DNA of 31,948 bases. It comes from a virus. A program made the position numbers and the translations under genes. The notes under the pieces are model-generated. The model had not been told where the DNA came from and ran no database searches. It saw only the letters and a program-made list of their open reading frames with translations. Positions 1 through 31,948 of the stretch are shown piece by piece; position 1 is the stretch's first letter; each line of letters opens with the position of its first letter. Where the stretch lies: IMG/VR virus record IMGVR_UViG_3300043436_001888, positions 1 through 31,948 of that record. One strand, written 5' to 3'.

Positions 1-126
1 TTGTGTGGCCCGAGCCAACGCACGTTCCTCAAAAGGACATGTTTGGCAAACCGGTCTGGCGATCTGCTGCGGATGCGGTGATTGACTGGAGCATTCCCAC
101 GCCACTGATCTGTAGCAGAAAGCGCC
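1..126. repeat. Terminal direct repeat, left copy
   Basis: Bases 1-126 are identical to 31804-31929. The reading frame of the methyltransferase runs through the repeat unchanged. This is what is expected when a circular molecule is assembled linearly with a k-mer-sized overlap. A real short terminal redundancy is less likely, because it would lie inside a gene. Confidence 0.95.
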
Positions 127-701
127 CACTTGCACCTAAGACGATGGCGCGGATCAAGGAAGGCATCCGCCGGTATGGTGGCGGGCCTTTCGTCGTCGCG
201 ATGGAGCATGGCGGCAGGACCATTGATGCATCCGTTCCTTTGCCCACGGTGACCTGCGCCAAAGGCGGGGCAATGGGAGTCGCGTATTTGCTGCCACAAC
301 AGTCAGACGGACGCCTGAGACGCGCAGACGAGCCTGCACCTACGGTTGCCACGTCTGGAGCCATTGCGCTCGTCGTTGAGTACTACGGCACTGGTCAGGC
401 TCGACCGGTGACGGATCCGTTGCCAACTGTGACCTGCAACGACCGTTTCGCCTTGGTCGAGTTCAGCGAGGACAGCATTGGGTTCCGCATGCTTCAACCG
501 CACGAATTAGCGGCAGCGCAGGGGTTCCCGTCGGATTACCAATTCACCGGCACCAAGACCGAGCAGGTCCGGCAAATCGGCAATGCTGTGCCGTGTGGAT
601 TCAGCCGAGCGCTGATTGCCGCCCATCTCAGCCAGGACGCAGATGTGGGATCCGTGCTGAAACTCAAACAAACCACTGGTCAGTCGCAGAACAATCGCTA
701 G
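1..701 (+). CDS. DNA (cytosine-5) methyltransferase, C-terminal part (5' part is at the window end)
   Basis: This is the 3' portion of the gene starting at 31236. The frame is continuous through the 126-bp terminal overlap, and closing the circle gives one protein of about 422 residues. This part holds the target-recognition region and the C-terminal motifs: QGFP, then RQIGNAVP, which is motif X of C5 methyltransferases and completes the SAM pocket. The recognition region carries three spaced copies of a P-x-PTV(T/A) motif (VPLPTVTC, EPAPTVAT, DPLPTVTC), each followed by a hydrophobic strand. The enzyme methylates carbon 5 of cytosine in duplex DNA; in phages such enzymes usually protect the genome from host restriction. 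The ATG at 39 is internal and not a start. The gene ends TAG at 699-701 and a 151-bp gap follows. Confidence 0.93.
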   Translation, partial: VWPEPTHVPQKDMFGKPVWRSAADAVIDWSIPTPLICSRKRPLAPKTMARIKEGIRRYGGGPFVVAMEHGGRTIDASVPLPTVTCAKGGAMGVAYLLPQQSDGRLRRADEPAPTVATSGAIALVVEYYGTGQARPVTDPLPTVTCNDRFALVEFSEDSIGFRMLQPHELAAAQGFPSDYQFTGTKTEQVRQIGNAVPCGFSRALIAAHLSQDADVGSVLKLKQTTGQSQNNR

Positions 702-852
702 AGAGAAGCCGTTGACGCGAGGTGTGGAAGCTGAGCGTCAGCAACATCAACAAAGCAAATGACACCAGAATTTCCCCAACCCGTCAGAGGTCTCAGCGCG
801 TTCAGCTTTGGCGTGCTCTTCCATCCTCTGGCGAGGTTGGGTTTCTGATTTT
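702..852. other. Intergenic gap between methyltransferase and HNH gene
   Basis: This 151-bp gap has no convincing promoter or terminator. It contains a small inverted repeat GCTGA-GCG-TCAGC at about 730-742 without a T-tract. A 29-codon open frame at 759-848 ends just before the next start and has no clear ribosome binding site. Confidence 0.5.
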
Positions 853-1425
853 ATGACATACTCAGACAAACTGAAAGATCCGAAGTGGCAGAAGAAGCGC
901 TTAGAAATCCTCAACCGCGACGGATTCAAATGCCTTGCATGCGGTGACACCAAGAACACCCTGCACGTTCATCACTGTTATTACGTCAGCGAAAGAGAGC
1001 CTTGGCAATATGGCGGCAAAGCACTCAAAACGCTCTGCACCAAGTGCCACGATGCGGTGCACATGCGAAATGAGAGCGGGGAAGAGGAGTCCGATTGGTG
1101 GGACAGATACGGGAAGGCGGCTAACATTTGCGACGAGTTTGAGCAATTTAACGAATGGTTTTATATCCTGTTTTCGGATATCAATTCAGGAGGCAAAACC
1201 CAATCCGCATTTCACTTGATACTTTCAACAGTTAGGCTTCTTGGTGAGGAAAGGTTCAACGACAAGGACGACAAAGGCGGCGACACAAAATCCAGAAGCG
1301 AGAGGCTCGCCAAGTTTTACGAAGCCGGAATGGCCGGTGTTTTTACTGACGAATTCGTTCAGGATATGGTGAGAAAAACCATTGAGCTTTCGCAAGCTCA
1401 CAACGCAGTGAAATCCAGAAAATGA
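853..1425 (+). CDS. HNH endonuclease family protein
   Basis: This 190-residue protein has an N-terminal HNH nuclease fold with a structural zinc site. C27-x2-C30 and C62-x2-C65-H66 frame the site, and the catalytic stretch is LHVHH at residues 37-41. The region beginning KDPKWQKKRLEILNRDGF is the usual lead-in of phage HNH proteins. Residues 90-190 form an unrecognised, mostly helical charged extension with no metal ligands. The ATG at 853 was chosen because the HNH domain begins there; an upstream GTG or ATG in the same frame would only add non-conserved residues. The stop overlaps the ATG of the initiator gene by 4 bp. Roles of HNH proteins in phages include packaging-associated cleavage and homing. 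Its place directly after a methyltransferase and before replication genes does not decide between these. Confidence 0.85.
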   Translation: MTYSDKLKDPKWQKKRLEILNRDGFKCLACGDTKNTLHVHHCYYVSEREPWQYGGKALKTLCTKCHDAVHMRNESGEEESDWWDRYGKAANICDEFEQFNEWFYILFSDINSGGKTQSAFHLILSTVRLLGEERFNDKDDKGGDTKSRSERLAKFYEAGMAGVFTDEFVQDMVRKTIELSQAHNAVKSRK

Positions 1426-2381
1426 GTTCATACACCAAACTGTTTCATTCGATTCTGGATTCCTCTATTTGGCAGGAAAGCCACCAGACGAGAATTGTCT
1501 GGGTAACGATGCTGGCAATGGCTGACCAGCACGGCGAGGTGCAAGCGTCTGTTCCTGGCCTAGCGAAACGGGCAGGAGTCACGATTCGGGAAGCTCAAGA
1601 TGCGCTCACGATCCTTATCAGCCCAGACGCATACAGTCGCACACCCGACAACGAAGGCCGCAGAATCGCGACCATTGACGGAGGCTGGGAGATCTTGAAT
1701 CACGCCAAGTATCGGTTTGAAGCAAGCCTTGAAGACCGAAAAGAGAAGGCTGCAATAAGGTCTAAAAGGTTCAGGGACAGGAACAAAACGCCTCAAGCGT
1801 TGCAGAGCGTTGCAGAGCGTGACGCAGCGTTACGCGTAACGCCTGATAACGCTGGCGTAACGCAATCACCTGACAAAGCAGAAGCAGAAGCAGATGCAAA
1901 CAAACCCCCCTCACCCCCTCTAGGGGGAACACCGGCTGCGCCAGTGGGTGATGTTCCGCAGGCTCCGAAAGAAAAAGGACGCAGGCAAAGAAGGCTAAAG
2001 GTCGATCTCAGCAATGATCACGGCTTCCTTTCATTCTGGGAGGTCTACCCAAAGAAACTCTCAAAGCTGAACGCGATGAACGCATGGGCAAAGATGATGC
2101 CGACAGATGACGTTGTTAGACGCATCGTTTCCGACGTAACCGCTAAAAGGAGTTCGCCCGACTGGATGAAGGATGGAGGCCAATTCATCCCTCATCCAGC
2201 CACCTACCTCAACGGCAGAAGATGGGAGGACATGTTCGAAGCTCCAGAAACCAAGGAGACACTGGAGGCCAAGCTAAGGGCACACCGAGGATGCCCAAGC
2301 CACATCAACCGAGTCAACGCGACGACAGAAGACTTGGCCGAATACGCTGAGATGCTGAAGCGATACAAAGCGATCCAATGA
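1422..2381 (+). CDS. Phage replication initiator, lambda O-like organisation
   Basis: This 319-residue protein has two conserved ends and a low-complexity middle. Residues 1-100 (beginning MSSYTKLFHSILDSSIW, later VPGLAKRAGV and GGWEILNHAKYR) match the winged-helix replication proteins common in temperate and lytic siphophages. Residues 205-280 carry the FWEVYPKK, GGQFIPHPATYLNGRRWED signature found at the C-terminus of phage replisome-organiser proteins, thought to contact the helicase. The linker (about residues 120-200) is Ala/Pro/charge rich, and its DNA contains the repeat array at 1797-1863. ATGA overlaps on both sides couple it to the HNH gene and to DnaB. The likely role is to bind the phage origin and load the DnaB encoded next. 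The family assignment is by motif recall; the helicase-loading role is inferred from the order. Confidence 0.85.
   Translation: MSSYTKLFHSILDSSIWQESHQTRIVWVTMLAMADQHGEVQASVPGLAKRAGVTIREAQDALTILISPDAYSRTPDNEGRRIATIDGGWEILNHAKYRFEASLEDRKEKAAIRSKRFRDRNKTPQALQSVAERDAALRVTPDNAGVTQSPDKAEAEADANKPPSPPLGGTPAAPVGDVPQAPKEKGRRQRRLKVDLSNDHGFLSFWEVYPKKLSKLNAMNAWAKMMPTDDVVRRIVSDVTAKRSSPDWMKDGGQFIPHPATYLNGRRWEDMFEAPETKETLEAKLRAHRGCPSHINRVNATTEDLAEYAEMLKRYKAIQ
1797..1863. repeat. 10-bp-periodic GCGTT/AACGC array, candidate replication origin
   Basis: Four forward cores lie exactly 10 bp apart: GCGTT at 1797 and 1807, GCGTG at 1817, GCGTT at 1827. Three inverted cores TAACGC begin at 1837, 1847 and 1858. The middle is a perfect 16-bp palindrome, GCGTTACGCGTAACGC, at 1827-1842. 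The array is followed by short AGCAGA tandem repeats (about 1877-1896) and C-tracts. It sits inside the linker of the initiator gene, as the lambda origin iterons sit inside gene O. Helical phasing suggests an array of protein-binding sites. The origin role is inference. Confidence 0.6.
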
Positions 2382-3727
2382 ATCCAAACATCGACAACCT
2401 TCCACCGCACGACATGCCAGCCGAGCAGGGCGCGCTTGGATGCTGCATGTTGGATCCAAAGGCGCACGACCATGCCATTGAGCAAGGCGTGGATCCTTCG
2501 TGGTTCTACGATTTGCGCCACTCCACGCTCTGGGAGGAACTCGGAAAAATGGCTCAGAGCGGCAACCCGACCTACGACATCGTCGCCGTCGGCTCATGGC
2601 TGAGGTCTCGCGGACTCCTTGAGGGCCTTGGAGGGCTTGCCTACCTGTCCGAGCTTATGGACGCCGTGCCCAGCGCGGCCAACCTGCCGTACTATCTCGG
2701 AATCCTGTCTGGGAAGGCGAAGCTCCGAAAGCTGCTTGAAGCCGCGTCAGCGATCATCCAGAGCGTCCGCGAGACTCCAGAGGATCCAGAAACCGCGATT
2801 GCTGAAGCGGAGACGGCCATCCTAGGCATTAGAGGAGCGGAGGTGGTACGGAATGACTCCTCCGCCAAACAAATCGCCCAGAAGGCGATTGCCGCGCTAG
2901 AGGACCGGATGGCCGGGTCCGTTGAGCGGATCACGACAGGCTGGCGATCTCTGGATGCGATCACCAAAGGCGGATGGAAACCCGGCAACATGATCGTCAT
3001 CGCCGGTCGACCAGGCACCGGAAAGACGGCGCTGGCTGTCACTGCCGCACGCCTCACGGCGCGCGCAGGAATCCCGGTTGGCATCATCAGCCTGGAAATG
3101 AGTGACGAGGAGCTTGGCGGTCGTTTTCTGGCTCAAGAATCGCGGCTGGACTGGGGACGGTTTGACGACCGATGGAGGCCGACAGAGGACCAAAGCCGAA
3201 GGATGACGGTTGGGGCGTCTGCGTTTGCTCGCCTGCCGATCACGGTCCACGAGGGTCATGCCGTCACGATATCCGCCATCGCTGCGAAGGCGCGCCGATG
3301 GAAGCGCAGCAACGGAATGCGCCTCCTCGTCATTGACTACCTGCAACTTGTGAATGGCAACCCGAAGCGATCCCGCGAGGAGCAGGTGTCAGAGATCAGC
3401 CGAGGCGTGAAGGGAATTGCCCGCGAGCTTCGGATTCCCGTCATGGTGCTCGCGCAGCTCAACCGAGAGATGGAGAAGGACAAAAACCGCAAACCGCGCC
3501 TGTCCGACCTGCGTGAGTCTGGAGCCATTGAGCAGGACGCAGACTTTGTCGGCATGCTCTATCGCAGCAACGCGCCTGATAGCCGACTGGAGGAGGATCC
3601 AAACGACATCGAGGTCAACCTGCACGTCGCAAAGAATCGAGCGGGACGAGCAGGCGGAGACGTTTGTTTCATGTTCAACCGAGAACTGACAGAGTTCGCA
3701 GAAATTGAAAGGGAGAGACCAGAATGA
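2378..3727 (+). CDS. dnaB: Replicative DNA helicase, DnaB family
   Basis: This 449-residue hexameric 5'-3' helicase of the RecA-like superfamily 4 unwinds the phage replication fork. The N-terminal DnaB domain starts NLPPHDMPAEQGALGCCMLD. The ATPase core has Walker A GRPGTGKT at about residues 210-217, a Walker B strand LLVIDYLQL near 316-324, VLAQLNRE in the sensor region, and the DLRESGAIEQDADFV and VAKNRAGRAG motifs typical of the C-terminal domain. Length is close to cellular DnaB. It overlaps the upstream initiator and downstream small ORF by ATGA, so initiator and helicase are made from one message. No primase or polymerase gene is seen, so the phage presumably relies on host enzymes for these. 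Confidence 0.97.
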   Translation: MNPNIDNLPPHDMPAEQGALGCCMLDPKAHDHAIEQGVDPSWFYDLRHSTLWEELGKMAQSGNPTYDIVAVGSWLRSRGLLEGLGGLAYLSELMDAVPSAANLPYYLGILSGKAKLRKLLEAASAIIQSVRETPEDPETAIAEAETAILGIRGAEVVRNDSSAKQIAQKAIAALEDRMAGSVERITTGWRSLDAITKGGWKPGNMIVIAGRPGTGKTALAVTAARLTARAGIPVGIISLEMSDEELGGRFLAQESRLDWGRFDDRWRPTEDQSRRMTVGASAFARLPITVHEGHAVTISAIAAKARRWKRSNGMRLLVIDYLQLVNGNPKRSREEQVSEISRGVKGIARELRIPVMVLAQLNREMEKDKNRKPRLSDLRESGAIEQDADFVGMLYRSNAPDSRLEEDPNDIEVNLHVAKNRAGRAGGDVCFMFNRELTEFAEIERERPE

Positions 3728-3906
3728 GCGCGGCAATCAACAGTGACGAGCAGGAGACGCAACAACGTCTAGACCGAATCGTGGATCAGCGCATAGAGTT
3801 CGGGAAGTGGTGGAGGGAGTGGGCTGAGACCAGGGCGTGCAATACCACGTTCATTCGCGAGGTGGCATTCGAGGCATGGAAGGCAGCGAGAAAGGAAACC
3901 AAGTGA
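3724..3906 (+). CDS. Small hypothetical protein
   Basis: This 60-residue, charged, Trp-rich protein has the pattern FGKWWREWAET in the middle and FEAWKAARKETK at the end. This resembles a class of very short phage proteins that recur in early regions and have no assigned function. The start overlaps the dnaB stop as ATGA, and the stop overlaps the next GTG start. No signal peptide or membrane segment is present. The evidence that it is a gene is the coupling on both sides. Confidence 0.7.
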   Translation: MSAAINSDEQETQQRLDRIVDQRIEFGKWWREWAETRACNTTFIREVAFEAWKAARKETK

Positions 3907-4070
3907 GCGACAAATGGGAGTTGGAAAACACACTGCGACGCATGCGGCTGCATCACGTTCTGCTTACAAGTGAGCGCGATGCGCACAAGGAAATGCATGA
4001 GGTTGCCGCTCGTGCAGCCAGCGATCTAGAGGAGGCGATCAAGAAACTTGAGAAGGAGCTTGAGCAATGA
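3903..4070 (+). CDS. Small coiled-coil protein
   Basis: Translation probably starts at GTG 3903, which overlaps the previous stop as GTGA. The longer frame back to 3837 lies inside the upstream gene. The product is about 55 residues, starts MSDKWELENTLRRM, and is almost entirely helical with a heptad-like C-terminus (DLEEAIKKLEKELEQ). It ends in an ATGA overlap with the next gene. No function is recognised. Short coiled-coil proteins of this kind are frequent in this genome (see 26874-28261). Confidence 0.65.
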   Translation: MSDKWELENTLRRMRLHHVLLTSERDAHKEMHEVAARAASDLEEAIKKLEKELEQ

Positions 4071-4333
4071 AACCCAAGAAGATCAGCGCAACGCCGGAGT
4101 CAGATGCCGCAAGCCAACCGGTTACCAAGGTTTGGCAGGACTGGGCTACTGGTCGCGACCCAAGACCTGAAGTCTATGTCGTGTCTGTTGAGATGGCGCG
4201 TAGACTGGAGCAGGAGCGTGATGATGCTCGTCGCATTGCTGACAAGCTGAGGAAGGCGGCATGGAAGATTGTCAACATCTATTCATCGAGCCAGCTGGAG
4301 AAGGCAAGGCGGGAGCTTTATGACTTGTTGTGA
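4067..4333 (+). CDS. Hypothetical protein with helical C-terminal half
   Basis: This 88-residue protein has a polar N-terminus (MKPKKISATPESDAASQP), a central strand pattern EVYVVSVEMARRLEQERDDARR, and a helical end. The motif of a short strand followed by MARRLEQERDEAR resembles many phage proteins of unknown role and also the small proteins at 27331 and 27854 here (ARQLERELA, CQLERELQDANRR). It starts with an ATGA overlap and is the last gene of the replication block. A non-coding gap follows. Confidence 0.65.
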   Translation: MKPKKISATPESDAASQPVTKVWQDWATGRDPRPEVYVVSVEMARRLEQERDDARRIADKLRKAAWKIVNIYSSSQLEKARRELYDLL

Positions 4334-4529
4334 GCTACTCGCGTCTTGGGGATTGGAAAGGGGTTTTACATGCCAATGTCGAGAAGTTTGTGGCGAAATG
4401 CTGGAATTTACCGATAAATCTGGCGTTTTCGGCGTTTTCCGGCATTTTTTACCCGATTTTTGGAAAGTTAGGAGGCTCCCGTTGGGGTCAGGAAACAGGT
4501 GACCGCTGGGGATCAACCTCTGTCTAAAC
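4334..4529. other. Intergenic region before terminase small subunit, candidate packaging site
   Basis: This 196-bp segment is more A+T rich than its surroundings and lies directly upstream of the small terminase gene, the position of cos in lambda. It contains the T-rich repeats at 4422-4450 and an inverted repeat GGTCA/TGACC flanking 9 bases at about 4486-4504. A GTG-started frame (4330-4527) is open through it but is not convincing as a gene. No clear promoter boxes are seen. The packaging-site role is inferred from position and repeats. Confidence 0.4.
4422..4450 (+). repeat. Tandem GGC(G/A)TTTT repeats upstream of terS
   Basis: Three contiguous units read GGCGTTTTC, GGCGTTTTCC and GGCATTTTTT. 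They lie about 80 bp before the small terminase gene. The small-terminase binding sites of lambda cosB are also CGTTT-containing and repeated, so these are candidate binding sites. The resemblance is loose. Confidence 0.5.
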
Positions 4530-5012
4530 ATGGCAAAACCGACCCAAGCCGCAGGGGAAGTCCCACTGTCTGTCACCAAGCTGGCGCGGATACTCAAGGT
4601 GGGCCGCGAGGCGATCCGAGCCGCAATGGTCAACGTCACGCCCGCTGGCAAGTCCGAGCACGGCGACCCTGCGTGGACCGAGTCCCAAGCCAGAGCCGCA
4701 CTGGAAGCTGCTGGCTCGCGTGCGTCATCCGGCCCACTCAAAGATCAAAAACTCCAAGAGCAGATCCGGCAGCTCAAGCTCCTGAACGACCGTAAAGCCG
4801 GGACGCTCTGCGAACGCGCCTCGGTCGTCGCATCATTCGGTCGCATTTCCTCCCGTATTACCGAGGCTCGCACGCAATCCGAATCCCAGGCGCCGGTACG
4901 CATGGTTGGGAAAGACATCGCCGAGCTGCGCGAGGAGGTCCGCAGAATCTGGGATGACGTCGGACGAGTGCTGGCGTCCTGCGCGTCTGAGTTCCAAGAT
5001 CGGCCTAAATGA
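4530..5012 (+). CDS. Terminase small subunit, Nu1-like
   Basis: This 160-residue protein has an N-terminal DNA-binding helix-turn-helix, around residues 9-30 (PLSVTKLARILKVGREAI). A central helix, EQIRQLKLLNDRKAGTL, with following segment matches the linker of lambda gpNu1-type small terminases (the LKLxNDRKAG signature). The C-terminus is helical and presumably contacts the large subunit. The protein recognises the packaging site and loads the large subunit encoded 6 kb away at 11222. The start has no Shine-Dalgarno sequence (CTCTGTCTAAAC precedes ATG). The stop overlaps the next gene by ATGA. The separation from the large terminase is unusual for a lambda-type packaging module. Confidence 0.8.
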   Translation: MAKPTQAAGEVPLSVTKLARILKVGREAIRAAMVNVTPAGKSEHGDPAWTESQARAALEAAGSRASSGPLKDQKLQEQIRQLKLLNDRKAGTLCERASVVASFGRISSRITEARTQSESQAPVRMVGKDIAELREEVRRIWDDVGRVLASCASEFQDRPK

Positions 5013-5383
5013 GTGAGGCATCTGTCGACTTCGATCTGGAGGAGGTGGAGCGGAAACTCGGAGAGCTATCCGGCGCTGACGCATTGAAGGAACTAGAGCG
5101 CGCAGCCGTGGAGCGTGGAGCCCGCGCCTTTGCGTCGCTGGTGCTGTTTTCGTCCACGCCTGTCTACCGGCAGCGCTGGCGCAGAGCAGCGCAAGCTCGC
5201 GTCATGATTGCGGTCTACCTGCTACGGATGCCCGGTCATGAAACGCTGTACTCGCTGGCTCATATCGGTCGGCTGTGCGGCGTTACACGGCAGGGGATCC
5301 ACCGCATGGCCACGTCGGTGCGGCAAAAGCTGGGTTTGCCTCCGGAGATCAGCACGACCCACCGCAAGAAACGCAACGCCTGA
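5009..5383 (+). CDS. HTH protein, sigma-region-4-like, function unknown
   Basis: This 124-residue protein has a helical N-terminal half rich in Glu/Arg. Residues about 82-108 (SLAHIGRLCGVTRQGIHRM) read as a helix-turn-helix with the spacing of sigma region 4 or a resolvase-type DNA-binding helix. The C-terminus is basic (THRKKRNA). It overlaps the small terminase by 4 bp and precedes the capsid genes, so it could be a second DNA-recognition factor in packaging or a late-gene regulator. Neither is shown by the sequence. No family name is assigned. Confidence 0.6.
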   Translation: MSEASVDFDLEEVERKLGELSGADALKELERAAVERGARAFASLVLFSSTPVYRQRWRRAAQARVMIAVYLLRMPGHETLYSLAHIGRLCGVTRQGIHRMATSVRQKLGLPPEISTTHRKKRNA

Positions 5384-5427
5384 CGGTCCGGCATAGGTGT
5401 CCATGTTGACGTTTCATCTTTAGGGTG

Positions 5428-5868
5428 ATGAACGTAGGCGAATTTTTTGCCCGCGCCACCGCGCTTCTCGGATCTGCCGAGCAGCACGCGGCCAAGGTTG
5501 CGGCCCTGACCGGCGAGCGGGACAAGGCGATCAGCGACCTTTCCGCCGTTTCCTCCGATCGCGATCGTCTCAGCGCCGAGGTGCAACGCCTCGCTGGCGA
5601 AGTCGATCTCGCGAAGGCGTCTGCTACTGCCGCCACGCAGGCCGCAGAGGATGCCAAGGCCTCCGCCGAATCCGCGAAGCTGGAAGCCGCCCGCGTCACG
5701 TCGAGCCCGTCCGCTCAGGCTGCTGCCGTCCTAGCTGCCGTCGGGCATCCTGCCGCTGCTGCTGATACCGGCAGTTCTGCGAACCCTGCTCGCAAAACCA
5801 TTGATCCCACTTTGACCGGCTTGGCGCGTGCAAAGGCCGCCCGTGCCGTCGCCAACGCCAACCGATAA
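5428..5868 (+). CDS. Coiled-coil protein upstream of capsid, scaffold candidate
   Basis: This is about 146 residues, very rich in Ala, Ser, Glu and Lys. Residues 18-90 form a long heptad coiled coil (AALTGERDKAISDLSAVSS and following), then a flexible Ala/Pro stretch and a conserved-looking tail TIDPTLTGLARAKAARAV. Position immediately before the major capsid gene and this composition fit a scaffolding protein. The capsid protein here lacks the long N-terminal delta domain that replaces a separate scaffold in HK97 itself. ATG 5428 was preferred over GTG 5425; neither has an ideal ribosome binding site. The scaffold role is inference. Confidence 0.65.
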   Translation: MNVGEFFARATALLGSAEQHAAKVAALTGERDKAISDLSAVSSDRDRLSAEVQRLAGEVDLAKASATAATQAAEDAKASAESAKLEAARVTSSPSAQAAAVLAAVGHPAAAADTGSSANPARKTIDPTLTGLARAKAARAVANANR

Positions 5869-5880
5869 CCAACACAAACG

Positions 5881-6843
5881 ATGCCCGTACACACGCTGCT
5901 CGATGTTGCCAAGCTTACTGGCAACGACGTCGCGGTGGGTCTGATCGAAGAGAATCAGACCTTTGCGCCCGAGGTCCTGTCCTTCCTGTCCCGGGTGATT
6001 CCGGGCACGCAGTACAAGACGGCGGTCGCCACCACGCTCCCCACCACTGGCTTCACCGCCGCCAACCAAGGTATCGCGCCGACTCGGTCGACGTTCGACC
6101 AGCGCCTTACCGAGTGCTTCATTTTTCGGGGCGCGGTTGAGATCGACCTCGCCGTTTCGCGAGCGTCTGAGGGTCTCGGCCTGCCTGACCTGGAAATGAT
6201 CGAGGCCAGCCGCGTGACTCGCTCCGCGCTAGTGACTCTCGGCGGTCAGATCTTCAACGGCACGTCCGCCGCTGGCTTTGGCGGCATGAAGGCGTTCACG
6301 CCTAAGACTGCCACCTCTGGCACGTCGGCGATCGTCGTCGATGCGACTGGCACGACCTCCTCGACGGCTTCCTCGATCTATGCCGTGAAGTTCGGCCTCC
6401 AGGACGCTCACCTGGTGTTTGGCAACGGAAACACGCTTCAGCTCGGCGAGTTCCGGGACCAGCAGCTCACCGACGGTTCCGGCAACAAGTACGGCGGTCG
6501 CGTCGCGGATCTTACCGCGCACGTCGGACTCCAGCTCGGCAACGTCAACTGTGTGGGCCGAATTCTCAACGTCACCGCTGACAGCGGCAAGACGGCGAGC
6601 GACTCGCTCATCTCGCAGTTGATCGAGAAGTTCCCGGTTGGCTATACGCCCGACGTGCTCTATATGAGCCGCCGCTCTGCTGGCCAACTTGCCCGCAGCC
6701 GCTCGGTCACGATCTTCTCGCAGGCCGGTGTCGCGCCCAATGCTGCGCGCACCACGCCGAACATTGCGAGCCGCGTCCAGGACTGGGACGGAATCCCCAT
6801 CGTGCTGTCCGACAACATCGGCATCACGGACCCGATCGAATAA
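5881..6843 (+). CDS. Major capsid protein, HK97 fold
   Basis: This 320-residue protein has features of HK97-like capsid subunits. After a short N-arm comes FAPEVLSFLSRVIPGTQYKT. The central spine-helix region is LEMIEASRVTRSALVTLGGQIFNG, followed by GGMKAFTP, which corresponds to the loop after the spine helix in many phage capsid proteins. The C-terminal P-domain strand is DWDGIPIVLSDNIGITDPI. It forms the icosahedral shell. The start lies 12 bp after the scaffold candidate and lacks a Shine-Dalgarno sequence, surprising for a highly expressed gene. The following gene encodes a likely cement protein. Assignment rests on remembered family pattern and context. Confidence 0.85.
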   Translation: MPVHTLLDVAKLTGNDVAVGLIEENQTFAPEVLSFLSRVIPGTQYKTAVATTLPTTGFTAANQGIAPTRSTFDQRLTECFIFRGAVEIDLAVSRASEGLGLPDLEMIEASRVTRSALVTLGGQIFNGTSAAGFGGMKAFTPKTATSGTSAIVVDATGTTSSTASSIYAVKFGLQDAHLVFGNGNTLQLGEFRDQQLTDGSGNKYGGRVADLTAHVGLQLGNVNCVGRILNVTADSGKTASDSLISQLIEKFPVGYTPDVLYMSRRSAGQLARSRSVTIFSQAGVAPNAARTTPNIASRVQDWDGIPIVLSDNIGITDPIE

Positions 6844-6870
6844 CGCAGCCAACCGAAAGGAACCTACACT

Positions 6871-7266
6871 ATGCCTCGTCAAACTCAGGACGCACTCCTT
6901 ACGGTCAGCCGTGCGCTGCCCGCCCAGAACACCAACGCCAATTCCTCGTCGATCGACCTGGGCGTGGCGCTGCCCGAATACGTTGGTGAGCAGTCCGAGC
7001 TTGTGATCGCTGTTCCGGCGACCACCTGCGCGACTGGTCAGACCATCACGTTCACGATCAACGACAGCGCGGACAACACTTCCTTCGCTGCCGTCTCGCA
7101 GCTTGCGACGCTGGTGCTCACTGGCGCTTCCAACGCTACCGCCGCGACCACCCGCCGCTGGCGTCTGCCGTCCACGGTTCGCCGCTACATTCGGGTCAAC
7201 ATCGCGATGTCGGCGACGACTGGCGATCTGACCGCGATCACTGCTGGCATCCGCCTGGACACGTAA
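6871..7266 (+). CDS. Capsid cement/decoration protein, Bbp16-like
   Basis: This 131-residue all-beta protein resembles capsid cement proteins of the Bbp16 type: an N-terminal extended segment ending SSIDLGVALPE, then alternating strands (TITFTINDSADNTSFAAV, RRYIRVNIAMSATTGDLTAITAGI). Such proteins trimerise on the outer capsid surface at threefold positions and stabilise expanded heads. It follows the major capsid gene, has a good ribosome binding site (AAAGGA, about 9 bases before ATG) and is followed by a strong terminator. Family name moderately sure, role well supported by position. Confidence 0.65.
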   Translation: MPRQTQDALLTVSRALPAQNTNANSSSIDLGVALPEYVGEQSELVIAVPATTCATGQTITFTINDSADNTSFAAVSQLATLVLTGASNATAATTRRWRLPSTVRRYIRVNIAMSATTGDLTAITAGIRLDT

Positions 7267-7302
7267 TCTTACCGCACGGCCCTTCCGCTCATTGGTCACA
7301 CT

Positions 7303-7334
7303 GGGCCGGTCTGCTTATACAGATCGGCCCTTTT
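7303..7334 (+). terminator. Rho-independent terminator after capsid genes
   Basis: An 11-bp stem (GGGCCGGTCTG at 7303-7313 with CAGATCGGCCC at 7320-7330, one G-T wobble) encloses the loop CTTATA and is followed by TTTT. It is the only convincing intrinsic terminator in the genome. It would insulate capsid and cement transcription from the fibre-like gene that starts 8 bp later. Confidence 0.85.
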
Positions 7335-7341
7335 CATTCCT

Positions 7342-9045
7342 ATGAAGAGACTCTTGCTGGTTTTGCTTTTTCCGTTGTGCCTCCTTGGCCAAACGCGTGC
7401 CGTGATTAATACCGGCACAAATCCAAACGACGGAACCGGAGACACGCTTCGGACCTTTGGGCTGAAATCAAACACCAACTTTTCGACGTTGTGGGCTTCG
7501 GTCTACACCAACGGAGTCACAAAGATCGGGACGAACGTCGTTCTAGCAGGGCCAACGGTTTTTGATGGCAACCTGACCAACAGCTTTGACTTTGACGACA
7601 TCAACCAACTCAATCTTGATGGCATAAACACTGAAATTGGAGGGGTTCGTACCCTGTTCCTTGATGGTGGAATCACCACGCTCAGAGGTGTCACGAACCT
7701 AAACATCATCACGCCAGCAGTGACCGCCGGAACAGCGACCACCGGCCAGGCGCTCGTGCTGACCGATGCCGTTGAGGGGACCGTTGAATTCCAGACGGTT
7801 TCCGGTGGCGGCGGTTCGTTCAACCCGACCAACCTCGTGCTCTACGGCGCGTCCCTCACCCTGCCATCAGGCACGACTGCTGAACGCCCCGGAAGCCCGA
7901 CCGCTGGCATGGTGCGGTACAACACGACCACCGGCCGCAATGAGATGTACGAGTCTGGGACGTGGTATCAGCCGGCTCGGGTCGGCGAGTTCGATGGCAA
8001 CTATGTCAGCTTTGCCACGAATCAGTCCCTGACTGTTGGACAGGTCAATCAGGCCCGAGCAAACCTAAAGCGCGAGGATCGAAGTTTCCTGTTGATCAAA
8101 GGCGTAAACACGTGGGGCATTACTTCTTCTGGGCGTACATCAAACATCGTTACGCTGACGCTTAATAAGGCTCACGGCGCAATCAATGGTCAGAAGTTCA
8201 ATGTCGTGTTGGCTACCAACTCGATGCTCAACGCCACCGAGGCCGTGATGACTGTGGGTGCATCAAACATCCTGACCTACACCCTTTCCGGAACCAACGT
8301 CCCAACGGCGACAGAGGGAACCACTGGTACATACACAGTGGGCTGGGAGGTCGTGAACGACAGCGGGCACGCCCCGTGGGGCAACCCGTTCATCCAGGCT
8401 ATCACCACGTCCCAGATCACGATCGCATGGGACACGCCGGCAGCTGGGTCAAAGGTCCTTGCGGCGACCGTTGGCAATCACGCCAACTCCGCCCAGGGCA
8501 AGCTGTGGCCAGTCCTAAACGGTGTCGGGGCGAACACCGTGAATGTCCAGCTTCGCCATCAAGAGACCGTTGGAGGTCGAGTGTACTGGAACGGGACCAC
8601 CACTGGCGGGGGAATCACAGCCAACGCCAACTGGGTCAAGGAAGGTGATTCGACGTCGGCATCATTTGTGGCATCCACTCTGTCCACATTGTTCATCGGT
8701 CACGGCAACAACAAGCTGCCGACGCAAGGATCACGTGGCCCGTCATCGTGGCCTCCTCCAGTGCTGACGGCAAACAGTGGGGCTATCCGCTGCATCCTAC
8801 CAAATTTTCAAGTCAGTCCGTTTACGGTTGCGGCGTACCAGCCAGCCTCCACTGGGTTTTACATGCAGTTTGTAGACTCCTCTGGAACAATCATGGACCA
8901 GACCGCTCTCGAAGCGATCAGCCCGGCATCAGGCCTTCAACTTACATGGTCCCGCACTGTGGACACGCTGATTCAGGACCACACCGCCGTCGACTCGTAC
9001 GGCGCGTTCACAATGTGGTTGGATGTGCAGTTCTTGCTGCCTTGA
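7342..9045 (+). CDS. Tail fibre-like protein with N-terminal signal peptide
   Basis: This is 567 residues. The first 20 residues (MKRLLLVLLFPLCLLGQTRA) look like a Sec signal peptide: two basic residues, a Leu-rich core and an A-x-A-like end. Residues 24-50 hold NPNDGTGDTLRTF and SNTNFSTLW, a motif common near the N-terminus of phage fibre and appendage proteins. Around residues 178-208, ERPGSPTAGMVRYNTTTGRNEMYE is the small fibre domain seen before receptor-binding tips. The rest is Thr/Asn/Gly-rich beta sequence ending WLDVQFLLP. A virion fibre should not need export, so the signal-like start is odd. Alternatives are a virion protein with a hydrophobic anchor or a secreted phage-encoded surface protein. 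There is no Shine-Dalgarno sequence before ATG 7342. Confidence 0.7.
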   Translation: MKRLLLVLLFPLCLLGQTRAVINTGTNPNDGTGDTLRTFGLKSNTNFSTLWASVYTNGVTKIGTNVVLAGPTVFDGNLTNSFDFDDINQLNLDGINTEIGGVRTLFLDGGITTLRGVTNLNIITPAVTAGTATTGQALVLTDAVEGTVEFQTVSGGGGSFNPTNLVLYGASLTLPSGTTAERPGSPTAGMVRYNTTTGRNEMYESGTWYQPARVGEFDGNYVSFATNQSLTVGQVNQARANLKREDRSFLLIKGVNTWGITSSGRTSNIVTLTLNKAHGAINGQKFNVVLATNSMLNATEAVMTVGASNILTYTLSGTNVPTATEGTTGTYTVGWEVVNDSGHAPWGNPFIQAITTSQITIAWDTPAAGSKVLAATVGNHANSAQGKLWPVLNGVGANTVNVQLRHQETVGGRVYWNGTTTGGGITANANWVKEGDSTSASFVASTLSTLFIGHGNNKLPTQGSRGPSSWPPPVLTANSGAIRCILPNFQVSPFTVAAYQPASTGFYMQFVDSSGTIMDQTALEAISPASGLQLTWSRTVDTLIQDHTAVDSYGAFTMWLDVQFLLP

Positions 9046-9060
9046 TTTCTTTAAAATCAA
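9042..9060 (+). other. A+T-rich hairpin over fibre gene stop
   Basis: TTGATTT (9042-9048) and AAATCAA (9054-9060) form a 7-bp inverted repeat with a 5-base loop, overlapping the TGA stop. It is not followed by a T-tract, so termination is doubtful. It may only affect mRNA stability. Confidence 0.3.
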
Positions 9061-9189
9061 AACCTTAGTCCATTCATTGACGCCTACACCATCACGCACA
9101 CGGCAAGCGCCAAGACCGTGATTCAATCGCTTGTGACGCGAAATGCTTCCGGCAAAATCACTGCGCAGCCAGCGCTTACAGTTGATTGA
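9055..9189 (+). pseudogene. In-frame coding-like remnant after fibre gene
   Basis: After the fibre gene stop (TGA 9043-9045) and a second in-frame stop (TAA 9052-9054), the same frame stays open for 44 codons to TGA 9187-9189. It encodes a beta-like sequence including FIDAYTITHTASAKTVIQSL and TRNASGKITAQPALTVD. There is no start codon with a ribosome binding site at its beginning. The protein-like composition and shared frame suggest a leftover C-terminal domain or a displaced end of an older fibre gene. A translated short peptide from an internal GTG is possible. Confidence 0.4.
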
Positions 9190-9192
9190 CGT

Positions 9193-9441
9193 ATGAAGAA
9201 TGAAATCGACGAAAGCACACGCGTAAACCTCCCTCTCAGATTGTTGTGGGCAATCCTGATTGGAGTCGGATTCGGAGGGTTTTGGTTGGCTGCAACATTC
9301 AACCACTTGTCCGAGATCAAGCGGAGCATTGCCAGCATTGAGCGAAAGCTGGAGTCGTTTAACAGTCGGTTGGACGACCACGAGCGTCGATTGATCAAGA
9401 TCGAAGCCAAAACCGGAATCGCAAAACATGACGCTCGCTGA
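9193..9441 (+). CDS. Membrane-anchored coiled-coil protein, i-spanin-like or lysis-associated
   Basis: This 82-residue protein has a polar N-terminus of 17 residues, one membrane segment at about 18-37 (LLWAILIGVGFGGFWLAATF), then a coiled coil (IKRSIASIERKLESFNSRLDDHERRL) to the end. The topology, N-in with a periplasmic coiled coil, is that of an inner-membrane spanin; XhlA-like phage proteins have the reverse order. It overlaps the holin by 14 bp and is two genes upstream of a lipoprotein, matching a lysis cassette. The spanin role is inferred from topology and neighbours only. Confidence 0.6.
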   Translation: MKNEIDESTRVNLPLRLLWAILIGVGFGGFWLAATFNHLSEIKRSIASIERKLESFNSRLDDHERRLIKIEAKTGIAKHDAR

Positions 9442-9703
9442 AGCAATCCCGCTGGCGACCACGGCAAGCCTAGGCCTCGGAGCCTTGGCTAAGTCTTGGC
9501 CGAAGTTTCCAAACGCATACATCCCGACGCTGGCTGCGGTTGCTGGCGCTCTTCTGGTGCCCGCGCTGTGCGGCTGGGATGCGTTGAACATCGTCTCAGG
9601 CTTTGTCGCTGGCCTCGGAGCAACCGGCATTCACCAGGGCGTCAAGGGCGCAGCGGACGACGTTAAGCGTCGGACGGGCAACACCGAGACCATCAAGAAA
9701 TGA
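9428..9703 (+). CDS. Holin
   Basis: This 91-residue protein has two or three hydrophobic segments: about residues 5-20 (EAIPLATTASLGLGAL), 30-50 (IPTLAAVAGALLVPALCGW) and 52-72 (LNIVSGFVAGLGATGIHQG). A charged C-terminal tail, DDVKRRTGNTETIKK, follows. Size, segment layout and tail are those of class I/II holins, which form lesions in the inner membrane and time lysis. It starts within the upstream membrane protein gene and its stop overlaps the lipoprotein start as ATGA. Confidence 0.7.
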   Translation: MTLAEAIPLATTASLGLGALAKSWPKFPNAYIPTLAAVAGALLVPALCGWDALNIVSGFVAGLGATGIHQGVKGAADDVKRRTGNTETIKK

Positions 9704-9987
9704 AACGCATTGCACTGATTGTAGCGCTAGCCATGGCTGGCTGCGCTAGATTTAAGACCACTCAGATCGACGAACGAAAGGCACCAGATGGACAGATTAC
9801 CAAGGTCAGCACGATCGTCTCGGCTTCAACGCTCTTCACGTCTCGGTCGCAACTCGCAAACTTCAAAGCCAGCCAAACCGAAAAGCAGCAAGGAGCAAGC
9901 GTCGGAAGCCTCGCCCAGGAATCCAGCGGCACCAATGCCGTCCGAGCCCTTGAAGCCCTTGACTCCATTCTCGGGAAGATCCGCTAG
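9700..9987 (+). CDS. Small lipoprotein, o-spanin candidate
   Basis: This 95-residue protein has a lipoprotein signal: MKRIALIVALAMAGC, with lipobox L-A-M-A-G-C (AMAG before Cys15). The mature part of about 80 residues is Ser/Thr/Gln-rich and ends in a short helix, ALEALDSILGKIR. Small outer-membrane lipoproteins next to a holin and an inner-membrane coiled-coil protein are usually o-spanins, which fuse inner and outer membranes at lysis. It lacks the Pro-rich composition of lambda Rz1. ATGA overlap with the holin gene. If correct, the host has an outer membrane. Confidence 0.65.
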   Translation: MKRIALIVALAMAGCARFKTTQIDERKAPDGQITKVSTIVSASTLFTSRSQLANFKASQTEKQQGASVGSLAQESSGTNAVRALEALDSILGKIR

Positions 9988-10087
9988 AGCAACTGCGCAG
10001 CAGCTTGTGGATGCTGCTGATTCCGGCGTGGTTCCCGAATGGTTTTCGATGCAGGAAAAGGAAGCGGTCTATAAGCTGATGCAATGA
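9935..10087 (+). CDS. Small hypothetical protein overlapping the lipoprotein gene
   Basis: An open frame of 50 codons starts at ATG 9935 within the lipoprotein gene and ends with an ATGA overlap to the next gene. The C-terminal part (ATAQQLVDAADSGVVPEWF, SMQEKEAVYKLMQ) looks protein-like and fills what would otherwise be a 96-bp gap. A downstream GTG start near 10007 is possible. The function is unknown. Confidence 0.45.
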   Translation: MPSEPLKPLTPFSGRSARATAQQLVDAADSGVVPEWFSMQEKEAVYKLMQ

Positions 10088-10455
10088 AGATCGCCGACAT
10101 GACACGCGCGGGATTGTCCAGCCTGCGAACGCTGCTGGACTCGCCGACGTTTACTTGGCGCTCTGTTGCTGTGCCCTGCGTGCCTAACACGCTTGGCATC
10201 GGATCCATTGTCGCGGATGGCGGGTACGACATGACGGTGTCGCTGACGCTGTTTGTCGACCGCGAGGAGTTCCTGACCGCTGACTCGACGTTGGTAACAA
10301 TGGACTCGGAGCTGTACACCATGGACAACGACAGGCCGACTCCGGTGACCGGAAAGACGATCATCTACCAAGGCGCGACTCGCCGCATCCTGAAGACGTC
10401 GTTCTCGCCGGATGGCGTCTATGTTATCCTCATGTGCGCGGACGCGAACGCGTGA
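10084..10455 (+). CDS. Putative head-tail connector or neck protein
   Basis: This 123-residue mostly beta protein includes DMTVSLTLFVDREEF and a C-terminal strand set KTIIYQGATRRILKTSFSPDG. The size, and the pattern of a strand-rich domain ending in an Ig- or OB-like hairpin, are common in phage head-closure or tail-joining proteins. It is coupled to the following gene by GTGA, and that gene to the large terminase. No confident family match is recalled. The neck role is inferred from position between lysis genes and the packaging block. Confidence 0.45.
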   Translation: MKIADMTRAGLSSLRTLLDSPTFTWRSVAVPCVPNTLGIGSIVADGGYDMTVSLTLFVDREEFLTADSTLVTMDSELYTMDNDRPTPVTGKTIIYQGATRRILKTSFSPDGVYVILMCADANA

Positions 10456-10468
10456 AGACAGTCTTCAC
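10452..10468 (+). promoter_or_regulatory. Inverted repeat over start codon
   Basis: GTGAAGAC-A-GTCTTCAC has 8-bp arms with a single central base and begins at the GTG start codon. In mRNA it could fold with a 6-bp stem and 5-base loop, hiding the start until the upstream gene is translated through. As DNA it is also a possible protein-binding palindrome. Confidence 0.4.
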
Positions 10469-11225
10469 AATCGAAGCAGAGAAGTTCAACGAGGTGATGA
10501 AGCGATGGCTTGTTACCACGAGCCGCGAGCTATCGGTGGCAGTCAATGCGCGCATGGCGTTCTTGCTGATGCGCATGTTCGTTCTGATTCCGCCGCATCG
10601 CGTTCAGCAAAAGCGGGACGAGATTCGGACGTACTTTCACCAACCAATCGGCGACAGGCGCAAAGACAAAAAGACCGGAAAGGCTGTCGGTCGAGCTAGG
10701 CAACTTCGGCGGGTGCATCTGATCGCGCAGGCGCGAAACGCTAAGGCTGGCAAGCCGGGCCTGTATGGCGAGGACATGGCTAAGGCTGCCGCGTCGCTGC
10801 GTCGGAAAGCCGTCGGATCTGTTGGTTATCTGAAGTCTGGATTGATCGGAGCCATCAGGAAATTCCAAGGCCATTTCACGCAGTTCGGCGGCTCAACGAA
10901 AAAGTCCGGCGGAAAGCAGATTTCCGGCAATGCCGCGTTCATGCGGTTGGTCGACCAATACGGAGGCATGCAAGGAACCGGCAACGTCGCGAAGCACCGA
11001 GGCGCAAAGTTTGAGGTGTTGGCAGCCAAGCCTGGATTGTCAGGAAGCAAGACCGAGGCGTGGATGCAAGTGTCTATCGGCATCGCGGACGACCAAGTGC
11101 AGAAGGTAGACGCGATCTACGCGACGGCAGCAACTCGCGCCTTCCGCGATGAGCGCGAGGAGATGGAGCGTCACCTAGCGGAGAAACTTGCGGTTGCCGC
11201 AGATGCCGCCATAAAAGCGGCGTGA
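10452..11225 (+). CDS. Putative neck/tail-completion protein (HK97 gp10-like)
   Basis: This is about 257 residues from GTG 10452, which overlaps the upstream stop; an in-frame GTG at 10434 is possible. The protein is basic and helical, with a Lys/Arg-rich region near residues 60-85 (a run containing RRKDKKTGKAVGRARQLRR). Then come SVGYLKSGLIGAIRKFQGHF and a C-terminal helix EEMERHLAEKLAVAADAA. A helical frame around a small basic core is typical of gp10-like tail-completion proteins, but the match is weak. An 8-bp inverted repeat covers the start codon (10452-10468) and could limit independent initiation, enforcing coupling. Confidence 0.45.
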   Translation: MKTVFTIEAEKFNEVMKRWLVTTSRELSVAVNARMAFLLMRMFVLIPPHRVQQKRDEIRTYFHQPIGDRRKDKKTGKAVGRARQLRRVHLIAQARNAKAGKPGLYGEDMAKAAASLRRKAVGSVGYLKSGLIGAIRKFQGHFTQFGGSTKKSGGKQISGNAAFMRLVDQYGGMQGTGNVAKHRGAKFEVLAAKPGLSGSKTEAWMQVSIGIADDQVQKVDAIYATAATRAFRDEREEMERHLAEKLAVAADAAIKAA

Positions 11226-12976
11226 TTGATCTAGCTGAGGAGTGGGCGCGGATTCCGTGGGTGCCTGACAGACGCCCCATCTCAGATTGGGCCCATGACA
11301 ACGTCATCCTTCCGCCGACGCTGACGTTTTCGGGAGCGTTTGATCCAACTATCAGCCGCCACTTCGTCGCACCACTGGAAAGCTTGAAGTCCGACCGCGT
11401 GCGAGAGGTCAACATCCTGGCTCCTCCGCGCACCGGGAAGACCCTAATCGCCGACGTGTTCGCGCCTTGGGCAATCGCTCAGGATCCCGGCCCGCTGCTC
11501 TGGGTGTTCGCGACCGATGATCTAGCCCGCCTGCACTGCGAAACGCGCCTAATGCCCATTCTGCACGCCTGCGCGCCCGTCCATTCGTTGCTGCCAGAGA
11601 ACCGGCACAAGGACCGCTCAACCGAGATCCAGTTAGCCAATGGCTACCCGGTCCATGTCAAGGGTCCTGCATTAGGCAACCTACAGGCCAGAGGCTACCG
11701 CTACCTAATCGGCGACGAGCTTTGGCTTTGGCCGCACGGCCGACTTGGGCAGGCCAAGACGCGTCTGGGTGACTTCCGGCGCAACCAGTCCGACAAGTTC
11801 TTGGGCATCTCGCAGGGTGGGGAGACTGGCGGCGAATGGTGGCAGCAATTCACGTCCGGCGTGATCCACGAGTGGGAAGTCCCTTGCGATGGATGCGGGG
11901 TTTTCCAGATCCCGGTATTCAGCGGAAAGCATGCGGACGGTCGACGCTTTGGCATTGTCTTTGCGGCGGACAAGCGCGGCGACGGCAGCTACGACGTCGA
12001 AGGCGCAAAGGCCTCGGTTCGGTACGTCTGCCAGCACTGCGGTCACGAGCATCGAGAATGCAAGCAGACTCAAGGCAGATGGAATGCATCCGGTCGTTAC
12101 ACGCGCACGGATGGTGGGTCGGAAGACATTCACTCGTTCCATTGGAATGACATCATTAGCGCGCAGTGGAAGGACATGGTTGCGCTGTTTCTGGCTGCCC
12201 GCGTGCAGGCAAAGCGCGGCAACTGGAAGCCATTGGTTGACTTCACTCAGAAGCAACTCGCCGAGTTCGGTACCGAGCGCACCGTTGCCGAGCAGGACAA
12301 CCCGCTCCAACGCGTCGAAATGTCAGCATCCGAGGAATGGCCCGAGGAAGCTCTGCGCTTTCTGGCAGTGGACACCCAGCATGGGCATTTCCACGTCATG
12401 GCTAGAGCATGGGCTAAGACTGGCGAGAGCCGCCGTCTGTTCTGGGGCCAACTCAAGACGCCGGAGGACATCGAGGACCTGAGAAAGCAACTCAACATCA
12501 AGCCGCGCTGCGTCATCATCGACGCCGCCTGGAATGCGCGCTCGGTCTACACTTGGGCAGCAAACCTAGATTGGGTCTGCATTCGCGGTGATCACAAAAG
12601 AAGCTGGAAACACAAGATTGAGGAGCGTGGCAAAGGATGGTCTTGGGTGGAAAAGCCGTGGAGCCAACCGTGGTACGGCGATCCGGATTCCAACGGCCTA
12701 ACGGTCAAAGGCAAGAAGGCGCTGGCGTTTTTCATCAGCAAACCGTCGACGGCAGACAGGTTGCAGGGCTTGCGTGACGCTGGCCTATGGGTCGAGCCTA
12801 AGGTGGACCCGATGACCAAGGCTGAACAGGACTACGCAGACCAGATGAACTCGATGATGAAGGTTCGCAAAAAGCCGGGCGATCCTGAGACATGGGAACA
12901 AAACGGATGCGAGCCGCATGCATGGGACGTCGCGAGAATGCAGGTTTTCGCCGCAATGGCTAAGGGCGTGGCGTAG
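11222..12976 (+). CDS. Terminase large subunit, lambda GpA family
   Basis: This 584-residue packaging motor ATPase and nuclease pumps DNA into the prohead and cuts it. Residues 67-74 are the Walker A-like APPRTGKT, and YLIGDE near 160-166 is Walker B. A GpA-type zinc-binding insert follows: CDGC (about 225) and CQHCGHEHREC (about 270). The nuclease part shows an RNase H-like metal site: FLAVDTQ near 379, VIIDAAW near 432 and EPHAWDVARMQ at the C-terminus. GTG start overlaps the previous stop. Next come gpW-like, portal and protease genes in lambda order. GpA-type terminases usually use cos sites, which supports looking for cos near the small terminase. Confidence 0.95.
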   Translation: MIDLAEEWARIPWVPDRRPISDWAHDNVILPPTLTFSGAFDPTISRHFVAPLESLKSDRVREVNILAPPRTGKTLIADVFAPWAIAQDPGPLLWVFATDDLARLHCETRLMPILHACAPVHSLLPENRHKDRSTEIQLANGYPVHVKGPALGNLQARGYRYLIGDELWLWPHGRLGQAKTRLGDFRRNQSDKFLGISQGGETGGEWWQQFTSGVIHEWEVPCDGCGVFQIPVFSGKHADGRRFGIVFAADKRGDGSYDVEGAKASVRYVCQHCGHEHRECKQTQGRWNASGRYTRTDGGSEDIHSFHWNDIISAQWKDMVALFLAARVQAKRGNWKPLVDFTQKQLAEFGTERTVAEQDNPLQRVEMSASEEWPEEALRFLAVDTQHGHFHVMARAWAKTGESRRLFWGQLKTPEDIEDLRKQLNIKPRCVIIDAAWNARSVYTWAANLDWVCIRGDHKRSWKHKIEERGKGWSWVEKPWSQPWYGDPDSNGLTVKGKKALAFFISKPSTADRLQGLRDAGLWVEPKVDPMTKAEQDYADQMNSMMKVRKKPGDPETWEQNGCEPHAWDVARMQVFAAMAKGVA

Positions 12977-13001
12977 CGGTGTTGACGTTTCGGCAAAGGG
13001 T

Positions 13002-13262
13002 GTGGCGTTCAATCCGTTCGTCGGCCTGACTGAGGCGGAGTTGCTGGCTGCTCGTAGGAGCATCCAGACTGAGATGCTGTCTGGGTCCCAACTCCAGTCT
13101 TCATCCGCTGGCGATGTGCAGGCGTCGTCGATCATCCAGATGGGGCCGTTCCAGCGGTTTGCTTTGATTCAGCGCGCTCTGTTCGCAATCAACCCGGATC
13201 TCTATCCGCTTTCCCAGATCCCTCCGACCCGTTCGGTGGCAGTCATGGGCGCATCCGTCTAA
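13002..13262 (+). CDS. Head-tail joining protein, gpW-like
   Basis: This is about 86 residues from GTG 13002. The frame is open back to ATG 12918, but that part overlaps the large terminase by 59 bp and is Arg/Trp-rich in a way typical of a shadow. The body (NPFVGLTEAELLAARRSIQT, then GPFQRFALIQRALFAINPDLYP) matches small gpW-like joining proteins, which have two helices around a hairpin. Position between large terminase and portal is the same as W in lambda. The stop TAA and the portal ATG share one base (TAATG). The protein plugs the portal after packaging. Confidence 0.7.
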   Translation: MAFNPFVGLTEAELLAARRSIQTEMLSGSQLQSSSAGDVQASSIIQMGPFQRFALIQRALFAINPDLYPLSQIPPTRSVAVMGASV

Positions 13263-14734
13263 TGGCTAGCCAACCTGTCAGACTCTTCGACCAGTTCGGG
13301 CGGCTGATGCCGACTCGGATCAGCCAAGCTGCCATCGGCTCGCAGCAGCGCCGTGCGCGTACCGGGTTTGATCGCGACTCGGCGAACCTATACAGCGGAA
13401 CGGATCGGCTGTTGCTGATGTCGATGGGGCGCTGGCTCTACGCGAACAACTCGCTAGTAGCTGGATCCGTCGACGATCAGGCCGCGATTGTCTCCGGCGA
13501 ACTCACGCCTCAATTCGCGGGAGCAAACTCCGAATGGGGCGCGCTGGCTGAACAATGGCTGGAGGACCACGACCGACTCTGCGACGTGCGCGGGGACCTG
13601 TACCCAATGCAGACGCTGCAACGTCTATGGATGCTGCACATCATCCGCGACGGCGACGTCGGCGTCATCTTTACCGAGGGCGCTGGTGGCTATCCACTGC
13701 TCCAGACAATTCCGGCGCACAGGATCCGAGACAATGGAGTTGGCACCGCTGGCTCCGACTCGCCTTGGAACGGCTATCGAATCGTTGACGGTGTGATCGT
13801 GAACGACGTTGGGCGCCCGCTGGCTTATCGCGTGTACGACGATGCTAGGACGACGTACCAAGACATCAGCGCCGTCGACATGAAGGTACGCTTCCTGCCT
13901 CGGTACGCCGACCAGGTGCGCGGATTCTCGGCGCTCGGATGCGCCATGGTCGACTTCCAAGACATCGACGAAGTCCGACGCTTTGAGCTGGTCGCGCAGA
14001 AGGTGGCAGCTTCGATCGTGCTGGCTGAGACCAACGAGACCGGCCTGCCTCCTGCAACCGCTGAGAGCATGCTGGGTGAAGACAGCACCGAGTCTAACCC
14101 GGACGCCAACATTGCCATGCACACGATGCGTGGCGGCGAGATCCAATACTTCCGCAGTGGAACCGGAGGCAAGCTGGAGGCGCTCAAAGCTGACCGGCCA
14201 ACGCCAGCGCAGCAGCAGTTCGCGGACTCCATCATCCGCCAAGCAATGGCTGGAATGGGATGGTCGATCGACTACTTCCTCGACCCATCTAAGGTGGGTG
14301 GCGCTGCAATGCGCGTCGTCGTCGAGCGGATCAATCGTCACGTCGGCATGATGCGGAGCCAATGCCTGTTTCCGTTGGCTCGTTCCGTTGACGCGTGGCG
14401 CATCGCCAAGGCGATCAAGGAAGGCATGCTGCCTCCGTCTGATGATTGGTATCGGTGGCGCTACCAGGGCGCTGCCAACATCACGGCAGACGCCAAATAC
14501 GCCGCGCAGGTCTCTGAGATCCGCATGGAACGCGGATTGTCTTCGCCGCAGATCGAGGCCGCGCAGATTGGCAACGACTGGGAGCACGTGATGGATCAGC
14601 AAATTGCTTTTGCCATCCGGTTCCGCGAAAAGTGCGCCGAAGCTGGAATCTCAACGGACGAAGTGAAGGCGATCAATACGAACTCTGGTACGGCTCAAAC
14701 GCCAACCGATCAGACGCAGGAGGTAACACCGTGA
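13262..14734 (+). CDS. Portal protein, lambda family
   Basis: This 490-residue protein forms the dodecameric DNA channel of the head and docks the terminase. Lambda-family traits include RARTGFDRDSANLYSG near the N-terminus, SMGRWLYANNSLVAGSVDD, LQRLWMLHIIRDGDVGVIF in the wing, PAHRIRD, and a clip/stem segment QAMAGMGWSIDYFLDPSKVG. ISTDEVKAINTNSGTAQTP forms the disordered C-terminal tail. Length is a little below lambda gpB. It starts at TAATG and its stop overlaps the protease gene GTG. Confidence 0.92.
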   Translation: MASQPVRLFDQFGRLMPTRISQAAIGSQQRRARTGFDRDSANLYSGTDRLLLMSMGRWLYANNSLVAGSVDDQAAIVSGELTPQFAGANSEWGALAEQWLEDHDRLCDVRGDLYPMQTLQRLWMLHIIRDGDVGVIFTEGAGGYPLLQTIPAHRIRDNGVGTAGSDSPWNGYRIVDGVIVNDVGRPLAYRVYDDARTTYQDISAVDMKVRFLPRYADQVRGFSALGCAMVDFQDIDEVRRFELVAQKVAASIVLAETNETGLPPATAESMLGEDSTESNPDANIAMHTMRGGEIQYFRSGTGGKLEALKADRPTPAQQQFADSIIRQAMAGMGWSIDYFLDPSKVGGAAMRVVVERINRHVGMMRSQCLFPLARSVDAWRIAKAIKEGMLPPSDDWYRWRYQGAANITADAKYAAQVSEIRMERGLSSPQIEAAQIGNDWEHVMDQQIAFAIRFREKCAEAGISTDEVKAINTNSGTAQTPTDQTQEVTP

Positions 14735-15522
14735 GCCAACACAAGATTTTCGCGATTCGCCCCGAAGTCACGTCCGAAGCCGTCGAGGCTCTGCGCCCAA
14801 AAAAAAGCCAAGACGAGCCGGTTTCAACGCCTCCCTACGAATTGATTGAGTTTGAGGATGAAATGACGGGCATGGAGATGTCCGTTGCCGTGATCAAGGC
14901 CCGTGGCGTTTTGGCGCTCAATGTCGACGGTTGGTTCGGCTGCTGCGATCTGGACGAGCTTGCTGAAGAGATTGAGGAGGCGGACGCAGACGCCAACGTA
15001 ACCGCCATCATTGTCGAGATGGATAGCCCAGGCGGAACCGTCAACGGCACGCCTGAGGCAGCCGAGCGTATTGCGCGAATTTCAAAGCCTCTCATGGTGT
15101 GGACCGATGGCGAGCTTTGCAGCGCTGCCTATTGGATCACTGCGAGCGCGGACGTAATCTACGCAACGCCGTCCTCGGTCGTTGGGTCCGTTGGATGCGT
15201 CCTCGCGTTCTACGATTACAGCGCAATGCTGGATCAATCCGGCATCAAGGTGCAGGTCTTTCGTAGCGGCGAGCTTAAGGCTGCCGGTTATCCAGGCACT
15301 GCGTTGTCCGAAGCTGAAGCAGCGCATTTCCAATCAATGGTTTCCGAAGTCGGGAGCGACTTTGCGGAATGGGTCACGACCTACCGCGACAACGTCGACG
15401 TTGACGTGTTTGATGGTCGCGCCGTAAGCGGAAAGCAGGGTGTTAGACTCGGCCTTTTGGATGGAGTGTTTGTGACTCGCGAAGAGGCGATCAAATCCTT
15501 CCTGGAGGGGATTAACCTGTGA
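14731..15522 (+). CDS. S49 family capsid maturation protease
   Basis: This is 263 residues from GTG 14731, which overlaps the portal stop; the longer open frame from 14632 lies inside the portal gene. SppA/lambda-C-type serine protease: oxyanion region IVEMDSPGGTVNG (residues 94-106), nucleophile Ser131 in GELCSAAYWI, and general-base Lys183 in GELKAAGYPGT. It cleaves scaffold and portal or capsid ends during head maturation. Unlike lambda C, there is no C-terminal scaffold (Nu3) extension. This agrees with the separate scaffold candidate at 5428. Confidence 0.9.
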   Translation: MSQHKIFAIRPEVTSEAVEALRPKKSQDEPVSTPPYELIEFEDEMTGMEMSVAVIKARGVLALNVDGWFGCCDLDELAEEIEEADADANVTAIIVEMDSPGGTVNGTPEAAERIARISKPLMVWTDGELCSAAYWITASADVIYATPSSVVGSVGCVLAFYDYSAMLDQSGIKVQVFRSGELKAAGYPGTALSEAEAAHFQSMVSEVGSDFAEWVTTYRDNVDVDVFDGRAVSGKQGVRLGLLDGVFVTREEAIKSFLEGINL

Positions 15523-15968
15523 GCATCCTGAGCAAGACCATGTTTGCGTTTCGGGACGCAATGGAGGCGAAGGCTTGGACGTGGCCAGCGTCCATCCGCG
15601 CCGGGATTTCTCGCGGTCCGCTGGACGACGACGAAACGGCATCGCCTGCCAGCAATCCGCTTCCTTCGATCATTGCCAACGCCAGCACGGCATCTCAGAT
15701 CACGCCGCAGATCGCAAACTTTGAGGTGTCCGTATCCGTCGAGGTCAGGCACCAGGCGGACGACAGCACGCCGGATGATCATCTGCAATCCGTGGCTGAG
15801 GTCGCGGATTGGATCCACGGCGACTCATTCATTTCGGATTTGAGTGCGTATTCCGGTTTCACGGCATTCGGTCGTGGGAACGTGAATCAAAGCTTCGACC
15901 AGATGGGTCGCAAGTGGGTCACTCGATTTGAGTTTCAACTGACGGCAGCGCCGTCCGACATCAGCTAA
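15519..15968 (+). CDS. Putative tail terminator or tail-completion protein
   Basis: This 149-residue protein starts at GTG 15519, overlapping the protease stop. The fold pattern is a strand pair ANFEVSVSVEVRHQADDSTP, then a helix LQSVAEVADWIHG, then a final strand WVTRFEFQLTAAPS. This strand-helix-strand order is the one seen in tail-terminator proteins (gpU and related). It lies between head genes and the tail tube candidate, the usual place of a tail terminator. The assignment is by topology and position. Confidence 0.5.
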   Translation: MSILSKTMFAFRDAMEAKAWTWPASIRAGISRGPLDDDETASPASNPLPSIIANASTASQITPQIANFEVSVSVEVRHQADDSTPDDHLQSVAEVADWIHGDSFISDLSAYSGFTAFGRGNVNQSFDQMGRKWVTRFEFQLTAAPSDIS

Positions 15969-15977
15969 AGGATACAC

Positions 15978-16496
15978 ATGGCCTCACAAACGCAGGGTGC
16001 AGCTAACGGATTCGGCACATACGGAGGAACAGCAGGATCAAGGACGCCTGTCAGCTTCACCGTGTACAACGCCAGCAACACATCGCTCGGCGCTGGGTTT
16101 GTTATGCCCACGGTCGACGGATTCACGCTGACGCATAACTACGAGACCTCCAACACCCGGCTCGGCAACGGCGACTACGATTCCCACACCGTTCACGGCG
16201 AGTATCTGGAAATGTCGTGCGATTTGGTTTTCGTTGGATCGAGCGAAGCCAACCTTGCGCTTGCGGAGCGCGGTTTTCCGCCAGGTTCGACGATCGTGAT
16301 TTCAGGCGCACCGGTCCGTTCGATGGGATCTTTCACTGACGCGATCAACGTCGCTGGCGGATCCGCTCCAGAAACCAGCCGTTGGCACCCAATGCCTGGA
16401 ATGACCATCCGCCGCACGTCGACCGGCACCAGCACCGGCAGCATCACCTTGCGCCGTTACCCCGGCATCGTCGGCGGCGCTGCAATCGTTGTCTAA
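15978..16496 (+). CDS. Putative major tail tube protein
   Basis: This 172-residue beta-rich protein begins TQGAANGFGTYGGTAGSRTP and contains strands such as DLVFVGSSEANLALAERGFP, with GSITLRRYPGIVGGAAIVV at the end. It has one of the better ribosome binding sites in the genome (AAAGGA, 6 bases before ATG), fitting a highly expressed structural protein. It is placed between the terminator candidate and the tail-assembly/tape-measure pair, as expected for the tail tube of a siphovirus. No sequence family is recalled with certainty. Confidence 0.6.
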   Translation: MASQTQGAANGFGTYGGTAGSRTPVSFTVYNASNTSLGAGFVMPTVDGFTLTHNYETSNTRLGNGDYDSHTVHGEYLEMSCDLVFVGSSEANLALAERGFPPGSTIVISGAPVRSMGSFTDAINVAGGSAPETSRWHPMPGMTIRRTSTGTSTGSITLRRYPGIVGGAAIVV

Positions 16497-17038
16497 TGGA
16501 CTGGGCAACAGCCATCCAGCCGACACGCGTTCTCGGGCTTACCTTGCGCGAGCCCGTGACGTTGGCCCATGTGCTGTTGCTTGCCGAGGTTGATTCCCCT
16601 GTGGTGACTGGCGGAATGGTCACCATTGGGGACGTTGCACTGGCTGCGTTCATTTGCGCGTGGCCTGCTGGCAAGTCGCGAGATTTGTTGTTTTCGCGAT
16701 GGTGCCCGTTGGTGTTCAAGCTTTGGGGCAAGTTCTGGGCACCAAACGGAGACGCGGAACGGTTCATGGATTGGCTGAGGTTTCAGATCCAACTCCCCGA
16801 GACTTGGACCACGGACAACAAAGGCCGGAAAACCGAGCTAGCCGCCCCGTGGTGGCTCAACAGGCTATCGCAGGCACTGGAGGCAGGTATCAGTTATCAG
16901 GATGCCTTGGTGATGCCTTTGCGGACGTTGTCGCTTATCGTGGCCGCAAGGCTTGAAGCAAGCGGTGCGGTCGAGTTCGTAAGCGATCGGCAACGCGACT
17001 ACCTGCGCATGTGCGAGGAGTATTCATTGAGGAACTGA
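16496..17038 (+). CDS. Putative tail assembly chaperone
   Basis: This 180-residue protein starts at ATG 16496, sharing one base with the upstream TAA; the frame extends further upstream only as a shadow. LREPVTLAHVLLLAEVDSPV and DVALAAFICAWPAG, then WCPLVFKLWGKFW, are helical amphipathic segments. The gene immediately precedes the tape measure (2 bp apart), the conserved position of the tail assembly chaperone that coats the tape measure before tube polymerisation. I see no second overlapping chaperone reading frame of the lambda G/T kind, so a frameshift product is not supported. Confidence 0.5.
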   Translation: MDWATAIQPTRVLGLTLREPVTLAHVLLLAEVDSPVVTGGMVTIGDVALAAFICAWPAGKSRDLLFSRWCPLVFKLWGKFWAPNGDAERFMDWLRFQIQLPETWTTDNKGRKTELAAPWWLNRLSQALEAGISYQDALVMPLRTLSLIVAARLEASGAVEFVSDRQRDYLRMCEEYSLRN

Positions 17039-17039
17039 C

Positions 17040-17969
17040 ATGGCCATTTTCACATTTCTCGCCAAGCTCGGCCTCGACACGACGGACTTTCAGACCGGAA
17101 TTAAGCGTGCGCAATCGTCCGCGTCTGGTCTCGGCAAGGGCATTTCGGAAAGCCTGAAGCGTGAGAACGACAGCATCAAGGGCGCGCTCGCCGGGATGTT
17201 TACTGTGTCGGCTGCCAAGTCCTACTTCGGCGAGCTAAAGAACATCGTCGGAGAAATCAAGGACATGTCGGAACTGCTGGAGATTTCGACCGACGAAGTC
17301 CAGCGGTTGCAGAAGGCGGCGGAAAGCTCCGGGCAAAGTTTCAAAGTCGTTGTCGGAGCGTTTCAGAAGATCGAGCAGATGAAGGCTCAAGCGCTTACCG
17401 GAGACGAGCGTGCCAATCGCATTTTTGGAATGCTTGGAATCAACCCAGAGTCATCCTCAATGGACATCATGCAGAGGGCTATAAAGTCTTCTGGAGGATC
17501 AGCGAAAGAAAGTGCCGCAGCATTTGAGCTTCTTGGTCGCAAAGTCGGCAATCTTCGGCTCGTTGTCGACGAGTTGAATCAAATGGGAGACGTAAAGACA
17601 ATCAGCGAAGGCGACATTCAAACTATTGACGACAACGTCAAAAAGTTTGAAGCAGCGTTTCGCGAGTTCATGATTGCTGGCGCTCCGATTGCAACGGCAT
17701 TGATCCAAGGCCTAACCGCGCTGCTGAAACTGTTTAGTACGGATGTAAAAACAGTGTCTGCGCTAGATGTTGGATTTGGAAAAGCCATTGAAATGAATGC
17801 CGCGTCATTTCTCGGTTTGAAAAATGAAGAAGGGCGCAAATATGCTGCGCTGCCGCTGCCTGAAAACCGAACCAAGCAGGCTACCGAAGACTCAACGCCT
17901 CTCTTGATGCGAATCGCCAAAGCGAACGAAGACTTGCTTCAGTCGTTCACGACTCACGTCGATCAATGA
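17040..17969 (+). CDS. Tape measure protein, unusually short
   Basis: This 309-residue protein has an N-terminus typical of tape measure proteins: MAIFTFLAKLGLDTTDFQTG, IKRAQSSASGLGKGIS, then KDMSELLEISTDEVQRLQKA with alternating helices. A hydrophobic segment lies near residues 215-235 (FREFMIAGAPIATALIQGLT). Tape measure length sets tail length at about 0.15 nm per residue, so about 46 nm is expected, against roughly 135-150 nm for lambda with 853 residues. Most of the long coiled-coil middle is missing, yet both the start and the hydrophobic part are intact. No frameshift or stop that splits a longer gene is seen; the next gene overlaps by ATGA. Confidence 0.75.
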   Translation: MAIFTFLAKLGLDTTDFQTGIKRAQSSASGLGKGISESLKRENDSIKGALAGMFTVSAAKSYFGELKNIVGEIKDMSELLEISTDEVQRLQKAAESSGQSFKVVVGAFQKIEQMKAQALTGDERANRIFGMLGINPESSSMDIMQRAIKSSGGSAKESAAAFELLGRKVGNLRLVVDELNQMGDVKTISEGDIQTIDDNVKKFEAAFREFMIAGAPIATALIQGLTALLKLFSTDVKTVSALDVGFGKAIEMNAASFLGLKNEEGRKYAALPLPENRTKQATEDSTPLLMRIAKANEDLLQSFTTHVDQ

Positions 17970-18778
17970 GCGCATATACTCAAGGCTCGCCATCGTTTGT
18001 CTCATCCGGCATCACGCTGGTCTCGACGCGCCCAGTCTTTGACCAAGGCAACGGCAACACGTGGGAATACATTTACGAGGGAACCGCCGCAGGCATTGCG
18101 ACGCAGGCCGCAGACATGCAGGCGGCTGGAGCCAGGACGACGGTAGATAACAGTGGTCCGGTCTCGCGCCTTGTCGCGTCATTCGTCCGTGATCCAACGC
18201 AACCGGCGGCGGCTGAGACCACTTTCGACACTTGGTCGATCTCACAGGAGGAGTACCAGGTGAGCCTGTTCTCAATGGATCGCGCCGTTGATGAGGCCCA
18301 AGGCTACGTCAGCAAAGCGCAGTACCGGTCAGACATTGAGGAGGCGGCACGCGGAGGCGAGTCTTACCCGCTCGATCAGACCCAATACCCGGTTGGTTGG
18401 TACATCTACAATCTGCTTTCCCAAGGCATCGACACTTACCCGCGTGGAATGCCGGTGCTTAACCGCAACCGCACGTATTCACTGACCTACACCGGAACGC
18501 CTCATCGGGTCGTGACGCAGGGTCTGGTCTACACGCGGGCAGCGTTGCTGCGTGACTTTGGAATCATTTCCCCGTTGTCCGAACGCATCCCACTGGATCC
18601 TGCTGAAACTCTGCCGGAGGGTTTTGTTTGGGGATGGTATCTATCGCGTCAGGACTTCAGTTATCAGCGGGAACGAAGCGCGCTTAAGGTCACCGAAAAC
18701 CTCGGATGGCGCTTTGGTAGTTGGAACGCGTGGCCTGAGGGCTCTGCTCTGCAAGGCATCTATCGACTGATCCAATGA
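17966..18778 (+). CDS. Tail protein of unknown type
   Basis: This 270-residue, Tyr/Gly/Ser-rich protein is mostly predicted beta with one helical stretch (MDRAVDEAQGYVSKAQYRSD). It contains FDQGNGNTWEYIYEGTAAG and a C-terminal ENLGWRFGSWNAWPEG. It follows the tape measure directly with ATGA overlap, where distal-tail or baseplate-hub proteins lie in siphoviruses. No family signature is recognised, so distal-tail role is only positional. Confidence 0.5.
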   Translation: MSAYTQGSPSFVSSGITLVSTRPVFDQGNGNTWEYIYEGTAAGIATQAADMQAAGARTTVDNSGPVSRLVASFVRDPTQPAAAETTFDTWSISQEEYQVSLFSMDRAVDEAQGYVSKAQYRSDIEEAARGGESYPLDQTQYPVGWYIYNLLSQGIDTYPRGMPVLNRNRTYSLTYTGTPHRVVTQGLVYTRAALLRDFGIISPLSERIPLDPAETLPEGFVWGWYLSRQDFSYQRERSALKVTENLGWRFGSWNAWPEGSALQGIYRLIQ

Positions 18779-18978
18779 GGATTCCGAACAAAGTTTCCGA
18801 GCAGGGTCTGGAGCCTGAGCTTCGCCGAGCGTTCAACCAAATGGTTGAGTACCTGCGCACGATCCAACCGCGTGACAGTGCCAGCGTCTCGGTAAGCACG
18901 ACGACCAATGGCGTAACGATGGCGGTCAAACCGTCGGCTCGCGGAAACGGTTCAGGCAGCGTTCCTCGATGGGGATAA
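18775..18978 (+). CDS. Small tail-region protein
   Basis: This 67-residue protein has a helical N-terminus (LEPELRRAFNQMVEYLRTIQ), then a Ser/Thr strand SVSVSTTTNGVTM and a Gly-rich end. Small proteins starting with a LNQLVDYLRSLQP-like helix recur in phage tail-tip regions just upstream of large fibre-like genes. Its function is unknown. ATGA overlap with the upstream gene. Confidence 0.6.
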   Translation: MRIPNKVSEQGLEPELRRAFNQMVEYLRTIQPRDSASVSVSTTTNGVTMAVKPSARGNGSGSVPRWG

Positions 18979-18981
18979 TTT

Positions 18982-19368
18982 ATGGCAAACGAGATCACTA
19001 TCAGCTTGTCGATTTCGGCGAGCAAAAGCGGGGCTTCCGTCAACAGTGTGGGCGCAACTGGTCCGGCTACTGCGTCCTACGACATGACGGGTGCCGACAT
19101 GAGTTCTGGAACGGTCGCGACTTCCACGACAACCGCCGCCTTGAGCGTCGGGGCTGTCACCGCGCCTTACCGGATCTACCTCTGCAACCTGTCGACGACC
19201 TCCGGCGAGGATGTCCGCATTGGAAATGCAAACGCTGACCCGATCACGTCGCTCGTGTCGACGTTGGCTCCAGGAGACGAGTGCTTTCTGGTCGTTCCGT
19301 CGGGCACGCTGTACGTTGAAAGCGCGGCGGGCACGCCAAACCTTTTCTACGTCGCAGTCGAGAAGTAA
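18982..19368 (+). CDS. Beta-rich tail-region protein
   Basis: This 128-residue, Ser/Thr/Ala-rich protein has regular strands (ITISLSISASKSG, PYRIYLCNLSTTSGEDVRIG, and a C-terminal FLVVPSGTLYVESAAGTPNL). The pattern is that of a jelly-roll or Ig-like virion surface module and of minor tail or decoration proteins. It starts 3 bp after the previous stop and precedes the largest gene. Its specific role is not recognised. Confidence 0.5.
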   Translation: MANEITISLSISASKSGASVNSVGATGPATASYDMTGADMSSGTVATSTTTAALSVGAVTAPYRIYLCNLSTTSGEDVRIGNANADPITSLVSTLAPGDECFLVVPSGTLYVESAAGTPNLFYVAVEK

Positions 19369-19377
19369 GGTCGGCGC

Positions 19378-22300
19378 ATGCCGATCACATTCACGCGAGC
19401 GGAGACGGTTGAGCCAGGCGACGCGATAACCTCGCGACAAATGGCATCGCTTGCGGACGCATTCAATTCGAGGATCCGGTCTGGTCTTGGTGACGCAACC
19501 TACCGGATTCCATACTATCTGTTTCAGGCCGCTCGTCAGATTCGCAACTCTGACGGCGGCTTTCTGTTTCCAAGCCAAGGCGAGTTTTTCGAGCAGTACC
19601 AGTCGCTCAGGCCGCAGGATGGTCAATGGCCAAACTCATTCGCTGGCACGCCTGAAGGTGTCAACGTCTCCAATCCGCTCGGCGCTTTTGTCTTCGGCAA
19701 CGAGTCGGCCAACATTGATAACGAGACAGACCGGATTGAGACGGTCGCATTTCTGGTAAACGGCGCTGCTCCTGCCACGCTCGCGGACTATTGGACGCTC
19801 GGCCAACTGCAACGCGGAGCGATCGACCCGGACACAGGCGCTATCGCATCACCCGCGCTTGATGCTGCGCGGCTCCACATGCGGATCGCATACAGCGTCC
19901 GATCGCCATACGGCAACAGCTACGGAGGATTCCAGCCGATCCCCGAGCTTGGCGCGACGCCATGCGATCCGGCGGACGGATTCACGCCGGTCAACTACGA
20001 GTACAAATTCACGAGCCTAGTCGACGGCTCGGTCGTCACCTATCCGGGATCCTGCCCCGAGGAGCCCACGCACGTCGGCTACATCCTGCGCCTGTCGGAC
20101 TTGTTCGTCGTCGTCCTCAACAACGGTGACACGGACTACTACCGGCGGACGGAGTGGATCGAGGGACCGTACACTGGCGGAGGGTCGCTCAAGCGGGACG
20201 TGGGCGGGCAACTAGACCGCGCCGTTGACCGGTACACCAAAGATTTTCGAGGCACCGAAGCACAGCGTGAGCGCGGATGGAACAAAAACGCGTTCGACTT
20301 TCAGCGGTTCCTGACTCGCCAATACAGTCTGGCGCCAAACCGAGGCCAGCAAATCGGGAACGAGATCACGGCGACCTACCCGACGTTCTATTGGACGACC
20401 AATCAGGCAAGCGGGACAGTCTCAGGCACCGGCCACGCATTTGCCACCGGCTACGTCATGGATGCGGTCTACATCCGCGCCGACAATGTGGCGGATCCGG
20501 TCACTGTAGAGATCCTAGACGACGCCAACAACGTCTTGGCAACCGTCAGCGCTGCTCCTGTGGGTGGCGTAGCGGAGGCAATCTACTGGCTCCCTAGTCC
20601 AGCCACGCCGACGGCAATCCGAGCACGCCTTGCGGCTCCCCTGCGCTTTGTTGGCGGCACTGGGACGTTGACCGTTCAGACGACTGAGCTGTATCCGTAC
20701 AAGCCCAACGCGTCAGACGCCTACGTCCTCCTGCGGGTCGCGTCGGCGAAGACTGGCACCGCCCACGGCAGCGGTCTGGAGGAGGAGGCGGCAAAGGAGA
20801 TCTGGGACGGATACAGGGCGTATGGCTGCATCGTCCCCGGTCCCGGACTGCCGTTTGAAGACGCGGTCATCAACTCCAATGCGGTCTACGACGCGTTCCG
20901 TCGGATGTCCCAATGTGTCCGCATTTTGTCCCGCAATCAGCTAATCGGCTACGCGCTGGAGGATGGTAAATCGGTTTTGTGGTTTGTGCGCCAAAACACC
21001 ATCCGTGCCGACACGTTCGCTGGCATCGCGCCGGTCGACGGTGTCGGTGGAATCGCGCACACTGCACCACCTCGTGGATTCACCAACGAGTGGATGATGG
21101 GCTTTCAGTTCAAAGCCTACCACCCGAGCGAGTCGTCTATCTGGAAGCCGTCCGCGTTCTCGGATTACTACACGTTCTCCGACCGCTGCCATTTCTACCA
21201 TCCAACATACCCGTCCGATCTGCAGCAGCATTTCGATTACGGTCAGACGCTAAGTCTAAGCCCGGAAGGCGCACCTGGCTACCGATACGCCAAAGGTGTG
21301 AACAACTCCGTGGGCGACGTGGACCGGTACAAGTCATGTCGCATCTACGAGCCCGATATCGAGGTCGAGAGCGCCGAAGAACTGACCGAGGGTGGCGTCG
21401 GCGTGGTCAAGGTTACGCTCAAAGGCCGCCTGCATTACTCGGACGATGCAGTGTCCTCAATTGACCGCGACGTGACCACGTGGGACGTGACCGCACTCCG
21501 CGCCGAGGCTTACAGGTCAACCGAGAACGCCATTCGCGAGTATCTAGTTTTCACGAACACCGGGCAGAACGCAATCGCTGGCAAGCCGGGTGACTCTGCG
21601 GTTGGTTCAGGCGTTGACTCGCTGGCGGACAATCCATTCGGAACGGTGTTCCCGGCCATCATCCTGACGCAGCTAATGCCGGTCCCATATCTGGACGGCA
21701 ACGACGCGCAGAACAGCGTGGACACGCCTCTACTGCACGACACGCTCACGCAGGCCGAGCTATACCTGCGCGCCATGTGCGAAGGCTACATTGACGGCAA
21801 GACTTCCGAGGAATACGCATGCTCGTCCGGCATATCGTCATGGTATGACTACACGTTCACGAACCTCTGCTTCGACGCGTTTCAAGGCCAATGGATTAGC
21901 CCGCTGGCATCCGAAACCACAGCGTACACGCGAACCAAAGACACGCGCCCAGATCTTCCGCAGAGCTTTGGTCCGTGGCCGAACACGCTGACGAGCGCGG
22001 AGGTTTGGAATCAGTTCGCGACGGCAGTCAACCTGTTGAACCGCGTGCGCGTGATGCTGCCGATGAAGTTTGAGGCGGAGTCACGCTCGGACACCTACTC
22101 GTCATTCCAAACCCGCAACGCGACCAACTCAATCGGTACGGCTGCGGATTGCTCGAGCCCTACTGGTACGGGTTGGTATGCCAGTGTCGACGTTCCAACC
22201 ACCATTCCGACGACGGTCTCAAGCCCGCGAGCAACTGCAATCAACGCGAGCGCCGTCAATCGTGTCGGCTATCAACTCAGCGCAGGCGCTTACGTGTGCA

Positions 22301-22758
22301 GTGGCGCGGCCTTTGCGTTTGAGCAGTTCGCCCAGCAGGATGACTACTGGCTCGACCTGGTTGACCCAGACGCAGAAAACGCAATCCCTGAAGGTTGGCG
22401 CGGGCAGTTGAATGTGGATGGCGAGATGTTGTTTACCGTAACGACAACTGAGGTATTTGACAGGGCGACAGTCGTTGCCGCTGGCGCTGGATCCGATTGC
22501 GCAGGGCTGACCGCCTACCCGCTCGCGTCAGGGCAGGAGTGGCTTGTGGAGACGATCACGCAGACGACCAGCACCTGCGAAATTCTGCCGATGCAGGGCA
22601 CGGTCGAGATGCCGGAATTAGGCGCGGTCACTGTCTTCGGTGCGCTGAGGTCTGGCACGGTCTGCACTGCGTCTACGGACATCAGCCGCGCAATTGAGCG
22701 GGTGACAACGGATGCGTTCATGCTGCCTATTGCGCTGGTCGACTACGCTGGAGAATGA
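19378..22758 (+). CDS. Large tail-tip/host-recognition protein, no recognised family
   Basis: At 1126 residues this is the largest protein. The N-terminus (FTRAETVEPGDAITSRQMA, LADAFNSRIRSGLGDATYRI) looks like a tail-attachment region. There is no signal peptide and no catalytic motif that I recognise. Aromatic residues and Asp/Asn are frequent and Lys is rare. Around residues 120-260 and 340-430 are beta-sandwich-like stretches (GTVSGTGHAFATGYVMDAVY, LTVQTTELYPYKPN). Cys residues are scattered (about 190, 220, 475). The ribosome binding site AAGG precedes the ATG, and the gene ends in an ATGA overlap with a Cys-rich small gene. By size and place it is the best candidate for the receptor-binding tail protein. 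Confidence 0.7.
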   Translation: MPITFTRAETVEPGDAITSRQMASLADAFNSRIRSGLGDATYRIPYYLFQAARQIRNSDGGFLFPSQGEFFEQYQSLRPQDGQWPNSFAGTPEGVNVSNPLGAFVFGNESANIDNETDRIETVAFLVNGAAPATLADYWTLGQLQRGAIDPDTGAIASPALDAARLHMRIAYSVRSPYGNSYGGFQPIPELGATPCDPADGFTPVNYEYKFTSLVDGSVVTYPGSCPEEPTHVGYILRLSDLFVVVLNNGDTDYYRRTEWIEGPYTGGGSLKRDVGGQLDRAVDRYTKDFRGTEAQRERGWNKNAFDFQRFLTRQYSLAPNRGQQIGNEITATYPTFYWTTNQASGTVSGTGHAFATGYVMDAVYIRADNVADPVTVEILDDANNVLATVSAAPVGGVAEAIYWLPSPATPTAIRARLAAPLRFVGGTGTLTVQTTELYPYKPNASDAYVLLRVASAKTGTAHGSGLEEEAAKEIWDGYRAYGCIVPGPGLPFEDAVINSNAVYDAFRRMSQCVRILSRNQLIGYALEDGKSVLWFVRQNTIRADTFAGIAPVDGVGGIAHTAPPRGFTNEWMMGFQFKAYHPSESSIWKPSAFSDYYTFSDRCHFYHPTYPSDLQQHFDYGQTLSLSPEGAPGYRYAKGVNNSVGDVDRYKSCRIYEPDIEVESAEELTEGGVGVVKVTLKGRLHYSDDAVSSIDRDVTTWDVTALRAEAYRSTENAIREYLVFTNTGQNAIAGKPGDSAVGSGVDSLADNPFGTVFPAIILTQLMPVPYLDGNDAQNSVDTPLLHDTLTQAELYLRAMCEGYIDGKTSEEYACSSGISSWYDYTFTNLCFDAFQGQWISPLASETTAYTRTKDTRPDLPQSFGPWPNTLTSAEVWNQFATAVNLLNRVRVMLPMKFEAESRSDTYSSFQTRNATNSIGTAADCSSPTGTGWYASVDVPTTIPTTVSSPRATAINASAVNRVGYQLSAGAYVCSGAAFAFEQFAQQDDYWLDLVDPDAENAIPEGWRGQLNVDGEMLFTVTTTEVFDRATVVAAGAGSDCAGLTAYPLASGQEWLVETITQTTSTCEILPMQGTVEMPELGAVTVFGALRSGTVCTASTDISRAIERVTTDAFMLPIALVDYAGE

Positions 22759-22976
22759 CCTTCCGCATCACAGGCCGCGTCCGCATGCCGCAGGGAGTTG
22801 CTATCACCGCAACACGTCGAGTGATCGGACCGTCCCGCGAGATGTGCGGAGCGTGCGAATGGTTCCAGCAGGAGGTGTCCAGGTGCTGCCATCCACGCAA
22901 CGGATGCCCTCGGGGCGCCCACAGGATTTCACCGTGGACTCATCCGCAGGAGTGTCCGGTTTCCCGTAGGGCTTGA
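22755..22976 (+). CDS. Small Cys-rich protein
   Basis: This 73-residue basic protein has six Cys: C31-x2-C34, C44-C45, C51 and C67, with several His. This could bind one or two zinc ions. The N-terminal 25 residues form a beta-like stretch (FRITGRVRMPQGVAITATRR). ATGA overlap ties it to the end of the large tail gene, so it is probably expressed late. It could be a chaperone or tip component of the large protein, but no family is recognised. Its 3' end is followed by the regulatory region. Confidence 0.6.
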   Translation: MTFRITGRVRMPQGVAITATRRVIGPSREMCGACEWFQQEVSRCCHPRNGCPRGAHRISPWTHPQECPVSRRA

Positions 22977-23102
22977 GAGGATCATCCCGAAATCTGTTTC
23001 GTGATCATCCGCAGGACTACCGGGAATACCGCGCTAGCTGAGTGTTTGCACCCGCGCAACTCCAATCTTGCATGCACGCAATCCTGTAGTCATGGTCCGC
23101 CC
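22977..23102 (+). promoter_or_regulatory. Regulatory region upstream of HTH gene
   Basis: This 126-bp gap is dense in short symmetries. Direct repeats GATCATCC (22980-22987 and 23003-23010) flank an inverted repeat CGAAA-TCTG-TTTCG (22988-23001). TCATCCGCAGGA occurs at 22940-22951 and again at 23005-23016. A near-palindrome TTGCACCCGCGCAA lies at 23046-23059, and CATGG-tccgc-CCATG (23091-23105) covers the ATG. No strong -10 box is visible. Confidence 0.5.
23046..23059. promoter_or_regulatory. Candidate operator 1 (TTGC...GCAA)
   Basis: TTGCACCCGCGCAA differs at two positions from the site at 23307-23320 (TTGCGTCCGCGCAA). It lies 43 bp before the HTH gene. TTGCAC can double as a -35 box. Recognition by the adjacent HTH protein is inference. 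Confidence 0.45.
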
Positions 23103-23303
23103 ATGCATGATTTTCGACGAGATTTGCGCGCAATCCGCGATCGCCTGGCCAAACAGGACGTGAGCATTCAGGACTGGGCTGCGGCTGCGGACGTGTCCCA
23201 TACAACCCTCTGGCGCATTCTGGAGCGCGGGCAGACGCCTAGCGTCAGCACGTACCAAGCGTTGATTTTCGCCGAAAAGAAATTTGCGCCGATGCAAAAA
23301 TAG
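23103..23303 (+). CDS. HTH transcriptional regulator, Cro/XRE-like
   Basis: This is about 66 residues from ATG 23103; the longer frame to 23001 has a poor composition and crosses the operator-like repeats. The protein is DLRAIRDRLAKQDVSIQDW, then a helix-turn-helix AADVSHTTLWRILERGQTP, then a final helix. This is the minimal helix-turn-helix of small Cro-like repressors. It is the only compact repressor-like gene here. Palindromes related to TTGC...GCAA lie before it, within its start (TTGCGCGCAA at 23124-23133) and after it, so autoregulation and control of the following early genes is plausible. No antirepressor or integrase is seen nearby. Confidence 0.7.
   Translation: MHDFRRDLRAIRDRLAKQDVSIQDWAAAADVSHTTLWRILERGQTPSVSTYQALIFAEKKFAPMQK
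23124..23133. promoter_or_regulatory. Candidate operator 2 inside HTH gene
   Basis: TTGCGCGCAA is a perfect 10-bp palindrome with the same TTGC/GCAA half-sites as the two flanking sites. It is 21 bp into the regulator gene. It may be a third site of a cooperative set, or a chance match in G+C-rich coding DNA. Confidence 0.35.
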
Positions 23304-23306
23304 GTG

Positions 23307-23335
23307 TTGCGTCCGCGCAATTGGCAGGCTTTACT
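23307..23335 (+). promoter_or_regulatory. Promoter with overlapping palindrome, early region
   Basis: TTGCGT (23307-23312), 17 bp, TTTACT (23330-23335) makes a sigma-70-like promoter with 3/6 and 4/6 or better matches. TTGCG-TCCG-CGCAA (23307-23320) is a palindrome over the -35 box, an ideal repression site. It would drive the genes from 23372, including the recombination block. Confidence 0.5.
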
Positions 23336-23371
23336 GCGCACGTCGATAACGAAACCATTACTGACGAGAAT

Positions 23372-23779
23372 ATGAATACTACCGCCGAAACCACCGCTGA
23401 GTCGCTGGATGCCCGTTTGGCCAGGCTCAATATTTCCGGCCTGTCTGATGGGCGGTCGAATAGCGTCAAGATCGCTCACGATGCCGGTGTCGACGACGCG
23501 ACACTCAAGCGCATCGCTGAAGCAATCCGCGTGAAGCGCGACAGCGAAACGATCGTACTCCCACGGAATCGCCTCGAACTGTGCAGTCGGGGACGTGGTT
23601 GGGCGCGTATTGGCAAAGGTGACAAGGCGCAATGGGGCGAGCGAGTCGACGGCGGGTACGAAGTTGGCCCCGGTCGCTGGACCGTAGGCGGCAACGATGG
23701 ATTTACTCGCAAGAAGGAAGATGTGTACGACGTGAAGCATGTCACGGTGGGAGGAAAGATCTGGACCATCGCCAACTAA
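23372..23779 (+). CDS. Hypothetical protein of the early region
   Basis: This is 135 residues from ATG 23372; an earlier TTG at 23321 lies inside the proposed promoter and is rejected. The N-terminus has an ESLDARLARLN helix, the middle ADDATLKRIAEAIRV resembles a DNA-binding helix pair, and the C-terminal half is beta-rich with many Gly/Trp (GRGWARIGKGDKAQWGERVD, GGYEVGPGRWTVGG). It is the first gene after the candidate promoter. Its function is not recognised. Confidence 0.6.
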   Translation: MNTTAETTAESLDARLARLNISGLSDGRSNSVKIAHDAGVDDATLKRIAEAIRVKRDSETIVLPRNRLELCSRGRGWARIGKGDKAQWGERVDGGYEVGPGRWTVGGNDGFTRKKEDVYDVKHVTVGGKIWTIAN

Positions 23780-23786
23780 ACCAACC

Positions 23787-23969
23787 ATGAGCAACACCAT
23801 CGCTGTAATTATGCTGGCCGCGCTGGCCGCAGTCGCCATCTGGGCGCAGTGGTGCGCCATCAAGCGAGCGGAGGACCTCGCCTGCAAGCTGGCGCAGATG
23901 CGCGACGAGGCTAAACGCCTGTACGACGAAAACCTGTGCCTACGCGCCGAACTGGAGGCTCGCAGATGA
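23787..23969 (+). CDS. Small membrane protein with coiled coil
   Basis: This 60-residue protein has an N-terminal membrane segment (SNTIAVIMLAALAAVAIWA) followed by a charged helix KLAQMRDEAKRLYDENLCLR. The topology is N-out or N-in with a cytoplasmic or periplasmic helix of about 35 residues. No Shine-Dalgarno sequence lies before the ATG. The stop overlaps the next, also membrane-bound, small gene by ATGA, so the two may work as a pair. A superinfection or spanin-like role cannot be told from the sequence. Confidence 0.6.
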   Translation: MSNTIAVIMLAALAAVAIWAQWCAIKRAEDLACKLAQMRDEAKRLYDENLCLRAELEARR

Positions 23970-24109
23970 ATCCTCCCGCGCACATCGCAGCAGTGGCAAC
24001 GCTGCTCTTCATTTTCGGGTGCCTGACGCTGGGCACTCTGTTTGAGAAAAAGCGCAACACGCGCCGAAACAGCCTGCGTAAGTGGCTGAAAATCACACGC
24101 ATCAAGTAA
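23966..24109 (+). CDS. 47-residue membrane protein
   Basis: Short open frame from ATG 23966, coupled as ATGA to the preceding gene, ending TAA 24107-24109 just before the RecT gene. It begins MNPPAHIAAVATLLFIFGCL, with a single membrane segment (about residues 7-26), followed by a very basic tail EKKRNTRRNSLRKWLKITR. Its shape, one transmembrane helix with a cationic tail, is common to phage small membrane effectors. Function unknown. Confidence 0.6.
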   Translation: MNPPAHIAAVATLLFIFGCLTLGTLFEKKRNTRRNSLRKWLKITRIK

Positions 24110-24111
24110 CA

Positions 24112-25032
24112 ATGAGCACAAACGCACCGGCGGTGATACCGCCAAAACAAGTGGTCCCAATTGGAAACCGAGGCATTGCGCCGTCCAGCATGGATGACCT
24201 GTATCGGTTTGCGACGGCGGTGTCCAAGTCGGGTCTCGCCCCCAAGGGGATTGAGACGCCAGAGGCGATCTTCGTGGCCTTGGAGATGGGTCTGGAAGTC
24301 GGCCTTCCAATGATGGCCGCACTCCAAAACATCGCAGTGATCAACGGTCGTCCTGCGATCTGGGGCGACGCCCAGCTTGCGGTTGTTCGCAGCACTGGAG
24401 AACTGGCGCTGTTTGAGGAGTGGTACGAGGAAAAGGGCAAGCGACTCACGCGCAACCCAATGGCATTTAGCGACGAAACCGCCGCCGTGTGCCGCGTGCA
24501 GCGTCAGGGCTACGAGCCTGCCGAGACTGCGTTTTCCGTGTCCGACGCCAAGAGGGCCAATCTGTGGGGCAAGGCTGGCCCGTGGACGCAGTACCCTGCG
24601 CGGATGCTGAAGCACCGGGCGCGGTCGTTTGCCCTGCGCGATCAATTCGGCGACGCTTTGCGCGGTCTGCGCACCGTTGAGGAGGTCCAGGACGATCCGG
24701 TTGCGACTGCGCGCAACGTCACGCCTCCGATGTTTGCGACTCCGGCGCCGGAGCCTGAGGTTGCACCCGAACCCGCACCGGTTGCCGAGGCGACGCAGGA
24801 AACCGCCCAGCCGTCCGATTTGGATCTGAAGCGTCAAGCGATTGCCGAGGCGTTCATTGAGGTCGGCGTGAGTTTTGATGCGTTCCGCAAATGGATGTCT
24901 GAGGCGCGCAAAATTGATGTAGGCGGAGACGGATTCGCGGAACTTGATGAGGCTCTTGTTGGGCGCATCGCGGACAATTTGGGTCCGATCGTGTCCAAGG
25001 CCAAGAAGTGGGTTGAAGGAGGTGGCAAGTGA
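24112..25032 (+). CDS. recT: RecT-family single-strand annealing recombinase
   Basis: This 306-residue protein carries the RecT core. Residues 55-90 hold EAIFVALEMGLEVGLPMMAA and LQNIAVINGRPAIWGDAQLA, the signature of RecT annealases in phages. WGKAGPWTQYPARMLKHRAR and RDQFGDALRG complete the core. An acidic, Pro/Glu-rich linker (TPAPEPEVAPEPAPVAEATQ) leads to a C-terminal helical domain. It anneals complementary single strands, usually with an exonuclease partner (here the nuclease at 25385, with one small gene between). ATG 24112 follows the previous stop by 2 bp with no strong ribosome binding site. Confidence 0.88.
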   Translation: MSTNAPAVIPPKQVVPIGNRGIAPSSMDDLYRFATAVSKSGLAPKGIETPEAIFVALEMGLEVGLPMMAALQNIAVINGRPAIWGDAQLAVVRSTGELALFEEWYEEKGKRLTRNPMAFSDETAAVCRVQRQGYEPAETAFSVSDAKRANLWGKAGPWTQYPARMLKHRARSFALRDQFGDALRGLRTVEEVQDDPVATARNVTPPMFATPAPEPEVAPEPAPVAEATQETAQPSDLDLKRQAIAEAFIEVGVSFDAFRKWMSEARKIDVGGDGFAELDEALVGRIADNLGPIVSKAKKWVEGGGK

Positions 25033-25388
25033 ACGCTCAAGACCGCATCGACGAACTTAAGCGCGTGATCTGCGCGCAAGTGCCCGTCCTCATTGATGAG
25101 GCGCGGGACAACATCACCGAGGCCATCACCGCGACCATGGAAGAGGCGCAGGAGAAGGAGGAGGGCAAAGCCGTCCTGTCGCTGGCCATCACCGCGAAGT
25201 GGGACCTCGACGGAAGCGCCGTGGTCGTTTCCATGCCGGTCAACGTGCGACGCAAATTCACGGTGACTGCCAGCATGGATGACCCAAACCAACCCGCACT
25301 GCCGCTCGACCCGATCCGCGAGGAAGACCGACTGGCGGTCGAGGAGGTTAAAGCCATGCACGCCGCAAGAATGAGAGGTGAAGTGTGA
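25029..25388 (+). CDS. Unknown protein between RecT and nuclease
   Basis: This 119-residue protein starts at GTG 25029 and is coupled on both sides (GTGA). Residues 1-45 form an acidic helix pair (VICAQVPVLIDEARDNITEA, TMEEAQEKEEGK). The middle is a beta unit AVLSLAITAKWDLDGSAVVV and SMPVNVRRKFTVTASMDDPN, and the end is helical. Sandwiched in a recombination operon, it may modulate the nuclease or annealase. Genes of this size and place are common in phage recombination modules, but I recall no function. Confidence 0.6.
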   Translation: MNAQDRIDELKRVICAQVPVLIDEARDNITEAITATMEEAQEKEEGKAVLSLAITAKWDLDGSAVVVSMPVNVRRKFTVTASMDDPNQPALPLDPIREEDRLAVEEVKAMHAARMRGEV

Positions 25389-26467
25389 GTGACGAGCGCA
25401 ACAACAAGCCGTCGGCGTCGAGCATGGAGCGTTACGCGCTCTGCCTTGGCTCATGGCAGGCCGAGCAGGGCATCCCGGATCAGACCTCGGACGACGCTGC
25501 GACCGGCAACCGCATCCACGCGTGGCTCGCAGGTGAGCCAATGACCGTGCCGTTGACCTCGGACGAGGTAGACCTTGCACTGAAGTGCCGGGAGCAAGAG
25601 GAGACAATCCTGAACACCGTCCTGCCGCACCGGGACGAGATTATCCGCGAGCGTCGGTACTGGATGGATCAGGACTGGTCCGGCAAGCCCGACGTAGTGG
25701 CAATCGACAGCCTCAGTGGTGACGGTGTGGTCATCGACTACAAGACCGGACGCGGCGAGGTGACAAGCGCCGAGGGCAACCTCCAACTCCGTGCGCTGGC
25801 CGTGCTGGTCGGCATCCATCACGGATTAACCAAGGTGACGGTTGCAATCATTCAGCCTCTGGCAGGTGCTCCAACGCTGTGCGAGTACACGTTTGAGGAT
25901 TTAATCGTCGCACGCGCCGAGATCGGAAGGATCGTAGACCGCATCAACTCACCGAATGCGCCTAGGGTTCCGAGCGCCGAGGCATGCAAATACTGCAAAG
26001 CCAAGCCGTATTGCGTCGAGGCTAGGGAAGCCTCCGTGGCACTGCCGGTCGCAGCTATGCCTGCAGGAACGACGGCGGACGCAATCGCAGCCACGCTGAC
26101 CTCGCAGACCCTGGCGGAGTTTCTTGAGCGCGCAGAGTTTGCGACTCGCGTGATCGACGCGTGCAAGGCTGAGGCAAAGCGCCGACTTGAATCTGGAGAC
26201 GTTGTGCCTGGGTGGACGCTAAAACCCGGCAGCGAGCGTGAGACGATCACGGATGCGACGACAGTCTATAACCGCACCGCTGCGCTTGGGGTCAACGCTG
26301 AGGCATTCATGTCCTGCGTCTCAATCGCCAAGGGCAAATTGAAGGATGCTGTGAAGGCGGCGACACAAGAGAAGGGCAAGGCGTTGGATGCGCGCTTGGA
26401 ATCCATCCTTGCTGGATGCACCGAAACTGAGGCGACCGCGCCGTCGCTGGTTAGACTTTCCTCCTAA
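25385..26467 (+). CDS. PD-(D/E)XK nuclease with Cas4/AddB-like Fe-S cysteines (phage exonuclease)
   Basis: This is 360 residues. An N-terminal ALCLGSW with Cys20 precedes GNRIHAWL (His45), a RecB-type motif. The catalytic core is GKPDVVAID with Asp103, then VIDYKTGRG with Asp118-Tyr-Lys120, the D-(E/D)xK metal-binding core of the PD-(D/E)XK superfamily. Near residues 202-211 comes CKYCKAKPYC (C-x2-C-x5-C). One N-terminal plus three C-terminal Cys is the [4Fe-4S] pattern of AddB and Cas4. It belongs to the DUF2800-like phage nucleases. With RecT it makes a recombination pair, chewing one strand for annealing. GTG start overlaps the upstream stop. Confidence 0.85.
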   Translation: MSDERNNKPSASSMERYALCLGSWQAEQGIPDQTSDDAATGNRIHAWLAGEPMTVPLTSDEVDLALKCREQEETILNTVLPHRDEIIRERRYWMDQDWSGKPDVVAIDSLSGDGVVIDYKTGRGEVTSAEGNLQLRALAVLVGIHHGLTKVTVAIIQPLAGAPTLCEYTFEDLIVARAEIGRIVDRINSPNAPRVPSAEACKYCKAKPYCVEAREASVALPVAAMPAGTTADAIAATLTSQTLAEFLERAEFATRVIDACKAEAKRRLESGDVVPGWTLKPGSERETITDATTVYNRTAALGVNAEAFMSCVSIAKGKLKDAVKAATQEKGKALDARLESILAGCTETEATAPSLVRLSS

Positions 26468-26478
26468 AGGAGCGGACT

Positions 26479-26877
26479 ATGAACGACGAGGAGATCAACA
26501 GAGCGATTGCGGAGCACTTGGGGTGGATCTGGTGGGCCATCGAGAAAGGTGGCTGGTACTACCGCCAAGGAGGCGCTGGATACACAAACCGAATCGAGGA
26601 AGCCGGCCGATACACCGAAGCGGATGCTCGCAAGGAGTTGGTTCGTGGAGAGCCAATGGGCGTCCATCCGATACCGCCGCCCAACTTCTGCGGCGACCTG
26701 AACGCGATGCACGAGGCGGAGAAGGTGCTGACGGACGTTCAGTGCCTCTTCTACCCGGACAACATGCGAGAGGTGATTACGGAACATGATGCGTCCAGAA
26801 GGACGTGGCACGCCGCTGCCCGCCAGCGAGCCGAGGCGTTTCTCCGTGTGGTTGGAAAGTGGAGGGGTGAGGAATGA
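26479..26877 (+). CDS. Hypothetical phage ABA-sandwich-like protein
   Basis: This 132-residue protein begins with a good ribosome binding site (AAAGGAG, 7 bases before ATG). The N-terminus IAEHLGWIWWAIEKGGWYYRQ and the C-terminal WHAAARQRAEAFLRVVGKW are the two parts of a family of small phage proteins sometimes called ABA sandwich; their function is unknown. It opens a new set of small genes after the recombination pair. Confidence 0.65.
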   Translation: MNDEEINRAIAEHLGWIWWAIEKGGWYYRQGGAGYTNRIEEAGRYTEADARKELVRGEPMGVHPIPPPNFCGDLNAMHEAEKVLTDVQCLFYPDNMREVITEHDASRRTWHAAARQRAEAFLRVVGKWRGEE

Positions 26878-27098
26878 ACAACATCGAACGATTCACGCTT
26901 CAGCTAGCAAAGCAGTTGGCAATCGACGGATGGGACGTAAAGGACAGCGGGGAGCGCGGAGTTCCGGAGTCTATCGAAAAGATTCAAGACTTGTTGAGGC
27001 ACGTCCAAGCATGTCTACCGCTCCTGAAACTGGAAGACCTCGAAACCCGCATCGAACGAGCGCGCCGGGAACTGGCGTTTCTGGAGGGGTTGCGATGA
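26874..27098 (+). CDS. Small helical protein
   Basis: This 74-residue protein is charged and fully helical, with a central DSGERGVPESIEKIQD and a C-terminal amphipathic helix (LEDLETRIERARRELAFLEG). ATGA overlaps at both ends. No signal, Cys or known motif. One of a run of short coupled genes. Confidence 0.6.
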   Translation: MNNIERFTLQLAKQLAIDGWDVKDSGERGVPESIEKIQDLLRHVQACLPLLKLEDLETRIERARRELAFLEGLR

Positions 27099-27334
27099 AC
27101 AGGTGTCCCTATTGCGGATTGGAGCCGCGTGATGACTACCCTGTCGAGTGGCGGTGTGGGAGTGTGGGCGATGTGTATCGAAGCAGGGATTGCTTGGTGT
27201 TGGAGATTGGCCTGCTGAAGCAGCGGGTGAAGCGGTTGGAGGAGGCGGGGGATGCAGCAATTCACGAGGCGTCTCACAGTCGAGAAAGTGACGCGTTGGA
27301 GGTTTGGAACCAAGCCAAGGAGGCAAAGCGATGA
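27095..27334 (+). CDS. Small Cys-cluster protein with coiled coil
   Basis: This 79-residue protein starts at ATG 27095 (ATGA overlap with the previous stop); the longer upstream frame is a shadow. C4-x2-C7, C21 and C33 could form a zinc ribbon (MNRCPYCGLEPRDD). This is followed by a helix LEIGLLKQRVKRLEEA and an acidic end. Zinc ribbon plus helix looks like a nucleic-acid-binding or anti-sigma-type adaptor, but no family is recognised. Confidence 0.6.
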   Translation: MNRCPYCGLEPRDDYPVEWRCGSVGDVYRSRDCLVLEIGLLKQRVKRLEEAGDAAIHEASHSRESDALEVWNQAKEAKR

Positions 27335-27627
27335 GCGACGGACTTACACCGCGTGTTAGGTGCGCGATTTTCCGTGTTACCGGCCAAGTTCCAACGGGAA
27401 ACGAAACTGTCGCGGCCGGGGTGGCATGCCAACTTGAGCGCGAGCTGCAGGACGCGAATCGACGAGTCGAGGAACTGGAAGAGTACGCGAGGAAGTTGGA
27501 GGAGGCGGGCAATCGGATGTACGTGCTGTTGGATCCTGCGAGTATTTGCATGAGGACGACGGAGATGGACAACGCGTTGCAGGGTTGGGATGACGCGAAG
27601 ATTGGCGGAAAGGAGATCAAGCCATGA
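27331..27627 (+). CDS. Small protein with coiled-coil core
   Basis: This 98-residue protein has N-terminal strand-like TPRVRCAIFRVTGQVPTGNE and a central coiled coil ACQLERELQDANRRVEELE, then a loop with PASICMRTTEMDN. Phage proteins with LERELxxAN followed by helices are common and form a loose group with the genes at 4067, 27854 and the one here. Both ends are coupled by ATGA. Function unknown. Confidence 0.6.
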   Translation: MSDGLTPRVRCAIFRVTGQVPTGNETVAAGVACQLERELQDANRRVEELEEYARKLEEAGNRMYVLLDPASICMRTTEMDNALQGWDDAKIGGKEIKP

Positions 27628-27857
27628 CCATCCGCACCGAGATCAACGGCAACCCCTGCATCGTCACGATGGCTGACCCTGGCGGACAGACCCGCATCCG
27701 AGGCAGAGTGTGGAGGTGGGAGTACAGCCACGGGATGCTTTGCCTGCTCCGCAAAGACGGTGTGCCCATGAGCACGAGTGCATGGCCTACGGAGAAGCAT
27801 CCGCTTTGGCGGGCTATACGGCGGTGGGAGAAGAAGAATGGAAAGGCAAAGCGATGA
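27624..27857 (+). CDS. Small beta-rich hypothetical protein
   Basis: This 77-residue protein has ITRTEIN-like strands (MTIRTEINGNPCIVTMADPG), then QTRIRGRVWRWEYSHGMLC and a basic tail RWEKKNGKAKR. No known motif. Between two coupled genes (ATGA on both sides). Confidence 0.6.
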   Translation: MTIRTEINGNPCIVTMADPGGQTRIRGRVWRWEYSHGMLCLLRKDGVPMSTSAWPTEKHPLWRAIRRWEKKNGKAKR

Positions 27858-28261
27858 GCCATATTGGTGACGGCAACAAAATGGTGAGCGACACGCCCAG
27901 GACGGATTGGCAGCTTGATGTATCTCGAAAATTCGGATGCTACCAACCGTGGATCGCTCCAAGTTTTGCCCGCCAACTGGAGCGCGAGCTTGCCCGATGC
28001 AACAACCTATACCGGAAGCTGGATGTTCACTCGTTGGGTCTGTGCGATATTATTCGCAAACTGGAGAGTGAGCTTCAGGAGGCCAACGAGCGAATCCGAC
28101 TACTCATCGCCGAGCGGGACACGGCGAGGATGCAGGCAGACCAGAACTGGAAGCTGCGGGAGGAGTTCACGGCGTTGCTTGGCACGGATGATGTGAAGGA
28201 AGCGGTGCGTAAGTTGAAGCGATGGAAGGCGCAAAAGATTTCAACAACACAAACCAAATGA
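27854..28261 (+). CDS. Coiled-coil hypothetical protein
   Basis: This is 135 residues from ATG 27854 (ATGA); an internal Met at 27881 is an alternative. RQLERELARCNNLYRKLD and a second coil, IIRKLESELQEANERIRLL, make up most of the protein, with WKLREEFTALLGTDDVKEAV toward the end. It shares the RQLERELA pattern with the genes above. It may be a structural or regulatory adaptor; no function is recognised. Confidence 0.6.
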   Translation: MSHIGDGNKMVSDTPRTDWQLDVSRKFGCYQPWIAPSFARQLERELARCNNLYRKLDVHSLGLCDIIRKLESELQEANERIRLLIAERDTARMQADQNWKLREEFTALLGTDDVKEAVRKLKRWKAQKISTTQTK

Positions 28262-28827
28262 ACAACACTATGAGTATTGAGGAGTTCTGTGGCCTGCACG
28301 ATGCGTGTGCTGATGGTCGCAAGTGGGCGTTGGCAAACTGCGTGTCGATGGAGGATGCGTGGGCGAAGCTGAAGCATGAGTGGCTGTTATGGGTTGCGAC
28401 GCGCCCGGGTGTGCTGACGCAGCGCGAGTTGCGGAAGTTTGCCGTGTGGTGTGCGCGACAGGTGCAGCATCTGATGACCGATCCGCGCAGTGTGGCTGCG
28501 TTGGATGTGGCGGAGAGACATGCTGAAGGGTTGGCAACGGATGAGGAGTTGGCTGCTGCGAGGGCTGCGGGGGTTGCTGCGTGGGCTGCTGCGAGGGCTG
28601 CGGGGGATGCTACGGGGGCTGCGGGGGTTGCTGCGTGGGCTGCGGGGGATGCTACGGGGGCTGCGGGGGTTGCTGCGTGGGCTGCGGGGGTTGCTGCGTG
28701 GGCTGCTGCGTGGGCTGCTGCGGGGGCTGTGAGGGTTGCTGCGAGGGCTGCTGCGAATGCTGCGGAGGATGCACAAGCAGCGTGGTTGCGGGAAAACACG
28801 AAGCCGAATTTTGGGAAAACCAAATGA
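28258..28827 (+). CDS. Ala-rich heptad-repeat protein
   Basis: This is 189 residues. The N-terminal 95 residues contain conserved features seen in other phage proteins of this kind ([20 protein letters not shown], then [20 protein letters not shown] and [20 protein letters not shown], with His and Cys residues). The C-terminal half is a run of 7-residue repeats ([21 protein letters not shown]), which would fold as a long Ala helix. This type is often labelled putative immunity protein, but without evidence I can cite. It ends [23 protein letters not shown] overlaps at both ends. Confidence 0.65.
28596..28724 (+). repeat. 21-bp tandem repeats, G-rich, within Ala-rich gene
   Basis: Five adjoining 21-bp units run from 28596 to 28700. 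Two types alternate, one beginning GGCTGCGGGGGATGC and one beginning GGCTGCGGGGGTTGC, followed by two 12-bp partial units. Each encodes 7 residues. The + strand carries many runs of three or more G, with possible G-quadruplex structures. Repeats this exact should vary in copy number by slippage. Confidence 0.85.
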
Positions 28828-29420
28828 ACAACATGAAGAACATGAAGAAGACACTGATGGCAATGATGGTGGCCTACACAACGCAGGCCGCGACGGTGGT
28901 TCACACCGTGGTAATCAACCCGACGCTGACGGACTGGTCGGTTACCAACCGGGTCCCGCAGTTTGATGCGCGATTGGGCAAGCTGCGCTCCGTCCAGGTG
29001 ACGGTGGATGCTGAGGCTGCTGGCCAGTCGCAGTTCGTGAGCCTCGACCGAGGATGGCGGATTCCGGTGGATCTGGCGGTGACGAACTCGGTGTCGGTGC
29101 GGGTAGGTACGCTGGCGGCTGGTGAGTCGGTTGCGAGTGTTGCGAGGTATGTGCCCGCGTTTGGCGCAACCAACGTGACACCGTTCTCGGTGGTGTTGGC
29201 TGGCGCGGCATCCACCAATCGCAACCTCGGCGCGTGGATTGGGACGAACACGGTGCCGGTGGTTACGCGGTCCAGTGCGCGGACGTGGTACAGCGGTCCG
29301 GGTGATTACCAATTGGCGTGGCGCACGGCAGCGAGCGCGGTGGCTACGGTGGCCTACACGTTCGACGGACGCTGTGAGGACGAAGACAAGGACTCCGACA
29401 AGGACAAGGATGGACGATGA
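28824..29420 (+). CDS. Secreted choice-of-anchor E-like protein with acidic tail
   Basis: This is 198 residues from ATG 28824 (ATGA with the previous gene). A signal peptide covers residues 1-23 ([20 protein letters not shown], cut near Ala23). The mature part has [20 protein letters not shown] at residues 44-63, then [20 protein letters not shown] and later strands to about 180. The QFD-x3-G-x-L-x2-V motif with following strands is the hallmark of choice-of-anchor E domains, known in PEP-CTERM/sorting-anchored proteins of Verrucomicrobia and Planctomycetes. No anchoring helix is present; instead the end is [14 protein letters not shown]. In a phage this looks like a moron for an exported or cell-surface protein. 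The role is not recognised; the family is a pattern-based judgement. Confidence 0.6.
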
Positions 29421-29563
29421 ACAAAACCTGCGACTTCTGCGGATCGTGCGTTGCAACCATCGCCGCATCGTTTGCCGACTTTGAGTGCGGAACGACCTGG
29501 TCCGAGATCGATGGTTGGGAACGATCCATGCGATGCCGCGAGGCAGCAAAGGGGGATGAGTGA
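29417..29563 (+). CDS. 48-residue Cys-rich protein
   Basis: A short open frame from ATG 29417 (ATGA coupling) with [11 protein letters not shown] at the start (C5, C8, C11), C24 and C40. Three close Cys plus two spaced ones suggest a zinc ribbon. It ends with a GTGA overlap to rusA. Function unknown. Confidence 0.6.
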
Positions 29564-29997
29564 AATCCCTGTCCGTCTTTGTCCCTGGGCTACCCGTTGG
29601 CCAACCAAGACCTCGGGCAACGTCGTTCGGTGGTCGTGCTCGGATGTACGATCCGGGCACCAGCAACGAATGGAAGGCTTGCGTCATCCATGCAGTGCGA
29701 GGGAATGCTGGATTGTTCCCGGCGGGCATCCCGGTGCGGTGTGATCTGACGTTCTTTCTGCCGAGGCCCAAGGCTCACTACGGGAGCGGGAAGAACGCGA
29801 GCGTGCTGAAGGGATCGGCTCCAACGCGGCCCACTGGAAAACCGGATAGGGACAACTTGGAGAAGGCTGTGCTGGATGCGCTTACGTCCGCTGGAATCTG
29901 GCACGATGATTCACAAGTCACCGATGGGCGGCTGCGGAAACGGTATGCCCAACTGAACACGGGATGTGAGGTCAGAATCGCGGAGGATTTGGAATGA
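29560..29997 (+). CDS. rusA: Holliday junction resolvase RusA
   Basis: This 145-residue protein is a dimeric nuclease that cuts four-way junctions. RusA motifs are visible: GLPVGQPRPR near the N-terminus, GKPDRDNLEKAVLDAL near residues 92-107 with the two Asp metal ligands, and WHDDSQV at about 113-119 with the third acidic cluster. Length is slightly above E. coli RusA (120). Start GTG 29560. The phage can thus resolve junctions made by the RecT/nuclease pathway before packaging. Confidence 0.9.
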   Translation: MKSLSVFVPGLPVGQPRPRATSFGGRARMYDPGTSNEWKACVIHAVRGNAGLFPAGIPVRCDLTFFLPRPKAHYGSGKNASVLKGSAPTRPTGKPDRDNLEKAVLDALTSAGIWHDDSQVTDGRLRKRYAQLNTGCEVRIAEDLE

Positions 29998-30173
29998 ACG
30001 ACACCATCAAAATTCAGGAGTTTGCGGTTAAGGAAATCGGAGCAATTGACCGCATCAAATTCAACCAGGCATTCCGCAAGTTTCTAGAGCGCCACGGCCA
30101 GCACGAAGAAATCGCCGTGATGGATCGGATGAGCGGACGCAACAGAAGAAAAACCGGTAAGTCCAAGAAGTAG
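29994..30173 (+). CDS. Small basic protein
   Basis: This 59-residue protein has N-terminal INDTIKIQEFAVKEIGA-type sequence and a basic C-terminus NRRKTGKSKK. It lies between rusA and ssb (ATGA with rusA; 2 bp to ssb). No known motif; could be a nucleic-acid-binding accessory. Confidence 0.6.
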   Translation: MNDTIKIQEFAVKEIGAIDRIKFNQAFRKFLERHGQHEEIAVMDRMSGRNRRKTGKSKK

Positions 30174-30175
30174 TT

Positions 30176-30595
30176 ATGAACATCAACAAATGCATCATCG
30201 CGGGAAATGTGACTCGCGACCCGGAACTGAATCACACAACTGCGGGAAAATCCGTGGTTAACTTCACCGTCGCGACGACCGAGCGATGGAAGAGCGAAAC
30301 CGGAGAACAGAAGGAGCACACGGAGTTCATCGAATGTAGGTCGTGGAGCAAGCAGGCCGAGGTGATCGCCAAGTATTTCCGCAAGGGCTCGCGGATCTAT
30401 ATTGAGGGTAAGCTGAGAACTGAGAAGTGGGAGAAGGACGGGCAGAAGCGGCAGAAGATTATCGTCGAGGTTGCAGCCTTTGAGTTCATCGACCGCAAGG
30501 ATGACCATCCTGCGAGAAGCTCGGCACCTGCTCCACAAGCTGCGGCCAAGCCTGCGAGACAAGCGCCTGACACAAGCGACAACGTGCCATTCTGA
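30176..30595 (+). CDS. ssb: Single-stranded DNA-binding protein
   Basis: This 139-residue protein has an OB fold: MNINKCIIAGNVTRDPELNH, TAGKSVVNFTVATTERWKSE, then FIECRSWSKQAEVIAKYFRK and GSRIYIEGKLRTEKWE. A low-complexity linker leads to the acidic tip DNVPF (DDIPF in E. coli), the docking site for repair proteins. It protects single strands for RecT and for the replication fork. ATG 30176 follows rusA's neighbour by 2 bp. Confidence 0.95.
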   Translation: MNINKCIIAGNVTRDPELNHTTAGKSVVNFTVATTERWKSETGEQKEHTEFIECRSWSKQAEVIAKYFRKGSRIYIEGKLRTEKWEKDGQKRQKIIVEVAAFEFIDRKDDHPARSSAPAPQAAAKPARQAPDTSDNVPF

Positions 30596-30598
30596 TCT

Positions 30599-30826
30599 AT
30601 GAGTTCACGAATCACACATCCCAACCTGAAGTTTGTGCCGACGAAGGAAAGCCAGGCTGAAAAGGTTTACCAACGGTACTATCAAAAGCCCATGAAGATT
30701 AGCCGCAAGGAAGCCATCGAGGCCCTCAGCAACCGCGAGATCTACCACAACGCCGCAGCGATTGCAGCCGCTGCCGTCAAGTCCGGCCTGCTGCGGATGC
30801 CGGTCAAGAAAAAGGACCTGTTGTGA
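30599..30826 (+). CDS. Hypothetical protein
   Basis: This 75-residue basic helical protein contains EKVYQRYYQKPMKISRKEAI and a C-terminal KSGLLRMPVKKKDLL. It follows ssb by 3 bp and ends with a GTGA overlap to the next gene. Function unknown. Confidence 0.6.
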   Translation: MSSRITHPNLKFVPTKESQAEKVYQRYYQKPMKISRKEAIEALSNREIYHNAAAIAAAAVKSGLLRMPVKKKDLL

Positions 30827-31239
30827 AGATCGAGGACCTTCCGTCGCGAGAATACATTGCCAGAGTCATGCGCTGGGCCGAGCCTCCGCCGCAAAGTAGA
30901 GCGGAGCAGCCGTACAAGCCGCATCCGTTGAAGGGAAAGCCGAGGGCATCCGTGGTCACGCCAGCGGAGATCCACGAGATGCGACGGTTGAAGATGGGCG
31001 GCATGCTGATCAAGGAGATCGCTGAGAAGCTTGGGCGCTCCTATACGGCGGTCCAGGTGATCGTGACGGACCTAACCAAGGCAACCCGCAATAAGGCCGA
31101 TCAGAAGCGCGCAATCATCCGGCAACTGCGAGACAGAGGGGCGACCTACCGCGAGATCACGAAGGCCACGGGAGCAGGCAAGACGGCGATCCAATGGGCG
31201 GTCAATAAGCCTGTCAGGGTGGCTAGGAGGCTTGCGTGA
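30823..31239 (+). CDS. Double helix-turn-helix DNA-binding protein
   Basis: This 138-residue protein starts at GTG 30823. Two helix-turn-helix units: HEMRRLKMGGMLIKEIAEKL with GRSYTAVQVIV (residues 51-80), and IIRQLRDRGATYREITKATG with AGKTAIQWAVNK (100-130). Such double HTH layout is seen in transposase-type DNA-binding domains and phage regulators. It ends in a GTGA overlap with the methyltransferase start, so it may regulate or be co-made with the methyltransferase. No catalytic domain is present. Confidence 0.7.
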   Translation: MKIEDLPSREYIARVMRWAEPPPQSRAEQPYKPHPLKGKPRASVVTPAEIHEMRRLKMGGMLIKEIAEKLGRSYTAVQVIVTDLTKATRNKADQKRAIIRQLRDRGATYREITKATGAGKTAIQWAVNKPVRVARRLA

Positions 31240-31948
31240 ACGTCCGCATTGCAGACCTGTTCTGCGGGGCTGGCGGGACCAGCACGGGAGCGGTGCAGGC
31301 TGCTAGGCTACTCGGTCACACTGTGGAGCTAACCGCCGTCAACCACTGGGACCGCGCCGTGGCGACGCATCACAGCAACCATCCGGACGCTCGGCACCTG
31401 TGCGCCTCAGTCGACAGCCTCAACCCTCGGCATCTTTACCCAGACGGTCGCCTGGACATCCTGTGGGCTTCGCCTGAGTGCACGCACCATTCCCGCGCTA
31501 GAGGAGGCAAGCCAATGCAGGACCAATCCCGCGCAACAGCATGGTGCGTTACTCGATGGGCGGACGCTCTGTCGCCATCCTGCATCATGGTCGAAAACGT
31601 CCCGGAGTTTGCTGAGTGGGGACCGCTCGGAGACGACGGGAAGCCGGTTGCTGGACAAAAGGGACGGACGTTCTTCGCCTGGGTAGACACCCTGCGTGCG
31701 CTGGGCTATGTCGTCGACTGGCGCATTTTGTGCGCTGCCGACTACGGAGACCCAACAACGCGACGCAGATTGTTTGTCCAGGCTGTCCGAGGTGACCGCC
31801 GCATTGTGTGGCCCGAGCCAACGCACGTTCCTCAAAAGGACATGTTTGGCAAACCGGTCTGGCGATCTGCTGCGGATGCGGTGATTGACTGGAGCATTCC
31901 CACGCCACTGATCTGTAGCAGAAAGCGCCAGACCGGTTTGCCAAACAT
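31236..31948 (+). CDS. DNA (cytosine-5) methyltransferase, N-terminal part (continues at window start)
   Basis: GTG 31236, after a good ribosome binding site (TAGGAGG, about 5 bases before). The protein shows motif I DLFCGAGGTSTG (residues 7-18), a motif-IV variant SPECTHHS with Cys82 as the catalytic nucleophile, motif VI ENVPEF (Glu120), and motif VIII TTRRRLF (174-180). Motif IV is normally PPC or PC followed by Q; here it is PEC. Joined to bases 1-701 the product is about 422 residues. Bases 31930-31948 are not genuine continuation. Partner gene upstream is a two-HTH protein with a GTGA overlap. Confidence 0.95.
   Translation, partial: MNVRIADLFCGAGGTSTGAVQAARLLGHTVELTAVNHWDRAVATHHSNHPDARHLCASVDSLNPRHLYPDGRLDILWASPECTHHSRARGGKPMQDQSRATAWCVTRWADALSPSCIMVENVPEFAEWGPLGDDGKPVAGQKGRTFFAWVDTLRALGYVVDWRILCAADYGDPTTRRRLFVQAVRGDRRIVWPEPTHVPQKDMFGKPVWRSAADAVIDWSIPTPLICSRKRQTGLPN
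31804..31929. repeat. Terminal direct repeat, right copy
   Basis: Identical to bases 1-126. Joining the copies closes a circle of about 31,803 bp and restores the methyltransferase frame. See left copy. Confidence 0.95.
31930..31948. repeat. Terminal inverted copy of 31842-31860, probable artefact
   Basis: The last 19 bases are the exact reverse complement of 31842-31860 (and of 39-57). At base 31930 the sequence departs from the left copy. A fold-back read or hairpin assembly tip explains this; no biological role is proposed. Confidence 0.85.

Follow-up and report, generated by a model that had tools for sequence, protein, structure and literature searches.

A predicted exported choice-of-anchor E protein in a phage genome

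What use might a phage have for a predicted exported protein carrying a choice-of-anchor E domain? The question is raised by a gene, here called chE, on the plus strand of the IMG/VR virus record IMGVR_UViG_3300043436_001888, of which we analyzed positions 1–31,948 (the window). The gene occupies 28824–29420, comprising an ORF at 28824–29417 and a stop codon at 29418–29420, and its product is 198 amino acids long. A sequence-only reading of this DNA had noted a resemblance to choice-of-anchor E proteins, and a profile search bore this out: NCBIfam family NF033208 (choice-of-anchor E) matched residues 31–180 with 45.1 bits (E 1.3e-11), compared with a curated cut-off of 23.8 bits. An NCBIfam scan matched the same family to all nine members of our alignment A1. 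Because the score exceeded the cut-off by this much and every aligned member matched, we regard the sequence match as beyond chance. Relatives of chE occurred in 11 IMG/VR records; when the records were searched in six frames, nine of the 11 relatives scored above the cut-off, the remaining two being contig-end fragments. In the constant parts of the gene, dN/dS was 0.05–0.5 for nearly all pairs, which indicates that chE is protein-coding and subject to purifying selection.

PHROGs, INPHARED phages and PLSDB plasmids contained no match to chE, a PDB sequence search gave no significant match, and a Pfam search gave nothing significant, with DUF3311 alone appearing at an E value of 0.011, below its cut-off. 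The homologs sought in phage and bacterial genomes were thus found on the phage side, in the 11 IMG/VR records; two narrow scans of bacterial genomes for short exact motifs, one built from the chE alignment and the other from the alignment of a 1126-amino-acid putative tail/fibre protein, found no relative of either, a weak negative in each case. The predicted fold is mostly beta, with mean pLDDT values (58 and 51 in two predictions) too poor to use, and searching with these low-confidence models (Foldseek and VIA-align) was uninformative, returning viral capsids and many beta-sandwich proteins without discrimination. Our literature search found no paper using the name choice-of-anchor E, and we know of no function for the proteins that bear it.

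The protein begins with a signal-peptide-like segment (residues 1–23, about 22 residues; 28824–28892, plus strand), as had been proposed, for which a simple hydrophobicity and cleavage-motif test, a heuristic, places the likely cleavage at TQA/A. This feature is kept in relatives, and the N terminus at locus L005 is quite different from that of the window yet also signal-peptide-like (MKKLVYVGMVLASAVSA). The conserved N-terminal part of the domain follows (28893–29009, plus strand; dN/dS 0.05–0.39 where estimable in alignment A1). The window protein has the motif QFD-x3-G-x-L-x2-V that had been read as the start of the fold; its QFD-x3-G-x-L portion is shared by all relatives covering that stretch. 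After a variable central segment come the conserved C-terminal part of the domain (29199–29372, plus strand), recognizable by its invariant columns, and a lone Cys followed by an acidic Asp/Lys tail (29373–29417, plus strand), which recurs in every relative whose sequence extends to the C terminus. The pI of the tail is 4.2, compared with 10.1 for the domain.

A C-terminal anchor (PEP-CTERM or LPXTG) is typical of the choice-of-anchor group, although the domain model does not require one. We found no PEP-CTERM motif, no LPXTG motif and no hydrophobic stretch at the C terminus of chE or of its relatives, in agreement with the earlier suggestion that the Asp/Lys tail stands in place of a sorting anchor. 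Because the tail has no such feature, we class chE from its sequence as a carrier of the choice-of-anchor E domain and not as an anchored surface protein.

Position in a putative early operon

The ATGA coupling that had been described was present at both ends of chE. The start of the gene overlaps the end of the upstream gene at 28824–28827, and a 48-amino-acid ORF (29417–29563, plus strand) starts at the ATGA that ends chE, at 29417–29420. The upstream gene (28222–28827, plus strand) encodes an Ala-rich repeat protein (phrog_18326) that has no match in some relatives; its repeats lie at 28540–28770, and the chE frame is open through them, where it would read as Cys/Gly-rich. Downstream of the 48-amino-acid ORF lies a gene for a RusA-like resolvase (29560–29997, plus strand). 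Structural genes fill about 4.5–22.8 kb, and chE lies on the recombination/replication side of the genome, co-directional with recT, an exonuclease gene, rusA and ssb (the last assigned by sequence). The ATGA coupling and this shared direction suggest that chE is expressed early. Searches for phage integrase (PF00589) and resolvase (PF00239) found no match in nine records including the window, which are possibly incomplete, and because neither was found the phages carrying chE are likely to be virulent.

Distribution among phages with unrelated structural genes

The phages carrying chE fall into at least three groups with unrelated structural genes. Group I has structural genes like those of the window (G006, G007 and G008, with chE loci L007, L008 and L009, respectively). 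Group II (G002–G005 and G009–G011) has an unrelated terminase and a 626-amino-acid portal; G002 was placed here on the basis of its portal, and G005 because it matched G004. Group III (G001) has yet another terminase. The gene was present in all four group I phages whose contigs cover the locus (that of G013 ends just before it) and upstream of RusA in six of six loci where RusA was at least 92% identical to that of the window. More distant cousins, with RusA at 72–75% identity or portal at 87–90%, had no chE in the stretches examined. Thus, chE is an accessory gene confined to a limited set of phages. The group II portal gene (L066, 5972–7849) matched 246 stretches in IMG/VR, indicating an abundant phage group, and within it chE was found only in the closest subclade.

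Between groups with unrelated structural genes, rusA (29560–29997 in the window; 2562–2996 in L066) is 92–95% identical, a sign of recent exchange and of a shared host, and the phages carrying chE probably do share one. The idea that this gene hints at the host, put forward along with the suggestion that bacterial surface proteins of this kind occur in Verrucomicrobia and Planctomycetes, held up weakly, through distant matches of other proteins: the best named match of both the large terminase subunit (24% identity over 96%) and the portal (28% over 96%) was Verrucomicrobia phage P8625, and Akkermansia phage Moulinsart also matched both. These distant matches lend a verrucomicrobial host weak support.

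Constant ends and a central cassette in four types

Aligning the relatives divided the protein into constant regions (the signal region, the N-terminal 40 and C-terminal 60 residues of the mature domain, and the tail) and a variable central cassette of about 63 residues (about residues 63–125; 29010–29198, plus strand), which occurs in four divergent types. Type A comprises the window and L002; type B, L003–L006 and L012; type C, L007, L008 and L011; and type D, L009 and L010. The mature domain is 160 residues long in all types except D (159). The cassette is bounded by abrupt changes in DNA identity. Comparing the window with L008 in 10-codon steps gave 90, 83, 90 and 100% identity on the N-terminal side, 43, 29, 70, 50, 27 and 40% in the center, and 83, 83, 80, 100, 90 and 93% on the C-terminal side, which is 83–100% before the cassette, 27–70% inside it and 80–100% after it.

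Three of the types span two phage groups apiece: type A was found in the window and in G001, type C in both G006/G007 and G010, and type D in G008 and G009. Conversely, group II phages whose structural genes are almost identical carry types B, C and D, which means that cassette type is not simply matched to the virion of the phage carrying it. The spread of chE over at least three structurally unrelated groups, with constant ends and a center in four types, is new here.

We compared the evolution of the cassette and its flanks in eight distinct genes that were full-length or nearly so. Between the two type A genes (window and L002), the synonymous difference was 0.11 in the center and 0.33–0.37 in the flanks, and between L007 and L008, both of type C, it was 0.08 and 0.26–0.32, respectively. 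The type D pair (L009 and L010) had the reverse pattern, with 0.42 in the center and 0.27–0.28 in the flanks. Between types, about 32–59% of nonsynonymous sites differed in the center, compared with mostly 0.03–0.31 in the flanks. Within the older type pairs, dN/dS of the center was 0.19 (L003/L005) and 0.15 (L009/L010), which indicates purifying selection. The cassette data rejected the flank tree (AU test, p about 2e-60); the flank data did not reject the cassette tree (p 0.25). Exchange of the center is therefore likely, because its boundaries are sharp and the ages of center and flanks are unequal, and not because of tree conflict alone.

Other parts of these genomes are mosaic as well. 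A short tape-measure-like protein (17040–17969) has a conserved N terminus followed by three divergent types in group I, and its downstream neighbor (17966–18778) is 97–100% identical. Cassette and tape-measure types co-vary in four phages, a pattern that has a chance of about 1 in 6 and that other genes share, among them g12 (7342–9045) and a small HTH gene (23001–23303). We therefore do not claim that the cassette is matched to the tape measure protein, a pairing that is also weakened by the occurrence of types B, C and D alongside near-identical structural genes in group II. The 567-amino-acid protein encoded at 7342–9045 contains a fibre-like motif (NDGTGDTLRTFGLKSNTNF) and starts with a strong signal-peptide-like segment (MKRLLLVLLFPLCLLGQTRA), which is unusual for a structural protein.

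A proposed role at the envelope of infected cells

A center that is swapped in discrete types suggests recognition of a variable target, carried by the host or by rival phages. Because the types are common to unrelated phages, the partner would be shared and lie outside the virion, as a component of the host surface or as competing phages in the host. Our leading proposal, which we hold tentatively, is that chE is an exported recognition protein acting in discrete types at the infected cell's envelope, with superinfection exclusion by a virulent phage as its most likely role. The infected cell would export chE early in infection without fixing it by a sorting anchor. The constant scaffold would present the central segment, in at least four types that move between unrelated phages, and its variable face would, we infer, carry out recognition. 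Placed in the envelope, chE would recognize its target type-specifically and prevent adsorption or injection by other phages. More speculatively, dimerization or electrostatic retention there might be aided by the lone Cys and the charged tail. Exclusion is in keeping with the location in an early operon, with the export signal and with a center swapped by type. Against it, most exclusion proteins known so far are lipoproteins or bound to the membrane, whereas chE has neither a lipobox nor a membrane anchor. A broader version, which we consider rather improbable as a whole, is that virulent phages of one host clade draw on a shared pool of exported recognition proteins whose cassette is exchanged and whose long-lived types make up an exclusion code or a host-surface code.

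The main competitor, which we judge somewhat unlikely and rank next after exclusion, is that chE binds a variable component of the host surface or matrix, such as a polysaccharide or surface protein, and alters adhesion, biofilm or progeny release while leaving other phages unaffected, in which case its types would follow host surface types. A shared host would account for the same types appearing in unrelated groups that have in common accessory genes and a rusA of 92–95% identity, and choice-of-anchor E is a family of bacterial surface proteins. However, the two motif scans of bacterial genomes revealed no host partner or homolog, and the models contained no known binding fold at usable confidence.

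Three further readings seem improbable to us. The cassette types could reflect ordinary mosaicism, generated by phage recombinases and subsequent divergence without selection for diversity; these phages do encode RecT and an exonuclease, and the tape measure gene, 18982–19368 and 9700–9987 are also mosaic. Arguing against this origin are the much greater nonsynonymous divergence of the center than of the flanks and the purifying selection on the center in two old type pairs, as drift alone is not expected to give such long-lived discrete types. Quite doubtful, too, is a periplasmic regulator of lysis timing, of the sort represented by T4 RI, or a protein that inhibits a host envelope enzyme. 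Predicted export without an anchor would suit either role, as would the Cys kept in all relatives reaching the C terminus, but chE is not near the holin gene (9428–9703), and the 95–97% conservation of the holin among phages that carry three different types of cassette makes a holin partner specific to type unlikely. Finally, a virion component (a decoration or adhesion protein) whose N terminus happens to be hydrophobic has little to recommend it: the low-confidence models resemble beta-sandwich capsid-like folds but are too poor to weigh, and chE lies a long way from the structural block, within a replication/recombination operon, passes between phages whose virions are unrelated, and shows an independent and typical signal peptide at L005.

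Comparison with known systems

Superinfection exclusion, our preferred reading, can be set beside several known systems. The closest by sequence is the NF033208 family itself, with which chE has in common the domain, above the cut-off, and an export signal as judged from sequence. It differs in being phage-encoded, in having a Cys-Asp/Lys tail where a sorting anchor would be, and in the swapped types of its central third. An anchorless phage version with mapped constant and swapped parts offers a direct handle on what the choice-of-anchor E domain binds. The choice-of-anchor name has also been given to another phage protein, in a choice-of-anchor A-like tail fibre region of a soda-lake phage (PMC5135824), which belongs to a different family and adjoins a tail fibre gene, in contrast to a small, predicted early exported protein.

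In function, the proposal most resembles two systems that are analogies and not relatives. Ltp of phage TP-J34 is an exported lipoprotein that excludes phages via the tape measure protein (PMC11480721). Like chE, whose export is predicted, the Ltp proteins of Streptococcus thermophilus and Lactococcus lactis phages (PMC11480721, PMC3952083) are small exported phage proteins encoded apart from the virion genes, and they act outside the membrane, by charge, on the incoming tape measure protein; unlike chE, they are lipoproteins with another domain, and they come from temperate phages. If chE does exclude phages, it would be a soluble exclusion protein, in discrete types, common to unrelated virulent phages. 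Discrete types are the feature that chE has in common with CwpV of Clostridium difficile, a bacterial surface protein that blocks injection of phage DNA and whose C-terminal part comes in five types (PMC4737114). Both are exported, in the case of chE by prediction, whereas CwpV is bacterial, phase-variable and anchored to the cell wall, with its variability in C-terminal repeats.
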